Shown: positions 1 through 64,000 of the stretch, piece by piece
Numbering within the stretch: position 1 is the stretch's first letter
Layout of the letters: each line of letters starts with the position of its first letter
Notes under the pieces: generated by a model
Told to the model about the DNA's origin: nothing
The model's database searches: none
The model's input: only the letters and a program-made list of their open reading frames with translations
Made by a program: the position numbers and the translations under genes
From: Nostoc sp. HK-01
Lineage (GTDB): Bacteria; Cyanobacteriota; Cyanobacteriia; Cyanobacteriales; Nostocaceae
Reading direction: 5' to 3'
Length of the DNA: 64,000 bases
Assembly: GCA_003990705.1 (NCBI GenBank)
Contig: AP018318.1
Location: 558,001 to 622,000 of the forward strand

Positions 1-125
1 CGATTAACCGTGCTAAAGGGCGTGCGTAAACCGTGGTCTTATCTCCAGAATGTGTTCACCTTAACTATGATGACATAGGCTGAGGAGGAAGAGGAAACAG
101 GGCAGGGTGCAGGGGAGAAACACAA

Positions 126-181
126 ATGACTGTTGACCATTGACCATTGACTATTGACTATTAACCATTGACTTTTGACAC
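126..181. repeat. Degenerate heptamer tandem repeat (STRR-like)
   Basis: About eight 7-bp units of the form TTGACCA/TTGACTA/TTAACCA lie end to end. Short tandemly repeated heptamers of this sort are typical of Nostocales spacers. The array runs into the 3' end of the rexT reading frame on the minus strand and supplies its last codons and its stop. Confidence 0.8.
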
Positions 182-492
182 AAAAACAACGGTTGTGCCG
201 ATCGCAATACTGCTTCTAATAAACCAGGAAACAGCATTTCTAAATCTTCGCGCCGCAATTGATTGATGTGCTGGGTTCCTTCTTTATGAGTCAAGACTAC
301 ACCCGACTCTCTCAAAATCTTAAAGTGGTTGGACATGGTAGACTTGGCGATCGCAAAATCAAAATCGGCACAGCATTGCTCCCCTTTGGTTGCTAACAAC
401 CGCACAATCTCTAGCCGCACTGGGTCGCCTAACGCATACAATACCGCTGATAGTGATATATCTTTTTTGTCTGGGTGATATAAAAATCTCAT
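151..492 (-). CDS. rexT: ArsR-family redox repressor, RexT type
   Basis: This 113-residue winged-helix regulator of the ArsR/SmtB family has its recognition helix around 'AKSTMSNHFKILRESGVV'. I chose the ATG at 492 over an upstream in-frame start at 570, which would run through the operator and nearly reach trxA. With this start the vicinal cysteines fall at residues 40 and 41. In Anabaena PCC 7120, RexT represses trxA2 and is inactivated by H2O2 through its cysteines. Here too the gene diverges from a thioredoxin gene across 80 bp that hold a perfect inverted repeat. The RexT identity rests on that arrangement plus the Cys pair. The C-terminal KSMVNSQ tail is encoded by heptamer repeats and is probably dispensable. 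Confidence 0.82.
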   Translation of the reverse strand: MRFLYHPDKKDISLSAVLYALGDPVRLEIVRLLATKGEQCCADFDFAIAKSTMSNHFKILRESGVVLTHKEGTQHINQLRREDLEMLFPGLLEAVLRSAQPLFLCQKSMVNSQ

Positions 493-527
493 ACTTGTAT
501 TATCTCTTGAACTAGCGTATATTTTAA

Positions 528-548
528 TTATTCGATAAAATCGAATAA
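528..548. promoter_or_regulatory. Perfect inverted repeat, probable RexT operator
   Basis: The arms TTATTCGAT and ATCGAATAA (9 bp each, no mismatch) are separated by AAA. The repeat lies between the divergent rexT and trxA starts, ending 24 bp before the trxA ATG. ArsR-family dimers bind such AT-rich imperfect or perfect palindromes. A role in repressing trxA and possibly rexT itself is inferred. Confidence 0.75.
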
Positions 549-572
549 ACGAATTAAAACAGGAAGGCAACT

Positions 573-905
573 ATGTCATCTGTTACAAATGTCACAGAAG
601 CCACTTTCAAGCCAGAAGTTTTAGACAGTGAGGTACCAGTTTTAGTAGATTTTTGGGCCCCTTGGTGCGGCCCTTGTCGAATGGTCGGGCCAGTTGTTGA
701 TGAAGTTGCCACCGAATACGAAGGACAGGTAAAAGTAGTGAAGGTGAACACAGATCAAAATCCCACTGTCGCCAGCCATTACGGAATTCGCACTATACCT
801 ACACTTATGATATTTAAGGGTGGGCGACAAGTGGATACGGTTGTCGGTGCAGTGCCAAAATCTACATTAACTAAGACTTTAGCACAGCATATTTCACAGC
901 AGTAA
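573..905 (+). CDS. trxA2: Thioredoxin (TrxA2 type)
   Basis: A 110-residue cytosolic dithiol-disulfide oxidoreductase with the classical active site WCGPC (Cys32 and Cys35) and the cis-Pro region 'RTIPTLMIF'. It receives electrons from a thioredoxin reductase and reduces target proteins such as peroxiredoxins. The ATG is preceded by an AGGAAGG ribosome binding site. It diverges from the rexT-type repressor with a palindrome in the spacer, so its expression is probably induced by peroxide as shown for trxA2 of Anabaena PCC 7120. A GC-rich hairpin follows the stop. The TrxA2 subclass is assigned from context; thioredoxin itself is certain. Confidence 0.93.
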
Positions 906-912
906 TAGCTAT

Positions 913-932
913 GGGTGGGCATTTGCTCACCC
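913..932 (+). terminator. Hairpin after trxA2
   Basis: GGGTGGGC and GCTCACCC can form an 8-bp stem (one G-T pair) with an ATTT loop, 8 bp past the trxA stop. There is no clear U-tract, so it may act as an RNA-stabilising or weak termination hairpin. Confidence 0.5.
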
Positions 933-1063
933 AGAAGCTTAAACAAGCTAGTTGAAAATTATACTAAACTCAGGCAGGAGGCAGAAGGTAAACACATTAC
1001 TGTTTCTGTCCTCATTTGAATGCTCTTGGCTATATAGCAGTCCTAAATCATTTGAGAAAAGAT

Positions 1064-1858
1064 ATGGACTTGAAATTAGAAAATAAATCGGCCTTAATTA
1101 GTGGTTCGACCACAGGTATTGGTTTGGCGATTGCCCAAACTTTAGCGCAAGAAGGTGCATCAGTAATTGTCAATGGTCGCACAGAACAACGAGTTACCCA
1201 AGCAGTTGATAAAATCAAACGTACCAATCCTGACGCGAAAGTTACTGGAATTGTTGCTGATTTAGCGACCAAAGCAGGCATTGAGCAAATTGTTACCCAG
1301 GTTCCGCAAGTTGATATTCTCATCAACAATCTGGGAATCTACGAGCCGAAAGGATTTTTCGAGATTACTGACGAAGATTGGCTGCATATATTGGAAGTGA
1401 ACTTACTTAGCGGAGTTCGTTTGAGTCGCAAATATCTACAAAAGATGCTAGAGCAAAACTGGGGACGAGTAATTTTTATCTCCAGTGAATCAGGTTTTCA
1501 AATCCCCGTAGAAATGATTCACTACGGTGTGACTAAAACTGCTCAAATTTCCCTAGCACGCGGTTTAGCAGAAATGACTGTCGGTACAGCAGTTACAGTC
1601 AACTCTGTCTTACCAGGGCCAACCCGTTCCGAAGGCGTTGAAGAATTTATCACCCAGATGGGAAAAGAAAAGGGAATCAGCGCCAGGGAAGTTGAGGCGG
1701 AATTTTTTCAAAAAGTACGTCCAAGTTCTCTTATCCAACGCTTTGCAACTAACGAAGAAGTCGCCACACTTGTCGCTTATCTTTCCAGTCCCCTTGCTTC
1801 TGCAACTAATGGTGCGGCTGTGCGGGTTGATGGCGGCGTAATTCGCTCGATTATTTAG
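1064..1858 (+). CDS. Short-chain dehydrogenase/reductase (classical SDR)
   Basis: A 264-residue NAD(P)-dependent oxidoreductase with a Rossmann fold. The cofactor loop is G14-S-T-T-G18-I-G20 and the structural motif is 'INNLG'. Catalytic residues are Ser140/141, Tyr154 and Lys158 (YGVTK). I chose ATG 1064 because a TTG start at 1016 would translate a dispersed spacer repeat ('tagcagtcctaaatcattt'). The substrate is unknown; length and motifs fit the FabG/glucose-dehydrogenase-like classical SDRs. It sits downstream of trxA2 and upstream of a nitroreductase on the same strand, but with spacers of 158 and 212 bp, so co-transcription is uncertain. Confidence 0.88.
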   Translation: MDLKLENKSALISGSTTGIGLAIAQTLAQEGASVIVNGRTEQRVTQAVDKIKRTNPDAKVTGIVADLATKAGIEQIVTQVPQVDILINNLGIYEPKGFFEITDEDWLHILEVNLLSGVRLSRKYLQKMLEQNWGRVIFISSESGFQIPVEMIHYGVTKTAQISLARGLAEMTVGTAVTVNSVLPGPTRSEGVEEFITQMGKEKGISAREVEAEFFQKVRPSSLIQRFATNEEVATLVAYLSSPLASATNGAAVRVDGGVIRSII

Positions 1859-2070
1859 TGCTGAGTAATATAGCAGGCGAGAGGTAACAGGTGACGGAGT
1901 TAAAAGTCTTTTGATGTCTCATTTTGATCATTTACCGATGTCCTACTCCTGCTTTCTCTAAACGATAAGTGTTCACATCGAATAGCCAAATATTTATCAA
2001 TAGTTAAATCTGCTAGTCAACAGGTAGCCAAATATATAATGCCTGTAACCTACCTTTCAGGGGAAATCTC

Positions 2071-2736
2071 ATGAATCCAATTACTCAAACAAAAGCTCTT
2101 GATGTACCTACCGCTATTCTTCAGCGTCGTTCTATCAAAACTTTTAAAACAGACCCCATCGAGCCAGAATTACTCAAACAACTAGTAGAGTTAACTGTAG
2201 CAGCACCCAGCAGCTTTAACATCCAAGACTGGCGGATTATTCTGATTCAAGATGAGGCGCAAAAAGCAGCCTTAGCCGCAGCCTCCTGGAATCAAAAGCA
2301 AGTTATCGAAGCACCGGTAACTTTTGTATTCGCAGCTGATTTTACAGCTGGTGAAAAAGATTTGACTCCAATTTTAGACCAGGGATTGCAAACTGGCGCT
2401 TGGAATGAAGGTACAGTCAACTACTTTAGAAATTCCATTCCCCAATTCCAAGCAGGTTTAGGAGACAAACGCCGGGAATATGCCATCAAAGATGCCATTA
2501 TTGCTTCTACCCATTTAGTATTAGCAGCCGAAAGCTTGGGGTTATCCACCTGCTTTATGAATGGCTGGATTGAAGACAAAGTTAAAGAAGTAATTGGTGC
2601 AACAGATGATCCAAATTTAGCGATCGCTGTTATCGTTCCTGTAGGTTATGCCGCCGAACCACGCTTAAATCCCGGCCGCTTACCATTTTCTTACAACGTA
2701 TTTGTAGATAAAGTCGGTAATCCATACCAAGGTTAA
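2071..2736 (+). CDS. Nitroreductase-family flavoprotein
   Basis: A 221-residue FMN-dependent NAD(P)H oxidoreductase of the nitroreductase fold. Visible marks are the N-terminal RRSIK(T)F motif that contacts the FMN phosphate, the 'APSSFNIQDWR' segment, and the C-terminal glycine/proline region 'IVPVGYAAEP'. Such enzymes reduce quinones, nitro compounds or flavins; the substrate cannot be read from sequence. The ATG at 2071 has AGGGG eight or nine bases upstream. It belongs to a run of redox genes (thioredoxin, SDR, GST) on one strand, which suggests a stress or detoxification role. Heptamer repeats AGTATGA follow the stop. Confidence 0.87.
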   Translation: MNPITQTKALDVPTAILQRRSIKTFKTDPIEPELLKQLVELTVAAPSSFNIQDWRIILIQDEAQKAALAAASWNQKQVIEAPVTFVFAADFTAGEKDLTPILDQGLQTGAWNEGTVNYFRNSIPQFQAGLGDKRREYAIKDAIIASTHLVLAAESLGLSTCFMNGWIEDKVKEVIGATDDPNLAIAVIVPVGYAAEPRLNPGRLPFSYNVFVDKVGNPYQG

Positions 2737-2744
2737 AAATTAAA

Positions 2745-2772
2745 AGTATGAAGTGTGAAGTATGAAGTATGA
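2745..2772. repeat. Heptamer tandem repeat
   Basis: Four 7-bp units (AGTATGA, AGTGTGA, AGTATGA, AGTATGA) lie just after the nitroreductase stop. Related units occur at 24598-24625. Confidence 0.75.
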
Positions 2773-2821
2773 AATTCCATATTTCTGATTTCATACGATG
2801 TGCAACTTATTCTTAAAACCC

Positions 2822-3053
2822 CTCTCCAAACCTCTCTCCGTTTCGGGGCTACCGTTTACACACAAATCATCCGATCCCCCTAAATCCCCCTTTTGAAGGG
2901 GGACTTAAGAAAAATTCCCCCCTTTTTAAGGGGGGTTAGGGGGGATCGAAAGGCTACTAGGCAACTTTATAAGACTTGTGTGTACACCGTAGCCGTTTTG
3001 GAGAGAGGCTTTGAATCTTACTCCCCTTCCCTGGTAGGGAAGGGGTTAGGGGT
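2822..3053. repeat. Fold-back spacer element with nested hairpins
   Basis: This 376-bp gene-free spacer is mostly an imperfect palindrome. The left part (about 2827-2880) has segments complementary to the right part (about 2935-3013): cctctctcc pairs with ggagagagg, and the ctacc...acacacaa segment pairs with ttgtgtgt...gtag. Within it are runs of CCCCC/GGGGG forming inner stems, and at 3023-3045 a perfect 10-bp stem CCCCTTCCCT/AGGGAAGGGG with a GGT loop. It resembles dispersed non-coding repeats of cyanobacteria. An ORF running through it (2893-3120) is judged not real. Confidence 0.7.
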
Positions 3054-3112
3054 TAGGTTTGAAAGAAAGTTGCATATTGCTCCAATGACCAATAACCCAG
3101 GAGATTCAAATC

Positions 3113-3811
3113 ATGATTGAGCTTTACTATTGGACAACGCCCAACGGTCATAAAATCACGATGTTTCTGGAAGAGGCTGAATTACCTTACAAAATTGTGC
3201 CTATTAATATTGGCGCAGGAGAGCAATTTCAACCAGACTTTCTCAAGATTTCTCCTAACAATCGTATCCCGGCGATCGTTGACCATGAACCAGTAGGTGG
3301 GGGTGCGCCAGTCTCAGTTTTTGAATCTGGAGCAATTTTGTTGTATTTAGCCGAAAAAACCGGGAAATTAATTCCTGCTGAACTCAGAAAACGGGTAGAA
3401 GTACTGCAATGGTTGTTTTGGCAAATGGGGGGTTTGGGGCCAATGGCGGGACAGAATCACCACTTTAGCAACTATGCTCCTGAAAAAATTGAATATGCAA
3501 TTAACCGCTATGTCAACGAAACGGGGCGCTTATATGCAGTATTAAACAAGCAACTGACAAATAGAGAATTCATTGCTGGTGATTATTCTATTGCAGATAT
3601 CGCCGCTTATCCTTGGATTGTGCCTTATGAACGCCAAGGTCAAAAATTAGAAGATTTTCCCAATATTCAGCGCTGGTTTGAAGCAATTAAAGCTCGTCCT
3701 GCAACAATTCGGGCCTACGAGAAAGCCGAAGCATTCAAAAATCAAGCTTTAGATGTGGAAAAATCTCGAAATTTGTTGTTTAACCAATCAGCAAATACAG
3801 TTACACATTAA
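3113..3811 (+). CDS. Glutathione S-transferase family protein (Nu/YfcG-like)
   Basis: A 232-residue protein with an N-terminal thioredoxin-like GST domain and a C-terminal helical domain. Typical features are 'YYWTTPNGHKITMFLEEAEL', the cis-Pro segment 'NNRIPAIVD', the glutathione-binding 'FESGAILLYLAEKTG' and the C-terminal N-cap motif 'YSIADIAAYPW'. The T-P-N-G pattern near the N terminus is that of the Nu class (E. coli YfcG/YghU), which reduce disulfides or peroxides with glutathione. Cytoplasmic. A GGAG ribosome binding site precedes the ATG. An MFS exporter follows on the same strand after a strong hairpin. Confidence 0.9.
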   Translation: MIELYYWTTPNGHKITMFLEEAELPYKIVPINIGAGEQFQPDFLKISPNNRIPAIVDHEPVGGGAPVSVFESGAILLYLAEKTGKLIPAELRKRVEVLQWLFWQMGGLGPMAGQNHHFSNYAPEKIEYAINRYVNETGRLYAVLNKQLTNREFIAGDYSIADIAAYPWIVPYERQGQKLEDFPNIQRWFEAIKARPATIRAYEKAEAFKNQALDVEKSRNLLFNQSANTVTH

Positions 3812-3877
3812 ATCTTTATGAAATCGCTGAGTAGTTTTGAATACAAAATTAATGTAAGTGCGAAGGATTGAAAAACC

Positions 3878-3920
3878 CCTCTCCACACCTCTACCTGATT
3901 CGGGTAGAGGTGTGGAGAGG
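3878..3920. terminator. Perfect 18-bp stem hairpin
   Basis: CCTCTCCACACCTCTACC (3878-3895) pairs exactly with its complement at 3903-3920 around a 7-nt loop. It lies between the GST and MFS genes. Its sequence resembles the arms of the fold-back element at 2822-3053, so it may be a repeat family member rather than a dedicated terminator. Confidence 0.65.
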
Positions 3921-3966
3921 TTTATCTAACTCACTTGACTCAGCACTTTTTACACAGGAGAACTAA

Positions 3967-5169
3967 GTGGGTAGGTTAGCAATAGGGCAAACAGGTAAGA
4001 CACCTGTCTCTTTAGGGCTGTTGGGTGCGGCTGCTTTTATGGTGATTGCCGATGTGCGGGTGATTGATCCATTACTGCATATTATTGCTAACGAATTTCA
4101 TGTTGGTGTTGGTAGTGCGGCGGTAATTGTCTCAGCGTATACAATTCCCTATGGATTATTTCAGCTAGTTTACGGCCCGTTGGGCGATCGCATCGGTAAA
4201 TTAAAAGTCATTACCGCCGCCTTAACAGCCTTTGCCGTAGGTACAGCCCTTTGTGCGTTTGTATCCAATATTGCCCTACTTACCTTACTGCGGTTTCTTA
4301 CAGGAATGTTTGCCGCCGGGATTATCCCTGTCACCCTAGCTTATATCGGTGATAATTTCCCATATACAGAACGTCAAGCCGCCATTGGTAAATATTTAAG
4401 TGCGCTGGTACTTGGCCAAATTCTGGGCGGTAGTTTGGGCGGGATATTTGGGGAGTATATTAGCTGGCGCGATATCTTTTTAGTGTTTGGGATTGTTTCT
4501 TTAGCGATCGCTGGTTTACTATGGCGGGGAACGCGTCATTTTAAAGATGGCAATCGTTCTACAGAGCGATTCAGTCTGGCAACATTTAAGCCATATTACC
4601 AATTACTAACTCAACCAACTGCCCGAACGGTGATTATCGCGGTATTTATTGAAGGCTTTTGCTTGATGGGCGCATTTGCCTACATTGGTGCATTTCTCCG
4701 CGATAGATACGGCTTACCTTATGTAACCATTGGGTTTATGTTAAGTAGTTTTGGTTTGGGTGGATTAATTTATAGCCGCAGCGTTAAGTGGTTAGTGCAG
4801 CGGCTAGGTGAAATTGGACTGATGGGAGTTGGTGGCTGGTTAATGTGCGTTTGCTTTTTAGCGATCGCATTACTGCACAATTGGTTATTATTTATTCCCT
4901 TTAGCACCCTAATGGGATTGGCTTTTTATATGATGCACAGCACCCTGCAAACCCAAGCCACCGAACTTACACCAGAAGCGCGGGGTACAGCAGTCTCGTT
5001 ATTTGCTTTTAACTTATTTATTGGTCAGGGAATTGGTGCAGCCGTATTTGGGAGAGTGGTAGATAATTTTGGCTATGTACCTTGTTTTATAATTGCCGGA
5101 ATTACCCTTGCCATACTCGCAACTTGGTTATTTAAAAAAGGCAAACAGGAAGAAGCGGCTAGAGGTTAG
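3967..5169 (+). CDS. MFS transporter (DHA1/Bcr-like drug exporter type)
   Basis: A 400-residue inner-membrane secondary transporter with about 12 hydrophobic helices. The motif 'YGPLGDRIGKLKV' between helices 2 and 3 is the MFS A-motif (G-x-x-x-D-R). The GTG at 3967 is favoured by an AGGAG ribosome binding site 6 bases upstream. It most resembles proton-driven efflux permeases for drugs or arabinose-like sugars; the substrate is not evident. It follows the redox/GST genes and may export conjugates or toxic compounds, but that is inferred from position only. Confidence 0.87.
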   Translation: MGRLAIGQTGKTPVSLGLLGAAAFMVIADVRVIDPLLHIIANEFHVGVGSAAVIVSAYTIPYGLFQLVYGPLGDRIGKLKVITAALTAFAVGTALCAFVSNIALLTLLRFLTGMFAAGIIPVTLAYIGDNFPYTERQAAIGKYLSALVLGQILGGSLGGIFGEYISWRDIFLVFGIVSLAIAGLLWRGTRHFKDGNRSTERFSLATFKPYYQLLTQPTARTVIIAVFIEGFCLMGAFAYIGAFLRDRYGLPYVTIGFMLSSFGLGGLIYSRSVKWLVQRLGEIGLMGVGGWLMCVCFLAIALLHNWLLFIPFSTLMGLAFYMMHSTLQTQATELTPEARGTAVSLFAFNLFIGQGIGAAVFGRVVDNFGYVPCFIIAGITLAILATWLFKKGKQEEAARG

Positions 5170-5179
5170 AGACTAGGGA

Positions 5180-6082
5180 TTAGTATTTCAACTCAGTATG
5201 TCGCGTAGCAACACACATCAACGATAGGGCTGCTTGTGATGAATTAGGATTAATCCCTGACAATAATTGAGCAAAGCGATACTTCAATTCAGACTGGCCA
5301 TAATTACCCTGAAAAGTTTCTGTACCCAGCTGATGGTTGTGAGGATAAGTTTTCACACTAAAGCCAAGTGGCTCCAGAATAGTGTGAAAAAGTTCTGATG
5401 TGACTCCATCTCCCGGTCGATGATGAACCTCAGTTGCTAATCCCCAGGTTTGTTCTGCGGCTGAAGCGTGTCCACCTCGTTTAATTAGCCGATAAAGTCC
5501 CAGACGCAACTGCCATAACCACATCCCTAACCCTTGGAAATTCCAAGCACTGCGATGAGGGTCGTGATCTGTGATTAATATCCCACCAGGACGAACTAAA
5601 CGTGCTGCTTCTGCTAAAACTACATCCATTTGATCACAATGATGTAATGTCGCATTTACTGCCACAATATCAGCAAAAGCAGAAATAAAAGGAAGATTGT
5701 GAGCATCTGCTAATACAGGTGTATAGCCAAGACTTTGCGCCATTTCCAGTCCGCCATAACTCACATCTACGCCAATTAGTAATTTCGGCTTTCCACCCAG
5801 TGTGGCAAAGACATTACCAGGGCCACAACCGATATCTACCACAATTTTGTTATCCCAACTACCTGTAGCTGCTTGCCAGCGAGACTTAAATATATCGTTA
5901 CGATGACAAGCTTCAAAGTAGTTTTTTGCCCATTCTGGATGCCCAAAATAATAGCTATTGGCTTCAATTGCTAAGGTTTTTTGGGAGATGGGATAAGTTA
6001 AAATGCTTTGTGCATCTAAGTCAGCATTAATATGAGATGCCAGGTAAGGTTTGAGGGTGGAATATTCAACAGCTTTGATCAC
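5180..6082 (-). CDS. Class I SAM-dependent methyltransferase
   Basis: About 300 residues. The Rossmann SAM-binding site is seen as motif I 'VVDIGCGPGNVFATLG', an acidic residue at 'LLIGVDVS', and the post-motif 'ADIVAVNATLHHCDQMDVVLAEAARLVRPGGIL'. These are Methyltransf_11/UbiE-like features for a small-molecule or lipid substrate. The start is the GTG at 6082 because AAGGAGG lies seven or eight bases upstream; an in-frame start at 6127 has no such site. It converges with the MFS gene 10 bp away. Function beyond methyl transfer is unknown. Confidence 0.83.
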   Translation of the reverse strand: MIKAVEYSTLKPYLASHINADLDAQSILTYPISQKTLAIEANSYYFGHPEWAKNYFEACHRNDIFKSRWQAATGSWDNKIVVDIGCGPGNVFATLGGKPKLLIGVDVSYGGLEMAQSLGYTPVLADAHNLPFISAFADIVAVNATLHHCDQMDVVLAEAARLVRPGGILITDHDPHRSAWNFQGLGMWLWQLRLGLYRLIKRGGHASAAEQTWGLATEVHHRPGDGVTSELFHTILEPLGFSVKTYPHNHQLGTETFQGNYGQSELKYRFAQLLSGINPNSSQAALSLMCVATRHTELKY

Positions 6083-6535
6083 TATTACCTCCTTTTTGAT
6101 TAATAAACTGGGAAAATTAGTAAGCAAAAACTTAGCCGAGCTATTTATTGAACTGTAGTTTTTGTATTCTGCACAATCTGATTTACCTGGGCTGAACGCT
6201 GAATTTTAAGTTGTTGATATTACTTACTTCTTTTCACTTAAACTATCCTGTTTTTTCTACGTAGTCTTCCGTAAAATCTCGCAATTATCAGTTTTCATTA
6301 TTTCTGCTGAAGGTTCATGAATTTAAGACTGAGGATTTTTAAAATTAAACAAAGTTGAGGAAAAGTACGTGTTTTAATTTGATGATAAATCTTATAAATT
6401 TTTTGGGTTAATGCGTGTAAATTCGTGAAGATTAGAAATTTTGCAATTTCATGAGATGCACTTATCTGGGAAAATAACTTAAAGCAGATTTTCAGTTTTT
6501 GAAGCTGCTGTAAACCAAATTATGATGAATTAGTA
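6083..6535. other. AT-rich divergent spacer, no gene
   Basis: This is the promoter region between a minus-strand methyltransferase and a plus-strand hydrolase. I see no ORF, repeat or clear hairpin in it. Confidence 0.7.
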
Positions 6536-7333
6536 ATGCCCAAAGTTCACGTTAACGAAATTGACATATTTTATGAAGTTAAAGGTAGTGGCGAACCTTT
6601 GTTATTGATTGCTGGTTTTATGTGCGATCGCTCTTATTGGTCGCTATTATTACCACGTTTAGTTTCGCACTATCAAGTTATTCGTTTTGATAATCGAGGT
6701 ATTGGGCAAAGTTCTATTCCCAAAAGTCCTTATAGCACTCAGCAAATGGCCACAGATGCCGCTGCACTACTGGATGTTTTAGGTGTAAAGCAAGCACACA
6801 TCATAGGTCATTCAATGGGTGGTCAAATTGCCCAAGAATTAGCATTATTGTATCCTGAAAAAATCAAGAGTTTAGTTTTACTTGCTTCTTTAGCTAAAGG
6901 TAATGAGCGATTTAATCAAATAGTTGAAAGCTGGGGTGATGTTGGTACAAAAATAGACTTAAAACTATATGAGAAACTCATATTGCCTTGGATATTTACT
7001 GATAATTTTTATGCTATACCAGAAATGGTAGACCAACTAATTGAATGGGTAATTAACTATCCTTCTGCACCTACAGCAAATGGAATATACCATCAAAGCC
7101 GAGCAATTATTAACCATGACACAACCGATAGAATGCAAAATATTCATTGTCCAACTCTAGTCATGGTCGGTAAACAAGATATACTCACTCCCGTAACATT
7201 TTCTCAAAAACTTGCTCAAAATATTCCTCTAGCTGAAATGCAAGTAATTGAAGATGGCGGTCATGGTTTTTTGATTGAATCAACAGAAGTAGTTACTCAA
7301 GCTATACTGAAGTTTTTAGCAAAATTTCAGTAA
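6536..7333 (+). CDS. Alpha/beta hydrolase
   Basis: A 265-residue single-domain alpha/beta hydrolase. It shows the oxyanion region 'LLIAGF', the 'DNRGIGQS' loop, the nucleophile elbow G-H-S93-M-G-G, a likely acid Asp in 'VGKQDILTP' and the catalytic His in 'GGHGFLIES'. The full triad suggests an active esterase, lipase or C-C hydrolase of the 3-oxoadipate enol-lactonase/BioH-like group; the substrate is unknown. A methyltransferase follows 70 bp downstream on the same strand and may be co-transcribed. Confidence 0.87.
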   Translation: MPKVHVNEIDIFYEVKGSGEPLLLIAGFMCDRSYWSLLLPRLVSHYQVIRFDNRGIGQSSIPKSPYSTQQMATDAAALLDVLGVKQAHIIGHSMGGQIAQELALLYPEKIKSLVLLASLAKGNERFNQIVESWGDVGTKIDLKLYEKLILPWIFTDNFYAIPEMVDQLIEWVINYPSAPTANGIYHQSRAIINHDTTDRMQNIHCPTLVMVGKQDILTPVTFSQKLAQNIPLAEMQVIEDGGHGFLIESTEVVTQAILKFLAKFQ

Positions 7334-7403
7334 TTAGTTGAATTGATTACTATATACTGAATAATTTAAATTGCTGATTGTATTATTACTATTGGTGGGA
7401 AGT

Positions 7404-8228
7404 ATGGAAAACTTCAAACAAACAATTGCTAGTTTCTCAAATAAAGACCTGGAAATACGAAAAAACTGGTATTCTCCAGCAGCAGAAGCTTATAACAAAG
7501 CCAGACCTCGCTATCCACAAAATTTTATTGAACAAGTTATTAAGGCTGCTCAATTATCTCCAGATGCCAAAATTTTAGAAGTAGGATGTGGCCCTGGAAC
7601 AGCAACAACTTCATTTGCTCAATTAGGTTATTCAATGCTCTGTTTAGAACCAAATCCAGATTTTTTTGAGTTAGCTAAACAAAATTGTCAACTTTATCCA
7701 AATGTGGAAATTCAAAACTCATCTTTTGAAGAATGGAATTTGCAACCTGAGCAGTTTGATGCTGTTTTAGCTGCAAGTTCCTTTCACTGGATACCAGCAG
7801 AAGTAGGATATCCCAAGGCTGCAAATACTTTAAAAGATAATGGTCATTTACTTTTATTCTGGAATAAAGAATTACAACCTAGTTATGCAGTTTACCAAAG
7901 ATTATCTGAAGTTTATCAAAAACATGCTCCATCTCTTGACCGTTATGAAAGTTGGGAAACTCAACAAGAAATATTCAAGGGATTCGGGAGTATAGTGATT
8001 GATTCGGGAAAATTTAAAGATATACAATTTGGGGAAGTTACTTCTGATGTAGTGTATAGTACCGATGAATATTTAGCCCTACTAAATACCTATTCACCAT
8101 ATATACAATTAGATGCAGACACCAAAAAAACCTTATTTGCTGAATTAACTCAACTAATAAATAATGACTTTGGTGGTAGTCTGCAACTTTCATATATCTC
8201 AGCTTTTCATATTTGCAAAAAAAATTAA
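7404..8228 (+). CDS. Class I SAM-dependent methyltransferase
   Basis: A 274-residue cytosolic methyltransferase. Motif I is 'ILEVGCGPGTATTSFAQLG', the acidic end of beta 2 is 'LCLEPN', and the active-site stretch is 'FDAVLAASSFHWI'. This resembles the Methyltransf_11/25 proteins annotated as trans-aconitate or UbiE-like. I chose ATG 7404 (GGTGGGA ribosome binding site close upstream) over a TTG at 7371 that adds a hydrophobic run of 11 residues. Substrate unknown. It pairs with the preceding hydrolase. Confidence 0.85.
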   Translation: MENFKQTIASFSNKDLEIRKNWYSPAAEAYNKARPRYPQNFIEQVIKAAQLSPDAKILEVGCGPGTATTSFAQLGYSMLCLEPNPDFFELAKQNCQLYPNVEIQNSSFEEWNLQPEQFDAVLAASSFHWIPAEVGYPKAANTLKDNGHLLLFWNKELQPSYAVYQRLSEVYQKHAPSLDRYESWETQQEIFKGFGSIVIDSGKFKDIQFGEVTSDVVYSTDEYLALLNTYSPYIQLDADTKKTLFAELTQLINNDFGGSLQLSYISAFHICKKN

Positions 8229-8254
8229 AATTGCGTTTAGCTTGGTTTTTGCTC

Positions 8255-8866
8255 TTAGACTGATGGAGAATTGCGATCGCTTAACAATTTCTCTAACTCC
8301 GTAATTCGCGCTTTTAAAGGAGTCATCATTGCTTCTACCTCATTCACTGAATAGCGAATGGGAATGTGCTGGGGACAATTTTCACTCACAGCTTCAACAT
8401 GAAACAAAATTACTCTTTCAATTTCTGCTGGGTAGTCAGGGATACGCAGTTGCTCAATTAAAGCTGCATCGCCTTCAATATATTCAGCTGTTCCCCAAAC
8501 TTTAAGACGTTTGCGATGACGGTAATCCATTAAGAACAGAAATGCTTTTGCTTCTCCTGATAAGTTCCCCACTGTGATGTACTGCACATTTCCAGAAAAG
8601 TCAGCAAAACCCAAGGTTTTTTCATTCAGTACTCTGAGAAAGCCTGGCGCTCCACCGCGAAACTGAATGTAAGGATAGCCATTAGAACTAACTGTTCCCA
8701 AATAAAATCCATCAAGATGAGCAATAAATTCCGCAATTTGTGGAGTAATTGAATCGTTAGCAGGGCCATTAGCAATATAGCGTTCATAGGTTTGCCGTGA
8801 ACCCCGTTGTAACTGCGCGGCTTGAACTTCAGGTGTAAAAGCAATTTCTCCAAACTTGCGTGGCAT
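8255..8866 (-). CDS. Pyridoxamine 5'-phosphate oxidase-like FMN-binding protein
   Basis: A 203-residue split-barrel flavoprotein of the PNPOx-like superfamily. Hallmarks are the central 'FYLGTVSSNGYPYIQFRGGAPGFLRVL', the FMN-phosphate region 'SGEAKAFLFLMDYRHRKRLKVWG' and the extended C terminus 'VEAVSENCPQHIPIRYS'. It is the larger type often annotated only as PNPOx family, probably reducing flavin, F420-like or small-molecule substrates rather than acting in vitamin B6 synthesis. A TetR-regulator remnant lies divergently upstream and was probably its regulator before decay. Confidence 0.82.
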   Translation of the reverse strand: MPRKFGEIAFTPEVQAAQLQRGSRQTYERYIANGPANDSITPQIAEFIAHLDGFYLGTVSSNGYPYIQFRGGAPGFLRVLNEKTLGFADFSGNVQYITVGNLSGEAKAFLFLMDYRHRKRLKVWGTAEYIEGDAALIEQLRIPDYPAEIERVILFHVEAVSENCPQHIPIRYSVNEVEAMMTPLKARITELEKLLSDRNSPSV

Positions 8867-8910
8867 AATGCACTCCTAAGTGAATTTTATGAGAGTGGAC
8901 AAGAAACCTT

Positions 8911-9150
8911 TTGCTCGGCAATTTTTTACTAAGTTCAGTGGGTGATGAGTTGCACAATAAATCTGAAGCGTTGTTTCATACCTGGATTGATGCGATCGCC
9001 ACCGTTTTAATCGAAGATGGTATGGATGAAGAACTAGTTAAATATAGAGGGGAAAATGCTGCGATCGCAATTCAAGGTTCATTCATTCTGTTTCAGGGGT
9101 TGAATGATCTTGCTCTTTTTATGGGCGTTATCCAAAACTTGCCAAAATAA
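8911..9150 (+). pseudogene. TetR-family regulator, C-terminal remnant
   Basis: The open frame encodes about 79 residues matching only the ligand-binding C-terminal domain of TetR/AcrR regulators. The marks are 'FHTWIDAIATVLIEDGMDEELVKYRGENAAIAIQGSFILFQGLND' and the closing 'FMGVIQNLP'. The DNA-binding N-terminal HTH (about 50-110 residues) is missing: directly upstream is the start of the divergent PNPOx gene, so there is no room for it. There is no convincing start codon or ribosome binding site. I read it as a 5'-deleted pseudogene, not a working repressor. Confidence 0.75.
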
Positions 9151-9213
9151 CTAATACAAATTCGTAATTAAATCTTACCAGTGACGCAGGACAAAGGACA
9201 TAAGTAAACCAGC

Positions 9214-9852
9214 ATGAGTGGCAAATTAATTGTATTTGAAGGGGTGGAAGGCTGCGGCAAAACAACGCAAATGCAGCTTTGTGGTCAGTGGTTAGAAAGT
9301 TTGGGAATTTCGGTAGTTGTTACTCGTGAACCAGGGGGAACGGAGTTAGGTTCGCATTTACGGCGTTTATTACTGGAGAAGTCTGAAGATAAACCAGTTG
9401 CAGATGTGACTGAACTGTTATTATATGCGGCTGACCGCGCCCAACACGTTGAACAAGAACTTAAGCCCAATTTAGCCGCTGGAAAATATATATTATGCGA
9501 TCGCTACACTGATTCTACTGTTGCTTATCAAGGTTACGGTCGGGGTTTGAATATGAGTTTAATTGAACAACTCAACTACATTGCGACATCTGGCTTAACA
9601 AGTGATTTGACTATTTGGTTAGATGTGGATGTTGAAGTGGGACTCAGCCGCAAACGCAAAGACGCAGCAGGTTTAGACCGCATTGAACAAGAAACCATCG
9701 TCTTTCATCACCGTGTTCAACAAGGATATAGCCAGTTAGCTGCGGCGCACCCATCCCGCATTGTGCGAGTAGATGGTAGTTTAAGCAAAGAAACTGTACA
9801 TAGTTTAATTCAAGAAATTTTGCGCGATCGCCTGCAAGTTCAATCTGTGTAA
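9214..9852 (+). CDS. tmk: Thymidylate kinase
   Basis: A 212-residue cytosolic dTMP kinase making dTDP from dTMP and ATP in the dTTP pathway. The P-loop is 'EGVEGCGKTTQ', the DR(Y/H) motif is 'CDRYTDSTVAYQGYGRGL', and the dTMP site includes 'TREPGGTELG'. Length is normal for the family. The ATG is the first codon of the conserved 'MSGKLIVFEGVEGCGKTT'. A dispersed repeat with short inverted ends follows its stop. Confidence 0.96.
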   Translation: MSGKLIVFEGVEGCGKTTQMQLCGQWLESLGISVVVTREPGGTELGSHLRRLLLEKSEDKPVADVTELLLYAADRAQHVEQELKPNLAAGKYILCDRYTDSTVAYQGYGRGLNMSLIEQLNYIATSGLTSDLTIWLDVDVEVGLSRKRKDAAGLDRIEQETIVFHHRVQQGYSQLAAAHPSRIVRVDGSLSKETVHSLIQEILRDRLQVQSV

Positions 9853-9853
9853 A

Positions 9854-9955
9854 ACTTACGCAAAAAAAGAAAAATCAAGGGGTTCGGGAAGGGTGTAGAT
9901 ATTCCTTATACCCCTATACCCAGTCTCAACAGAAAATCTTTGTCTGTAAGCCCTG
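9854..9955. repeat. MITE-like dispersed repeat, copy A
   Basis: This roughly 100-bp spacer element begins 'acttacgca' and ends 'ctgtaagccctg', so its ends are imperfect inverted repeats. It aligns along its length with 30255-30367, sharing GAAAAATCAA, GGAAG.GTGTAG, CTCAACAG and AATCTTTGT. No ORF. Confidence 0.72.
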
Positions 9956-10021
9956 ATAAACTGGAACGTTGATGAAAGTGCGGTTAAAATCACAAGCAAA
10001 GCCTCAATTTAAAATCGAGTT

Positions 10022-10510
10022 ATGAAGACTGCTGAAAAATTGGCTGCGGGTTGGCTACTGACACTCGGATTCATGTTTTTGACACTATCTGTCTCTGCGG
10101 TAAGTGAGAGAAATACTATGCTCAAGCCAATTCCATCAGGGGATGATGCAGATTCCGGTAAGGATTTTGTGAATAAAGAAGCTCTTTATATGCTGGATAC
10201 TACCGCCAGCCAAAGTTTTATTTTTGGTGTACCGACAATGATTTTGGGTGGTTGGTTGAGTTTATCTTTATACCGTCGCAGTAAGAATGAACAAAAAGTA
10301 CTTCAACAACAAGTGAGCGATCGCTTACAATCGATTTTCTATCAAATGTTACAAGAAAATCATGGCAGAGTTACCGTCTTAGGCTTTGCAATGCAGTCAC
10401 AACTACCAGCATCTATTGCGCGGGAATTTTTAGACGAAAAAGCTAAAGAATTCAATGCAAATTTTAAAGTCAATGAAGAAGGGGCTGTATCATATCATTT
10501 TGATGTCTAA
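10022..10510 (+). CDS. Conserved cyanobacterial-type membrane protein, unknown function
   Basis: A 162-residue protein I cannot name. It has an N-terminal hydrophobic helix (residues about 8-27) and a second one about 64-83 ('SFIFGVPTMILGGWLSLSLY'). A charged cytosolic C-terminal half follows with a helical segment 'VLQQQVSDRLQSIFYQMLQENHGRVTVLGFAMQ' and 'PASIAREFLDEKAKEFNANFKVNEEGAVSYHF'. The latter looks like a small winged-helix-type fold (helices then a beta-hairpin ending in a Gly turn). A DUF423 gene starts 21 bp downstream, suggesting co-transcription. Confidence 0.7.
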   Translation: MKTAEKLAAGWLLTLGFMFLTLSVSAVSERNTMLKPIPSGDDADSGKDFVNKEALYMLDTTASQSFIFGVPTMILGGWLSLSLYRRSKNEQKVLQQQVSDRLQSIFYQMLQENHGRVTVLGFAMQSQLPASIAREFLDEKAKEFNANFKVNEEGAVSYHFDV

Positions 10511-10531
10511 ATCTGTTGATAAGTAAGTCTC

Positions 10532-10912
10532 ATGACGCAGATTTTTTTGAGTGTAGCTGCCGTTTTAGGTGGTTTGTCAGTTGCGGCTGGGGCTTTTGCT
10601 TCCCATGCTTTGCGAGAGCATATTAGTGAGCGATCGCTGTTAATTTTTGAAACAGGCGCTCGCTACCAAATGTATCATGCTCTAGCACTTTTAGTAGTTG
10701 CTCTCCTCATCAGTCGTCTCGAATCACCTCCAACTACTTTAATTGCTAGTGGATGGCTATTTATTATTGGCATTGCTATTTTCTCAGGCAGTTTATACGC
10801 CTTGAGCTTAACTGGTATTAAATATTTAGGCGCAATTACTCCATTAGGAGGTGTCGCCTTTATCGCTGGTTGGGGTGCTTTAGCTGTTGCTGCTGGGAAT
10901 TTAAAGTTTTAA
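10532..10912 (+). CDS. DUF423 family small membrane protein (YgdD/TMEM256-like)
   Basis: A 126-residue inner-membrane protein with four hydrophobic segments. Family features are 'LGGLSVAAGAFASHALRE', 'FETGARYQMYHALALL' and 'GSLYALSLTG...LGAITPLGGVAFIAGW'. The DUF423 family is broadly conserved and has no established biochemical role. It lies 21 bp behind another membrane protein gene and is followed by a hairpin shared with the convergent ndhD. Confidence 0.88.
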   Translation: MTQIFLSVAAVLGGLSVAAGAFASHALREHISERSLLIFETGARYQMYHALALLVVALLISRLESPPTTLIASGWLFIIGIAIFSGSLYALSLTGIKYLGAITPLGGVAFIAGWGALAVAAGNLKF

Positions 10913-10958
10913 ATTTTTTGACGCAGAGAATTGCATAGTATTTTTAGCCAAAATTTAA

Positions 10959-10980
10959 GGGGTGATTTGATAATCACCCC
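10959..10980. terminator. Hairpin between DUF423 gene and ndhD
   Basis: GGGGTGATT and AATCACCCC form a perfect 9-bp stem with a TGAT loop. It lies between two convergent genes and could serve both. No strong U-tract is present on either strand. Confidence 0.55.
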
Positions 10981-11033
10981 CATATTCCCCTCTAATTAAA
11001 ATTTATTTTTAGCACCCTGATGAGGATGTAATC

Positions 11034-12659
11034 TTACTTTGAAATATTAACTAAATTTTCAACTGGAGCATTAGCCAAGGTTGGCGCTGTAAAAATTTGA
11101 GAGTACAGACTTGTGGGCTGTTGACGAGCCACAACTGGTAGCACTTGACGAGCGTGAGTAGCTACTTCTACTGTTTTTACATCATAAGTCTGCGTTACTA
11201 GTTTGGGATAGAACCCGATACCGATGATGGGAAGTAGCAGACAAGCAGTGATGAACAATTCACGAGGTTTAACATCAGCAACTACAGCATCTAAATGTAA
11301 CTCTTCACTTTGTTTGCCGTAGAACACTTGGCGCAGCATGGACAGTAAGTAAATTGGTGTCAAAATCACGCCGACTGCTGACAGTAACACAACTACAATC
11401 TTGAAGCTGGAACTGTAAACATCACTGGTAGCTATACCCAGGAACACCATCAATTCGCCAACGAAACCACTCATCCCAGGTAAAGCGAGAGAAGCCATTG
11501 CACCAGCAGTATACAGTGCGAAGGTTCTAGGCATTACCTTACCGATGCCACCCATTTTATCCATCATCAAGGTGTGGGTGCGTTCGTAAGTTACACCAGA
11601 CAGGAAGAATAAACTAGCAGCAATCAAACCGTGGGAAACCATCTGTAACATGGCACCACTGATACCAATTTCTGTATAGGAAGCTAAACCAATCAGCACA
11701 AACCCCATGTGGGCAATTGAAGAGTAAGCCAAGCGGCGTTTGAGGTTGGTTTGAGCAAAGGCGCAACAAGCACCATAAACAATGTTGACTACACCCAAGA
11801 TTGCTAAAACTGGAGCGAAGTAAACATGAGCATTAGGCAACATTTCGATGTTGAAGCGAATTAGGGCATAACCACCCATCTTCAACAACACACCAGCCAA
11901 AATCATGGAACCAGGTGCAGATGCTTCACCATGAGCATCAGGTAGCCAAGTGTGCAAGGGGAAGATTGGCAACTTCACACCGAAGGCAATCAATAAACCA
12001 GCGTAAACTAATAATTCCAAGGCTTTAGGATATTGTTTCATTCCTAGAGATGCCATGTCGAAGGTGACGGTATCTCCATAGAATGCCATCGCAAAACCAG
12101 CTACAAGAATAAATATTGAAGCAGCAGCAGTATAGAGAATAAATTTGGTAGCAGCATAACGGCGTTTTGCACCACCCCAGATAGAAATCAGCAAGTAGAC
12201 GGGAACTAGCTCGATTTCCCACATGAGGAAGAACAATAGCAAGTCTTGGGCTAGAAACACACCCAACTGGGCGCTGTACATTACCAGCATCAACCCATAA
12301 AACAATCGCGGCTTGTTGGTTACTTTCCAAGCCGCGAAGATTGCTAATGTGTTGATTAAGCCTGTTAACAAGATGAGGGGCATCGACAAGCCATCAACTG
12401 CTACAGACCAATTTAAACCGATTTGGGGAACCCAGGAGTATTTTTCGACGAATTGGTAAGTTGAGCTTTGGAAATCGTAGTTATGCCAGAAAGCATAAAT
12501 CATTAAGGCAAAATCCGCGATCGCAACTCCTAAACCATACCAGCGGACTGTTTTTCCTTCTTTATCTGGAATTATGGGGATGGCTAGGGCAGCCACCAAG
12601 GGCAAAGCAATTATGGCAGTTAGCCAAGGAAATTCCATAGCATTCATCACTTCTGACAA
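11034..12659 (-). CDS. ndhD: NAD(P)H-quinone oxidoreductase (NDH-1) subunit D
   Basis: A 541-residue polytopic thylakoid/plasma-membrane subunit homologous to NuoM/ND4, with about 14 helices. It takes part in proton pumping of cyanobacterial NDH-1, which mediates respiration and cyclic electron flow. Conserved segments include the transmembrane Glu in '[23 protein letters not shown]', 'LYTAAASIF', '[26 protein letters not shown]' and '[15 protein letters not shown]'. It stands alone without an adjacent ndhF. Sequence alone suggests the NdhD1/D2 respiratory type rather than the CO2-uptake NdhD3/D4, but I am not certain. Confidence 0.93.
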
Positions 12660-12750
12660 TCGTTTTTTGTTTTCGCTTTTAATTACATTATATTAAGGAA
12701 TCGTTACTTTTGTAAACGTTATTTATCTCCATAAAATTAAATTTTGGTTA

Positions 12751-12774
12751 TTGATGAGAATATATACTCATCAA
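12751..12774. promoter_or_regulatory. Inverted repeat upstream of ndhD
   Basis: TTGATGAG and CTCATCAA (8-bp arms) flank an AT spacer of 8 bp, about 90 bp before the ndhD start. It could be a regulator site or an RNA hairpin; no regulator is known to me for it. Confidence 0.4.
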
Positions 12775-12861
12775 TTCTGTGATTTTGACCATAAACAAGA
12801 ATAAATACTCATTCTTTTTTATGGCTAGTCCATTCTAGGTATAAATTTTTGTAACGTCAAT

Positions 12862-12886
12862 AAAAACGGCGGCTTCTGCCACCGTT
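12862..12886 (-). terminator. Intrinsic terminator of the coiled-coil gene
   Basis: Read on the minus strand, AACGGTGGC-AGAA-GCCGCCGTT forms a 9-bp stem (one G-T pair) followed directly by a U-run. It lies about 60 bp past the stop of the minus-strand gene at 12948-13454. Confidence 0.8.
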
Positions 12887-12947
12887 ACATTTCTTCATTA
12901 AAAATAGGTTTAATCGGAATTTTACCCTAAAGATTTTGGGTTAACCT

Positions 12948-13454
12948 CTAAACAATACGGTTGACAATTGTCCAAACTTCTCCATCAGAACGGACATAGG
13001 GAACTGAGATCGTCTTGAATCCCGTAATAAAGGGCTTGTAATAAACCTGCCAATATAAAGGACTGAGATAATCAGCAGTCGCTTTTAACTGGCGGATTTC
13101 ACTGGCTAATTCAGCTGCTAGTTCGTTAACACGTTCGGCGTGAACCTGCGCCACTTTTTTGGCTTCTTCTAGTTGCTGGTGTATGGTAAGTTCTTTTGAC
13201 TCAACTTGCCAACGAGTTAATTGGGCTTGTTTGTGCTGTAGCTGGTTTGTTAAAGCAGCGATCGCATCATCGATACCTTTGAGTTCCACTGACAGTTGAG
13301 CATTTTCTCTGGCTTGGCGGCGATAAGCCTCAATCATTGCTGAAGGTGTAATATCGCCAGATATCTCATGATTAAGAGTCAGAACAGCGCGTTCTTGCTG
13401 AAGAACTTGAATGTGAGACTTGAGTTCTGCTATCTCGGAATGAATCTGATCCAT
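12948..13454 (-). CDS. Coiled-coil protein, unknown function
   Basis: A 168-residue protein dominated by heptad-like coiled coil from residue 1 to about 130, rich in Gln, Glu, Ala and Leu ('IAELKSHIQVLQQERAVL', 'AALTNQLQHKQAQLTRWQ', 'VNELAAELASEIRQLKATADYL'). It ends in a short, more globular aromatic C terminus ('YWQVYYKPFITGFKTISVPYV'). No signal peptide or membrane helix. I do not recognise a named family. thrB lies 67 bp upstream on the same strand, across a short heptamer repeat. Confidence 0.68.
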   Translation of the reverse strand: MDQIHSEIAELKSHIQVLQQERAVLTLNHEISGDITPSAMIEAYRRQARENAQLSVELKGIDDAIAALTNQLQHKQAQLTRWQVESKELTIHQQLEEAKKVAQVHAERVNELAAELASEIRQLKATADYLSPLYWQVYYKPFITGFKTISVPYVRSDGEVWTIVNRIV

Positions 13455-13521
13455 AGTTAAAATGCTGAGTATTGAGTGCTGAGTTAAAAATTCTCTCCCT
13501 GCCTTCTGCCTACTGCCTCCT

Positions 13522-14436
13522 TCATAAAATTGTTGCGCCTTGGGTGTCTAAAGTAAGCGATCGCACAACTGCATCAATACCAGAGGTTTTCCAGGCTGAA
13601 GCCATTGCCAACTCTACATCTGAGGAATGTGCAACATCCGCTAAAGCTAAAAGTGTCGGCCCCGCACCACTAATCACCATCCCGAATGCACCAGCCGCCA
13701 CCGCCGCCGCATTCACCGCATCGTAACCAGGAATCAAAGCTTGGCGATAAGGTTGATGCAACTTATCTTGTAAAGCTGCCCTTAACCATTCTCCCTTACC
13801 CGTTTCTAAACCGCGTAACAATAAACCTAAATGGGCAGTATTGAAAATTGCATCTGCACGACTAAATTCAGTTGGTAAAACCCGCCGCGCTTCTGAGGTG
13901 GACAATTCAAAATTAGGAATTGCCACGACTGGGACAATATTCTCATGCCAAGGCACATCACAAATTTCCCAACCAGTTTCACTAGTCGCAGCTAGACGAC
14001 ATCCCCCGATGAATGCTGGAACTACATTATCAGGATGTCCTTCCATTGCGATCGCAATCTCCATCACCTGCACCTGAGATAGAGGTTCACCCGCAAGTTT
14101 ATTCGCCCCCACCAAACCACCAACAATTGCCGTCGCAGAACTACCCAAACCCCGCGCCAGTGGTACACCTAAACCAATCTCAATTTTCACAGGCGGCGGA
14201 GTCTGATCTATATATTGATATAACTTCAAAAACGCCTGATAAAGTAAATTACTCTCATCAGTTTGCACTCGTTCGGCTTCTGCACCTGTGACATGAATTG
14301 TTAAACCACCTTCATCTAGGCGTGTAAACTTAAACTGGTTACACAGCGTCAAAGCTGCACCGATGCAATCAAAACCCGGCCCCAGATTAGCAGTTGTAGC
14401 AGGGACATTAACTGTAACAGAAGAAATAACAGACAT
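13522..14436 (-). CDS. thrB: Homoserine kinase
   Basis: A 304-residue GHMP-family kinase that phosphorylates homoserine with ATP, the step before threonine synthase. It shows the N-terminal 'VNVPATTANLGPGFDCIGAAL', the ATP-binding glycine loop 'PLARGLGSSATAIVGGLVGAN', and the C-terminal 'AFGMVISGAGPTLLAL'. ATG 14436 fits an AGGTGAG site; a GTG five codons upstream is possible. thrS lies a little further upstream on the same strand with two small genes between, so threonine supply and charging genes cluster here, although not as a tight operon. Confidence 0.95.
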   Translation of the reverse strand: MSVISSVTVNVPATTANLGPGFDCIGAALTLCNQFKFTRLDEGGLTIHVTGAEAERVQTDESNLLYQAFLKLYQYIDQTPPPVKIEIGLGVPLARGLGSSATAIVGGLVGANKLAGEPLSQVQVMEIAIAMEGHPDNVVPAFIGGCRLAATSETGWEICDVPWHENIVPVVAIPNFELSTSEARRVLPTEFSRADAIFNTAHLGLLLRGLETGKGEWLRAALQDKLHQPYRQALIPGYDAVNAAAVAAGAFGMVISGAGPTLLALADVAHSSDVELAMASAWKTSGIDAVVRSLTLDTQGATIL

Positions 14437-14596
14437 CTGCAAATAACTCACCTAACCAATCAACCAGCATCCCATGTAACTGGTTGATTTGTTCATTAAA
14501 GACACGAGTTATATATGTGTTGACTCAGATATGTTTGTGACACTAAACTTATTTGACCCAAACTTAAGCGGAAAACTGGTAACTTTTTATGTTTTT

Positions 14597-14899
14597 CTAC
14601 TTGACTAATCTTAAGTCTATTTCCTTGTTGTATTCACGATAAGTAATGACTTTGCAATGTACTCTTTGCCCAACTGGTGGCCATAGGAAAGTTTCTTTCG
14701 GTAAACCAAGCGAATCATGATCTGCTCGCGTAACAATATCTATAATTCCGCTAAGTTTATAACTGTTTTGGTTTTGATCACCTAAACTTACAAAAATACC
14801 ATAGGGTTTAACGCTTATGACTTCACCATAAAATTTATGTCCAATAGGAAAGCTATGCTTAAGCTTTTCCCACTGAATCTCAATATCATTATCATTCAT
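14597..14899 (-). CDS. S1-domain RNA-binding protein
   Basis: A 100-residue protein that is essentially a single OB-fold S1 domain: 'PIGHKFYGEVISVKPYGIFVSLGD', then 'GIIDIVTRADHD' and 'PPVGQRVHCKVITYREYNKEIDLRLV'. S1 domains bind single-stranded RNA. The exact partner is unknown. The internal ATG at 14899 is chosen because the longer frame from 14935 overlaps a HIP1 site and has no ribosome binding site. Confidence 0.72.
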   Translation of the reverse strand: MNDNDIEIQWEKLKHSFPIGHKFYGEVISVKPYGIFVSLGDQNQNSYKLSGIIDIVTRADHDSLGLPKETFLWPPVGQRVHCKVITYREYNKEIDLRLVK

Positions 14900-14985
14900 G
14901 TAACTGCTATAAGTTCTCGAAGGATGCGATCGCATTAAAATCAGACTACAGTGTCATGGCTAGGACTGCTAGATGTATAAAATTT

Positions 14986-15399
14986 TTAATCAATAATCTG
15001 CCTTCTCATTGATTTAATTTGTCCATGCTTAGTTTTACTGTCAAGACGTTTTTTTTGAGAATTACGAGTAGGTTTGGTTGGTTTGCGTATTTCGGGCAAT
15101 ACGACTGCACTTAGTATGAGTTGCTTGAGTCGTTGTAAAGCTTCTTCCCTGTTTTGCTCTTGGCTACGGTGTTCTTGAGCCTTGATGACAACAACTCCAT
15201 CTTGAGTTATGCGTCGGTCGTTTAGTTTGAGAAGTTGCTGTTTATAGAAAGCGGGTAGTGATGAAGTTTCAATGTCAAAGCGTAAGTGGATAGCTGTAGC
15301 AACCTTGTTGACGTTTTGACCCCCTGCTCCTTGAGAACGAATCGCGCTAATTTCGAGTTCGCTATCGGGGATGATGATTTTATTCTTAATTTGCAGCAT
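14986..15399 (-). CDS. arfB: Alternative ribosome-rescue factor ArfB (YaeJ-type peptidyl-tRNA hydrolase)
   Basis: A 137-residue class-I release-factor-like protein. It carries the catalytic GGQ (Gly26-Gly27-Gln28) in 'RSQGAGGQNVNKV', lacks the codon-recognition domain, and ends in a basic tail ('KKRLDSKTKHGQIKSMRRQI') that in ArfB inserts into the empty mRNA channel of stalled ribosomes. It releases nascent chains from non-stop complexes and so backs up the tmRNA found at 51319-51705 in this window. Confidence 0.92.
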   Translation of the reverse strand: MLQIKNKIIIPDSELEISAIRSQGAGGQNVNKVATAIHLRFDIETSSLPAFYKQQLLKLNDRRITQDGVVVIKAQEHRSQEQNREEALQRLKQLILSAVVLPEIRKPTKPTRNSQKKRLDSKTKHGQIKSMRRQIID

Positions 15400-15511
15400 A
15401 ACTTATATATAGCTTACTGGGCGCGATCGCTATAGTTATAAATTGAGCGAATCACCTTTTAATGACTACAGTTTTGTTTCCAAGCCTGGGTAACACCCAG
15501 GCTTGTAATTA

Positions 15512-17353
15512 CTAGAAGTTATCGAAGTTAGCGATCGCATCTTTCAATTTCTGTATCACTTCATCTACAGAAATTGCACCTAATTCTCCAGAAGCACGGG
15601 TACGGATGCTTAAGGAGTTGGTTTCAACTTCTTTTGCACCTACCACTGCCATTACAGGTATTTTATCTTTCTCGGCGTTGCGGATTAATTTACCCAAGCG
15701 ATCGCCACTGGTGTCAACTTCGGCACGGATACCCAAAGTCAGCATTTTCGCTACTACAGCTTTCGCAAAATCTAGCTGTGCATCACTCACAGATAGCAAG
15801 CGAATCTGCACAGGTGCTAACCACAAGGGGAAATCACCTGCATACTCTTCAATTAATATGCCAATCAGCCGTTCTAAGGAACCAAAAGGCGCACGGTGAA
15901 TCATTACCGGACGCTTGCGAGAACCATCTTCAGCGACATACTCTAAATCAAAGCGTTCTGGTAAGTTGTAGTCAACTTGCACAGTGCCTAATTGCCATTC
16001 TCTTTCCAACGCATCTTGGAAGATAAAGTCAAGCTTCGGCCCGTAAAATGCAGCTTCGCCAATACCTTCAAAATGATCCATTCCTAGCTGTTCTACAGCG
16101 CGGCGAATCGCACCTTGAGCTTTTTCCCAAGCTTCATCGGAACCGATATATTTATCACTAGCTGGGTCACGGAAACTAAGTCTGGCTTTGAAGTTTTTCA
16201 ATTGCAGACTCTTGAACACTGACAAAATCAAATCCACCACGTTGAGGAATTCTGCATCTAGCTGTTCTGGGGTGACAAACAAGTGCGAGTCATCCACAGT
16301 AAAGCCGCGTACTCTAGTTAAACCACCTAATTCCCCTGACTGTTCGTAGCGGTAGACAGTACCGAATTCTGCCAAGCGCATCGGTAATTCTCGATAAGAA
16401 CGCAACTCGCTCTTATATATTTGGATGTGGAAGGGACAGTTCATTGGCTTCATGACAAAGCCTTGCTCAAGTGCTGCGGCGGCTTCATCCTCTGCCATCA
16501 AGGGGAACATATCTTCTTTATACTTTTGCCAGTGGCCGGAAGTTTTAAATAAATCCACTCTGGCAATATGGGGAGTCACCACAGGTAAATAACCACGCTT
16601 TAGCTGTTCCTGCTTGAGAAAGTCTTCTAAAACACTCCGCAATACAGTACCTTTGGGAGTCCACAAAGGTAAACCCGGCCCTACTTGGTCAGAAAAGATG
16701 AATAATCCCAGTTCTTTACCAAGTTTACGGTGGTCACGGCGCAGTGCTTCTTCTTTACGGCGCTTGTACTCAGCTAGTTGTTCTGGAGTTTCCCAAGCCG
16801 TCCCGTAAATGCGCTGTAGTTGTGCTTTGGTTTCGTCCCCACGCCAATATGCACCCGCAACGCTTTCTAAATCAATAGCTTTGGGGTTTAATTCTTGCGT
16901 ATTTTCTACATGAGGCCCGGCGCATAAATCCCACCATTGATCACCCAAGTGATAAATAGTAATAGGTTCTTTTAAATCTGCCAGAATTTCTAATTTATAA
17001 GGCTCGTTGATTTCTTTAATGCGGCGTTCGGCTTCTTCCCGACTGACTTCTTCTCTAGTTACTGGCAATTTGCGATTAATAATCTTCGCCATCTCTTTTT
17101 GAATGGCTTTGAGGTCTTTGTCAGTAAATGGCTCTGGACTGTCGAAGTCGTAATAAAATCCGTTTTCAATCCAGGGGCCGATTGTCACTTGCGCCTTGGG
17201 AAACAGCTTTTGCACTGCCATTGCCATAACATGGGAAGTGGTGTGGCGAATCTTTTTTAAATTCTCTGATTCGCTGGTACGGGGTAGCTTAATTTTTTCT
17301 GGTTGTTCTGCTTGATGTATATCTTGATTAGGCGACATTGGCTGCTGAACCAT
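15512..17353 (-). CDS. thrS: Threonyl-tRNA synthetase (no TGS domain)
   Basis: About 613 residues. The order is the editing domain ('HTTSHVMAMAVQKLFP', later 'WWDLCAGPHV'), the class II catalytic core with motif 2 ('FGTVYRYEQSGELGGLTRVRGFT'), a zinc-site Cys in 'MKPMNCPFHI' and motif 3 ('MIHRAPFGSLERLIG'), then the anticodon-binding domain. The usual ~60-residue N-terminal TGS domain is absent: the editing domain starts within about 35 residues of the chosen ATG. The frame is open up to 17419 without encoding one. Anabaena PCC 7120 has two ThrRS genes, one zinc-responsive; I cannot tell which this corresponds to. Confidence 0.94.
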   Translation of the reverse strand: MVQQPMSPNQDIHQAEQPEKIKLPRTSESENLKKIRHTTSHVMAMAVQKLFPKAQVTIGPWIENGFYYDFDSPEPFTDKDLKAIQKEMAKIINRKLPVTREEVSREEAERRIKEINEPYKLEILADLKEPITIYHLGDQWWDLCAGPHVENTQELNPKAIDLESVAGAYWRGDETKAQLQRIYGTAWETPEQLAEYKRRKEEALRRDHRKLGKELGLFIFSDQVGPGLPLWTPKGTVLRSVLEDFLKQEQLKRGYLPVVTPHIARVDLFKTSGHWQKYKEDMFPLMAEDEAAAALEQGFVMKPMNCPFHIQIYKSELRSYRELPMRLAEFGTVYRYEQSGELGGLTRVRGFTVDDSHLFVTPEQLDAEFLNVVDLILSVFKSLQLKNFKARLSFRDPASDKYIGSDEAWEKAQGAIRRAVEQLGMDHFEGIGEAAFYGPKLDFIFQDALEREWQLGTVQVDYNLPERFDLEYVAEDGSRKRPVMIHRAPFGSLERLIGILIEEYAGDFPLWLAPVQIRLLSVSDAQLDFAKAVVAKMLTLGIRAEVDTSGDRLGKLIRNAEKDKIPVMAVVGAKEVETNSLSIRTRASGELGAISVDEVIQKLKDAIANFDNF

Positions 17354-17714
17354 TGGCGAAGTGATTGCAAAAAGTAATTTATTAGTTAAAGTGCCGAAAA
17401 ACTTACCCAAATATAACATCTGGTCATCTTTCAGCTTGACAGACTTTTAGCTGCACTGGATGCACTCTAGCATTCTCTGAAGTCTGAAGTATGAAACTTG
17501 ATCTTAGCTTGCAGATAGCATTTTCTTTTGTCTACAGTCTTTAGCCTTAACTTTTCAGGGTAAAGGTATTATGTCTTGATTGTTAAAATTTAAATTTTGT
17601 AACTACAACGACAGATTTATTTAACTTTTTTTCTAAAGACATAGCATACAATAATATTAAGTTTTGTAAAAAACGTTAATATTAATTAGAAAAATAGAAG
17701 TATCCTTCAGATCT
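17354..17714. other. Spacer upstream of thrS, no gene
   Basis: An AT-rich divergent promoter region between thrS and the DUF2605 gene. It contains two heptamer-like units near 17480 (gaagtctgaagtatgaa). I see no T-box-like structure or ORF. Confidence 0.6.
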
Positions 17715-18032
17715 ATGCAAGACTCAAATTTACCAGGGACTGAGTTGCTAAAAACTGTATTAGAGCCTTTGTTACAAGACTTTCAATATTGGTTTACGCG
17801 ATCGCGCAACCTTTTAGAAACTGAGCAACTCTCATTTATGAGTCACCAAGAACAATCTGACCTGCTGTTACGAGTCAAGCAAGCACAAGCAGAATTAAAT
17901 ACAGCAAAAATGCTATTTACTGCCACTAATCAACAAGTCGGAATTGATATGACAACTTTAATGCCTTGGCATCAATTGGTTACGGAATGCTGGAAGGTAG
18001 CGATGCGTTTCCACCAAGAAAAAGAAAATTAA
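17715..18032 (+). CDS. DUF2605 family protein
   Basis: A 105-residue all-helical soluble protein of a family restricted to cyanobacteria. The pattern 'LLKTVLEPLLQDFQYWF.RSR.LLE', then 'QSDLLLRVKQAQAELNTA' and a C-terminal 'MPWHQLVTECWKVAMRF', is recognised as DUF2605. Function is unknown. In many cyanobacteria it neighbours a DUF2973 gene, as here, which hints at a shared role. Confidence 0.8.
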   Translation: MQDSNLPGTELLKTVLEPLLQDFQYWFTRSRNLLETEQLSFMSHQEQSDLLLRVKQAQAELNTAKMLFTATNQQVGIDMTTLMPWHQLVTECWKVAMRFHQEKEN

Positions 18033-18293
18033 AGTGTAGTGACTAATTGCCTCTAGCGATATATGACGAGATTCGCATAGATACTATATAATCCTTAATA
18101 AATTTTTTATTAACAAATAATGTATCCTATGCTACCGTAAATTGAATAGCCTTTGATAAATTTTTCCAATATTAATCAATAATAAACTCACCAAAAGTGC
18201 GTTAAACATTTACACCCGCTGAGATTCCTAGCATCAGCGAAGCTTTTCAGTATAAGGTTTTTAAACTTGCTGCTCCTGGAGGAAAACCATATT

Positions 18294-18608
18294 ATGTTGC
18301 ACCTACTCTACATTCTTGCTTTTACGATTCTTGCTTGTATCGCGGTTGCTAATTTAATTCGCAATCTAGTCATGTTTAGTTTTGACCGAGAACGAAATTA
18401 TCCAGTCAGATCTTCTGCAATGGGTAATCAAGGTTATCTTTCTGCCAAAAAATCAGTCCCCCATCCAGAATTGTTAGATAGCGCTGGCAATATTATTAAA
18501 GAACCACTGTTAGTTATGCGCTCAATTAACGTTGAAGATGCTAGACAACAGCTAGATGCTATTTACGAAGCTTCTCCCGGACACAAGAGTGAAAATCACG
18601 AAAAATAG
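18294..18608 (+). CDS. DUF2973 family protein
   Basis: A 104-residue cyanobacterial protein with one N-terminal membrane helix ('LLYILAFTILACIAVANLIRNLV'). A soluble tail follows, containing 'HPELLDSAGNIIKEPLLVMRSINVEDARQQLDAIYEASP', the recognisable DUF2973 signature. The start is ATG 18294, placed by a strong GGAGG ten bases upstream. It is paired with DUF2605 across 261 bp. Function unknown; probably membrane-anchored facing the cytosol. Confidence 0.82.
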   Translation: MLHLLYILAFTILACIAVANLIRNLVMFSFDRERNYPVRSSAMGNQGYLSAKKSVPHPELLDSAGNIIKEPLLVMRSINVEDARQQLDAIYEASPGHKSENHEK

Positions 18609-18676
18609 TAGATAAAGTATAAAGTCTCTAAGAAGAAAGATTTTATACTTCATCATTGATACTTGATTATTAAAGA

Positions 18677-20968
18677 TTACGCTTCGATAACTACCCGGAG
18701 ATTGCCACGTTTTTTAGCTACGCGGCAAGCCGTAGTATTACCAGAACGCTCAAATTCTAAATCTAGAATTGTCGTGCCAACGCGCAAATTGTGAAATGAC
18801 AGCTGATTAATCGACTCTGGTAAAGCGGGGTCGATAATTCGTAAGCAGTTATTTTGTGCGTCTGGTACTAAATTGACGATCATTTGCAGCAGTTGGAATA
18901 CGCTACCGGTAGCCCAAGCTTGGGGTGTACAAGCAACAGGATACTGTACAGGAGCATTGTCGCCATTGCGTTCGTAGCCGCAAAAAAGTTCTGGTGGACG
19001 TTGGTATGGCTGCTGACTCGTCATGTCGAAGATGCCTTGAAAAAGTTCCAAGGCTTGATCGATTAAACCAAGCGATCGCAAACCCATCGCAATCAAAGAG
19101 TTATCATGAGGCCACACCGAACCAATGTGATAACCCATCGGATTATACGCAGGCGATAAACTGCTTAAAGTCCGAATCCCCCAACCATTAAACATATCTG
19201 GTGCGCGTAACCTTTCGGCCACACTGTAAGCTTTTTCGGGGGTAAAGATGCCTAATTGTAAACAATGACCGGGGTTAGATGTAACACTATCGACCTGTTT
19301 ACCTTCACCATCCAAAGCCAAAGCGCAGAAATCTTGGTCTTCTATCCAAAAGTCACGATTAAAACGCATCTTGAGATTTCTGGCTTCTTCTTGCCAACGG
19401 TCTGCTAAATCAAGCCGCTTCTTCATTCTGGCAATTTCAGCTAGGCGAATCTTAGCAGAATAAACGTAAGCTTGGACTTCACACAAGGCAATTGACCCAT
19501 TAGCCAAATCTCCCTTACGATCAACAATACAATCACCTGAATCTTTCCAACCTTGATTCGTTAAACCACGTTTAGATTTACGATAGTAGCTAAGATAGCC
19601 AGTTGCTTGCAGATGAAAATCAATCCAGTCCATTGCAGCTATAGCATTTGGCCAAAGCTGTTCTAAGGTTTCGTGGTCATGAGTCCAAATGTAGTATTCT
19701 CCATACAGCATCAACCATAAAGGTGTCGCATCAACTGTACCGTAGTAAGGTGTATGGGGAATTTCTTGGCAACGAGCCATTTCCCCCAAACGTAATTCGT
19801 GGAGAATCTTGCCTGGTTCTTCTTCGCGCCATTCATCTTCAGTTTTACCTTGGTATGCTGCCAGTAGCAGCAAGGTTTCTTTAGCAATTTGCGAGTTTAA
19901 TATTAATGTTTGGGAAGCCGTAATGATGGAATCTCGACCAAACAACGTTGAAAACCAAGGTACACCAGCAGAAACAGTCTTGTACTTGCCAAAGGACTGG
20001 CGTAATAAGTACATATCTTGTTCCGCGCGGTCAATAATGTGATTGAGAATACTTTTATCTGAACTAATGCGGGTAATTTGTTGCACCCAATTTTGTTCTT
20101 CCATCAATTCTGCGGCTTTGGCCTGTCCTAGGGTAAAAGCCGCACTGACAGTAGAACTAGAGGTATTGTTAGTTAATAAATTGATGCGGTAGCCGATTTT
20201 GAGAGTTTCATGAGTTGCTAACTCTAACTGCCATACGGCCGTGTAACCTTTAAAGTAATCTGGTAGACGATGCTGAAATTGGATACGAGACTCCATTACT
20301 AAGCCATCCAGACCTTGATAGGCTAATGTTAAGAATTCGGCTTTGTGGGTCTCAGCATGAAGTGATACAGAACCACCACTATCACCATTCCAGGTGGTTC
20401 CATCTTCGGGTTTGGGTTCTACTAAACGGAGAAGTTTACCTCGATTATCTCGGCCATAACCCCGCACTTCAAACAAATCGACAAAATCTGCGTCAAAGCT
20501 AATACTGAGTTCAAAACTGACAGTAGTGGTGCTGTAGTTTGATATTTCGATTTCTTCAAATAGTGCGCCATTGAGGACAATTTCACGGCGAATACCGATG
20601 TTATCAGCTTTGAGGCGATCGTCAATTCTGGGGTTAGTACACAAAACAGAAAGAGAAAATCCTTTTTCCGCAGTGCTGCCCAGGAGTATAGGCGATCGCC
20701 CTTCAATTTGCAATTCCAAACGGTTGAGAAATCGCGTATCACAACAAAACAATCCCATACTGGGGTTGCCTTCATTCAGAGAACAGCCAGAAATGTTCCC
20801 TATCGTATCTGTAACTAGGAATAAATCATCATCTTTTACCGTCAGCGTTGGTTGTGGTCTTTCACTCACAACACGAGGCCACTCTGGCATAGGTAACTGT
20901 TCTGCTGGAATAAAAGTCTTTCCGTCTAATGAAATTTTTTCTTGGGTGATTAGCAAATCCGGTGTCAT
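18677..20968 (-). CDS. Amylo-alpha-1,6-glucosidase / glycogen-debranching-type enzyme
   Basis: A 763-residue cytosolic glycoside hydrolase. The N-terminal beta-rich domain (GDE_N-like, about residues 40-240, 'GLFCCDTRFLNRLELQIEGR') is followed by an (alpha/alpha)6 barrel (about 310-700). The barrel carries 'AGVPWFSTLFGRDSIITASQTLIL', 'TVDATPLWLMLYGEYY', 'GWKDSGDCIV', and 'GYHIGSVWPHDNSLIAMGL' with likely acid catalysts among the Asp/Glu residues. This family trims alpha-1,6 branches or related glucans. It is not the GlgX-type debranching enzyme. It is monocistronic, facing a long spacer. Confidence 0.86.
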   Translation of the reverse strand: MTPDLLITQEKISLDGKTFIPAEQLPMPEWPRVVSERPQPTLTVKDDDLFLVTDTIGNISGCSLNEGNPSMGLFCCDTRFLNRLELQIEGRSPILLGSTAEKGFSLSVLCTNPRIDDRLKADNIGIRREIVLNGALFEEIEISNYSTTTVSFELSISFDADFVDLFEVRGYGRDNRGKLLRLVEPKPEDGTTWNGDSGGSVSLHAETHKAEFLTLAYQGLDGLVMESRIQFQHRLPDYFKGYTAVWQLELATHETLKIGYRINLLTNNTSSSTVSAAFTLGQAKAAELMEEQNWVQQITRISSDKSILNHIIDRAEQDMYLLRQSFGKYKTVSAGVPWFSTLFGRDSIITASQTLILNSQIAKETLLLLAAYQGKTEDEWREEEPGKILHELRLGEMARCQEIPHTPYYGTVDATPLWLMLYGEYYIWTHDHETLEQLWPNAIAAMDWIDFHLQATGYLSYYRKSKRGLTNQGWKDSGDCIVDRKGDLANGSIALCEVQAYVYSAKIRLAEIARMKKRLDLADRWQEEARNLKMRFNRDFWIEDQDFCALALDGEGKQVDSVTSNPGHCLQLGIFTPEKAYSVAERLRAPDMFNGWGIRTLSSLSPAYNPMGYHIGSVWPHDNSLIAMGLRSLGLIDQALELFQGIFDMTSQQPYQRPPELFCGYERNGDNAPVQYPVACTPQAWATGSVFQLLQMIVNLVPDAQNNCLRIIDPALPESINQLSFHNLRVGTTILDLEFERSGNTTACRVAKKRGNLRVVIEA

Positions 20969-21988
20969 CAGCCAAAATTCCGTATACAGGGCTATGTTGT
21001 CGTAATTAGAGTAACTTTGATGAATTCAACAGCAGTAAAATCCAAGCAAAAAAATACTGCTCAGAAATGGAAAAAAGACGTTATGGAAAACTTATGAGAC
21101 AAAATTTACATAACAAATCTTTATAAATTTATATTGTCTTGGGTGAAAGTCAAGGCTGATAATAAAGGATTTTTACTGATATTAAATCAACCCTGGTATA
21201 TACTCTCGCTTTACTCGCTGTTTCTTCTATTTTGAAGACCAAGCTACAGAATTGAAGAAGAATACAGAACTCAGAACTCAGGCAGAGCCAGTCCCGTGGG
21301 CAAACTTGAGCCAACGTCCGTACAGAATCAATATCTGGGGAAAAAGACACGCTACTGTTGAAACAAAACTAAATATGTAGATTTATTGGGCGTATTAACA
21401 CAAAAGTCAATTTTGGATTTTGTAAGAGCGTAGACTTTGCCTTCCCGCAGGGTATGTCCGTTCGCCCATACCACTCCTGATTTCTGTTTTGATAAACTTT
21501 CAGTTAACGAAAGAGCAGATCTGACCGAGAATGTATATTGAGCGTAGTAGCTGAGGATTTAAATCATCCCAATGGGCAAAATGTAGATCAAGAAACAACA
21601 TTTCAGTGAAGACCACAGCATCTTTAGTGTATGGCTATGTCACGTCCGTGCCTAACTACGCTAAGATGCCCACGGAATTGATAACCGTTATTGGTCTTGC
21701 CTGTATTCTAGACCGGGATATTTGTCAAGAAAACTACAGACACTCCTCCGACAGTTAGGCAAAGTAACTTGCCATCTGAAGAGTAAAAGCTGAAAAATAC
21801 ACAAAAAAAGTGTTTTGACTTTTAGCAACGTGGAGTGAAAACAAATTGCTGCGACTACCTTTTAACAGCGCTGTTTAGGATTCTTTACATAATGCAAGGT
21901 CTGGTCTAGTTTGAGAGTTCATTGTAATTTGTACAATGCATCTGTGACGTGGATTTTTTCTGTGAAAGTGGCTCCTTAAACAATATTC
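20969..21988. other. One-kilobase divergent spacer with a candidate structured RNA
   Basis: No credible protein gene occurs between the debranching enzyme and the histidine kinase; the 66-codon minus frame at 21150-21350 has no family features. The stretch holds a decayed palindromic repeat near 21428-21470 (gcgtagactttgccttcccgc) and the nested stems described at 21609-21698. Confidence 0.6.
21609..21698 (+). ncRNA. Candidate structured RNA with nested stems and possible pseudoknot
   Basis: Outer stem AAGACCA (21609-21615) pairs with TGGTCTT (21692-21698). An inner stem GCATCTT(T)AG (21618-21627) pairs with CTAAGATGC (21661-21669). The inner loop's TCCGTG (21645-21650) is complementary to CACGGA (21671-21676), which would make an H-type pseudoknot. 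It lies in a long spacer about 290 bp before the histidine kinase start. I do not recognise an RNA family; pairing could also be chance, and the strand is assumed. Confidence 0.35.
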
Positions 21989-23995
21989 ATGAGCATTTCG
22001 ACTTCCGTGCTGAGTGATCTGCTACAGTTCATTCCTTACCTGCGGCCCCAGCTATATTTCAAAGCTTCACTAACCGCCCTCTCCCACGCGATGGAAGATC
22101 AAGTTTTGGCGGCAACTTTAGACAGGCCTTTGGTAATTGCCAGCTTTCAACGAGAGCGCTTTTATCGCCAAGAAGCTCATCGGTATCAAAGACTGGCGCA
22201 ACGCAGTAATCAAATATACGTTTTATCTGCACCAGAAACGGACTTTGCCAATAGCTCAGAATACTATGAAAAAGTTGCCTTTGAACCGGATGATGCTTTA
22301 ACTCAAGAGTGGCACTTAGTAGTGATTGCTGATAATTATGCTACTTGCCTGGTATGTCGAGAAAGCCTGGGTTCCATTGCCAAAAATCAACAAGTACCAG
22401 AGTTTAGTTCAGGCCTCGATATAGATACAGCACGCAGGTTTGAGGGAGTTTGGACATCGGAGAGAGGAGTCAGCATTAAAGCTGCACAATTGTTATTAGA
22501 CAGGATTATAGTTTATCGACCAGATTTAGCAAAAAAAATTAAGGAGGCACGCCAACGATTTGGGATTGGGGAGCCAAGAACTTATTCGCAAATCGGACAA
22601 CCCGAATTTGCTTGTGATATCGATACAGACCCATTTGTGCAGCGATTGGTAACTTATTTGCAAGCTAGTCAGTATAAATTGCACAAAGCTTATCGCTCAA
22701 TTATTGCCCAAGCCCGCAAAGAACGTTTAATTAATTCTATTAGTACGGCAATTAGGCGATCGCTTGATCCCCATGAAGTATTGCAAATCGCCGCCCAAGA
22801 ATTAGGGCAACACTTAGGGGCAAGTCGTTGTTTAATTTACCGCGCTCAAGCTACAGAAGCCCAAGCCACGATTGAACATGAATTTTTGACAGCTGACGTT
22901 TTATCTGTGTATGGGCAAACCTGGGATTTAGATAATAATCTGTTATTTCAGGAAGTTGTGCAGCAAGGTGAGGGTGTTTGTGTGGCTGACACCCTGAACG
23001 ACTTGCGGATCAGTACTTCCACAGCCCTTTCCTTAATTGCCAAAAAATTTAGTATTCGTTCTTGGTTGATGGAACCAGTGTTATCTCAAGGACGATTGCT
23101 AGGGATTGTTGAATTACACTATTGCAGTGTACCACCCCATCAGTGGCAACCAGGGGAATTTGATTTGGTCAAAGCGATCGCCACGCAAATCGGAGCCGCC
23201 TTAATTCAAGCCGAAGCCTACGCCAACCTCGAAGAACTCAACCAACAACTAGAAGCCCTTGATCGTACCCGCAGTAACTTAATCGCTATTACCGGACATG
23301 AACTGCGTACCCCCTTATCTACCATTCAAGTATGCTTAGAAAGCCTCGCCAGCGAGCCGGATATGCCCTTGGAATTACAGCAGGTAATGTTAAATACAGC
23401 CCTGACCGATTCCGAACGGATGCGGAAACTAGTCCAGGATTTTCTCACTCTATCTAACTTAGAAAGCGGCCGTGTGGAATGGCACCCCGAATCACTCACT
23501 TTACAAGAGTGTGTGGATTTAGCACTCAGCCGCATTCGTACCCGCCCCACAATGGAAAATCCTCCCAAAATCAAGGCAGAAATTCCCGATAACCTGCCCT
23601 TAGTCAAAGCTGATGGTGATTGGCTAGTGGAAGTATTGGCAAAACTCATCGACAACGCCTGCAAATTTACGCCATCTGAGGGGGAAATTTCCCTTTATGC
23701 CATCCAAAACGACAATCAGATGCTGGAAGTCACTGTGGCGGATACAGGGCGTGGTATTGAGCCAAATCGTTTGGAAGTAGTATTTGACCGCTTTTATCAA
23801 GAAGAAGGGGCGTTACGGCGTACCACTGGCGGCACAGGTTTGGGTCTAGCTATTTGTCGGCAAATTGTCAATGGTTGGGGTGGTGAAATTTGGGCAGAGT
23901 CTAAAGGTAAAGACCAAGGTAGCCAGTTTCATTTCACTATTCCCATTGTTTTGGGTAGCCAGGAAGAGAAGCGGACAAAGGTGAAGAGTAAATAG
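21989..23995 (+). CDS. Sensor histidine kinase with DICT and GAF domains
   Basis: A 668-residue soluble hybrid sensor. Residues 1-190 form a DICT sensory domain (cyanobacterial, linked with GAF and kinase modules), about 250-410 a GAF domain, then HisKA with H437 in 'GHELRTPLSTIQ', and HATPase_c with N-box 'LIDNACKFTP', 'DTGRGI' and 'TGGTGLGLAI'. No membrane helix, so it senses a cytosolic cue such as light through a bound bilin or redox state. The GAF has no obvious bilin Cys in a canonical position. No response regulator is adjacent. The stop codon overlaps the first unit of a heptamer repeat. Confidence 0.9.
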   Translation: MSISTSVLSDLLQFIPYLRPQLYFKASLTALSHAMEDQVLAATLDRPLVIASFQRERFYRQEAHRYQRLAQRSNQIYVLSAPETDFANSSEYYEKVAFEPDDALTQEWHLVVIADNYATCLVCRESLGSIAKNQQVPEFSSGLDIDTARRFEGVWTSERGVSIKAAQLLLDRIIVYRPDLAKKIKEARQRFGIGEPRTYSQIGQPEFACDIDTDPFVQRLVTYLQASQYKLHKAYRSIIAQARKERLINSISTAIRRSLDPHEVLQIAAQELGQHLGASRCLIYRAQATEAQATIEHEFLTADVLSVYGQTWDLDNNLLFQEVVQQGEGVCVADTLNDLRISTSTALSLIAKKFSIRSWLMEPVLSQGRLLGIVELHYCSVPPHQWQPGEFDLVKAIATQIGAALIQAEAYANLEELNQQLEALDRTRSNLIAITGHELRTPLSTIQVCLESLASEPDMPLELQQVMLNTALTDSERMRKLVQDFLTLSNLESGRVEWHPESLTLQECVDLALSRIRTRPTMENPPKIKAEIPDNLPLVKADGDWLVEVLAKLIDNACKFTPSEGEISLYAIQNDNQMLEVTVADTGRGIEPNRLEVVFDRFYQEEGALRRTTGGTGLGLAICRQIVNGWGGEIWAESKGKDQGSQFHFTIPIVLGSQEEKRTKVKSK

Positions 23996-24059
23996 TCATT
24001 TGTCAATAGTCATTTGTCAATAGTTATGAAAAATAACAAATAACCAATGACGAATGACA
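23994..24059. repeat. Heptamer repeats in inverted arrangement
   Basis: AGTCATT and TGTCAAT alternate twice, then AGTTATG. Complementary units follow (ataaccaatgacgaatgac), so the block can fold into a hairpin. It starts at the stop codon of the histidine kinase gene. Confidence 0.75.
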
Positions 24060-24144
24060 AACAACTGTTACAGACTATGACGCGATCGCAATATGATCGT
24101 AATGGCGGTGTTACGATGCCCTAAAAACCTTGAGAGAATGCTCT

Positions 24145-24564
24145 ATGGCAGAAACACTTTCTGGAAAAACCCCACTGTTCGCTGGTAGTACTGGCGGCTT
24201 GCTCACCAAAGCAAAAGAGGAAGAAAAGTACGCTATCACTTGGACTAGCCCCAAGGCACAGGTATTTGAATTACCTACAGGTGGCGCTGCTACTATGAAC
24301 CAAGGCGAAAACTTGCTTTACTTGGCTCGTAAAGAATACGGCATTGCTTTGGGCGGTCAACTCCGCAAGTTCAAAATCACAGACTACAAAATCTACCGGA
24401 TTTTGCCTAATGGAGAAACCACCTTCATTCACCCAGCAGATGGTGTCTTCCCTGAAAAAGTTAACCCAGGCCGTGAGAAAGTACGTCACGTACCCCGTCG
24501 CATTGGCCAAAACCCCAGCCCCTCAGCACTCAAGTTCAGCGGTAAACAAACCTACGATGCCTAG
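24145..24564 (+). CDS. psaD: Photosystem I subunit II (PsaD)
   Basis: A 139-residue extrinsic stromal-side subunit of photosystem I that binds ferredoxin and anchors PsaC and PsaE. The family sequence is evident from '[20 protein letters not shown]', '[29 protein letters not shown]' and the basic '[22 protein letters not shown]'. ATG 24145 (GAGAG upstream) gives the normal length; an in-frame start five codons earlier is not needed. trpE follows on the same strand after 138 bp, an arrangement known from other cyanobacteria. Confidence 0.98.
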
Positions 24565-24597
24565 AACATAGGTAAATTCAGGGACTGGGTAAGAAAA

Positions 24598-24625
24598 AGT
24601 ATAAAGTGTGAAGTGTAAAGCATGA
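24598..24625. repeat. Heptamer tandem repeat
   Basis: The units AGTATAA, AGTGTGA, AGTGTAA and AGCATGA lie in the psaD-trpE spacer, of the same type as 2745-2772. Confidence 0.7.
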
Positions 24626-24702
24626 AATTAATTTTATGCCTTAGCCTTGATGCGGAAATCTTTATCCTGCCCAGTCCCCAATCGTCCATTCCATAACAGT
24701 TT

Positions 24703-26220
24703 ATGATTTTTCCCGATTTCTCTGATTTTTCTCAATTAGCTTCGCAAGGTAACTTTGTCCCGGTGTATCAAGAATGGGTAGCAGATTTAGATACACCAGT
24801 CTCTGCATGGTACAAAGTTTGTGCTGGACAGCCCTACAGCTTTTTGTTGGAATCGGTGGAAGGCGGTGAAAAAATCGGACGCTATAGTTTTGTCGGTTGC
24901 GATCCGTTGTGGGTGTTAGAAGCCAGAGGAGAAACAACAACCCAAACACACCGAGATGGTTCGCAAGTTGTGTTTGCTGGTGATCCGTTTACGGCTTTAG
25001 CCCAATGTCTTGAGCCTTATCAGCCCATCAAGTTACCCCAATTACCGCCAGGAATTGGAGGATTATTTGGGTTTTGGGGTTATGAATTGATTCGCTGGAT
25101 TGAACCGCGTGTCCCCGTCCATCCCCAAGATGAGCGCAATATCCCCGATGGTTTATGGATGCAGGTAGACCAATTAATTATTTTTGACCAAGTAAAGCGG
25201 AAAATTTGGGCGATCGCATATTCTGATTTACGTGACCCGAATGTAGATTTGCAAGCAGCGTATCAAACAGCCTGCGATCGCGTTACTAATTTGGTCAGTA
25301 AGTTGTCTCTACCAGTGTCGCCGCAAAAAACAATCCTGGAATGGACACCTCCCGGTAATCAAAAAGCAGAAAACACCGAATTAGAGTACACCAGCAACTT
25401 CACCCGCCCAGAATTCTGCGCCAGCGTCCAAAAGGCCAAAGACTACATCAAAGCAGGTGATATCTTCCAAGTTGTTATTTCCCAGCGACTCTCTACAGAA
25501 TACACAGGCGACCCTTTTGCCCTTTACCGTTCGCTGCGGCAAATTAATCCTTCGCCTTACATGGCTTATTTCCACTTCCAAGATTGGCAAATTATTGGCT
25601 CCAGTCCCGAAGTTATGGTGAAAGCCGAACGTGACCCAGATGAGGGCATTATCGCCACAGTCCGCCCCATTGCAGGCACACGTCCACGAGGTAAAACCAC
25701 CAAAACAGATGCGGCCTTTGCCGAAGATTTACTCCAAGACCCCAAGGAAATTGCCGAACACGTCATGCTAGTTGACTTAGGACGAAATGATTTGGGGCGA
25801 GTTTGTCAAAGCGGTAGTGTTCAAGTTGATGAATTGATGGTAGTTGAGCGCTACTCTCATGTGATGCACATCGTGAGCAATGTGGTAGGTAAATTAGCCC
25901 CAAATAAAACTGCTTGGGATTTACTCAAAGCTTGCTTCCCCGCAGGGACTGTTAGCGGCGCACCCAAAATTCGGGCAATGGAAATTATTAACGAATTAGA
26001 ACCGAGTCGCCGCGGGGTTTATTCTGGCGTGTATGGCTATTACGATTTTGAGGGACAATTAAATAGTGCGATCGCAATTCGCACAATGGTATTACGAGAC
26101 AACATTGTTAGTGTTCAAGCTGGTGCAGGTTTGGTAGCTGATTCTGAACCCGAAAAAGAATATGAAGAGACACTAAATAAAGCTAGAGGTCTATTAGTCG
26201 CCATTCGCTGTTTGCGTTAA
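24703..26220 (+). CDS. trpE: Anthranilate synthase component I
   Basis: A 505-residue enzyme converting chorismate and ammonia or glutamine nitrogen to anthranilate, the first step of tryptophan synthesis; it works with TrpG, which is not in the window. Chorismate-binding features are 'GDIFQVVISQRLSTEY', 'IIGSSPEVMVK', 'VRPIAGTRPRG', 'MLVDLGRNDLGRV' and 'CFPAGTVSGAPKIRAMEII'. The N-terminal domain includes the 'LESVEGGEKIGRYSFVG' stretch containing the LLES-type Trp-feedback element. It probably has its own promoter in the 138-bp spacer behind psaD. Confidence 0.96.
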   Translation: MIFPDFSDFSQLASQGNFVPVYQEWVADLDTPVSAWYKVCAGQPYSFLLESVEGGEKIGRYSFVGCDPLWVLEARGETTTQTHRDGSQVVFAGDPFTALAQCLEPYQPIKLPQLPPGIGGLFGFWGYELIRWIEPRVPVHPQDERNIPDGLWMQVDQLIIFDQVKRKIWAIAYSDLRDPNVDLQAAYQTACDRVTNLVSKLSLPVSPQKTILEWTPPGNQKAENTELEYTSNFTRPEFCASVQKAKDYIKAGDIFQVVISQRLSTEYTGDPFALYRSLRQINPSPYMAYFHFQDWQIIGSSPEVMVKAERDPDEGIIATVRPIAGTRPRGKTTKTDAAFAEDLLQDPKEIAEHVMLVDLGRNDLGRVCQSGSVQVDELMVVERYSHVMHIVSNVVGKLAPNKTAWDLLKACFPAGTVSGAPKIRAMEIINELEPSRRGVYSGVYGYYDFEGQLNSAIAIRTMVLRDNIVSVQAGAGLVADSEPEKEYEETLNKARGLLVAIRCLR

Positions 26221-26554
26221 AGAAATTTGACGGAAATATAAACAATCCTGAGAACTAACTAGTAGGGACGTAGGCTTGTACTCCACCGGGAGTACGGCTG
26301 TTTACCCCTGCATAGATTTGTTCAAAAATCAAATCGGACTGTTATATCTCTCATATAAAGAGGAACTATCAAGCAACAACTGAGAACTTATTGTAGTTTT
26401 GTAACGATTTTGTTATATTTCTTTACAGAGGGTAATTAAATGCGCTCAAGTATTTTGCCTCAGACTTTAATTGCAAAGTCGGTTCAGGTGTACAGTTATT
26501 GACCAATTTCAACTACATCAAGTTAGATAAATGATCATTTGGAAGGCGGGCTGT
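26221..26554. other. Spacer with small hairpin and dispersed-repeat fragment
   Basis: GTACTCC (26278-26284) and GGAGTAC (26289-26295) form a short perfect stem soon after trpE. The stretch 26318-26345 (ttcaaaaatcaaatcggac) matches 48323-48350 and belongs to a dispersed family. No gene seen. Confidence 0.55.
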
Positions 26555-27139
26555 ATGGATGCTGATGAACTTCTCAGACGCTATCAGACAGGAGAGAGAA
26601 ATTTCACTCAGATTTGCCTGCATTCAGTAAATCTTAGTGAGGTGTGTTTAGCTGGGATTAATTTGGATAGCGCCAGCTTGGTAAACGTTACCTTCTCTCA
26701 TTCCAACCTGAGTGGAGCCAACCTCATTGCAGCAAATTTGGCAGCATCATGTCTGTGGAGAACTAATCTTAGTGGTGCGAACCTAATTTGGACAAACTTA
26801 AAAGCTGCTAACTTAATTCGTGCCAATCTGAGTAACGTAGACTTACATAAAGCGTCTCTACAGAAATCAGACCTACGTTTAGCAGATTTATGCAATGCTG
26901 ACCTCAGTGGTGCAGACTTAAGTGGTGCAGATTTGAGCTACGCCAACCTGAGTGGTGCTAACCTAGCAGGAGCAAATCTCAACGGTGCAAACCTCACTGG
27001 AGCCAACTTGAACAAAGCAGATTTAAGCTACACCAGTCTCAAGAAAACCATTTTGTTCAAAGCTGATCTCAGTAATGTAGATTTTTCACAAGTAAGCTTG
27101 AAAACAGTTAATTTGGATGACATACTTGTGGCTCAATAG
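26555..27139 (+). CDS. Pentapeptide-repeat protein
   Basis: A 194-residue protein made of about 25-30 pentapeptide repeats of the form A(N/D)LXX, most regular from 'LSGANLIAANL' to 'LSGADLSYANLSGANLAGANLNG'. It begins with the common cyanobacterial cap 'MDADELLRRYQTGERNF'. The fold is a right-handed quadrilateral beta-helix. No signal peptide, so cytosolic. Function of such proteins is generally unknown. The ATG at 26555 gives the conserved start; an ATG eight codons upstream is possible. Two HIP1 sites follow its stop. Confidence 0.9.
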   Translation: MDADELLRRYQTGERNFTQICLHSVNLSEVCLAGINLDSASLVNVTFSHSNLSGANLIAANLAASCLWRTNLSGANLIWTNLKAANLIRANLSNVDLHKASLQKSDLRLADLCNADLSGADLSGADLSYANLSGANLAGANLNGANLTGANLNKADLSYTSLKKTILFKADLSNVDFSQVSLKTVNLDDILVAQ

Positions 27140-27470
27140 TGCCTGAAATAGCCAACTATTAATCTATATGAAAAGAAGCGATCGCTTTCTCTTTGATGAA
27201 GCGATCGCCTGAATTGTATACTGGCAGATACGAAAATATTTGAAAAAGTACACAGAAAATTCAGTATCTTTTGATAACTCAGAACAGAAAGGTTATTTAC
27301 TGACTCTGAAACAGTAGTGAGTAGCGAAATTGTAGCTTGTAAATCGATATTGATAGATGCGCCCTTGATATAGGCATCAAGTTATTAACTTATAACGATT
27401 GGAAACATGGTTGTGACGAATTGAAGCCTCAAAAGCTTATTAATCAAGCTGTTAACAATCCAAAAGGCTA
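27140..27470. other. Spacer with paired HIP1 octamers
   Basis: Two GCGATCGC sites in 'gaagcgatcgc' direct repeats lie at about 27176-27208; each is itself palindromic. Otherwise AT-rich with no gene. Confidence 0.55.
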
Positions 27471-28328
27471 CTAGCTGTTAGCTTTTTTTAGAGAACGGCG
27501 ACGAGTTTTGAGTAAACCAATTGCACCTATACCAGCCAAGGCTAAGGTTGCAGAAGGTTCTGGAACACTAACACCTTTTGTTAATTCATGGGCATTTCTA
27601 GAACCAATATCTATGGCAAAAACGACATCATTATAATCTTTGTCGCCGCCTCCCCATAAGTCTTCATAACCCAAGACTAAGAAGTTCTTGTACACATAAG
27701 TCATTACGTGTTGTAAACCATCTGGATTGGTAGCTTCATTTAACCCAAATACACCTTTAACTGTTGTTCCTTGTTGGTTCTTTCCGTAGATACCTCCATT
27801 GATGTCATTAGAGTGCAATAAGAAATCAAGTGTAGTACCAGCTTGGAATTTACCTAAGCTCACCCAGTCACCAATTTTTAATGGGCTATCTTGTTGGGTT
27901 TTATTAGCTAAAGCATCGTTAGGATTTGCACAGAAATCTTTAAAATTTTGAAAAGCACTATCTTTGGTACTACAAGATGTATCGCCAAATATTTTTCCCG
28001 TGGTGACTGTATCACCATAAGTTGCTTTAAAATCTAAACGGTTGCGATAACCACCAGCAGTTTCACCAATAAAGAAAACTTTAGTATCGTGAGCATATTT
28101 CAGGGTTAGTTGAGATAAATCAACTTTCTGCGCTCCAATTGTCTCAGGAGATAAGTAACGAGATTCTTTGCCCACAAAATCTTTGAAGTCTTGGATATTA
28201 TCTTTAAAATCAGCTGGCGCTTCATTTCTGCTTTGAATGTTAACTGCGTTTGCTGGTGCAGCAGATACCCACAAGCCAGCTACTAAAGCTGTTGCAGTAA
28301 GTAAATTAGGAAACAATGAATTTTTCAT
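27471..28328 (-). CDS. Secreted PEP-CTERM protein with DUF4114 domain
   Basis: A 285-residue exported protein. It has an N-terminal signal peptide (residues 1-28, cut after 'APANA'), a body of about 200 residues, a DUF4114 domain near the C terminus ('LVLGYEDLWGGGDKDYNDVVFAIDIG', acidic, possibly Ca-binding), then a PEP-CTERM sorting signal: 'VPEPSATLALAGIGAIGLL' followed by basic 'KTRRRSLKK'. The family is processed and anchored or released by an exosortase-like system in the envelope. Specific role unknown. Monocistronic. Confidence 0.87.
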   Translation of the reverse strand: MKNSLFPNLLTATALVAGLWVSAAPANAVNIQSRNEAPADFKDNIQDFKDFVGKESRYLSPETIGAQKVDLSQLTLKYAHDTKVFFIGETAGGYRNRLDFKATYGDTVTTGKIFGDTSCSTKDSAFQNFKDFCANPNDALANKTQQDSPLKIGDWVSLGKFQAGTTLDFLLHSNDINGGIYGKNQQGTTVKGVFGLNEATNPDGLQHVMTYVYKNFLVLGYEDLWGGGDKDYNDVVFAIDIGSRNAHELTKGVSVPEPSATLALAGIGAIGLLKTRRRSLKKANS

Positions 28329-28673
28329 GGCGTTCTATCACTAATTGAATCATGAATCTATTAATAAGAGATTTGCCATGTGTTCGTCTAGTTAATATTG
28401 GTGAAATTATTCACTTTTTTATATTTAGAACTATGAATTATAAGTACTTATAAAACTTATGTATTTATACTAAACAGGCATCGATAAACTATCTTTTAAT
28501 CAGAACTTTTGATAGCTAATTTCTGGGAAAAATACTCAAGTAGAAATACACAAAAGAAAATATTTAGCAATCCTAAATCATTGGTGAAAAAATATATTAT
28601 TGACTTTATTTACCAGTAAATTCACAAATCAAATAGGAATGCTGTAGATATTGCGGATAACTCCCAAACATTT
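28329..28673. other. AT-rich spacer, no gene
   Basis: This holds the promoter region of the PEP-CTERM gene and the 3' flank of yidD. I see no ORF or convincing structure. Confidence 0.6.
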
Positions 28674-28973
28674 TTAGTGATTTTGCTTTTCTTGTTGAGT
28701 TTCATCCTCGGAATTTACCAGAGTATGACTACAACAATCTGCGTGCGTGACTGATGGTATTATGTCTGGTACTGGGTCATAACCACCAGGGTGAAATGGA
28801 TGACAACGCAAGATGCGCCAAATTGCCATCCAGCCACCGCGCACTACTCCAAACCTCTCTATTGCTTGGATGGCGTACATAGAACAAGTTGGCTGAAAGC
28901 GACAAGTTGGGGGAAACAACGGCGAGATAAACATTCTGTAACCCCGAATTAGCCAAATAAATAATAGTTTCAT
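28674..28973 (-). CDS. yidD: Membrane protein insertion efficiency factor YidD
   Basis: A 99-residue membrane-associated protein with the family signature '[62 protein letters not shown]'-type order: YR..ISP, C-R-F-P-T-C-S, then RC-P-H-GG-DPVP. It helps YidC-dependent insertion of membrane proteins. An amphipathic N-terminal helix anchors it. The phytol-kinase-like gene diverges 61 bp upstream. A second, divergent YidD-like protein occurs at 59197-59718. Confidence 0.93.
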
Positions 28974-29034
28974 TCCTGTTGCCCAAATCTTATAAATTAG
29001 AAATAAGGGTAAAAATGTCTAGCGTGTAACATTC

Positions 29035-29742
29035 TTGTTAATTCTGATTCCTGGTTTAACATCAATTCCACCTTTGTGGCTGCAAATTACCATAGTTGCA
29101 GTTTGGGTGTTGCTTATCCTCCTGCTTTCATGGGTGGTAAGTCGCTTTGCTACTGATGATTCAGAAATAGTCAGGAAAATAGTTCATATTGGTACTGGCA
29201 ATGTGATTCTGTTGGCTTGGTGGCTAGATATCCCGGCTGAAGTAGGTATTACAGCTTCGATTTTAGCGAGTATTGTGACTTTGTTATCTTATCGATTGCC
29301 GATTCTGCCGGGGATTAACAGCGTTGGTCGCCAAAGTTTAGGAACATTTTTTTATGCTGTGAGTTTTGGTATTTTAGTTGCCTGGTTTTGGCATTTGCAA
29401 CAACCACAATATGCGGCGATTGGAATTATGGTAATGACTTGGGGAGATGGTTTAGCAGCATTGGTAGGTCAACGCTTTGGTCAACATAAGTATAAAGTTT
29501 TTGGGGTAAATAAAAGCTGGGAAGGCTCTTTGACTATGACGTTAGCCAGCTATATGGTGAGTAGTTTGATTTTGCTGGGTGTACAAGGAAATATCTGGCA
29601 AATTTGGGTGGTGTCATTGGCTGTGGCGATCGCAGCTACTGGTTTAGAAGCTGTTTCCTTGTTAGGTATTGATAATTTAACCGTTCCTTTAGGTAGTGCC
29701 AGTTTAGCCTTTGTATTAATGCAACTATTGTCAGCTAACTAG
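29035..29742 (+). CDS. Phytol kinase-like membrane protein (CTP-dependent prenol kinase family)
   Basis: A 235-residue polytopic protein with about seven hydrophobic helices. It shows family marks of the dolichol/phytol kinase group: 'SEIVRKIVHIGTGNVIL' near the N terminus, 'MTWGDGLAALVGQRFG' (the D-G motif for nucleotide) and 'GVNKSWEGSLTMTLAS'. Plant VTE5 and cyanobacterial homologues phosphorylate phytol released from chlorophyll for tocopherol synthesis. The start is uncertain: a stop lies 15 bp upstream and the first usable codon is TTG 29035. Confidence 0.82.
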   Translation: MLILIPGLTSIPPLWLQITIVAVWVLLILLLSWVVSRFATDDSEIVRKIVHIGTGNVILLAWWLDIPAEVGITASILASIVTLLSYRLPILPGINSVGRQSLGTFFYAVSFGILVAWFWHLQQPQYAAIGIMVMTWGDGLAALVGQRFGQHKYKVFGVNKSWEGSLTMTLASYMVSSLILLGVQGNIWQIWVVSLAVAIAATGLEAVSLLGIDNLTVPLGSASLAFVLMQLLSAN

Positions 29743-29996
29743 GTTGAGATAGGATGTCTGATCGACAATCCAGAATAATGAATTAATTGAATGGGAATAA
29801 GCCAAAAAACTGTACTTATTCACTAAAATTTACTATTTTTACTCGCAGAATACCAGGATATCCTAAACACATAAAAGATTTTTTTATATCTACTGTGAGT
29901 AGTAAAACTATTGTTTTGATTTCTATCTATAGATTTATGATTTCCTGACAAACAGTGCTTATAGTTGGTTACTTAGGTGGTCAACCCACCAACTGT

Positions 29997-30016
29997 AAGT
30001 GAGGCTAACAATCATG
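29997..30016 (+). promoter_or_regulatory. Translation-start region shared with the GG-leader peptide gene
   Basis: AAGTGAGGC, then 8 bases, then ATG. The same 20 positions before and including the ATG at 35292 match at 17 of 20 with identical spacing. Both are preceded by CAACT and by a small inverted repeat (here AGTTGGT/ACCAACT, 29963-29994). Confidence 0.6.
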
Positions 30017-30127
30017 TTACATCCAATATTTTTATCAGAGTTGTTGAGCGATTTATGCGATCAACGACTAGAGTTAATTTTTACTGGCGCAGAGTTGGCG
30101 ATCATCTGCGATTTTTATGCTGAATAA
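30014..30127 (+). CDS. Possible divergent secreted-peptide precursor (37 residues)
   Basis: A small ORF starting at an ATG with GAGG nine bases upstream. The region before the start is nearly the same as that of the double-glycine precursor at 35292. The peptide contains 'LSELLSDLCDQRLELIFTGA', which resembles a C39-transporter leader ending in Gly-Ala instead of Gly-Gly, and leaves an 11-residue tail 'ELAIICDFYAE'. It may be a second substrate of the downstream transporter, a decayed one, or chance. It is too short for compositional proof. Confidence 0.4.
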   Translation: MLHPIFLSELLSDLCDQRLELIFTGAELAIICDFYAE

Positions 30128-30254
30128 TTATCACGGTATTGCAAAAGCCAAATTGCTGAAATTTTGGGGTTTTGTAGAATCAAGGGATGAAATTTGTTTT
30201 GCAGTTTAACATCTGAACTCATCTCGCATTGATACAATACCAATTTTTGATATT

Positions 30255-30367
30255 AGGATTTACGCAGTGAAACGAAAAATCAAAGGTTTAAGGAAGCGTG
30301 TAGGGGTATAGATGTTCACAACCCTGACACCCAACCTCAACAGCTAATCTTTGTGCGTAAGTCCTGG
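30255..30367. repeat. MITE-like dispersed repeat, copy B
   Basis: It starts 'aggatttacgca' and ends 'tgcgtaagtcct', giving 11-12 bp inverted ends with one mismatch. The interior aligns with 9854-9955. No ORF; it could be mobilised in trans by a transposase that is not in this window. Confidence 0.75.
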
Positions 30368-30959
30368 ATACCACACAGCCATCTGTGCGATCGCTGTCAT
30401 TATGAGCAGTTTGTTAGTGCCAAAGATAAATAGCTTTTTTCTAGCTTGAAAATCAATTAAGGCAATGATTTTGCCTTAATTAAGAAGAGGGGAGAGGAGA
30501 TAATTATCACTCGCTCAACGTAAGTGAGGTCTTTGAGGGAGTCTGAGTCTTCTCCTCTGTTTTCTCTCCGCGTTGCCCACGTTAGAGATGTGAGAAAAGT
30601 TATTGCTGTGCTTGTTTGGCACACACTTTTCTCTTCCCCCATAACTGATTATAAAGGATTATTTGTGATGATGTTATCTGCTTTTGATCAAGGGAATTTA
30701 TGCAAAACTTGCTTTGAGCGATCGCATTCTAGATAAAAGCTGAAATTTTCTGAGTTTTTCGCTATGGTGTCAGTGCAGAATTGTCTAATTATTCCTTTTG
30801 ATTTATTACCAAATAAATAGGAACTCCCTCATTCTTGAGATACACAAAGACAGAATTAACTGTCAATAACAGAGGATAAACGCAAAAAAAATAAAGATTT
30901 TGAAGTTACTGCATCAAGCTTCAGCTTATAGATCAATTTCAAAAATAAGGTGCAATACA

Positions 30960-32780
30960 GTGAATTTCTTACGCGCTCAGGAAAACTATGCTGACAATAG
31001 TTTTAATGACCTGAATCCAGAACAACTCCCTGTATTTGATGTGAATGAATTTCTCCCCAGTATTGGTAAATGGGTAAACATTACTGGGGGCATAATGATC
31101 ACTATTTTGGTGCTGGGAGTGATTTTATCTTCGATACTCAAGTACAATGTCACAGTGAAAGTTCCGGCAACAATTAGACCTTTAGGAGAACTAAAAGTTG
31201 TTGAGTCTGCTATTACTGGAACTGTGCAGAAAATTGAGGCGAAAGATAGTCAGATTGTTAAACAAGGACAAGCGATCGCCTACATTGATGATTCGCGGCT
31301 GCAAAATCAAAAAAGTCAACTACAAACCAGCATTCAAAAGAGTAAATTACAACTAGGTCAAATTGAGGCTCAACTGAGTGAAATTAACATTCAACTTGCG
31401 GCTCAAACTGAACTAATGAACCGGACGATTCTCGCGGCGCAAGCAGAGTTAAATGGTACTGAACGCAACTATCAAGATCAACGTATTAAAGCTTTTGCGG
31501 AAATGACGCAAGCACAAACAGCTTTTACTTTAGCGAAATTACAAAAAGACCGATTACGGCGAGAAAAACTCTTAACTACCACTGTGCAAGAAACAGAAGC
31601 CGCTTTGGCGTTAGCGAGAGTGCAACGCGATCGCTTACAGGGGGAAAAATTATTGCAATCAACTGTACAAGCAGCTGAAATAGCCTTGCATATAGCTCAA
31701 AAGCAAAAAGATAGATTGCAGCGTGATCAATTGTTAAAGATTACTGTGCAAGAAGCAGAAGCCGCTTTGCAAATGGCTAAGTTACAACGCGATCGCTTGC
31801 AGTCGATAGTAGCACTAGGAGCCGTACCACTCAATTTATTTGAGGAAAAAGCGCAAGCAGTCAAAGAAGCGGAAGCTAAGTTAGTACAAACCAAAGCCAA
31901 CACTAAAAATCTTCTAGAAGAAAAAGAACAAGGGGTGATTTCAGCGCAAGCAAAACTCGCCCAAGCTCAAGAAAATGCCAAAAATAGCTTAGAAGAAAAA
32001 GTACAAGCAGTCAAAGCGGCGGAAACTAAGTTAGAACAAGCCAAAGCTGATGCAAAAAATAGCTTAGAAGAAAAAGACCAAGCTCTGACAATTGCTGAAA
32101 CCAACTTAATTAAAGTGAAAACTGCATTGAACCCCAGTGATTCGCCTGTAGCGGTAGCATCTGCACGTATTCAGCAAGAACAGGCCAAGAAAGAAGCAGA
32201 TTTAGCAGCTTTGAAAAAGGAAAGAGAAACCTTACTTCAGCAGCGCACAGAATTCCAAAAACAACTAGATACCACCCAAAAACAACTCCAACAAACCGAC
32301 AATGAATTAAGTAAGACTGTAATTCGCGCCCCAAGCGACGGTATTTTATTGCAGTTTAAATTACGCAACCCTGGACAAATTGTACAACCTAGTGAAGCGA
32401 TCGCTCAGATTGCGCCTCTTGATGCAGCAATGCAAATCAAAGCAAGAGTACCCGCGCAGGATATCGACAAGGTAAAAGCAAATCAACAAGTTCAAATGCA
32501 GGTTTCGGCTTGTCCTTATCCAGATTACGGCACACTCAAGGGTACTGTAACCACAATCGCACCAGATGCTTTAGCAGTGGAAAAAAACAGTGCATTGCCT
32601 ACTGTAGAGCCAACGCCAGCTTATGAAGTAACAGTTGTACCGCAAACTGCATCTGTTGGTAGAGGCGATCGCCAGTGTCATCTCAAACCAGGAATGGAGG
32701 GACGCGCTGATATCATTTCTCGCCAAGAAACAATCATGCAATTCATTCTGCGAAAAGCCAGATTAGTTGCAGATATCTAG
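30960..32780 (+). CDS. HlyD-family membrane fusion protein of a peptide export system
   Basis: About 606 residues from the GTG at 30960, which has AAGGTG upstream (a TTG at 30900 would add 20). Order: short cytosolic N terminus, one membrane helix ('IMITILVLGVILSSIL'), a biotinyl/lipoyl half-motif ('GTVQKIEAKDSQIVKQGQAIAYID'), a very long coiled-coil hairpin, the second lipoyl half ('VIRAPSDGILLQFKLRNPGQIVQPSEAIAQI') and a beta-barrel. The coiled coil has two tandem repeat families, 27-residue and 25-residue. It should bridge the following C39 ABC transporter to an outer-membrane TolC-like channel. It ends 53 bp before the transporter gene, so the two are likely one operon. Confidence 0.9.
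   Translation: MNFLRAQENYADNSFNDLNPEQLPVFDVNEFLPSIGKWVNITGGIMITILVLGVILSSILKYNVTVKVPATIRPLGELKVVESAITGTVQKIEAKDSQIVKQGQAIAYIDDSRLQNQKSQLQTSIQKSKLQLGQIEAQLSEINIQLAAQTELMNRTILAAQAELNGTERNYQDQRIKAFAEMTQAQTAFTLAKLQKDRLRREKLLTTTVQETEAALALARVQRDRLQGEKLLQSTVQAAEIALHIAQKQKDRLQRDQLLKITVQEAEAALQMAKLQRDRLQSIVALGAVPLNLFEEKAQAVKEAEAKLVQTKANTKNLLEEKEQGVISAQAKLAQAQENAKNSLEEKVQAVKAAETKLEQAKADAKNSLEEKDQALTIAETNLIKVKTALNPSDSPVAVASARIQQEQAKKEADLAALKKERETLLQQRTEFQKQLDTTQKQLQQTDNELSKTVIRAPSDGILLQFKLRNPGQIVQPSEAIAQIAPLDAAMQIKARVPAQDIDKVKANQQVQMQVSACPYPDYGTLKGTVTTIAPDALAVEKNSALPTVEPTPAYEVTVVPQTASVGRGDRQCHLKPGMEGRADIISRQETIMQFILRKARLVADI
31524..31805 (+). repeat. 27-codon tandem repeat inside the HlyD gene
   Basis: Three full copies and a partial fourth of a 27-residue unit with the core 'A.(L/V/K)Q(K/R)DRL...(K/Q)LL..TVQ..E.A'. 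They extend the coiled-coil arm. Confidence 0.85.
31842..32129 (+). repeat. 25-codon tandem repeat inside the HlyD gene
   Basis: Three full copies and a partial fourth of a 25-residue unit beginning EEK(A/E/V/D)Q and ending K-N-(L/S)-L, distinct from the 27-residue family just before it. They would form the returning strand of the coiled-coil hairpin. Confidence 0.85.
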
Positions 32781-32833
32781 CACAATTCAGAATCAAAAAA
32801 TCTATCTTTCTGCATTACGAATTACGAATTATC

Positions 32834-35008
32834 ATGTTTGGTCTATTCAAATTTAAACACCAAAAAAAATATCAGTGTGTTTTACAGTCAAGTGAAGAGG
32901 ACTGTGGAGCCGCTTGTCTAGTTTCGATTTGCAAACATTACGGACGCTTCTTAAGCATGAGTAAAAGCCGAGAAGCAGTCGGAACAGGACATTTAGGCAC
33001 AACTTTATTAGGACTCAAACGCGGCTGTGAGACATTGGGATTTAATGCAAGAGCCGTGAAAGCTGCACCGGCGATCGTAGACAGAATTACAGAAATTAAT
33101 CTACCAGCGATTATTCATTGGCGCGGCTATCACTGGGTTGTGCTGTACGGTAAGCGAGGAAAAAAGTATGTGATTGGTGATCCGGCGATCGGCTTACGCT
33201 ACATTACCCGCGAAGAATTAACTACTGGTTGGAATGGAGTTATGCTCTTATTAGAGCCAGACCCCACGCGTTTTTTTGTGCAGTTTCAGGAAGAAACAAA
33301 GCAGGGTTTAGGAAAATTTTTTCAGCGTGTATTACCTTATCGAAATTTACTTGGTCAGGTATTGCTAATTAATATTGCTTTAGGTGTACTGGCGCTAGGT
33401 AGTCCTGTTTTGCTGCAACTACTAACAGATGATGTTTTAGTACGGGGAGATACTCAATTACTAATTGTTGTGATTTCAGCCGTTGTCATCAGTAGCTTAT
33501 TTAGTAGTAGTTTGCAAGTCGTACAATCCATGATGATTGCTCATTTTGGTCAACGGCTGCAATTAGGACTGGTAATGGAGTTTGCGCGGAAAATTCTTCA
33601 GTTACCTTTGAGTTATTATGAATCGCGCCGCAGTGGGGAAATTTCTAGCCGACTGCGGGATATTGATGAAATCAATCAGTTAGTATCACAAATAGTCATT
33701 CTGTTACCCAGCCAGTTTTTTATTGCGGTAATTTCTTTCAGCATTATGCTGTTTTATAGCTGGGAGTTAACAATTGCAGTTATCTTAGTTGCTTTATTAA
33801 TTACAGTATCTACTTTACCTTTTTTACCCATTCTCCAACAAAAAACGCGCAGTTTGTTAGTTTTAGGTGCAGAAAATCAAGGTGTGCTGGTAGAAACATT
33901 TAAAGGCGCACAGGTAATTAAAACGACTAATGCTGCTCCGCAATTTTGGGATGAATTTCAAAGCCGCTTTGGTCGTTTGGCACATTTAACTTTCAGCACA
34001 ATTCAAATTGGGATTATTAACGGTACTGTTGCGAGATTAATTTCTACTATTGGTGGAGTAGTTTTATTAGGATTAGGCAGTCTTTTAGTGATTCAAGGAA
34101 AATTAAGTATTGGTCAAATCTTGGCTTTTAATGCTTTACAAGTTAATATCTTTAATTTAATTAACTCTTTAGTTGGGTTTGGAGATGAATATTTTCGATC
34201 GCAAACGGCTGTCTCTCGGCTTTTAGAAGTTATTGAAGCGACACCAGAAGTAATTGGTGGAAGCCAAAAACCAACTGTGCAAATACCTGCTGATGCAGAT
34301 ATTCGGTTTTCCCAAGTGACCTTTCATCATGCTGGGAGAGTTGATTTGTTAGAAGAATTTTCTCTGAAACTTCCTGGGGGAAATGCGATCGCTTTGATTG
34401 GAAAATCAGGATGTGGGAAAAGTTCTTTAGCAAAACTGATTGCGGGTTTGTATCAGTTGAATTCTGGGAATATCCGCATTGGTTTTTATAATATTCAGGA
34501 TATCGCCCTTGACTGTTTACGCCAACAAGTAGTTTATGTACCGCAAGAACCGCATTTTTGGAGTCGCTCGATTTTAGATAACTTTCGCTTAGGTAGTCCT
34601 CATATTGCTTTTGAGGAAATTGTCAAAGCTTGTGAAATTGCGGATGCAGATAATTTTATTAGTCAACTACCAAATAATTATCAAACTGTTTTAGGAGAGT
34701 TTGGTGCTAATCTCTCTGGTGGACAACGACAACGATTAGCGATCGCTAGAGGAATTCTCACTAATCCACCTATATTGATTTTAGATGAAGCAACAGCCGG
34801 ACTCGACCCTGTGAGCGAAGCACAAGTCTTAGATCGGTTGTTAGCATACCGCAAAGGTAAAACTACAATTTTGATTACTCATCGTCCTAGTGTAGTGCAT
34901 CGTGCTGATTGGATTGTCATGCTAGATCAAGGTCAAGTGCAATTACAAGGTACATTAGAAACATTTCTCTCTCAACAAGGAGAACATTTAAAGTTTTTAT
35001 CTTTTTAA
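32834..35008 (+). CDS. Peptidase-containing ABC transporter (C39, bacteriocin type)
   Basis: A 724-residue PCAT. Residues 1-130 form a C39 papain-like peptidase with Cys24 ('SEEDCGAACL'), His100 ('GYHWVVLY') and Asp116 ('IGDPAIG'), which cuts leaders after double glycine. Then come an ABC exporter membrane domain (about 165-450, six helices) and a nucleotide-binding domain with Walker A 'GKSGCGKSSL', signature 'LSGGQRQR', Walker B 'ILILDEAT' and H-loop 'ITHRPS'. All catalytic residues are present. It follows the HlyD partner and precedes a peptide with a GG leader, its evident substrate. Confidence 0.95.
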   Translation: MFGLFKFKHQKKYQCVLQSSEEDCGAACLVSICKHYGRFLSMSKSREAVGTGHLGTTLLGLKRGCETLGFNARAVKAAPAIVDRITEINLPAIIHWRGYHWVVLYGKRGKKYVIGDPAIGLRYITREELTTGWNGVMLLLEPDPTRFFVQFQEETKQGLGKFFQRVLPYRNLLGQVLLINIALGVLALGSPVLLQLLTDDVLVRGDTQLLIVVISAVVISSLFSSSLQVVQSMMIAHFGQRLQLGLVMEFARKILQLPLSYYESRRSGEISSRLRDIDEINQLVSQIVILLPSQFFIAVISFSIMLFYSWELTIAVILVALLITVSTLPFLPILQQKTRSLLVLGAENQGVLVETFKGAQVIKTTNAAPQFWDEFQSRFGRLAHLTFSTIQIGIINGTVARLISTIGGVVLLGLGSLLVIQGKLSIGQILAFNALQVNIFNLINSLVGFGDEYFRSQTAVSRLLEVIEATPEVIGGSQKPTVQIPADADIRFSQVTFHHAGRVDLLEEFSLKLPGGNAIALIGKSGCGKSSLAKLIAGLYQLNSGNIRIGFYNIQDIALDCLRQQVVYVPQEPHFWSRSILDNFRLGSPHIAFEEIVKACEIADADNFISQLPNNYQTVLGEFGANLSGGQRQRLAIARGILTNPPILILDEATAGLDPVSEAQVLDRLLAYRKGKTTILITHRPSVVHRADWIVMLDQGQVQLQGTLETFLSQQGEHLKFLSF

Positions 35009-35274
35009 ACGGTCGTAAATTTGGAAATTAGTCCTTTATATTGCTCATATTTCTGATTTTTTAAGTGTCCAGAAATATTTGTATTTACTCATATTTCATA
35101 AATATCGATATTACTATTTATGAATTTTAAAATCAAAAGGTAATTTTAAAATTGTTTTAATTAAGTTAGTCCAAAAGAATGAGCTTTTGTTAAATAAACT
35201 ATAACCAGAGAATAATTTATTAAAAGACATAATAGCTAATAATAAAGGCGTAGGTTTTACAAAACCTATCAACT

Positions 35275-35294
35275 AAGTGAGGCAAAGAATTATG
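35275..35294 (+). promoter_or_regulatory. Start region of the GG-leader peptide gene
   Basis: AAGTGAGGC sits nine bases before ATG 35292, preceded by a short hairpin TAGGTTT/AAACCTA (35251-35268). It is nearly identical to the start region at 29997-30016. Confidence 0.6.
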
Positions 35295-35537
35295 TCAAAT
35301 AAATTAATCACATCTACTTTACTTGTTGACTTATCAACAGAAGAACAGCAGCTGTTATCTGGTGGACAAACTGGTGGACAACCAAGAGGTGGTAGTCAAT
35401 CTCCTTATGGTGGACAATTCCCATCTAACGGACAACCATCATATCCATCACAGGGGGATGAATCCCGCCGTTATCCCACATATATCTGTCGTCCAGTTTA
35501 CGATGATGACAGTAGTACCTCCGGCGGCGGACAGTAA
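35292..35537 (+). CDS. Double-glycine-leader peptide precursor (bacteriocin-like)
   Basis: An 81-residue precursor. Residues 1-25 form a leader with 'VDLSTEEQQLLSGG', the L-S-x-E-E-x-x-x-L-x-G-G pattern cut by C39 peptidases. The predicted 56-residue core is rich in Gly, Gln, Ser, Pro and Tyr, has one Cys ('YICRPVY') and ends 'DDDSSTSGGGQ'. With a single Cys it cannot form an intramolecular disulfide or lanthionine ring network. It resembles the short GG-leader peptides next to HlyD/C39 transporters in cyanobacteria. Activity (bacteriocin, signal or matrix component) is unknown. ATG 35292 is preferred over an in-frame start at 35277. A terminator hairpin follows. Confidence 0.78.
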   Translation: MSNKLITSTLLVDLSTEEQQLLSGGQTGGQPRGGSQSPYGGQFPSNGQPSYPSQGDESRRYPTYICRPVYDDDSSTSGGGQ

Positions 35538-35599
35538 ATAATCAGTAGTTTCAGCTTAAACACTGGGTAATTACCCAAAATTGCTGATGTTTGTACCTA

Positions 35600-35624
35600 G
35601 CTCAGTGTTGTCTAGACACTGGGC
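35600..35624 (+). terminator. Terminator after the GG-leader peptide gene
   Basis: GCTCAGTGT and ACACTGGGC form a 9-bp stem (one G-T pair) around TGTCTAG, followed by a T-rich run. It separates the export cassette from the kinase gene. Confidence 0.7.
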
Positions 35625-35757
35625 TTATTGCATTTTAAGCAAAATGGCTTGATTTTAGGCAGCTTTTCTTTAGCTAAATCAGAAAAACTATTACAGCACT
35701 CTTGTCACTTTTAAAAGCGTGCAAATTATACTGGTTAGGCTAGTAAAAATAGCTCTA

Positions 35758-38700
35758 ATGCTTGAGCAACCTATGATCGCACTGGAAGGGTACAAAATTT
35801 TAAGAGAACTGTATGATAGTCCTCGTTCTCAGGTGTATCAGGGATACCGAGAGTCCGATCGCCAACCAGTAGTGTTGAAATTATTGCGGGAGGAATATCC
35901 TACCCCAGAAGCGATCGCACGATTTAAACTCGAATACGAACTGACACGCCGCTTTCAAGTTCCGGGAATTATCCAAGCCTACAGCGTCGAAAAATATGCC
36001 AACACTTTAGTTCTAGTTTTAGAAGATTTTGGTGGACAACCTCTGCGGAGTTTCCTTAATCAAAAACCTTTAGAACTGGAGAATTTTCTGCACATTGCAA
36101 TTCAAGTTGCAGCGGCTTTAGGTGCAATTCACCAGCAACAAATTATTCATAAAGATATTAATCCTGCCAATATTCTCCTTAATCCCTTAACGCAACAGAC
36201 AAAGATTATTGATTTTGGTATTGCGACGTTGTTGTCAAAGGAAAATCCTACTTTACTGAACCTGAATATTTTAGAAGGGACACTGGCCTACATTTCGCCG
36301 GAACAAACAGGGAGAATGAATCGGGCGATTGATTATCGTAGCGATTTTTATTCTTTGGGTGTGACATTTTACGAATTACTGACGCAACAATTACCCTTTG
36401 TTAGTGAAGATCCAGTCGAACTAGTTCACAGCCACATTGCTAAACAAGCGATTTCGCCTCATAAACTAAATCCGGCAATTCCTATAGTAATTTCTAATTT
36501 AGTGATGAAATTGCTCGAAAAGACTGCTGAAGAAAGATATCAAAGCGCCTTTGGTTTGCAAGTAGACTTACAGCAATGCCTCGATTTATTCATAACTACA
36601 GGCGAAATTAAAACTTTTCAATTAGGAAAAAAAGATAGTTCTGATAGATTCCAAATTCCCCAAACACTTTATGGCAGAGAACAAGAAGTTACAGATTTAT
36701 TGATGGCTTTTGATCGGGCTAGTCATGGACAAAGCGAAGTTATGTTGATTGCAGGTTATTCTGGAATTGGCAAATCAGCTTTAGTGCAGGAAATTTATAA
36801 ACCGATTACCCAAAAACGGGGATATTTCATCTCAGGTAAGTTTGATCAGTTTCAACGCAATATTCCCTACAGTTCGTTAATTCAAGCATTCACAGCTTTA
36901 ATTCGCCAACTTTTAACCGCAACCGAAACAGAAATCAATCTCTGGCGAGAAAAATTATTAAATGCTTTGGGTGACAATGGTCAAGTAATTATTGATGTCA
37001 TTTCTGAAGTCGAATTAATTATTGGCAAGCAGCCACCTGTTATAGAACTACCAGCGCAGGAAGCCCAAAATCGCTTTAATTTAGTATTTCAAAACTTTAT
37101 TACTGTCTTTACCCAAAAAGAACATCCTTTGGTAATTTTCTTGGATGATTTGCAATGGGCGGATAGTGCATCGTTGCAGTTAATTGAGTTATTAACTAGT
37201 CATTTAGATAGCCGCTACTTGTTGTTGATTGGTGCTTATCGAGATCATGAAGTAGATTCTACCCATCCTTTGCGGAGTGCGATCGCCTCTTTAGAGTCAT
37301 CTGGTGTCATAATTCACGAAATCACATTAACACCGTTAGAATTACCCCAAATTCATACACTCCTCAGTGATACCTTTAATAGTCACGATTGGGCAAAGTT
37401 AACTCCCCTGGCAGAACTATTACAGCAAAAAACTAACGGCAATCCCTTCTTTATGAATGAATTCCTGAAGTCGCTGTATACAGAAGGATTGTTGCAATTT
37501 GATGTGCAACGCCGGGAATGGGATTGGCAACTGGGCCAAATTCAAGCGGCGCAAATTACCGATAACGTTGTGGAATTAATGGCGGGTAAAATTCAAAAAC
37601 TACCAACCGCCTCTCAGCAAGCGTTACAGTTAGCATCTTGTATTGGTAATCAATTTGATTTAAAAACCTTAGCGATTGTCCAAGAAAAATCTTTGCCAGA
37701 GACAGCCACTGAGTTATGGGAAGCTGTAGAAATGGGGCTGATTTTTCCTCAAGGTAACGACTATCAATTATTACAAGTAGGTGATCGGGAAATTGCCGCT
37801 AACCTAACAAATTTAGATGTTGTCTACAAATTCTTACACGATCGCGTCCAACAAGCAGCTTATTCACTCATTCCCACCAAGGAAAAACAAGCAGTTCACT
37901 TGCAAATTGGACAACTGTTATTACAGAATATTACCACCGAGGAACAAGAAGAAAAGATTTTTGACATTGTTAACCAATTAAACTTCGGCTTAAATTTAGT
38001 CACAGATGAATCACAGCGACAGCAATTAGCCCAGTTAAATTTGCTGGCGGGGAACAAAGCCAAAGCCTCCGCCGCTTACGAACCTGCTTTAGATTACCTG
38101 ACAACGGGCATTAACTGTTTAGCAACATCCTGTTGGCAACAGCAGTATTCTTTGGCTTTATCTCTGCACGAAGCCGCAGTGGAAGCTGCTTATTTGACTG
38201 GGGCGTTTGAATACATGGATGAATTAATTGAGATTGTATTACGTCACACCCGCACTACACTTGATCAAGTCCAAGTCTACGCCATCAAAATTCAATCTCT
38301 TGTTGCCAGAGATGAATTGTTAACAGCCTCAAAATTAGGTTTGCAAGTTCTTAAACTGTTGAAAATTCCTTTAGTCGCTAACCCTGGACAACTGCAAATT
38401 TTGTTAGGACTGTTAAAAACGAAACTGGCTTTGACTAGTAGACAGGTACAAACCTTAGCTGATTTACCGAGACTGACAAATCCTACTAAATTAGCGGCTA
38501 TTCGTATTTTAGCCAGTATTGCTTCGTCAACTTATCTTGCAGCGCCAAATTTGTTTCCCTTAACTGTGTTTAAACAGGTGGAACTTTCCGCCATACATGG
38601 TAACGCGCCAGAATCAGCTTTTGCCTACGCTACTTATGGCTTGATTTTGTGTGGTGTAGTGGGAGATTTGACAGGAGGGTATGAGTTTGGTGAGTTGGCA

Positions 38701-41124
38701 TTAAAACTGATAGAAAGGTTTAACGCCAAAAATATGCAAGCAAGAGTATTGTTTGTTGTTAATAGTTTTGTGCGTCACTGGCGAGAACCAATTGTTAATA
38801 CTATACCTGCATTGCAAATTGCTTTTCAAGTAGGTCGAGATACGGGTGATACTGAATATGCAGCTTTTGCAGCGAATGTTGGTACCAGTCATAGTTATTT
38901 TTGTGGTCAAGATTTAAAAGAAGTAGATAAAAGTTTAGCGACTTATTTAGAGGTAATTCAGAAGTTTAAGAAAAAGCCAGTTTTTGATTTAATTCAAATT
39001 TATCGGCAGGCGATCGCTAATTTACAAGGCAAAAATGCTAATCCCTGCGAGTTGGTGGGGGAATTTTACGACGCAACTAAAACCTTACCCCTACATATCG
39101 AGACTAATTATCGCACAGCAACTTTTACTGTATACAATCATCTAATGACACTGAATTATTGGTTTGAAGATTACAATACTGCTTGGCAAAATGCTGAATT
39201 AGCAATTCCTTATTTAGATGCTGTAGTAGCATTATTCATCATTGGATGGTTTAACTTTTATGATTCTTTGGTGCGGTTAGCCTTAGCGCCAATAAAAACT
39301 GTCACAGAACGGCAAGCATTACTCAAACAAGTAACAGCAAATCAGAAGAAATTAAAAACTTGGGCGCAATCTGCACCGAGTAACTACGCTCATAAATTAG
39401 CCTTGGTAGAAGCAGAATGGTATCGAGTTCAAGGTGAAACAGCAGAAGCGATCGCTTGTTACGATCGCGCCATTACTTTAGCCCAAGAAAACAATTATCC
39501 TCACGAAGCTGCTTTGGCAAATGAATTAGCAGCCAAGTTTTATTTAGCCCAAAATAAATTAAAGATTGCCCAAGGATACATGCAGGATGCGTCATATCTT
39601 TATTTACAGTGGGGCGCAACTGCTAAAGTTAAATATCTGGAAACTCAATATCCTCAACTTTTAAGCCGCAAGTTAGAAAGAATTACTATCCCCCATATTT
39701 CTACCAAAAATACTAACGCCAGCAGTATCACCAGTAGCAGTGGTTCCGCATCACTGGATTTGATGACAGTTATGAAAGCTTCGCAAGCTTTGTCAGGAGA
39801 AATTCAACTTGATAAATTGCTGGCTAACTTGATGCAAATTTTGATAGAAAATGCTGGGGCGCAACGGGGATTTCTGTTACTGGAAACTAAAGGTAAATTT
39901 TTAATAGAAGCCCAGGGAAGCGTTGAACAAAATAATATTCAAGTACTGGAATCTCTAAATATTGAAGATAGTCAGATTCTTTCTGTGGCAATTGTGAATT
40001 ATGTGATTCGCACCAAAACGAGTGTAGTGCTTAATGATGCTGCTCGCAAAGGTGAATTTATCCGTGATGCTTACATTCGCCAATTTCAACCGCGATCGCT
40101 TTTGTGTGCGCCGTTGATTAATCAAGGCAAACTTACAGGTATTATCTATTTAGAAAATAACTTGACCACAGGTGCATTCACTCCTGATCGTTTGGAGTTA
40201 CTCAACTTACTTTCAGCACAAGCGGCGATTTCTATCGAAAACGCCCGTTTATACACCGACTTAGCAGCCTTAAACCAAGCTTACGAACGCTTCGTTCCCC
40301 GTCAATTTCTCCAATTCCTCAACAAACAAAGTATTGTCGATGTGCAGTTAGGTGATCAAGTCCAGCGGGAAATGTCGGTGTTATTTACTGATATTCGTTC
40401 TTTCACTACACTTTCAGAAACTTTAACTCCGGCGGAAAACTTTCAATTTATCAACTCTTATTTGAGTTGTATGGAACCAATCATTATTCAACATAATGGT
40501 TTCATTGATAAATATATTGGTGATGCCATTATGGCTTTATTTGCTGGTAATGCTGATGATGCAGTACAAGCCGGCATTGCCATGTTACAAGCTTTAGTAA
40601 CTTACAATCAAGAACGGCAAGCACAAGGAGATTTACCAATTAAAATTGGCATTGGAATTAATACAGGAACACTGATTTTGGGGACAGTCGGCGGATTTAA
40701 TCGTATGGATGGTACAGTCATTAGTGATGCCGTCAACTTAGCTTCGCGGATAGAAGGGTTAACTAAAACATTCAACACACCGCTATTAATTACAGACCAA
40801 ACATTTCAGCGGTTAAAAAATTGCGATCGCTCTCATATTCGCGTAGTTGGACAAGTAAAAGTTAAAGGTAAAATTACGGCTGTAACTGTCCATGAAGTAT
40901 TTACTGCTGATGTTACAGAAGTTCGCCAAGGTAAGTTAGTAACTAAAGAATTGTTTACCGCAGCACTTAAACTTTATGAAGCACAACAATTTACCTCAGC
41001 CGCCCAACATTTTCAAGATTGCTTACAACAAAACCCCTTAGATCAAGTTGCACAAATTTATCTTAATCTTTGTCATTCAGAGTTGAAATTATCAACCATT
41101 TTTACAGAAGAAATTAAGTTATAA
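35758..41124 (+). CDS. Multidomain Ser/Thr kinase - ATPase - GAF - nucleotide cyclase
   Basis: About 1,788 residues. An N-terminal Hanks-type kinase (VVLK lysine; catalytic 'IIHKDINPANILL' with HKD for HRD; 'IIDFG'; 'YISPEQTGRMN') is followed by an AAA/NACHT-like ATPase ('GYSGIGKSALVQ', 'LVIFLDDLQWAD'), a long TPR-like helical region (about 780-1330), a GAF domain (about 1355-1495) and a class III cyclase domain (about 1530-1720). The cyclase has metal Asps ('LFTDIRSFT', 'KYIGDAIMALF') and 'DAVNLASRIEG' with the transition-state Asn and Arg, so it looks active. ATG 35758 or 35773 starts the conserved 'MIALEGYKILRELYDS'. Substrates are unknown. Confidence 0.87.
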   Translation: MLEQPMIALEGYKILRELYDSPRSQVYQGYRESDRQPVVLKLLREEYPTPEAIARFKLEYELTRRFQVPGIIQAYSVEKYANTLVLVLEDFGGQPLRSFLNQKPLELENFLHIAIQVAAALGAIHQQQIIHKDINPANILLNPLTQQTKIIDFGIATLLSKENPTLLNLNILEGTLAYISPEQTGRMNRAIDYRSDFYSLGVTFYELLTQQLPFVSEDPVELVHSHIAKQAISPHKLNPAIPIVISNLVMKLLEKTAEERYQSAFGLQVDLQQCLDLFITTGEIKTFQLGKKDSSDRFQIPQTLYGREQEVTDLLMAFDRASHGQSEVMLIAGYSGIGKSALVQEIYKPITQKRGYFISGKFDQFQRNIPYSSLIQAFTALIRQLLTATETEINLWREKLLNALGDNGQVIIDVISEVELIIGKQPPVIELPAQEAQNRFNLVFQNFITVFTQKEHPLVIFLDDLQWADSASLQLIELLTSHLDSRYLLLIGAYRDHEVDSTHPLRSAIASLESSGVIIHEITLTPLELPQIHTLLSDTFNSHDWAKLTPLAELLQQKTNGNPFFMNEFLKSLYTEGLLQFDVQRREWDWQLGQIQAAQITDNVVELMAGKIQKLPTASQQALQLASCIGNQFDLKTLAIVQEKSLPETATELWEAVEMGLIFPQGNDYQLLQVGDREIAANLTNLDVVYKFLHDRVQQAAYSLIPTKEKQAVHLQIGQLLLQNITTEEQEEKIFDIVNQLNFGLNLVTDESQRQQLAQLNLLAGNKAKASAAYEPALDYLTTGINCLATSCWQQQYSLALSLHEAAVEAAYLTGAFEYMDELIEIVLRHTRTTLDQVQVYAIKIQSLVARDELLTASKLGLQVLKLLKIPLVANPGQLQILLGLLKTKLALTSRQVQTLADLPRLTNPTKLAAIRILASIASSTYLAAPNLFPLTVFKQVELSAIHGNAPESAFAYATYGLILCGVVGDLTGGYEFGELALKLIERFNAKNMQARVLFVVNSFVRHWREPIVNTIPALQIAFQVGRDTGDTEYAAFAANVGTSHSYFCGQDLKEVDKSLATYLEVIQKFKKKPVFDLIQIYRQAIANLQGKNANPCELVGEFYDATKTLPLHIETNYRTATFTVYNHLMTLNYWFEDYNTAWQNAELAIPYLDAVVALFIIGWFNFYDSLVRLALAPIKTVTERQALLKQVTANQKKLKTWAQSAPSNYAHKLALVEAEWYRVQGETAEAIACYDRAITLAQENNYPHEAALANELAAKFYLAQNKLKIAQGYMQDASYLYLQWGATAKVKYLETQYPQLLSRKLERITIPHISTKNTNASSITSSSGSASLDLMTVMKASQALSGEIQLDKLLANLMQILIENAGAQRGFLLLETKGKFLIEAQGSVEQNNIQVLESLNIEDSQILSVAIVNYVIRTKTSVVLNDAARKGEFIRDAYIRQFQPRSLLCAPLINQGKLTGIIYLENNLTTGAFTPDRLELLNLLSAQAAISIENARLYTDLAALNQAYERFVPRQFLQFLNKQSIVDVQLGDQVQREMSVLFTDIRSFTTLSETLTPAENFQFINSYLSCMEPIIIQHNGFIDKYIGDAIMALFAGNADDAVQAGIAMLQALVTYNQERQAQGDLPIKIGIGINTGTLILGTVGGFNRMDGTVISDAVNLASRIEGLTKTFNTPLLITDQTFQRLKNCDRSHIRVVGQVKVKGKITAVTVHEVFTADVTEVRQGKLVTKELFTAALKLYEAQQFTSAAQHFQDCLQQNPLDQVAQIYLNLCHSELKLSTIFTEEIKL

Positions 41125-41157
41125 AAATTTTGCTTGTTATGTAAATATAGTAACTAA

Positions 41158-41283
41158 CATTACGAATGTAAAAACTTGCATTGTTAATGCGATTGCTCAC
41201 ATCATGAATGCGATCGCTTGCATGATGAATGTGACAGTTTACATTGTGAATGTAACGACTCACATTCACAATATACCAGTTTG
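41158..41283. repeat. 21-bp tandem repeat array, six units
   Basis: Six consecutive 21-bp units start with CAT and usually carry AATG at positions 8-11, so most contain a small inverted repeat CATT-N3-AATG. Units start at 41158, 41179, 41200, 41221, 41242 and 41263; the last is degenerate. One unit contains a HIP1 site. The period equals two turns of B-DNA. It lies between the kinase-cyclase gene and a small basic-tailed protein gene. It is not a CRISPR: there are no spacers. Confidence 0.8.
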
Positions 41284-41362
41284 CAATCACACTGCACTCT
41301 TAAGTTTAAATATTATCCTACCTAAAAAATTCATTTTACTGATATTTTTTTAGTTGTAATGG

Positions 41363-41379
41363 GTACATTAAATATGTAC
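41363..41379. promoter_or_regulatory. Palindrome 18 bp before a small gene
   Basis: GTACAT and ATGTAC flank TAAAT just upstream of ATG 41397. The spacing does not fit the published Anabaena LexA box or the NtcA box, so I assign no regulator. Confidence 0.4.
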
Positions 41380-41396
41380 TATACTACGGAAGCATA

Positions 41397-41771
41397 ATGG
41401 CTACCCAAGACACTACACGTCGTTTGTCTCGTCAGACAATCATTCAAGACACCACTTCCTTACACGGTTTGCAAACAATTAACAACTATGCAACCACTCG
41501 TGCTGATGCCACAGAAGATTCTTTGCAGACAGCTTATCAAAAAATGTTAACGCTGCAACAAATCGAAAATGAGAAACTCGCTTTATACCGTGCGGCTACT
41601 GATGCTGCAAGATTAGCCGAGTGGGAATTTCACAATGCGGTATTAGCCATGAAAGAAGTTGTACGGGGACAATATGGTTCTGATAGTGATCAAGCCCAAG
41701 CCGTAGGATTCAAGAAAAAATCAGACCGTAAGCGTCCCAGTCGCAAAAAGTCAATAGCGATCGCTAGTTAA
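41397..41771 (+). CDS. Small helical protein with basic tail, unknown function
   Basis: A 124-residue soluble protein. A polar N terminus is followed by a helical core ('QTAYQKMLTLQQIENEKLALYRAATDAARLAEWEFHNAVLAMKEVVRGQYG') and a strongly basic tail ('FKKKSDRKRPSRKK') that could bind nucleic acid. I recognise no named family. ATG 41397 is the only start with the intact N terminus. A palindrome and a 21-bp repeat array lie upstream, which makes the control region unusual. Confidence 0.72.
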   Translation: MATQDTTRRLSRQTIIQDTTSLHGLQTINNYATTRADATEDSLQTAYQKMLTLQQIENEKLALYRAATDAARLAEWEFHNAVLAMKEVVRGQYGSDSDQAQAVGFKKKSDRKRPSRKKSIAIAS

Positions 41772-41995
41772 TTAAATTACTTTCACAGTTTAAACTTGTC
41801 TAAATACTGTTTACTTTTGCATAGCATAACCATCTCGGTAAGCTAAAGTGCGGAAACTAGCCCACGCAAACGCTCCGCTTTGTATGTTAACAAAGCAGGG
41901 CGTAGCCTGGTAAATTTATCTTCAAGTTGAGCAACGCCCAATTTATTTCTTAAAATAGAGATAGGTAAAAGCGTAAGATTACCGAAAATTTAATT

Positions 41996-43873
41996 GTGAC
42001 AACATCTGCTCAAATACTACCACTGGTTAAAGATCCAGAGCGTCTGGAAAGCCGACTAGCTGAAATTCCGCCGGAACCAGGAGTTTATTTTATGCGGGAT
42101 GGCAGCGATCGCATTATATATATAGGTAAGTCACGGAAGTTGCGATCGCGTGTCCGTTCCTATTTTCGTGAAGGTTATACAAAAAGCGAACGCATCGCCA
42201 CAATGGCGAGACAAGTAACAGAAATTGAATTTATTGTCACTGATACCGAAGCCGAAGCTTTGGCGTTAGAAGCCAACTTAATTAAGCAGCACCAGCCATA
42301 CTTTAATGTGCTGCTCAAAGATGATAAAAAATATCCATATCTCTGCATCACTTGGTCAGAAGACTATCCCCGCATCTTCATCACACGCAAACGCCAACTA
42401 GGTAAAGAAAAAGATAAATTCTACGGGCCTTATACAGATACAGGTTTATTAAGAGAAATTCTCCGCATTAGTAAGCGCATCTTTTCCCTGCGACAACGAC
42501 CACAACCATTATTTAAAGACCGCCCCTGTTTAAATTATGATATGGGGCGTTGTCCCGGTGTCTGTCAACAATTAATTTCACCAGAAGAATACCGCAAAAC
42601 TGTGCAGAAAGTGGCGATGGTATTCCAAGGTAGAACTCAAGAATTGATTGATATTTTGACAGAACAAATGCAAAAAGCCGCAGAGGCGCTGAATTTTGAA
42701 TCGGCGGCGCGAATACGTGATCAAATTTCTGGGTTAAAATCTCTGACGGCAGATCAAAAAGTATCTTTACCAGATGATACAGTTTCGCGGGATGCCATAG
42801 CGTTAGCGGCAGATACACAACACGCCTGCATTCAATTATTTCAAATTCGCGCTGGACAATTAGTCGGACGTTTAGCCTTTGTTGCTGATGCACAAGCTGA
42901 ACCAGGTGCAATTTTACAACGCGTTTTAGAAGAACATTACCAAACTGCTGATGCGGTAGAAATTCCCGCCGAGATTTTGGTACAACATGATTTACCTGAC
43001 GCGGAAATATTAGCAGATGTTTTAACGCAGCGTAAGGGTAGAAAAGTCACAATTTTCACCCCCCAGCGCCAAACTAAGGCAGAATTAATTGAGATGGTCG
43101 AGCGTAATGCCCAATACGAATTACAAAGAATGCAAAAATTGGGCGCTCGCAATAATCAAGCCATGCAAGATTTAGCTGATGTTCTCGATTTACCAGATTT
43201 ACCCCACCGCATTGAAGGTTACGACATTTCCCATATTCAAGGTTCTAATGCTGTTGCTTCTCAAGTAGTATTTATTGATGGTTTACCGGGTAAGCAACAT
43301 TATCGCCATTACAAAATCAAAAATCCCACCGTCACAATCGGACATTCCGATGATTTTGCCAGTTTAGCTGAAGTCATTCAACGGCGATTTCGTAAATATA
43401 GCGAAGATACCCAACTACAACGCGCTGGCAATCCTGACTGGCCTGATTTAATTATGATTGATGGCGGTAAAGGTCAGCTATCATCTGTTGTCACTGTGTT
43501 GCAAGAGATGAATTTGTTAGAAGACTTGCGAGTTGTGAGTTTGGCAAAACAGCGCGAAGAGATTTTTTTACCGGGAGAGTCACAACCCTTACCAACCGAT
43601 GCAGAACAACCAGGAGTACAGTTACTAAGACGGTTGCGGGATGAAGCCCATCGCTTTGCTGTGAGTTTCCATCGGCAACAACGCAGTGATAAACTGAGGC
43701 GATCGCGTTTAGACGAAATCCCCGGCTTAGGACATCATCGCCAAAAGCAACTATTAGGGCATTTTCGCTCAGTCGATTATATCCGCCAAGCTACACCCGC
43801 ACAACTCGCCGAAGTTGCGGGAATTGGGACAAGACTAGCGCAGGAAATTTACGATTACTTTCATCCTGCTTGA
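41996..43873 (+). CDS. uvrC: Excinuclease ABC subunit C
   Basis: A 625-residue dual endonuclease of nucleotide excision repair. It has an N-terminal GIY-YIG nuclease ('[27 protein letters not shown]'), a Cys-containing linker ('[13 protein letters not shown]'), a UVR motif that binds UvrB ('[20 protein letters not shown]'), the C-terminal RNase-H-like nuclease ('[16 protein letters not shown]', 'MIDGGKGQL') and tandem HhH ('[16 protein letters not shown]', '[16 protein letters not shown]'). It starts at GTG 41996. It acts with UvrA and UvrB, not in the window. Convergent with acsF. Confidence 0.97.
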
Positions 43874-43895
43874 AAAATTAAACAGCAATATTTCT

Positions 43896-43931
43896 AAAAA
43901 AAAGCATGGTATTAATTAACTAATACCATGC
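43896..43931 (-). terminator. Intrinsic terminator of acsF (bidirectional hairpin with uvrC)
   Basis: GCATGGTATTA and TAATACCATGC form an 11-bp perfect stem with a 6-nt loop. Read on the minus strand it is followed by eight T residues, a classic terminator for acsF; uvrC may use the same hairpin. Confidence 0.85.
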
Positions 43932-43952
43932 CTATCAAATTATCTTGGAAAT

Positions 43953-45029
43953 CTAACGAGCCATTCCATGAGCAGTAGCAGCATCAATTGGCTTCATCAA
44001 GTACAACTTCAAGAAGTGCCAACCATTGGAGATGTATAATGGCAACTTCTGGAAGATTTGCAGGAATTTGGGTGTGTTAGAGTTAGCGATCGCACCCAAT
44101 TTTTCGTTATTCTTGATACATAAATCCAGGCGATCGTAAAACTCTGGATTGTCTACATCCAACATTACCGGGAAGACTCTACCAGCGGTTTCATTGGTTT
44201 TCTTGATGACGTAAATATCGTATTCCCGTGCATCTAAACCAATAGAAGCGTAAAAGTCCTTGCGTTGGATGTCATTGAGATACATCGTCACAAACACAGA
44301 CAACAAGAAGAACCGACTCCACAGTTTTGCTTTCCAATCATTCAGCATCTGTGGTTGCGCTCTCATGATGGCATCAAAGAAATCACCATGACGGTTTTCA
44401 TCTTGACACCAATTTTCAAAGAACCGGAAAATTGGATAAATTCTATCTTCGGGATGCGCCTCTAAATGACGATAAATGGTGATATAACGCCAATAACCTA
44501 TTTTTTCGGAAAGATAGGTGGCGTAGAAAATGAATTTGGGTTTGAAGAAAGTGTAATTGCGGCTCTTTGTCAAAAACCCTAAATCTAGAGACAAATTAAA
44601 GTCTGACATCGCTTTATTCAAAAAGCCAGCGTGACGTGCTTCATCCCGTGACATGAGGTTGAAACACTCAGCAAGGAGGGGACTTTTATCTTTTAAGCGG
44701 CGGCCTAATTCCTTATACAGCAAGAAGCCAGAAAATTCTGCTGTACAAGAACGCTCTAGAAATTCAATGAACAACTGGCGAGTTTCCCCGTCGATGTGAT
44801 CCCAGGATTGTTCAAACTCGGCATCCCGAACAAAGTGATGGCGGTTATAGTCAGTGCGGAACTCTTCTAAGATGGCTTGTAACTCATCTTCATTTACAGA
44901 GATGTCCATCCGTGCCATCTCATCAAAATCGGTAGTATAAAACCGTGGTGTTAATAAGGTTTCTTTTGCCGGGACTTTTATCCCTGGCCGTATTTCTTCA
45001 AAGCCTGGTTTTTTGAGGGAATCTACCAT
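43953..45029 (-). CDS. acsF: Mg-protoporphyrin IX monomethyl ester oxidative cyclase
   Basis: A 358-residue diiron enzyme that makes the isocyclic ring of chlorophyll using O2. The ferritin-like iron ligands are seen in '[22 protein letters not shown]', '[15 protein letters not shown]' and '[17 protein letters not shown]' (two E-x-x-H motifs). Length and the start '[35 protein letters not shown]'-type N terminus fit the cyanobacterial ChlA/AcsF family. Cyanobacteria often have two isoforms, one for low O2; this sequence alone does not settle which. Confidence 0.96.
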
Positions 45030-45226
45030 GTCTTGATTGCCACGAGTGTATTATCTTGATTACGCCAGAGAACCAAAAGTAATGCTCTCATAAGGCGCAG
45101 CAAAGGACAATAATTAATTTGTATAAATTTCAGTCTACCAAGGGGCAGCGGAAAACTGGTATGTGAAACGTTAAGAGTTGCAACAATACTTCAAACTTTT
45201 TCTCTGCAAATTTGAACTATCGGCAA

Positions 45227-48166
45227 TTATTTCATCGCTGTTGCTTTGGGACAGGCGTAAGCATTAGACTTTAAAGGATTATCAGCTGCCCCAGATACAT
45301 CAGAAATGAGAGTAACTTCCCCGGCACCATTGAAGACCCAACCATTGGCAGGTACAATTGCCACGGTTTTGTTTACAGAAGGTGATTTCGTAGTTACGGG
45401 TTGATTTCGTCTAGCGATAATCTCTCTTCCGCGAGTATCTGACCACAGAACATCATTCCCCAGCACTTCATAAGGATTGTCAGGTAATCCACCACGTCCC
45501 GTCACAATAAATTGGCTATTGTCATTCTCGTCGTCTTTTGAACAATCAGCTGCCAGTAATGTTGAGCTATCAACAACTGTAGCAGGCAATTCACTTAAGC
45601 CTTGGATAGGATCAACTTCTGGGGTAGTAATAGTAACTTCTCCATTTACTCCCAGTTGAGAACTAGCAGTAATATCACTAAACCTTGTGTCTCTAAAACG
45701 TGGCGTAATCCCAAAAATGCTTTGCGCGGTAATATCTACTCTGCCACCCCTACCATTAAAAGCATTGGCGCTAATGTCGCTATTTTCACCAGAGACAGCA
45801 ATTAAAAATATAGTGTTGATATTGATGTTTCCCCCATTACCCCCCGCGTTAGCAGTACCTGCATTGGCGGAAATACTACTACCATTTCGCAGTAATACAA
45901 TATCTCTCACATTGAGATTAATATTTCCCCCTTCACCAGCAGTTGTCCCCGTTGTAATTGTGCCTTGCTCATTTAGTAGTAAAGAACGAGCATTTACTGT
46001 TATATCCCCAGCACTGGCGCGTTCACGACCTCGCACACGAGCAAATAAACCACTACTAGCACCGTCATTATTAATTGAGTCACTACCAAATTCTGCCAAA
46101 CGCGCTGCAAAAGTAGGATCGCTACCAGCAATACTCACCCTATTTTTTGCTTCGATAGTAATGTTACCTGCATTCCCAATATTGGCAGCACTAGTCAGAA
46201 TTTGACCACCATTATTTAAATCAACGGTATCGGCAATAATATTAATGTTGCCGCCAGTACCTGCACTACCACTACTGGCGCTCACTAATGCTCCATCTGT
46301 TATCTGCAAACTCCGAGTTGTAATGTCAATATTTCCCGCTTTACCAATCGCATTACCCACGGTGTCAGTAAATAAACCTGAAGTGTAAAATTTGAATTTT
46401 GGGTCTGGAGAAAATCCTACTAATTTGACCGAATCAGTAGCATTAATTTGAATGTTTCCACCATTTCTTGACCCAGTGGTTGCAGATGAAATTGCTGCAC
46501 CATTAGTTAAAGTTAGGTTTCTAGTATTAATATCAATTAGTCCAGGACTAGCCATACCATCTACTGGAGTTCCAATAAAACTTCTGTTTTTTAAGAAGAT
46601 ATTTTGAGCCTTAATTATTATGTTGCCAGACACCCCTGTATTGAAGGCAGATGAGTCTAAGGAGGAGGCATCTAAAAAAATGTCTCTAGCTTGGATATTC
46701 AGAGTACTAGCATTGCCAGTACTCTCTTGAGTCGCAGTCGTGCTTATGGAACTGTTAGTTAACACAACAGAATTATTAGCTTTTATCAATACTCCATTTG
46801 TATTACCCTGTCCTGAAGAGATGGCAGTCAATCTACTATTCCCATTCGTACTACTTAAAGAAACCGAATCAGCCAAGATTTGAACACCATCTGTGTTGCC
46901 TATTGCACCACTATTAATATCACTACTAATGACACTGTTATTGCCAATAGAAACAGCACCACTCGCTTCTATCAAGATTCCACTAGTATTTCCTGTTCCA
47001 TAGGTACTAGCACTCAATGTCGTATTATTCAATAATACTGACCCAGCTTGAATATGAATACCGTCAGTATTACCTGTGGCTGAAGAGAAAATATTGCCCA
47101 CATCACTATTAATGAAACTATCATTCAAAAACAGTAATCTAGCTTTGATATCAATACCGCCAGTATTACCTGTGGCTGAAGTAAAAAAGCCTCCAAGATT
47201 ATTGGTTATGTTACTCTCTGTAATATTTATCCTTTCTGTTGCATCAATGATGATATCTCCCGCCTGAGTTCCATTATCGGTCAGACCACCTGTTAGCTGA
47301 CTACCTGTAATTTCTATATTTCTGCCATTGATTATCAAACTACCGCCACTATTAGAACTCACATTCACGTTGGCAGATCCGTTGATAATTGAAATATCGC
47401 CTCGCGTTAAGTTCTGGGGATAATTCAAACGCAGATTCTGATTATTTGTATTCAGTTCTACACTTCCTTGTCCGGTTACTGCTCCTAATTCAATTCTTCC
47501 ACTTGGAGCAGATAAATGTCCACCCTCTATAGTGACACTACCACCTAATAATAATAAGCTTTGACCATTAGGAACTGATAGACCAATTACAGATGGTATG
47601 GATGGATTTTGATATGTAGATTTATTGGTAATAGATGAACCAATAATTTGGTTGAATAAAAAAGCCGAAGGATTGACTGTAAGCAATGCTGGATTATTGG
47701 GGACAGAAGCACTGAAAGAACCTTGATTGCCAAATGAGATCGCATTTGCTGTTGTAGCCACAAATGAGCCACCAACATTTAAACTAGCATTAGAGCCAAA
47801 TAAGATTCCATAAGGATTCAGCAAAAATAAGTTTGGACTACCAATTCCAGAAGTTTTGAGAGTCCCGAAAATATCAGAACGGCTTCCACCCGTTACCCTA
47901 ACTAAAATATTTTGAATATTTGCACTAGGATTTATAAAATCTGCTGTGTGCATTTCAGGAATACTAAATTTCTGGAAACTATGAAAAAGGTTATTACCTG
48001 CTACAGTACCTGCTGTAATTTCCCATGTCATATTATTGGGTGTAACAACAGAACTTTTAGGTATTGTTGTATCAGGAATAATTTGAGCTTGAGTAACGTT
48101 TATCGGAGTCAGACAACACCATATTATGCCACTAACTAAGCAAGAGTTAAAAATGTAATTCTTCAT
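45227..48166 (-). CDS. Two-partner-secretion exoprotein (TpsA/filamentous-haemagglutinin N-terminal domain)
   Basis: A 979-residue secreted protein. It has a signal peptide of about 27 residues (cut after 'VTQA'), a TPS domain (about 30-270) with the conserved 'LFLLNPYGILFGSNASLNVGGSFVATTANAI', then a long beta-helix of repeats rich in Asn, Gly, Ser and Thr ('GNTGGIDIKA', 'GNTDGIHIQAGSV', 'GKAGNIDITTRSLQIT'). A C-terminal region has two Cys (one in 'AADCSKDDEND', one in 'NAYACPKA'). It would be exported through an outer-membrane TpsB pore, which is not adjacent. Likely an adhesin or surface protein. Confidence 0.88.
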   Translation of the reverse strand: MKNYIFNSCLVSGIIWCCLTPINVTQAQIIPDTTIPKSSVVTPNNMTWEITAGTVAGNNLFHSFQKFSIPEMHTADFINPSANIQNILVRVTGGSRSDIFGTLKTSGIGSPNLFLLNPYGILFGSNASLNVGGSFVATTANAISFGNQGSFSASVPNNPALLTVNPSAFLFNQIIGSSITNKSTYQNPSIPSVIGLSVPNGQSLLLLGGSVTIEGGHLSAPSGRIELGAVTGQGSVELNTNNQNLRLNYPQNLTRGDISIINGSANVNVSSNSGGSLIINGRNIEITGSQLTGGLTDNGTQAGDIIIDATERINITESNITNNLGGFFTSATGNTGGIDIKARLLFLNDSFINSDVGNIFSSATGNTDGIHIQAGSVLLNNTTLSASTYGTGNTSGILIEASGAVSIGNNSVISSDINSGAIGNTDGVQILADSVSLSSTNGNSRLTAISSGQGNTNGVLIKANNSVVLTNSSISTTATQESTGNASTLNIQARDIFLDASSLDSSAFNTGVSGNIIIKAQNIFLKNRSFIGTPVDGMASPGLIDINTRNLTLTNGAAISSATTGSRNGGNIQINATDSVKLVGFSPDPKFKFYTSGLFTDTVGNAIGKAGNIDITTRSLQITDGALVSASSGSAGTGGNINIIADTVDLNNGGQILTSAANIGNAGNITIEAKNRVSIAGSDPTFAARLAEFGSDSINNDGASSGLFARVRGRERASAGDITVNARSLLLNEQGTITTGTTAGEGGNINLNVRDIVLLRNGSSISANAGTANAGGNGGNININTIFLIAVSGENSDISANAFNGRGGRVDITAQSIFGITPRFRDTRFSDITASSQLGVNGEVTITTPEVDPIQGLSELPATVVDSSTLLAADCSKDDENDNSQFIVTGRGGLPDNPYEVLGNDVLWSDTRGREIIARRNQPVTTKSPSVNKTVAIVPANGWVFNGAGEVTLISDVSGAADNPLKSNAYACPKATAMK

Positions 48167-48360
48167 TATGCTGTGTGCCTGAGTTAATTGTTAATGTATT
48201 TAAGATAGGTTTGTGATAAATAACTGAGCAAAAATTAAACAAATAGCTATTATTTAGTGATAGTTAATCACACTTCATCTTCCTCAAATTTAGGAGCGAA
48301 CAGATGCTCGCTCCTACTGAGCTTTTTCAAAAATTAGATCGGACTGCTATATTGTATTGC

Positions 48361-48849
48361 CTAGGATGGGCAAGTTTGAGGCGAAACTTGGTAATTAACC
48401 TTGTAACCTTTAAAATCCATTGTGTTTGAAGACACAGTTGCAAAATTCAGAGCAGAAAGTGTTTGCTGAGTTTGAAGTTTTGTAACCGCATCAGCAAATT
48501 GTACGGTTGTTGTTGTGGTAAAACAGGTGTCAAGATTTAGTGGTAATTCTTCTCCTGGGGCGAGCGATAAAATGCTAGTTTTTTTGACACTAGTCCCTTG
48601 GAGTACAACAATTACTTGACCTGGCTGAGTACTAGAATTTTTTATGGATGTTACGCGCATTTGACTTAGACCTAATAGTGCTATAACAATGGGCTTCTGC
48701 ATAACATTTTGATTTACAAATACCATTTGTTCGGTAATTATACTTCTAGATTTAGCTGCTAAGGCAGTATTTCCAGGAAATAGTACGGTTATAGTTAGAA
48801 TGACTACAAAAAACAATTTCAATAGTCGATTTTGCCAAACTTGAAACAT
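48361..48849 (-). CDS. Exported protein, unknown function
   Basis: A 162-residue protein with a clear signal peptide (basic start, hydrophobic 'LFFVVILTITVLFPG', cut after 'TALA'). The mature part of about 130 residues is beta-rich, Thr/Val-rich and carries two Cys ('LDTCFTTTTTVQ' and 'SPQTCPS'). No named family recognised. It follows the TPS exoprotein gene's promoter on the same strand at 195 bp, so a functional link at the cell surface is possible but unproven. Confidence 0.7.
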   Translation of the reverse strand: MFQVWQNRLLKLFFVVILTITVLFPGNTALAAKSRSIITEQMVFVNQNVMQKPIVIALLGLSQMRVTSIKNSSTQPGQVIVVLQGTSVKKTSILSLAPGEELPLNLDTCFTTTTTVQFADAVTKLQTQQTLSALNFATVSSNTMDFKGYKVNYQVSPQTCPS

Positions 48850-49244
48850 ATTAATAACTCCTGCGTCACAGCAATGAATTTGTCCTATCAGTTATAAAAT
48901 AATGTGCTGGTTATTCTATTTTGAGAGCTACACTATCCATGAGATTTAGTGTGTTTTACATTACTCTGTCTAACTGATTTGATATATAACTAAGGCTTGA
49001 ATTTATACTACTTTTAAATCCAGCTATTTGCTGGTTAAATTTTGTATTTTTTTTAAATAAAAATAATTTAAAATCTGTTGCACTTCTCATGGTGTGAATT
49101 GCCAAAAGGATATTAAAAAATCTCAGAAAGCAAGAGGAAAGCTCAAATTAGTTTCTTTCTCTTACTTCCTGAGATATGTTTCCTTTGACAAAACAAAGGA
49201 TTGGTTTGTAACAATAGTTTACGGAATTATTCTTTGTAGAAAAT
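48850..49244. other. AT-rich spacer, no gene
   Basis: This is the promoter of the exported-protein gene and the 3' flank of the DUF2996 gene. A plus-strand frame at 49094-49315 runs into the DUF2996 gene and has no protein features; I do not call it. Confidence 0.6.
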
Positions 49245-49817
49245 CTAATTTCTACCTAACCATTTTTGACTATTCAAGCGCCGCACTAAGCCAAATACCA
49301 ACAAGTCAAGGGTAGTTTTGCGTTCGTCAATTAAGAATGACTCAAGAGTGCTGGTTTTTTTGCCTTCGTTGCAGGAAAATCCTTTTTGCCCTTGAATATC
49401 TTCGTCGGGGAAATACACGTTAAATTGACGCTGGCCATTTTGCCAACTGCCAATAACTTGCCAGTATTCTTCGTCTGAGGGTAAGCCAGCGATGGGCAGT
49501 TTTTGTTTAGCAAAAGATAATTGTAAATCTTTTACACCTTCCTCCGCGATCGCCTTTTGCAAAGCTGGTAAGTACTCTTGCTGGATAAACTCTGGAAATG
49601 GTTTATCTTCAACGGCTGGGGCTTTCTCTTTTTTCGCGGCTTTAGCAGCAGCTGGTTTTTCTTCTCCATCTGCGGCTTTCGCGGCGGCGGGTTTAGCAGC
49701 GTTAGGGTTAGCTTTAGGGTTGGCTGCTTTGGGGTCTGGCGTGTTGGCAGTAGGTATATCTGTGGCTACTGGTTCGCTGGTGCTGGGAACTTGATTGTGA
49801 TTGGTTTCATCTGCCAT
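49245..49817 (-). CDS. DUF2996 family protein
   Basis: A 190-residue soluble protein. Residues 1-80 are low-complexity (Ala, Pro, Lys, Asn: 'KANPNAAKPAAAKAADGEEKPAAAKAAKKEK'), probably disordered. The C-terminal domain of about 110 residues ('FPEFIQQEYLPALQKAIAEEGVKDLQLSF', 'WQVIGSWQNGQRQFNVYFPDEDIQGQKGFSC', 'TLDLLVFGLVRRLNSQKW') is the DUF2996 domain of cyanobacteria and plastids. Function is not established. Monocistronic with its own upstream heptamer repeats. Confidence 0.85.
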   Translation of the reverse strand: MADETNHNQVPSTSEPVATDIPTANTPDPKAANPKANPNAAKPAAAKAADGEEKPAAAKAAKKEKAPAVEDKPFPEFIQQEYLPALQKAIAEEGVKDLQLSFAKQKLPIAGLPSDEEYWQVIGSWQNGQRQFNVYFPDEDIQGQKGFSCNEGKKTSTLESFLIDERKTTLDLLVFGLVRRLNSQKWLGRN

Positions 49818-49904
49818 TGCTCAGGTCAATCCTTTATCTAGCTTTCAGAGCGATCGCTCACCTTTCTGTACTAATTTATCTTGATTTTGACATATAAGAG
49901 CTAG

Positions 49905-49953
49905 TTGATAGTCAAGAGTTAATAGTCCATAGTCAAAAGTCAATGGATCATAG
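49905..49953. repeat. Heptamer tandem repeat
   Basis: Seven 7-bp units (TTGATAG, TCAAGAG, TTAATAG, TCCATAG, TCAAAAG, TCAATGG, ATCATAG) lie upstream of the DUF2996 gene, related in reverse complement to 126-181. Confidence 0.75.
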
Positions 49954-50108
49954 TTGAAAAACTGATATTTCTGAAGAAAAACTTTGTATTACTGAGTATT
50001 ACTTGTATAAGGATTTAGTCTTTTCCCGGTTGTGCTGACATAGCTTAAGAGAAAAAGTTTAACAGATGATGCTTTACACTTTATTTGTTTATGATTTGTT
50101 GTACTAGT

Positions 50109-51146
50109 TTAGGCGATCGCTGCCTGAATATCTCTCACTAACTCATCCATTCTGGCTTTAGTTGTATTCCAAGAACACATAAAACGTACTCCCCCGACAC
50201 CGATAAATGTATAAAATTGCCAATTCTTCTCTTTTAACTTTTGAATAACTTGCTCTGGTAATTTGACAAACACAGCATTAGCTTCCCGCAGAAACATCAT
50301 CTCCACACCATCTATTTGTAATAGTTGGTTTTCTAAATATTCTGCACATTGATTAGCATGACGGGCATTTTTTAGCCACGCACCTGTTTCTAGTAAACCC
50401 AACCAAGGCGCAGAAATAAACCGCATTTTAGAAGCTAGTTGTCCTGCTTGCTTGCAACGATAATCAAAATCTTCTGCTAAGGCTTTATTAAAAAAAAGAA
50501 TTGCTTCCCCTAAAGCCATACCATTTTTTGTTCCGCAAAAACACAACACATCTACACCACTTTTCCAGGTTATTTCTGCCGGGGTTTTATTGATTGCAGC
50601 GACAGCATTAGCAAATCGAGCGCCATCCATGTGAATTTTTAATTTATACTTCTGAGCAATTTCTTGAATCTCTAAAAGTTCTTCAATGGTATAGATAGTT
50701 CCTAATTCTGTTGATTGCGTAATACTAATAACTTTAGGTTTAGGATAATGAATATCTTGACGCTTGGTGACAATAGCTTCTATGCTTTGCGCTGTTAATT
50801 TGCCATTTTCTCCTGGAGCTAATAGCAGTTTAGAACCATTAGAGGCAAATTCTGGCGCACCGCATTCATCTGTTTCTATATGTGCTGTTTCATGACAGAT
50901 CACACTATGATATGACTGACATAATGCTGCTAAAGATAAAGAATTTGCTGCTGTACCATTAAAGGTAAAAAATACCTCACAATTAATTTCAAATAGTTCT
51001 CGAAAATAGTCAGTTGCTTTTTGAGTCCATTCATCATTACCGTAGGCTGGCGCACTACCAAGGTTCGCTTGCAGCATATACTCTAGTGCTTCTGGACAAA
51101 TACCGGAGTAATTATCACTAGCAAATTGTTCGGCATTCATACTCAT
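50109..51146 (-). CDS. Low-specificity threonine aldolase-type PLP enzyme
   Basis: A 345-residue fold-type I PLP enzyme of the beta-eliminating lyase/threonine aldolase family. Marks are 'FASDNYSGICPEALEYML' at the N terminus, 'FFTFNGTAANSLSL' for the PLP phosphate, 'CHETAHIETDECGAPE', 'KIHMDGARFANAVAA' (the Asp that binds the pyridine N), and the Schiff-base Lys in 'CFCGTKNGMALGEAI'. It cleaves beta-hydroxy amino acids to glycine and an aldehyde, contributing to glycine supply or threonine turnover. It is separated from the upstream tmRNA gene by its terminator. Confidence 0.9.
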   Translation of the reverse strand: MSMNAEQFASDNYSGICPEALEYMLQANLGSAPAYGNDEWTQKATDYFRELFEINCEVFFTFNGTAANSLSLAALCQSYHSVICHETAHIETDECGAPEFASNGSKLLLAPGENGKLTAQSIEAIVTKRQDIHYPKPKVISITQSTELGTIYTIEELLEIQEIAQKYKLKIHMDGARFANAVAAINKTPAEITWKSGVDVLCFCGTKNGMALGEAILFFNKALAEDFDYRCKQAGQLASKMRFISAPWLGLLETGAWLKNARHANQCAEYLENQLLQIDGVEMMFLREANAVFVKLPEQVIQKLKEKNWQFYTFIGVGGVRFMCSWNTTKARMDELVRDIQAAIA

Positions 51147-51273
51147 ATTATTTTGAATAACAAATTACTGAATTAATCAATGGGAAATTATCTGAATTTT
51201 AGTTTGAACTACTATAGCAGTCTTAAATCAAGGACAAACAATTTACTCTCTATTCTCTATCTCAATAAAACAA

Positions 51274-51302
51274 AATCCACCTAAACAATTGTTTGGTGGA
51301 TT
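51274..51302 (-). terminator. Terminator of the tmRNA gene
   Basis: AATCCACC and GGTGGATT form the outer 8-bp stem, with AAACAA/TTGTTT continuing it past one bulged base. On the minus strand it is followed by TTGTTTTATT. Confidence 0.78.
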
Positions 51303-51318
51303 AGTTGGTTATCTTTAG

Positions 51319-51705
51319 TGGATCCGAGCAGAGTCGAACTGCTGTCCAAATTGGGTATTGACTCCCCGCTCATTCACAGGTTTAGCCTTTCTGACCCTCA
51401 AGGCGGGAATCGTTCATTATCCCGAACGTAGGATGCTCTGATTTAATCTTAGCTAACAAGCCAACCAGAGAACGCTTGTTAGAGCATCCGTTGGGGGTTG
51501 GTCTCTAATCCTTAACGGAGTCAAACTAGAGACGCTCGAACCTATAAGAGGCGTTTTAGGCAGCTACTAGAGCTTCCCGACGAGCAAATTTAACGATGTT
51601 ATTCGCATTTACTTTTTTTTGAGCCTTTGATTTGCGAGAGGAGACTCACTCTCGACCTGAATCACAGAGTAGCGTTCGCCAACCTGTCGAAACCGTTACG
51701 GACCC
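51319..51705 (-). ncRNA. ssrA: tmRNA (one-piece)
   Basis: A 387-nt transfer-messenger RNA that rescues stalled ribosomes. The 5' end GGGTCCG (at 51705) pairs with CGGATCC near the 3' end to form the acceptor stem. The T-arm is 'GCAGTTCGACTCTGC', and the D-like 'GGTTTCGACAGG' follows the 5' end. The CCA is not encoded: the sequence reads on as CTAAA after the discriminator A. The tag frame encodes ANNIVKFARREALVAA then TAA (51556-51606), close to the known Nostoc tag. Several pseudoknot stems are visible downstream. It works with SmpB, not in the window. Confidence 0.96.
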
Positions 51706-51882
51706 AAGTGGTTTATATGTTTATTATAATTCCTAGTGAGAAAAATGTGTTACAAGATGACAAAGAAATATTAAAGGCTGATTTTGGGCGATCGCCTTTG
51801 ATGGCAATATTCCTATAGATTCTAGAAAACAGAGCCAGATTCAAGGTAAGTTGTGATCGAACCTTGATCAACTCGCGCTACT

Positions 51883-52476
51883 GTGGATACCTCCGTTTTT
51901 GTGCAAACATTCGTTGCGGTGTTTGTCTTGGCAGATGCTGTAGGCAATGTACCAATAGTTTTAGCTTTAACCAAAGGCATGACACCAGAAGATAGAAATA
52001 AAGTGATTGATAAAGGAAGTATTGTAGCGATCGCAGTTCTGTTGTTATTTGCCTTTGCTGGTCAATATATTTTAAGTTATCTCGAAGTCAGTATGGCATC
52101 TTTGCAGGTGGCTGGCGGGTTATTGCTGTTGTTAATCGCCTTACAAATGCTGCGAGGAGAACTAGATACACCCATTCAAGAAGCAGGACGGGATGTGGCA
52201 ATTACCCCCTTAGCTTTGCCATTATTAGCCGGGCCGGGTACGCTGACGACAGTGATGTTATTAATGTCAAAATCTCAGAGTCCCCATTTGGGTGTAGTGC
52301 TGGGTATTGTGGTGGCGATGTTGGTCACTTGGTTAATTTTGCGGTTGGCGAACCAGATTGATAAATTCATTGGAGTTGAGGGTACGGTAATTGTGACCCA
52401 GCTATTTGGTTTTTTGTTAGCAGCATTAGCCGTAGAAATTGGCAGTACAGGAATTAAAGAGTTGTTTCTACACTAA
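51883..52476 (+). CDS. MarC family membrane protein (UPF0056)
   Basis: A 197-residue polytopic protein with six hydrophobic helices. Family marks are 'VFVLADAVGNVPIVLALTKGMTPEDRNKV', 'AGGLLLLLIALQMLRG' and 'ITPLALPLLAGPGTLTTVMLLM'. MarC proteins have no proven transport function despite an old link with multiple antibiotic resistance. It starts at GTG 51883; no alternative ATG keeps the first helix. It lies 178 bp from the divergent tmRNA gene. Confidence 0.88.
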   Translation: MDTSVFVQTFVAVFVLADAVGNVPIVLALTKGMTPEDRNKVIDKGSIVAIAVLLLFAFAGQYILSYLEVSMASLQVAGGLLLLLIALQMLRGELDTPIQEAGRDVAITPLALPLLAGPGTLTTVMLLMSKSQSPHLGVVLGIVVAMLVTWLILRLANQIDKFIGVEGTVIVTQLFGFLLAALAVEIGSTGIKELFLH

Positions 52477-52949
52477 GAAATATTGTGAATTTGCTGGCAA
52501 TAAATAGTTCGGATCTTCGAGCAGAAAGTGATGATTGCTCGTATTTGATGGTATCAATCTATATCTGCGTTGGGAAGTAATCAGGTATGTCAGATTTTAT
52601 AGATAAAGGTTCATATCTGACATATCAATTAAACAGTTAAATATAAGATAGGAATTGTTCAGCATAAAATTTTATTTATCGTATGTGAGTAACTACTTAC
52701 TTATCTATCAAAAATAAAAGTTAAGTACTACTTTCATTTTGCAGAAATTTAGGAATAAATATCCTAATGCTCAATTGACATGACTGCATTGGTTTAAATT
52801 CTAACTCAAGCATTATCAAAGTATCTAAGAATTTCATATCCCATAAATCGCCTAGATACTGATTTGTCAAGGTTATTTAATTGTGATTAATGGATAACCG
52901 CTGTAATTTCATGAAAAATTAATCCAGTAGAATTCACCAATTTTCTAAT
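52477..52949. other. AT-rich spacer with a 10-bp stem hairpin
   Basis: TATGTCAGAT (52586-52595) pairs perfectly with ATCTGACATA (52615-52624) across a 19-nt loop, about 110 bp after marC. The rest is AT-rich with no ORF and probably holds the promoter of the following SDR. Confidence 0.6.
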
Positions 52950-53753
52950 ATGAACACAACACACCAAGCAGAGAGCAAAAAAACTGCTCTTATCACTGGG
53001 GCTGCGAGTGGAATTGGTTACGAATTAGCCTGTATTTTTGCTCGGAACAATTATAATCTGGTATTAGTAGATAGAAATGCAGTTAAACTGACAGAAGTTT
53101 CTGCAAAATTTCAACAAGAATTGCCTATTGCTGTCAAAGAGATTGTCAAAGATTTAGCTGTATCAACAGCACCAGAGGAAATATTTAGAGAATTACAACA
53201 AGCAAATATTCAAGTTAATGTACTAGTCAATAATGCAGGGTTTGGTACTTATGGATTATTCAGCGACACAAACTTGAATGCTGAACTAGAAATGCTACAA
53301 GTTAATTTAGTATGTCTGACACATTTAACTAAATTATTCCTCAAAGATATGATTAAACAAGGAGAAGGCAAAATATTAAATGTAGCGTCGGCTGCTGCTT
53401 TTCAACCAGGGCCTTTGATGGCAGTTTACTTTGCTACCAAAGCTTATGTATTATCTTTTTCTGAAGCGATCGCCAATGAATTAGAAGGTACAGGTGTAAG
53501 TGTGACAGTGCTGTGTCCAGGTACAACAGCATCAGCTTTTCATGAAAGAACTGGGATGGCTGATTCCAAGCTGGTGAAGCGTCAGAAAATGATGGATGCT
53601 GAAACTGTAGCCCAAATTGGTTATGATGCCTTGATGAAAGGTAAAACCTTGGTGATTCCTGGTTTGATGAATAAATTCCTAGCCAAAATTGTCAGATTTG
53701 TACCGAGAAAGTTAGTGCCAAAAATTGTCAGAAGTATGCAGGAAGATAAATAA
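52950..53753 (+). CDS. Short-chain dehydrogenase/reductase convergent with hetI
   Basis: A 267-residue NAD(P)-dependent SDR of the DltE/YqjQ-like group. The cofactor loop is 'TGAASGIGYE', the structural motif 'VNNAGFG', and the catalytic residues are Ser in 'ASAAAFQPG' and Tyr/Lys in 'YFATK'. It converges with hetI with a 7-bp gap. In Anabaena, hetN (also an SDR) is convergent with hetI, but here the segment equivalent to the HetN RGSGR signal reads KQGEGK, and overall it is not HetN-like. Substrate unknown. Confidence 0.87.
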   Translation: MNTTHQAESKKTALITGAASGIGYELACIFARNNYNLVLVDRNAVKLTEVSAKFQQELPIAVKEIVKDLAVSTAPEEIFRELQQANIQVNVLVNNAGFGTYGLFSDTNLNAELEMLQVNLVCLTHLTKLFLKDMIKQGEGKILNVASAAAFQPGPLMAVYFATKAYVLSFSEAIANELEGTGVSVTVLCPGTTASAFHERTGMADSKLVKRQKMMDAETVAQIGYDALMKGKTLVIPGLMNKFLAKIVRFVPRKLVPKIVRSMQEDK

Positions 53754-53760
53754 TCATTAA

Positions 53761-54492
53761 TTAAAAAATAGTAGTGAATTGCCAACACTTGAGATCCCAA
53801 CCAGAACCAGCCACAGCCACAGCTGCATGATAATTATCAGCAGGGGTAAACTCTACAATACTCCAGTCTGCGGATGTGAGTAATTTAGCCTGTTGTGTAG
53901 GTGTGAGAGATATTTCCACTTGTTCTAATTGAGAAATTCCATCACCTGTGGCTTTTAAATAAGCTTCCTTACAAGTCCAATAGCGGAAAAATACTGCTTG
54001 TTGTTGATCAGCAGGAAGCGATCGCACCAAATTATATTCTCTCGGTAAAAAGAACCTTTCAGCCAGAGCTTCCAAATCAGATACAGATCTCACATACTCT
54101 AAATCAATCCCAATTTTGCGTGTGTAATTCACTGCACACAAAGCCAAATCCTGAGAATGTGACAAGTTAAACAATAAACCACTAGTGGTTAAAGTATCAG
54201 CCAACAGCGGTTTACCACGAGGTTCATAATCAAATCGTACTTGTTGCGGCTCGATATTTAAGTAACGGCTTAATATACTTCTCAAGCTACCGCGGCCTGC
54301 AATAAAACGTTGACGATGTTCTAGAAAACGGAATCGGTTAGCACGAGCTAGTTCATCACTAGATAAAGTTGCAGCGAAAAAATCTAGCTGTGAGTCGGGT
54401 ACATCCAAGTCAATTCGCCAGATATGAACTTCATTTGCTAATAAACTTACATTGCTTGATGCTGGTAGCCATAGAGAATTCAGACTAGTCAT
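53761..54492 (-). CDS. hetI: 4'-phosphopantetheinyl transferase (HetI, Sfp type)
   Basis: A 243-residue Sfp/Gsp-type enzyme that moves phosphopantetheine from CoA to carrier proteins of fatty acid, polyketide and glycolipid synthases. Motifs: 'ANRFRFLEHRQRFIAGRGSLRSIL', 'RGKPLLAD', 'LLFNLSHSQDLALCAV', Mg-binding 'IGIDLEYVR' and 'FFRYWTCKEAYLKATGDGI'. The sequence is very close to HetI of Anabaena as I remember it. HetI is the sole PPTase in that organism and activates carriers for heterocyst glycolipids. ATG 54492 is chosen; a TTG 21 bp upstream is possible. The hgl genes are not in the window. Confidence 0.92.
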   Translation of the reverse strand: MTSLNSLWLPASSNVSLLANEVHIWRIDLDVPDSQLDFFAATLSSDELARANRFRFLEHRQRFIAGRGSLRSILSRYLNIEPQQVRFDYEPRGKPLLADTLTTSGLLFNLSHSQDLALCAVNYTRKIGIDLEYVRSVSDLEALAERFFLPREYNLVRSLPADQQQAVFFRYWTCKEAYLKATGDGISQLEQVEISLTPTQQAKLLTSADWSIVEFTPADNYHAAVAVAGSGWDLKCWQFTTIF

Positions 54493-54535
54493 TTGAGTTA
54501 TACATAGCCACAAGGTTTTTCAACTAAACTCCTTG

Positions 54536-54928
54536 TTATGACTTAAATTGTTCATCTACCGGAATTTTATAACCATTAGCCAAGCGATTAGTCATATTTG
54601 CCGTGCCAATAATTGCCATTAGTTCCCCAAACATCTCATCATTCATCCCCTTAGCACGGGCGGCAGCAGTATGAGAAGATATACAGTAATCACAATTATT
54701 TGTTACGCTCACAGCAATATAAATCAACTCCCGTACTAGCGGATCAAGTTCACCAGGGCTAGTCATCACTTCCTTGAGTGTTTGCCAAGTGCGTTGCAAA
54801 GTCGGCGGATGATTAGCTAAAGCTTTCCAAAAATTATTAATGTAGTCTGTTTGGCGTGTTGCCCGGATATCATCATAGACTGCTCGTACTTCGTCGCTGG
54901 CTTCTGCGTATTCAATTAGCTTGGTCAT
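54536..54928 (-). CDS. Carboxymuconolactone decarboxylase/AhpD-like protein
   Basis: A 130-residue all-helical protein of the CMD/AhpD superfamily. It carries the redox C-x-x-C followed by His ('TNNCDYCISSHTAAARAKGM'), typical of alkylhydroperoxidase-type members rather than decarboxylases. It probably reduces peroxides or disulfides. It lies 43 bp upstream of hetI on the same strand and may share its transcript. A strong hairpin separates it from the gene upstream. Confidence 0.87.
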   Translation of the reverse strand: MTKLIEYAEASDEVRAVYDDIRATRQTDYINNFWKALANHPPTLQRTWQTLKEVMTSPGELDPLVRELIYIAVSVTNNCDYCISSHTAAARAKGMNDEMFGELMAIIGTANMTNRLANGYKIPVDEQFKS

Positions 54929-55059
54929 AATAATTTAACTATTTTCAGTTTTGTCCGTATGCCAATTTTTTGATTTGGCATTTTGGCACACTCATATTAA
55001 AACGAATAGGTATTCTATGGAAGTGGGATATTTTTAGGTGAAAAGTACTAAATTAAATT

Positions 55060-55084
55060 ATCCCTCGGCAAGCTACCGAGGGAT
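55060..55084. terminator. Terminator hairpin
   Basis: ATCCCTCGG and CCGAGGGAT form a 9-bp perfect stem with a 7-nt loop. It is flanked by TTTTATTT on the plus strand and an AT-rich run on the minus strand. It most likely ends the minus-strand gene at 55128. Confidence 0.75.
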
Positions 55085-55127
55085 TTTTATTTAAAGACAG
55101 CAATTTTTTCCAAGGTTCTACAAAAAA

Positions 55128-56327
55128 CTATTTCAAATAACTGCTGACCTTAGCAGAGCGCTTTTTATAACTGAGTATGCACAGTAAAGGTGTCAGTAAT
55201 ATTATGGCAGCCAGCGTTGATGGTTCATCCACTCTTACTGGAGGTGTGGTTGGAGGTGTGGTTGGCGTTGGTGTTGGAGTAACTGGAACTGCTGGAACAA
55301 GGGGAACTGTGACTGCGGAGGAAGAACCACCATCTCCACCTAGTAGGAATAACAGAAATAAAAGAGGACTGAGATATAAAGGATTAAAAGCACTGCCAGC
55401 TAAAGTGCCAACGTCTAGAGCAATGGCAGTATCGGCATCTAAGAGGAATGACTCTGGCTCTAATAAAGCTATGTTGGGGCTGAGTTCTTCGCCAACTATG
55501 GGTATACCTTCGATATTATCTAGCTCTTTGGGTGTGTCAAGTGGCACACGTCCATAGTCGCCATCTGCGGTAGATGCTGATGAATATGGAAAGGAAACTA
55601 TTCTTAAGACGCTCTCTTGCAATTCCTGATTATTTCCTGCCTTCAACGCATTTAGCCCACGAGAGAGGTTATTCAAATAAAACTGCGTCATGTCAGGTGG
55701 CAAATCTAAAGCACGGATCTGCTGTTCCAGATTCGGAATTTTAGATACCTCAACTAATAGTTCGCGTCCAAAAGAATATTTAAAATCTAATAACCCTTGT
55801 CGAGGACTTAGAGAGTTATCGCCTCTAGAGATTGGCGACCAAGCAAAGTTTTTAGTAACTGCTCCTAAACCAGCAACTGGACTACGGCTTACAGACTGAC
55901 CCAAAACGTATTGATAACCATCCACAACTGATGGAGATTGCTTTTTCCAAAACGAGGCAAAAGGAATTTCTGGAAGTCTTTCATTGTTGCCGTAAAAAGC
56001 AGCGAAATTCTGGTAGTTTTGCTGTCCCCCAGCGGCTCGAATTACTAAATCGTAGTAACTAGGGCCACCATTCACTGCTAATAATTGTTGCAGAATTGTT
56101 CCAGTTTTATTACAGCCAGTACCACTACCCACAATACATCCGGGAATGACGAGCGCATCACTTAAATTACGGTTTTCCAGCTGATACTGGAGATACTCTC
56201 GCTCCAGTCCTCTTTGGATTTTACGCTGCCCTACATTTAGCTGTGCGTTAGCCGATTGGCAAACAGACAATACTACTGCCAAAGACGTTAACGAAATTCC
56301 TATGCTTTTGACAGTTGATTTCAACAA
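55128..56327 (-). CDS. Exported protein with a variant PEP-CTERM-like anchor (DEPST)
   Basis: About 399 residues. A signal peptide ('IGISLTSLAVVLSVCQSANA') is followed by a body of about 300 residues of unknown fold with several Cys, a hydrophobic 'LYLSPLLFLLFLLGGDGG', a Pro/Thr-rich stretch ('VTPTPTPTTPPTTPPV') and a C-terminal 'DEPSTLAAIILLTPLLCILSYKKR'. That end has the layout of a PEP-CTERM signal but with D-E-P in place of P-E-P. The start is TTG 56327 (or 56324), seven bases after AGGAG; an in-frame codon at 56360 lacks such a site. The next gene ends 24 bp upstream of 56360. Confidence 0.75.
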   Translation of the reverse strand: MLKSTVKSIGISLTSLAVVLSVCQSANAQLNVGQRKIQRGLEREYLQYQLENRNLSDALVIPGCIVGSGTGCNKTGTILQQLLAVNGGPSYYDLVIRAAGGQQNYQNFAAFYGNNERLPEIPFASFWKKQSPSVVDGYQYVLGQSVSRSPVAGLGAVTKNFAWSPISRGDNSLSPRQGLLDFKYSFGRELLVEVSKIPNLEQQIRALDLPPDMTQFYLNNLSRGLNALKAGNNQELQESVLRIVSFPYSSASTADGDYGRVPLDTPKELDNIEGIPIVGEELSPNIALLEPESFLLDADTAIALDVGTLAGSAFNPLYLSPLLFLLFLLGGDGGSSSAVTVPLVPAVPVTPTPTPTTPPTTPPVRVDEPSTLAAIILLTPLLCILSYKKRSAKVSSYLK

Positions 56328-56384
56328 GATACATCTCCTGGTCAATAAACGAAACACCACTCACAAGCCATTCAATCATCAGGA

Positions 56385-57098
56385 TTATTTTTGCTTCGGT
56401 TGGATATTCTCTCCTATAGAAGTTGGTCTTCCATTCTTGCTTGAGTTGGCATTGACTTTATCAGATATTTGAATATTGAGGGTAATGGCTGTACCTTTAA
56501 GTTCTCCTGCACCGTTATCAAGGGTGTGGTAGACAACTAAAGCACGGTTGGGTTGGTCAAACAGAAATCCTCGACGGGAGGCTTTGATTTTGCCTTCTTT
56601 GATTAAAGATATAAAGGATTCTAAATATCTACGTATGCTTTGGCGATTTTCTTGATCGCCATCTAGATGATGCTCTATGAGCTTCATGAAAAAGTCTAGG
56701 GTGCGGTTGTCTTGACCTTCAATCAAGGTACCACCGTCTAAAAAAGAACTACCAATTAGCTTGCCATTTTGCTCTTGAACTTTAAATAAGGTGTAGTAAC
56801 GTCCTTCTTTTTTCGGGTCGTTGACATAACATACCCAGGAACCATCTTTGCTCTGAGTAAACCCTTCTTGGGCAAGGTATGAAAATAAAGAGTTACTCGT
56901 TTTGGCTTGTGGTGGTGGTAATAAATCTTCAACAGGATCTAAAGAGCAAATCCGCTGTGTTGTTGCTTGGGGAATAGTAGGAGTCTCTTGTGCATAGGCG
57001 GATAGCGAATTATTTTTTAAAGTTGTCGCACTAGATATTGCAGTAAACGCAAGTAATTGCAACGTAAATGACCTAGATAAACATGGAATTATCTTCAT
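56385..57098 (-). CDS. Exported protein, unknown function
   Basis: A 237-residue protein with an N-terminal signal peptide (hydrophobic 'LQLLAFTAISSATT', likely cut near 'SAYAQE'). The mature domain has two Cys ('QRICSLDP', 'GSWVCYVND'), which could form a disulfide, and the segments 'YYTLFKVQEQNGKLIGSSFLDGG' and 'ASRRGFLFDQPNRALVVYHTLDNGAGELKGTAITLNIQI'. No family recognised. It lies just upstream of the DEPST protein gene on the same strand with a spacer of 57 bp to the chosen start, so they are probably co-transcribed. Confidence 0.75.
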   Translation of the reverse strand: MKIIPCLSRSFTLQLLAFTAISSATTLKNNSLSAYAQETPTIPQATTQRICSLDPVEDLLPPPQAKTSNSLFSYLAQEGFTQSKDGSWVCYVNDPKKEGRYYTLFKVQEQNGKLIGSSFLDGGTLIEGQDNRTLDFFMKLIEHHLDGDQENRQSIRRYLESFISLIKEGKIKASRRGFLFDQPNRALVVYHTLDNGAGELKGTAITLNIQISDKVNANSSKNGRPTSIGENIQPKQK

Positions 57099-57997
57099 TT
57101 TTTTACCTTTTATTTTTGCCGTGCTGTAAATAATAGGGATTTTTAATAGATATAGGTTGAGATCTTAAATCATAGAGCTAAAGTAAGTTTTATTTATTTG
57201 AAGTTTTAGCGGTTTCTACGGGCTTTACTTGTAGCAATTGATAAGATTTCATGAAGCTGTATAAGGGTGACATTTTTTCTAGGTGCTGTCTTTGCAGAAC
57301 TTAACTAATTTTTGATAAATGTATAAATTATCTTCACCTGCAACTTACTTAAATAAGCTCTACTGACAAAAAACGTTTAAAACCTTTACTTACAGAAAAA
57401 TAAGCTGATATCTGAGCAATAATTTTTGAGATTTTACTTTCTTGGGCTTTTTTAATTGGAGAATATGGTTATTGATGTCACTTATGTCTGTGATTTTATT
57501 CAACAAAAAGTTTTAATAGTTACAACTTAACGTTTTTTATTACCAATTAATTGTCATAATAATTACATGTATTCATACGTAATATATCAAACTCATGTTT
57601 TTGTTTTCCCTGGTAAGTAAGAATTCTAGATGTTTGAGGTATGCTAACCTTGTGTAATTTTTTAGTCATACTTTTATTTAAGTATTCAAAAATTATGTCC
57701 TATTATTTAACCAAAAATTCTACCATTAGGTAGAGGGCATTTATGCCTAATTGTAAGTAACTTTAAAAAATTGAACACTGGAACTGGAAGTTTAGAGGCT
57801 TTTTCTCTAAATATTAGGAAAATATTAAGATCAATAAGTATATACTTATTTTTTTGTAAAAAAAATACATAATAGTGTTATCATTTGTATCTTTTTTGTT
57901 CAGTACATCTGGGCAGCAGAGAACGACTAAACCAACAATAAAATAAGGATGAAGTATCAAAGTACTTCATCCTTGCTGATTGCCTAAGTTGTTAATA
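57099..57997. other. Very AT-rich 0.9-kb spacer, no gene
   Basis: I see no ORF over 60 codons and no repeat. It contains the promoter of the exported-protein pair and, at its end, the cysA terminator. A small regulatory RNA cannot be excluded. Confidence 0.6.
57945..57974 (-). terminator. Terminator of cysA
   Basis: AAGGATGAAGTA and TACTTCATCCTT form a 12-bp perfect stem with a 6-nt loop. On the minus strand it is followed by a T-rich run (TATTTTATTG). Confidence 0.8.
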
Positions 57998-59014
57998 CTA
58001 GATTGAGTAATATACCGGAAAAGACTTGGCATCTTTGGGTTTTACGTAAACCCGTTGTTGTGGTTCTAATTCCAATTCGTTGAAGCGATCGCGTGTGAGA
58101 TGGGCTGTTACCACTTGTCCATCATCTAACGTTAATTCTACCTGGATTTCCCAACCTAGATGGATCAGGCGGCTGACTTTGGCCGATGCCGTTGCACCAT
58201 TGGCTTGTTTTTCAATAATCACATCTTGGGGACGCAAAAATACTTCTGGGTGTGGTGCGTCAAATCCGGCGCTTTGGAAAATTCTAGAAGAGCTAGGCAA
58301 GACATTCACCGGGCCGATAAAACTCATGACAAATGCTGAGGCGGGATTGTCGTAAATATCTGCTGGTGTGCCGACTTGTTCGACGCGTCCTTTATTCATC
58401 ACGACAACTTCATCAGAAACTTCCATTGCTTCTTCTTGGTCGTGGGTGACAAAAACAGTGGTAACATGAACTTCATCATGGAGGCGGCGTAACCATGCTC
58501 GTAAATCTTTACGGACTTTAGCATCTAATGCCCCAAAAGGTTCATCTAATAATAATACTTCTGGTTCTACAGCCAATGCCCTAGCTAATGCTACCCGTTG
58601 CCGTTGACCACCTGACAATTGTGAGGGATAGCGATCGCCTAGTCCCCCCAACTGTACTAATTCTAATAACTGTTCTACCCGGCCTTTAACTTTTTTGTCT
58701 GGTGCTTTGCGAATTTCCAAACCAAAAGCGATGTTTTGCCGCACAGTCATGTGCTTAAACAAAGCATAGTGCTGAAATACAAACCCAATATTTCGCTCTT
58801 GCACACTTTGATAGGTAGAATCCTTACCTGTAAGCAAGATTCTGCCACTATCTGGCATTTCTAACCCGGCAATTAGCCTGAGTAAAGTAGATTTACCAGA
58901 TCCTGATGGCCCTAGTAACGCTACTAGTGAACCACTCTTAACAGTTAGATCAACCTGATCAACCGCTTTGAAACTTCCGAAGTTTTTGGATACACTCTCA
59001 ACTACTATACCCAC
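57998..59014 (-). CDS. cysA: Sulfate/thiosulfate ABC transporter ATP-binding protein
   Basis: A 338-residue peripheral ATPase that energises sulfate uptake with CysT/CysW and a periplasmic sulfate-binding protein. It shows Walker A '[10 protein letters not shown]', Q-loop 'FVFQHYALF', signature 'LSGGQRQR', Walker B '[12 protein letters not shown]', H-loop 'VTHDQEEA' and a C-terminal TOBE-like domain ('[11 protein letters not shown]'). 'VNVLPSS' is typical of CysA. The other transporter genes are not adjacent, unlike the usual operon. A molybdate role is less likely. Confidence 0.9.
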
Positions 59015-59196
59015 CGCCGCTATACCTCTGCTATTAAAACTACGGCATATTGCTAGGTTTACCGTGTTATATTTATAGCATATACAGATTTTTTACTCAA
59101 ATACTTGTGAGCTAAATTTAAATTTCAATGATTAAAATTAATCGCTGTTTTAGACAAATAATTTGAGGCTAATTTCCAGCCAAAATATTTAGTTTA

Positions 59197-59718
59197 TTAG
59201 CTACCACAACTACCACAATCAAGAAAGCTACAATCAGCACCACTACAATCTACAACACTGCAATCTAGAGCGTGACAATGGGAGAAATCACAATCGGGTA
59301 AGACATTGACCAAATCAGCACAATCGCAACTTAAATCTGCACAATCTATGCAGTTAGTGCCATCACCATTACTACAAATTGTATTTGAAGATTGCTGATT
59401 ATTGCTTCTATTTTCTGTTTTTGGTGGCTGTATATTTGCTTCATCTTCTGATTCTGTGGGTTCGGAATTATGTGATTGCAAGCGCAAAATTAAGTTAGCT
59501 TGTTTGCAAGCTTGAAATCGTGCGCGTGACTTGATGAACGCTATGCTTAAACCTTCTTGAGCAATCACGCGCTTGATGTATTGGGAACATGATTCGCCTC
59601 CATATAAAATTCTATGGGCGCAAACAAAGCCTTTATGAGGGGAAATATGCTTTTGGTATCCAGCAATAGCAGTAACGCTAACTTTTCTACTGAGAGAGTC
59701 TAGTAAGGAAATCTGCAT
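59197..59718 (-). CDS. YidD-like domain protein with Cys/Asp-rich C-terminal tail
   Basis: A 173-residue protein. Residues about 10-65 resemble a divergent YidD domain ('AIAGYQKHISPHKGFVCAHRILYGGESCSQYIKRVIAQEGL': Y-Q-x-x-ISP, then Cys, then S-C-S-x-Y). An acidic, polar linker (about 85-115) follows. The last ~60 residues are a Cys-rich tail with about 14 Cys, many as D-C, with a five-residue rhythm near the end ('VVDCSGADCSFLDCGSC'). No signal peptide. It could bind metal such as zinc or copper; function is unknown. It diverges from chlP. Confidence 0.75.
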   Translation of the reverse strand: MQISLLDSLSRKVSVTAIAGYQKHISPHKGFVCAHRILYGGESCSQYIKRVIAQEGLSIAFIKSRARFQACKQANLILRLQSHNSEPTESEDEANIQPPKTENRSNNQQSSNTICSNGDGTNCIDCADLSCDCADLVNVLPDCDFSHCHALDCSVVDCSGADCSFLDCGSCGS

Positions 59719-59933
59719 AAATTGGGGCGTAGAAGCTAAGAGCTAGGGAAAAGATGAAGTAAGTATTCCCAATCCCTGCACCTAATTTCATACTTCATAA
59801 CTTCAGACTTTAATTTTGTATCGGAATATTAAGGAATATTGCATTTCTGTCAAAACTGAGGGGTAGAGCGGCAAATCAGCCAAAAGACCGTGGTACGATG
59901 CTTTCGGTAAATGTCAAGATTGGGAGAAGACCT

Positions 59934-61154
59934 TTGACACTACGGGTTGCTGTTGTGGGGTCAGGCCCTGCTGGTTCATCTGCCGCCGAAACACTGGCTG
60001 CATCTGGGATTGAAACCTACCTGTTTGAGCGCAAGCTAGACAATGCCAAGCCCTGTGGGGGAGCTATCCCCCTATGTATGGTGGGTGAATTTGACCTACC
60101 ACCAGAGATTATCGATCGCCGGGTGCGGAAGATGAAAATGATTTCGCCTTCCAATCGTGAGGTTGATATTAATCTGGTAAATGAAGAAGAATATATAGGA
60201 ATGTGCCGCCGCGAAGTTTTAGATGGCTTTTTGCGGAATCGCGCGGCAAAATTAGGTGCAAATTTAATTAACGCCACTGTTCATAAAGTCGATATACCCA
60301 CAAACAATACCGACCCTTATACAATTCATTACGTTGACCATGCTGATGGCAGCGTGCAGGGTGTTGGTAAAACCCTGAAAGTAGATTTAATTATTGGGGC
60401 GGATGGGGCAAATTCCCGCATTGCCAAAGAAATGGATGCAGGGGATTATAATTATGCGATCGCATTTCAAGAGCGCATTCGCTTACCCGAAGACAAAATG
60501 GCGTTCTACAACGACTTAGCCGAAATGTATGTCGGCGATGACGTTTCCACCGACTTTTATGCTTGGGTATTCCCTAAATATGACCACGTAGCCGTCGGTA
60601 CTGGCACAATGCACGTCAATAAAGCCAGTATCAAACAGTTACAAGCTGGTATTCGCGCCCGTGCTGCCAAGAAACTAGAAGGCGGTAAAATCATCAAAGT
60701 TGAAGCGCACCCAATTCCCGAACATCCCCGTCCCCGTCGCGTCGTTGGTCGCATCGCCCTAGTCGGAGATGCTGCTGGCTACGTTACCAAATCTTCTGGT
60801 GAAGGGATTTACTTTGCGGCTAAATCTGGGCGGATGTGTGCTGAAACCATTGTGGAAACTTCCAACAACGGTAGCCGCATTCCTACAGAAAATGACCTCA
60901 AACTATACATCAAGCGTTGGGATAAGAAGTACGGACTCACGTACAAAGTGCTAGACATTTTGCAGACTGTGTTCTATCGTTCTGACGCTACCCGTGAAGC
61001 ATTCGTTGAAATGTGTGGTGACATGGATGTGCAGAAGCTGACATTCGATAGCTATCTGTACAAAACAGTTGTCCCCGCCAACCCCATTACCCAACTAAAA
61101 ATTACTGCCAAAACCATTGGTAGTTTAATTCGCGGTAACGCTCTTGCTCCCTAA
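59934..61154 (+). CDS. chlP: Geranylgeranyl reductase
   Basis: A 405-residue FAD-dependent enzyme reducing geranylgeranyl-diphosphate or geranylgeranyl-chlorophyllide to the phytyl form for chlorophyll and tocopherol. The dinucleotide site is 'VAVVGSGPAGSSAAETLA', with 'KPCGGAIP', 'IGADGANSRIAKEM' and 'ALVGDAAGYVTKSSGEGIYFAAKSG'. TTG 59934 (GGGAGAAGA just upstream) starts the conserved 'LTLRVAVVGSGPAG'; an ATG at 59898 would add 12 residues. A phytol-kinase-like gene at 29 kb acts in a related pathway. Confidence 0.94.
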   Translation: MTLRVAVVGSGPAGSSAAETLAASGIETYLFERKLDNAKPCGGAIPLCMVGEFDLPPEIIDRRVRKMKMISPSNREVDINLVNEEEYIGMCRREVLDGFLRNRAAKLGANLINATVHKVDIPTNNTDPYTIHYVDHADGSVQGVGKTLKVDLIIGADGANSRIAKEMDAGDYNYAIAFQERIRLPEDKMAFYNDLAEMYVGDDVSTDFYAWVFPKYDHVAVGTGTMHVNKASIKQLQAGIRARAAKKLEGGKIIKVEAHPIPEHPRPRRVVGRIALVGDAAGYVTKSSGEGIYFAAKSGRMCAETIVETSNNGSRIPTENDLKLYIKRWDKKYGLTYKVLDILQTVFYRSDATREAFVEMCGDMDVQKLTFDSYLYKTVVPANPITQLKITAKTIGSLIRGNALAP

Positions 61155-61597
61155 AAGCAGCAATAATGAATCAATATAGCAGAGGAGATGGGAAGCAGAT
61201 AGTTTTATCATTGATTTGCTTCTCTGCTCCTCTGTAATTTTGCTTGTTAAAATAAGCATCCTAGTACAACAAGGCATGACAAATTACAAATGAATCTAAA
61301 ATTTAAAATTGATTGGCATTCTCTCAAAATTATTTCCAGAGAATGCCAATTTTTTATGGAGTACAACGCTATTTTGACTCGTAGCGGTATCAGCGCCGTA
61401 CTACTAAGAGAGTAGCATTCGCCTACTAAGCATCACCCTCCACAAAAGGATGTCTATTGGAAGGTAGCTTTTTGTAGAGTCAAGCAGGCGAAATTAGAGT
61501 TTTCCTTGGTAAGACCACTAAACCTCATTCCCCACAACATGACACACAACATGATGGATTAAGTAAATTTAGGGTTGAGGTCAAGGAATATAGCGGG
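61155..61597. other. Spacer with chlP terminator-like hairpin
   Basis: The convergent spacer between chlP and rpaA. After the hairpin at 61180-61234 I see only AT-rich sequence and a short palindromic patch near 61380-61430 (gtagcggtatcagcgccgtac). No gene. Confidence 0.6.
61180..61234 (+). terminator. Hairpin after chlP
   Basis: CAGAGGAG (61180-61187) pairs with CTCCTCTG (61227-61234), and GAAGCA (61192-61197) with TGCTTC (61217-61222), leaving a symmetric 4-nt internal loop. A T-rich run follows. Confidence 0.65.
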
Positions 61598-62341
61598 TTA
61601 CTCAACAGCTGATGCAGAAGCCCCCTCAGCTGATGGAGGGACACTAGGCAATTCTAGACAATATCCTGCACCGTATACCGTCTTGATGTAGCGAGGGTGG
61701 CGGGGATCTGGTTCGAGTTTAGTTCTTAAATGGCGAATATGGACTCGGATAGTCTCAATGTCATCATCAGGATCGTAACCCCAAACTTCCCGCAGAATTT
61801 CGCTAGGAGAAACTGTCTGTCCGTGGCGTTGTAGCAAACAGTGCAGTAACTCAAATTCCAAGTGAGTAAGTTTCACGGTTTCACCGAACCATATTGCCTC
61901 AAACCTTTCGGGAACAAGGGTTAATGGCCCATAGTTGAGAATTTCACTGTGCTTGGCGGCTTGGGGAATGCGGTCAGTTCGGCGCAATAAAGCCCGCACC
62001 CGCGCCAGCATTTCTTCTACTTCAAAGGGCTTGGTGAGATAGTCGTCTGCGCCAGCGTTGAAGCCTTCCACTTTATCTTGAGTTTGACTTAAGGCAGTCA
62101 ACATCAAGACGGGAATTTCCGCCGTTCGTTCGTCCCGACGTAGGCGTTGGCAAACTGTAAATCCATCTACTCTCGGCAGCATTAAATCAAGCATGATCAG
62201 GTCTGGTTGTAGCTGGAGAGCTAACGCTTGACCTTTGATACCATCTTCAGCTTGACTGACATCATAGCCAGCCATTTCTAAATTGACGGCAACAAGCTCG
62301 GAAATTGCTGGGTCATCGTCTATGACTAGAATCCTCGGCAT
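61598..62341 (-). CDS. rpaA: Response regulator RpaA (OmpR family)
   Basis: A 247-residue two-component regulator. The receiver domain (1-120) has Asp9/Asp10, phospho-acceptor Asp52 ('[12 protein letters not shown]') and the Lys in '[13 protein letters not shown]'. A winged-helix DNA-binding domain covers about 135-235 ('[23 protein letters not shown]', '[17 protein letters not shown]'). The N terminus '[27 protein letters not shown]' and the segment '[15 protein letters not shown]' identify RpaA, the output regulator driven by SasA and the Kai clock, rather than RpaB. SasA is not in the window. Monocistronic. Confidence 0.93.
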
Positions 62342-62499
62342 TCTTAAAAAAATTATTGCTACTTATTAAGGAAAAATAAGAATCTTTGGTCGATACAAAG
62401 ATTTCTGTCTTGATTATAAAAAAGATTTTAAATCTAACATAAATATTAAAACTAAATGATGAAAAATCAAAACTTAAGATACACGAAATTGAGAAAATA

Positions 62500-63564
62500 A
62501 TGTGTTATCCGCCCTACAATCCAGCTAAGTTCTTGCAAAATGGTGTAGCTATGACTGTTTACACCGCTTTTTGGGGAAAACGTTACTGGGAAAGCACCTC
62601 TTGTGATCCAGAGCCGCCCTATCATAAAACAATATTTCTAGGTGGGCAAGGTGTGCCTATTTTTAGCTGGGTGGCAATTCCAGAAAATGCCCACGGTACA
62701 ATTATTGCAACTTATGGAATTACGGGCGAGTTAGAGCAGGAATGGTCGTTGAGGTTACTAGGACGCAAAGCTTACGCTCAAGGCTATGCCGTAGTTTTGT
62801 TTGATTGGCGCGCCCACGGTAAAACAGCCCAATTGTCACCTACTTTAACCTCTGATGGGTTGTACGAGGGTGAAGATTTTGTGCGTTTAGCGGCGGCGGC
62901 GGCGGCGATGGGATGTCCTAGTAAGTTTTGGTTTATGGGGTTTTCTTTAGGCGGACAGTTAGCGCTTTGGGGTTTAAAAGCAGCTGCGGAGTTAACGCAA
63001 GACGATGAAAATCTCGGTATCAAATACAGCGACATTGGTGGTGGCGCAGTTATTTGTCCAAGTTTGGATTCGTTGCGATCGCTCACCTATCTCACAAAAG
63101 ACCGATTTGGTAGACTAATCGAAGCTAGTATTGTCCGTGAGTTAAAAAAACTCGCTTGGCGAATTCATGATACTCATCCGGGAACTATTGACCCTCAAGC
63201 CATAGAACGGACAAATACCATCTGGGATTTTGACCACGAACTGGTAATAGAGAGACTAGGTTTTCCTAGTGTTGAAGCATACTACAAAGCCAGTAGCGCT
63301 CTCCAATTGTTACCAAAACTTACTAAACCAACCTTGATTGTCTACGCTGCGGATGATCCTTTATTTCATCCAGATATCATCCCTGAATTAGAAGCCGCCT
63401 GTAACCAAAATTCTGCCATAGATTTGCTACTTACCCGTTATGGAGGTCATGTCGGCTATTTAAGTAGCAAAGATTGTCAGTATCAAGCCCAAGACCCTGA
63501 CCCTTGGTGGGCTTGGAATCGGATTTTACAATGGCTAGAACAGCAACGTACTGACCTTGTTTAG
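62500..63564 (+). CDS. Alpha/beta hydrolase (YheT-like/serine hydrolase)
   Basis: A 354-residue cytosolic hydrolase. It shows 'IIATYGITGELEQEWSLR' (oxyanion loop), 'VVLFDWRAHGKT', the nucleophile elbow G-F-S-L-G-G, an acid Asp in 'IVYAADDPLFHPD' and the catalytic His in 'TRYGGHVGYLSS'. The larger size and 'DWRAHGK(T/S)' fit the YheT/ABHD1-3-like group. Substrate unknown. The ATG at 62500 has a weak site; a second ATG at 62551 is possible and would remove 17 residues. It diverges from rpaA and ends before a strong terminator. Confidence 0.85.
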   Translation: MCYPPYNPAKFLQNGVAMTVYTAFWGKRYWESTSCDPEPPYHKTIFLGGQGVPIFSWVAIPENAHGTIIATYGITGELEQEWSLRLLGRKAYAQGYAVVLFDWRAHGKTAQLSPTLTSDGLYEGEDFVRLAAAAAAMGCPSKFWFMGFSLGGQLALWGLKAAAELTQDDENLGIKYSDIGGGAVICPSLDSLRSLTYLTKDRFGRLIEASIVRELKKLAWRIHDTHPGTIDPQAIERTNTIWDFDHELVIERLGFPSVEAYYKASSALQLLPKLTKPTLIVYAADDPLFHPDIIPELEAACNQNSAIDLLLTRYGGHVGYLSSKDCQYQAQDPDPWWAWNRILQWLEQQRTDLV

Positions 63565-63630
63565 CCGCCTTGCCATTATATTTCTTCTAGTTTAAAGTGC
63601 GATCGCCCGGAAAATTCAAATGGTAAAGTT

Positions 63631-63659
63631 CTGAAGCTCTCTATTAAAGAGAGCTTCAG
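63631..63659 (+). terminator. Terminator after the alpha/beta hydrolase gene
   Basis: CTGAAGCTCTCT and AGAGAGCTTCAG form a 12-bp perfect stem around a 5-nt loop. GCTGTTTAGTT follows. Confidence 0.78.
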
Positions 63660-63752
63660 GCTGTTTAGTTAGGAAATACCTGGGGAATGAAAGGTAAAAT
63701 ATTGGTCAATTACGGTTTTAATCAAGCTTGCATCAACTATTCAGCTTGCTGT

Positions 63753-64000
63753 TTAGATGGATGCTTGCTTTTTCTTGAAGAATCGGCTCAAAGAACCTGC
63801 TACTAACAAGCCTAAAATTGTACTTGGTTCAGGAACTGCTGTTGCTGTTAACTGACCACCAACATCTAACCGACAGTTGGGGAATGTACTACAGACTTCT
63901 GCTGACAAATCATCCTTCAAAAATATCGTAGCGTTTGGCAATCCTTGCTCAGGATTAACGTAAGTATAAAAAGATAGCCCTGTAACTTCCGTGGCAAAAT
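63753..64000 (-). CDS. PEP-CTERM protein, 3' part only
   Basis: The frame stays open to the window edge, so this is the C-terminal ~82 residues of a longer exported protein. It ends with a PEP-CTERM signal: 'VPEPSTILGLLVAGSLSRFF' followed by the basic 'KKKQ'. Upstream is 'VTGLSFYTYVNPEQGLPNATIFLKDD' and a Cys pair ('EVCSTFPNCRLD'). The true start lies outside the window; the TTG at 63941 is not a real start. Confidence 0.85.
   Translation of the reverse strand, partial: FATEVTGLSFYTYVNPEQGLPNATIFLKDDLSAEVCSTFPNCRLDVGGQLTATAVPEPSTILGLLVAGSLSRFFKKKQASI

Follow-up and report, generated by a model that had tools for sequence, protein, structure and literature searches.

GG-leader peptides are numerous in cyanobacteria, and to our knowledge what controls them, and what they do, has been established for few. 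A peptide-export cassette of Nostoc sp. HK-01, located in a 64,000-nucleotide stretch of contig AP018318.1 (positions 558,001 to 622,000; hereafter the window), raises both questions: what does it export, and what governs expression of the cargo? A first-pass annotation of the window had described an HlyD-type adaptor, a C39 peptidase-ABC exporter and, behind them, an 81-residue GG-leader peptide (P0001). This feature set is confirmed, as Pfam domains and open reading frames (ORFs) place all three where they had been claimed (Table 1). The account that we favor, and consider probable, is that of a C39 export locus with group III layout, in which P0001 belongs to a Nostocaceae-wide set of peptides with a common expression and export front end and differing cores.

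Table 1. Features of the cassette, in window coordinates.
Feature	Position	Strand	Remarks
5' leader of decayed first array peptide	29960..30016	+	hairpin GGTGG/CCACC; ribosome-binding site (RBS) GTAAGTGAGG at 29995-30004
Relic ORF of CTB-family peptide	30014..30127	+	37 codons up to a premature stop; eroded leader that has lost GG
Four-way-junction RNA (R3), hlyD-side (class A) copy	30475..30666	+	~170 nt; R3 match 180.1 bits, E 3.6e-41
GTAAGTGAGG inside junction RNA	30520..30529	+	identical to common RBS string of peptide genes
hlyD-type adaptor	30960..32780	+	likelier start GTG 30960; mechanical ORF from TTG 30900; Pfam HlyD_3 E 1.8e-17
Short-type C39 peptidase-ABC exporter	32834..35008	+	724 aa; Pfam domains
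Promoter-like block AGAATAATTTA	35209..35219	+	fixed distance 5' of hairpin
5' leader element R1	35243..35294	+	hairpin 35250-35269; RBS AAGTGAGG 35275-35282; ATG 35292
P0001, entire	35292..35537	+	81 aa
P0001, leader-coding part	35292..35366	+	25 codons ending at Gly24-Gly25; synonymous positions also conserved
P0001, core	35367..35537	+	begins QTGGQ; Gly/Gln/Pro spacer that varies, then YPTYICRPVY block that is conserved (35472-35501), tail, stop
Terminator-like hairpin 3' of peptide gene	35599..35625	+	1 found vs 0.5 expected: weak

The exporter and its surroundings

The exporter combines Peptidase_C39 (E 1.5e-33), ABC_membrane and ABC_tran domains in one chain, residues 9-720 of which align with 4ry2, a solved ABC-type bacteriocin transporter (E 1.6e-109). 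Cys24, His100 and Asp116, described as intact in the first-pass annotation, are present in the sequence, along with Walker A, LSGGQ and Walker B motifs; we take these three residues to be the C39 catalytic residues. With its C39 peptidase, transmembrane and ABC ATPase domains and this Cys/His/Asp set, the protein qualifies as a PCAT, and its C39 domain would be expected to cut the substrate after the GG motif. Seven C39 matches were found in the genome, and only that of the window exporter lies in an open frame shorter than 900 aa (765 aa; the rest range from 902 to 1038). The C39 domain begins at residue 12, and the domains listed do not include a cyclic-nucleotide domain (CAP_ED). HlyD adjoining a short C39-ABC protein without an N-terminal CAP_ED is the layout of group III of Wang 2011; judged by gene layout, the cassette is thus of a known kind. 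For the adaptor, a start at the GTG used in relatives (606 aa) is likelier than one at the upstream TTG.

PADLOC returned no match for P0001 or HlyD and five families for the exporter, which we took for ATPase-type matches; no match to plasmid records was found. A gene encoding an 1801-aa kinase-AAA-GAF-cyclase protein starts at 35719.

Two features of the region had been missed by the first-pass annotation. The interval 29950-30900 is not empty but contains a structured RNA and the remains of a peptide gene, and several relatives carry a multi-peptide array at this locus. The relic ORF was aligned with the gene of one relative (L037); its 5' region is near-identical in L037 and L039 (blastn, 85-91% to relatives in the genus), and its leader matches the R1 RNA model weakly (E 0.26). 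A zero-mismatch search of the 7.5 Mb genome with the RBS pattern returned two matches, the leader of the decayed peptide and that of P0001. Three upstream array peptides of relatives, with ADFELAGSNF-type cores, score 89.3, 78.9 and 48.9 bits against NF038167, ‘CTB family bacteriocin’ (cut-off 32), and are members of that family; the first two values belong to intact relatives of the relic ORF. The window locus has lost all of its precursors but one. A remnant of a GQ-type peptide was also sought 3' of the window exporter and was not found (best tblastn E 0.58).

A conserved leader before variable cores

Because leader relatives of P0001 occur in 95 of 217 family genomes (E<=0.01), and orthologues recognized by their cores occur in seven of the ten other genomes of the genus and in three other genera, comparative evidence indicates that P0001 is a real gene and not a chance ORF. 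Named strains that carry the orthologue include Nostoc sp. FACHB-280 and Nostoc spongiaeforme FACHB-130. The first-pass annotation had named a lack of homologues with a conserved GG leader as grounds for rejecting its claim; such homologues were found, and the conserved leader with variable core that it had proposed is borne out in the family comparison. Its description of the core as rich in Gly, Gln, Ser, Pro and Tyr with a single Cys is likewise accurate (G11, S9, Q7, P7, Y5 and C1 among the 56 residues past Gly25). As a portrait of a composition oddity, however, it is incomplete, since different genera share the C-terminal YPTYICRPVY block in conserved form, and it is this block that contains the single Cys. 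Y61, P62, Y64, C66, R67 and P68 are invariant in 12 orthologues, and the block is under purifying selection, with a dN of 0.047 and a dS of 0.66 (dN/dS about 0.07).

The suggestion that no modification enzyme acts on the core holds in part: no lanthipeptide enzyme was seen among the neighboring genes inspected, and the LanC-like domain PF05147 had no match in the genome at E<=0.001 (a control search gave a match in one of 14 genomes), so that P0001 was not classed as a lanthipeptide precursor, but a genome without LanC may still modify its peptides in other ways. P0001 matched none of the NHLP or Nif11 precursor models and nothing in Pfam at E<=1; in NCBIfam at E<=1 it matched NF038167 only, at 21.7 bits and over the leader (residues 1-29). 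Nor is P0001 the sole possible cargo of such an exporter, because one genome of the same genus (G158) keeps both the junction RNA and the exporter (97% over the C39 part), whereas its sole match to P0001 at E<=0.01 spans residues 7-53 and is located elsewhere.

Conservation of the leader extends to synonymous codon positions. Two explanations were tried and rejected. Sequestration of the RBS by the leader codons, at which RNAalifold on 91 leaders had hinted, is not reflected in the pairing probability between Shine-Dalgarno (SD) sequence and leader (0.475, vs. 0.471 in synonymously resampled leaders; p 0.94, from 130 of 133 records), although the leader as a whole is slightly more stable than synonymous resamples (-24.06 vs. 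-23.00 kcal/mol, p 1e-4). Within-genome gene conversion is not supported either: among leaders of the commonest length, omitting pairs with middling core similarity, leaders with different cores are 0.720 identical in 73 within-genome pairs and 0.723 identical in 458 between-genome pairs of the same genus. Hypervariable toxin families such as the conotoxins show position-specific codon conservation, with a constant precursor part and a variable mature part. The same combination is seen here, but in bacterial leader peptides beside a C39 exporter, so that RNA-level constraint and reuse of a leader module become testable against each other in bacteria.

Two RNA-level elements and the exporter clade

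The element upstream of P0001 (R1, E 1.2e-8) occurs in 100 of 217 family genomes and, among the matches listed, directly precedes a GG-type-leader ORF in 147 of 150 cases, whatever the core; the extended RBS of these peptide genes has GTAAGTGAGG as its common string. A promoter-like block is present with at most two mismatches in 103 of 147 leaders, 91 of them at -34/-35, while shuffled controls gave a mean of 24 and a maximum of 34. The hairpin of R1 scores 0.191 for covariation in 122 distinct matches, in an alignment fitted to the model, vs. 0.093 in shuffles, none of 500 of which reached the real value; at the level of sequence, this shows that the stem is kept by compensatory changes. A first, pattern-selected alignment of 24 leaders gave no covariation beyond shuffles, RNAalifold on the 122-match set predicted only the four central pairs, and the R1 copy of P0001, taken singly, folds only slightly better than shuffles (z -1.0). 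The inverted repeat might instead be a DNA operator for a dimeric regulator, since 89 of 150 leaders among the matches listed have ATAGGT/ACCTAT arms without any deviation and symmetrical arm changes would suit an operator as well. We consider this unlikely, given that a fixed dimer site would tolerate neither an arm spacing of about 5 to about 42 nt (in fully paired cases) nor the long near-perfect hairpins that replace the repeat in L013, L021 and L028, and that the repeat lies 3' of the promoter-like block and adjoins the RBS.

The second element (R3), found in 92 of 217 family genomes, is a structured RNA predicted to form a four-way junction. This structure was derived with RIBOSUM scoring and changed weights from three alignments, together with a single-sequence fold of the window copy: folded alone, 30484-30645 gives the same four-helix junction at -56.8 kcal/mol (z -3.28; z -1.55 for a narrower cut, 30482-30630). 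Covariation in the alignment was counted as evidence for this RNA as well. RNAalifold with default settings recovered a partial structure of 25 pairs, and further pair types are not clearly above shuffles, 61 of 500 of which reach the real count. Among the 150 matches listed, 85 copies lie upstream of hlyD, 64 behind a GG-peptide gene and one in neither place; hlyD-side copies score highest. Downstream of P0001 the window has no copy (best 2.0 bits, filters off), and matches occur 3' of the orthologue in L041 (E 5.6e-12), L042 (1e-5) and L043 (2e-4). Weaker opposite-strand matches were ascribed to palindromic stems and discarded, as was a protein upstream of hlyD, for which reading frames are broken in several relatives and none is consistently open.

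The peptide RBS string GTAAGTGAGG recurs within the junction RNA, where nine of its ten bases fall in a predicted apical loop; it is present in all of the 30 best-scoring class A copies and in none of 12 class B copies, and twice in the window vs. 0.07 expected. Neither element appears to have been described before: in Rfam 15, the interval 29700-35800 gave four matches at E<=10, all below gathering score and none covering the junction RNA or R1, and at gathering score, across 20 sources, only a tmRNA located elsewhere in the window was found.

Both elements track the exporter clade across Nostocaceae, an association that genome comparison makes strong. Among the 217 family genomes, an exporter orthologue is present in 99 of 100 genomes with R1 and in 91 of 92 with R3, and of 104 genomes with the exporter, 5 have no R1 and 13 no R3 at the thresholds applied. 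Fisher p-values for the co-occurrence of R1 and exporter overstate independence, because the orthologue cut-off (E<=1e-71) was chosen after the gap was seen and the genomes compared are related. That the junction RNA recurs behind array peptide genes (64 of the 150 matches listed), as a cassette boundary would, could also suggest an element that moves or recombines and has spread along with those genes; this seems improbable, as 149 of those 150 copies stay in peptide or hlyD context, the top-scoring hlyD-side copies are kept where upstream peptides have decayed or are missing (the window, L035, L038, L039), and leaders show no trace of recent conversion inside a genome.

Possible roles and known systems

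In the account that we favor, the leader would dock on the C39 domain, which would cut P0001 after Gly25, and the 56-residue core would exit via HlyD and an outer-membrane channel, its Gly/Gln/Pro part serving as a flexible spacer for a functional YPTYICRPVY block; the 5' hairpin and the junction RNA may determine how strongly, or when, peptide and exporter are expressed. We would go further only tentatively, and with considerable doubt, to a lineage-wide RNA-controlled secretion system in which the common 5' leader acts as one regulatory unit, the hlyD-side RNA loop displays the RBS string GUAAGUGAGG as a decoy, and peptide translation and exporter expression are coupled by one RNA-binding protein or small RNA that recognizes the string in both places. 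If true, the decoy reading would define a new RNA family, and RBS mimicry would be a regulatory logic new for secreted peptides.

As to function, these peptides would be secreted products that are co-regulated and expressed together, perhaps with a role in matrix or adhesion; among known peptides they most resemble EbfG of Synechococcus elongatus. Two other roles seem to us each rather unlikely. Were the peptides bacteriocins directed against related strains, with the common leader merely an export tag, the wide differences seen among paralogue cores would be expected, and the leader does match a family called bacteriocin; moreover, a Nodularia CTB operon is induced under phosphate limitation and has been discussed as allelopathic (PMC9846622). 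P0001, however, falls below the cut-off of that family, whose name does not stand for a tested function; a general inspection of neighboring genes turned up nothing resembling an immunity gene; the C-terminal block is under strong purifying selection; and a cyanobacterial system of this kind with a tested role acts in biofilm formation (PMC4997328). The second possibility, an extracellular signal of population or nutrient state recognized by its ten-residue block, would suit a short conserved block after a variable spacer and the pheromones served by Gram-positive C39 exporters (PMC10986499), and the kinase-AAA-GAF-cyclase gene follows the orthologue in five relatives (L035, L036, L038, L039, L041). 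The orthologue, though, is not followed by that gene in L042, L043 or L037, the last of the same genus; in L040 the gene is shortened; in the window a terminator-like hairpin separates it from P0001; and no receptor was identified.

Whatever the role of the peptides, the non-coding signature finds GG peptides regardless of core, and therefore offers a means of listing the Nostocaceae peptide set and points to shared control; the junction RNA, tied to peptide and exporter genes, is a candidate new RNA family. Group III clusters, which have alr5148-type members, average 3.89 precursors (Wang, Fewer and Sivonen 2011; PMC3140520) and resemble the present locus in their HlyD, short C39-ABC protein without CAP_ED, several precursors per cluster and variable cores. 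The window locus differs in being down to one precursor, and the Results of that paper make no mention of a structured RNA, of a 5' leader held in common or of leaders conserved at the codon level. With NF038167, P0001 shares its N-terminal leader but not its core. The nearest parallel for the peptides would be EbfG1-4/PteB of S. elongatus PCC 7942, a biofilm system marked by secreted peptides that biofilm formation requires and by secretion that depends on the C39 cysteine. In it, GG-motif peptides are secreted with a C39 peptidase transporter, EbfG1-3 form amyloid, and EbfG4 occurs both at the cell surface and within the matrix (PMC4997328, PMC9981879); the mature EbfG peptides were described in 2016 as without homology to other cyanobacterial proteins (PMC4997328). 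The parts are of the same kind, but the amyloid hotspot motif of the 2023 paper (PMC9981879) is not seen in P0001, which has instead a Gly/Gln/Pro-rich core with a Tyr-rich end.

The export cassette and its peptide family

The three genes named in the first-pass annotation, encoding an HlyD adaptor, a C39-ABC exporter and a GG-leader peptide, were all found as described, and the intact Cys24, His100 and Asp116 reported for the exporter were confirmed in its sequence. The exporter contains the Pfam domains Peptidase_C39, ABC_membrane and ABC_tran, and 4ry2, an ABC-type bacteriocin transporter of solved structure, aligns with it over the full length (E 1.6e-109); the adaptor is HlyD-like, with a GTG as its likelier start. 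Of the seven open frames with C39 matches in this genome, that of the window exporter is the only short one (765 aa vs. 902-1038). Two of the long frames (C1:991998 and C1:1000218), ∼8 kb apart, form a possible second export locus.

Coordinates of features in the window (unless stated) and of the orphan peptide
Feature	Position	Strand	Remarks
DUF4114 protein with PEP-CTERM motif	27471-28328	-	near peptide locus; similar neighbour in L035, L038, L039
Relic ORF	30014-30127		first peptide of array
Element 2 (junction RNA)	30475-30666
hlyD adaptor	30960-32780		GTG start at 30960
C39-ABC exporter	32834-35008
Element 1 (5' leader)	35243-35294
P0001 peptide gene	35292-35537	+
Kinase - AAA ATPase - GAF - adenylate/guanylate cyclase	35719-41124		1801 aa
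tmRNA	51316-51705	-	Rfam RF00023, 135.7 bits
Orphan GG-leader peptide	L044 8277-8552 = G000:C1:4319276-4319551

The peptide itself, P0001, does comprise 81 aa with a GG leader, as first proposed, and its 56-aa core has the composition G11 S9 Q7 P7 Y5 C1. Its sole NCBIfam match at E<=1 is to the leader of NF038167 (‘CTB family bacteriocin’), with a score below the family cut-off. Relatives of the leader occur in 95 of 217 Nostocaceae genomes (E<=0.01), while orthologues recognized by their core number 12, of which eight belong to the genus and the remaining four to three other genera. These cores share a variable, Gly/Gln/Pro-rich middle and the invariant residues Y61, P62, Y64, C66, R67 and P68; in the eight genus sequences, dN and dS are 0.047 and 0.66 for the YPTYICRPVY block, and 0.47 and 0.67 for the middle of the core. 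Orthologues are present in seven of the ten other genomes of the genus. One further genome (G158) retains the exporter and the junction RNA (element 2), its only peptide match (residues 7-53) lying elsewhere in the genome; G159 and G160 gave no match to the peptide leader or to the covariance models of elements 1 and 2 (R1 and R3), and no exporter orthologue at the threshold applied.

Two or more additional GG-type peptides precede hlyD in six of nine orthologous neighbourhoods (L036, L037, L040-L043), and in five (L036, L040-L043) the exporter is followed directly by a relative with a GQ-ending leader and then by the P0001 orthologue. This GQ-type peptide (SLAAGQ..SDFF in L036) is without a AAGTGAGG-type leader and matches NF038167 weakly (21.3 bits); no remnant of it was detectable in the window. 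The first peptide of the window array is a relic, in which an almost intact 5' region precedes an ORF with an early stop and without the GG; L039 likewise carries a relic. The window locus is a decayed multi-peptide array. Far from the listed C39 genes lies the gene of an orphan GG-leader peptide, which shares the 5' element and has a core of the ITVTPFAKC type; other genus members have similar peptides, and the window exporter may serve the orphan in trans. The kinase-cyclase gene immediately 3' of the P0001 gene also follows the orthologue in L035, L036, L038, L039 and L041, and in shortened form in L040, but not in L037, L042 or L043.

A 5' leader shared by the peptide genes

A hairpin and an extended ribosome-binding site (RBS), together element 1, precede most P0001 relatives. 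At most 10 of 200 shuffles outdo the fold in 33 of 67 distinct 5' regions (mean z -1.8). The covariance model, built from 24 leaders, matches 100 of the 217 genomes. Of the 150 matches listed (from a total of >150), 147 are immediately followed by an ORF whose start reads as a GG-type leader under a loose pattern, a count that is not fully independent, since the model contains the RBS and ATG and the training leaders are partly among the matches; of the other three, one is a damaged leader, one precedes an ORF whose leader merges into other sequence, and at one site no ORF of at least 25 codons was found. Most matches are nevertheless new, lying outside the training leaders, and their cores are diverse.

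The first 24 leaders revealed no hairpin covariation. Across 122 distinct matches, in an alignment fitted to the model, the stem covariation score is 0.191 vs. 0.093 in shuffles (reached in 0/500), with slid controls at or below 0.054; RNAalifold on the larger set returned four pairs only. On this scoring the stem changes are compensatory, and the six central bases are fully paired in 119 of the 150 matches listed. That the inverted repeat is instead a fixed DNA operator is disfavoured because the distance between its arms is so variable (about 5 to about 42 nt among the matches listed). Upstream of the hairpin-bearing genes, the block AGAATAATTTA is found at -34/-35 relative to element 1 in 91 of 147 leaders, and at any position in 103 of 147 vs. 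24 in shuffles (among the matches listed). Significant copies of element 1 in the window's genome are limited to those of P0001 and the orphan peptide, that of the relic being weak (E 0.26).

Conservation extends into the leader codons, with a dS of 0.08 in the leader vs. at least 0.66 in the rest of the gene (eight genus members). Between genera, the same codon is used at 0.543 of identical residues in 133 leaders (17 of the 150 listed matches were left out, their start or motif being unreadable), vs. 0.408 +/- 0.007 in 20 simulations with codons drawn from cores. In 128 leaders, for example, Thr is ACA in 64/67 cases and the second Gly is GGA in 94/128. Agreement falls below expectation at the two Gln and at position 3, so the conservation is position-specific; neither Shine-Dalgarno (SD) pairing nor within-genome gene conversion accounts for the pattern.

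A junction RNA before hlyD and behind peptide genes

Upstream of hlyD, a block ∼80-85% identical across some 315-400 nt within the genus, and recognisable in other genera at 77-79% (L042, L043), contains no reading frame consistently open among relatives. Searches with nhmmer located it in further loci, including more divergent copies 29-94 nt behind GG-peptide stop codons. RIBOSUM scoring of three alignments (hlyD-side, peptide-side and both) yielded one architecture, consisting of a closing stem, a long arm and two more hairpins, of which default RNAalifold recovers part only. Pairing is found in 84.9% of cells across 20 sequences (80.5 in shuffles), both sides change in 20 of 48 pairs (14.6 +/- 2.3 shuffled, reached in 8/500), and the covariation score is 0.236 vs. 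0.175 (0/500; slid controls <=0.158); further pair types number only 56 vs. 52.5, with 61/500 shuffles reaching the former. The window copy folds alone into the same shape (z -3.28).

The element 2 model matches 92 of the 217 genomes. Among the 150 matches listed (total >150), 85 lie upstream of hlyD, 84 of them 1.7-2.6 kb before the exporter C39 match and one directly before an hlyD-type ORF, and 64 lie behind a GG-peptide gene, as summed from successive neighbourhood checks (40 + 19 + 2, the last from L012 and L019 coordinates, + 3). The single listed copy without a GG peptide or hlyD in the 1.2 kb examined is G129:C1:7700735-7700912 (L266).

The string GTAAGTGAGG, which is the RBS in 105 of 150 peptide leaders (among the matches listed), is exact in all of the best-scoring 30 of the 85 hlyD-side copies and absent from the peptide-side copies (0/12). 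Nine of its ten bases occupy the predicted apical loop of the window copy, and the RBS of P0001, CTAAGTGAGG, is one base off. These observations support, and do not show, a decoy or shared-binder site; the plain alternative is that the string descends from an old peptide RBS.

Distribution and relation to known systems

Exporter orthologues, defined by a C39 part at E<=1e-71 and identity of at least 75% (a threshold picked after the gap to 2.1e-69 was seen), occur in 104 of the 217 genomes. The exporter is present in 99 of 100 genomes with element 1 (in the one other genome, G083, a C39 match of 74% falls narrowly beyond the threshold) and in 91 of 92 with element 2 (the exception being G107, whose element 2 match is weak, E 0.004), although formal co-occurrence p-values are too strong because the genomes are related. 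An orthologue in G209 (C1:2205558-2205986) has a TGA stop within the matched C39 stretch, and copies of both elements persist in that genome. In class-wide samples, element 1 was found in 17 of 388 genomes (16 in the family, one outside, E 5.9e-4) and element 2 in 18 of 376 (16 in the family, two outside, E 0.005 and 0.007); in these samples, therefore, both elements occur almost exclusively in the family.

We infer that the products are co-regulated secreted peptides whose closest likeness is to peptides of the matrix or of adhesion; a role in signalling or in antagonism is still a serious alternative. In the literature covered, EbfG/PteB provides the sole tested function found for such a system (PMC4997328, PMC9981879), phosphate limitation induces a CTB operon in Nodularia (PMC9846622), HetC is another Nostoc C39 exporter (PMC10986499), and the Tolypothrix and Nodularia genome papers merely list such genes. 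No Rfam family was found for either element, nor any publication in the literature covered; an earlier description is possible. Cyanobacterial gene clusters of the window's kind are described by Wang et al. 2011 (PMC3140520). Cassette and peptide belong to this already known kind; the new part is the shared leader and junction RNA, linked throughout a bacterial family to a single clade of exporters.
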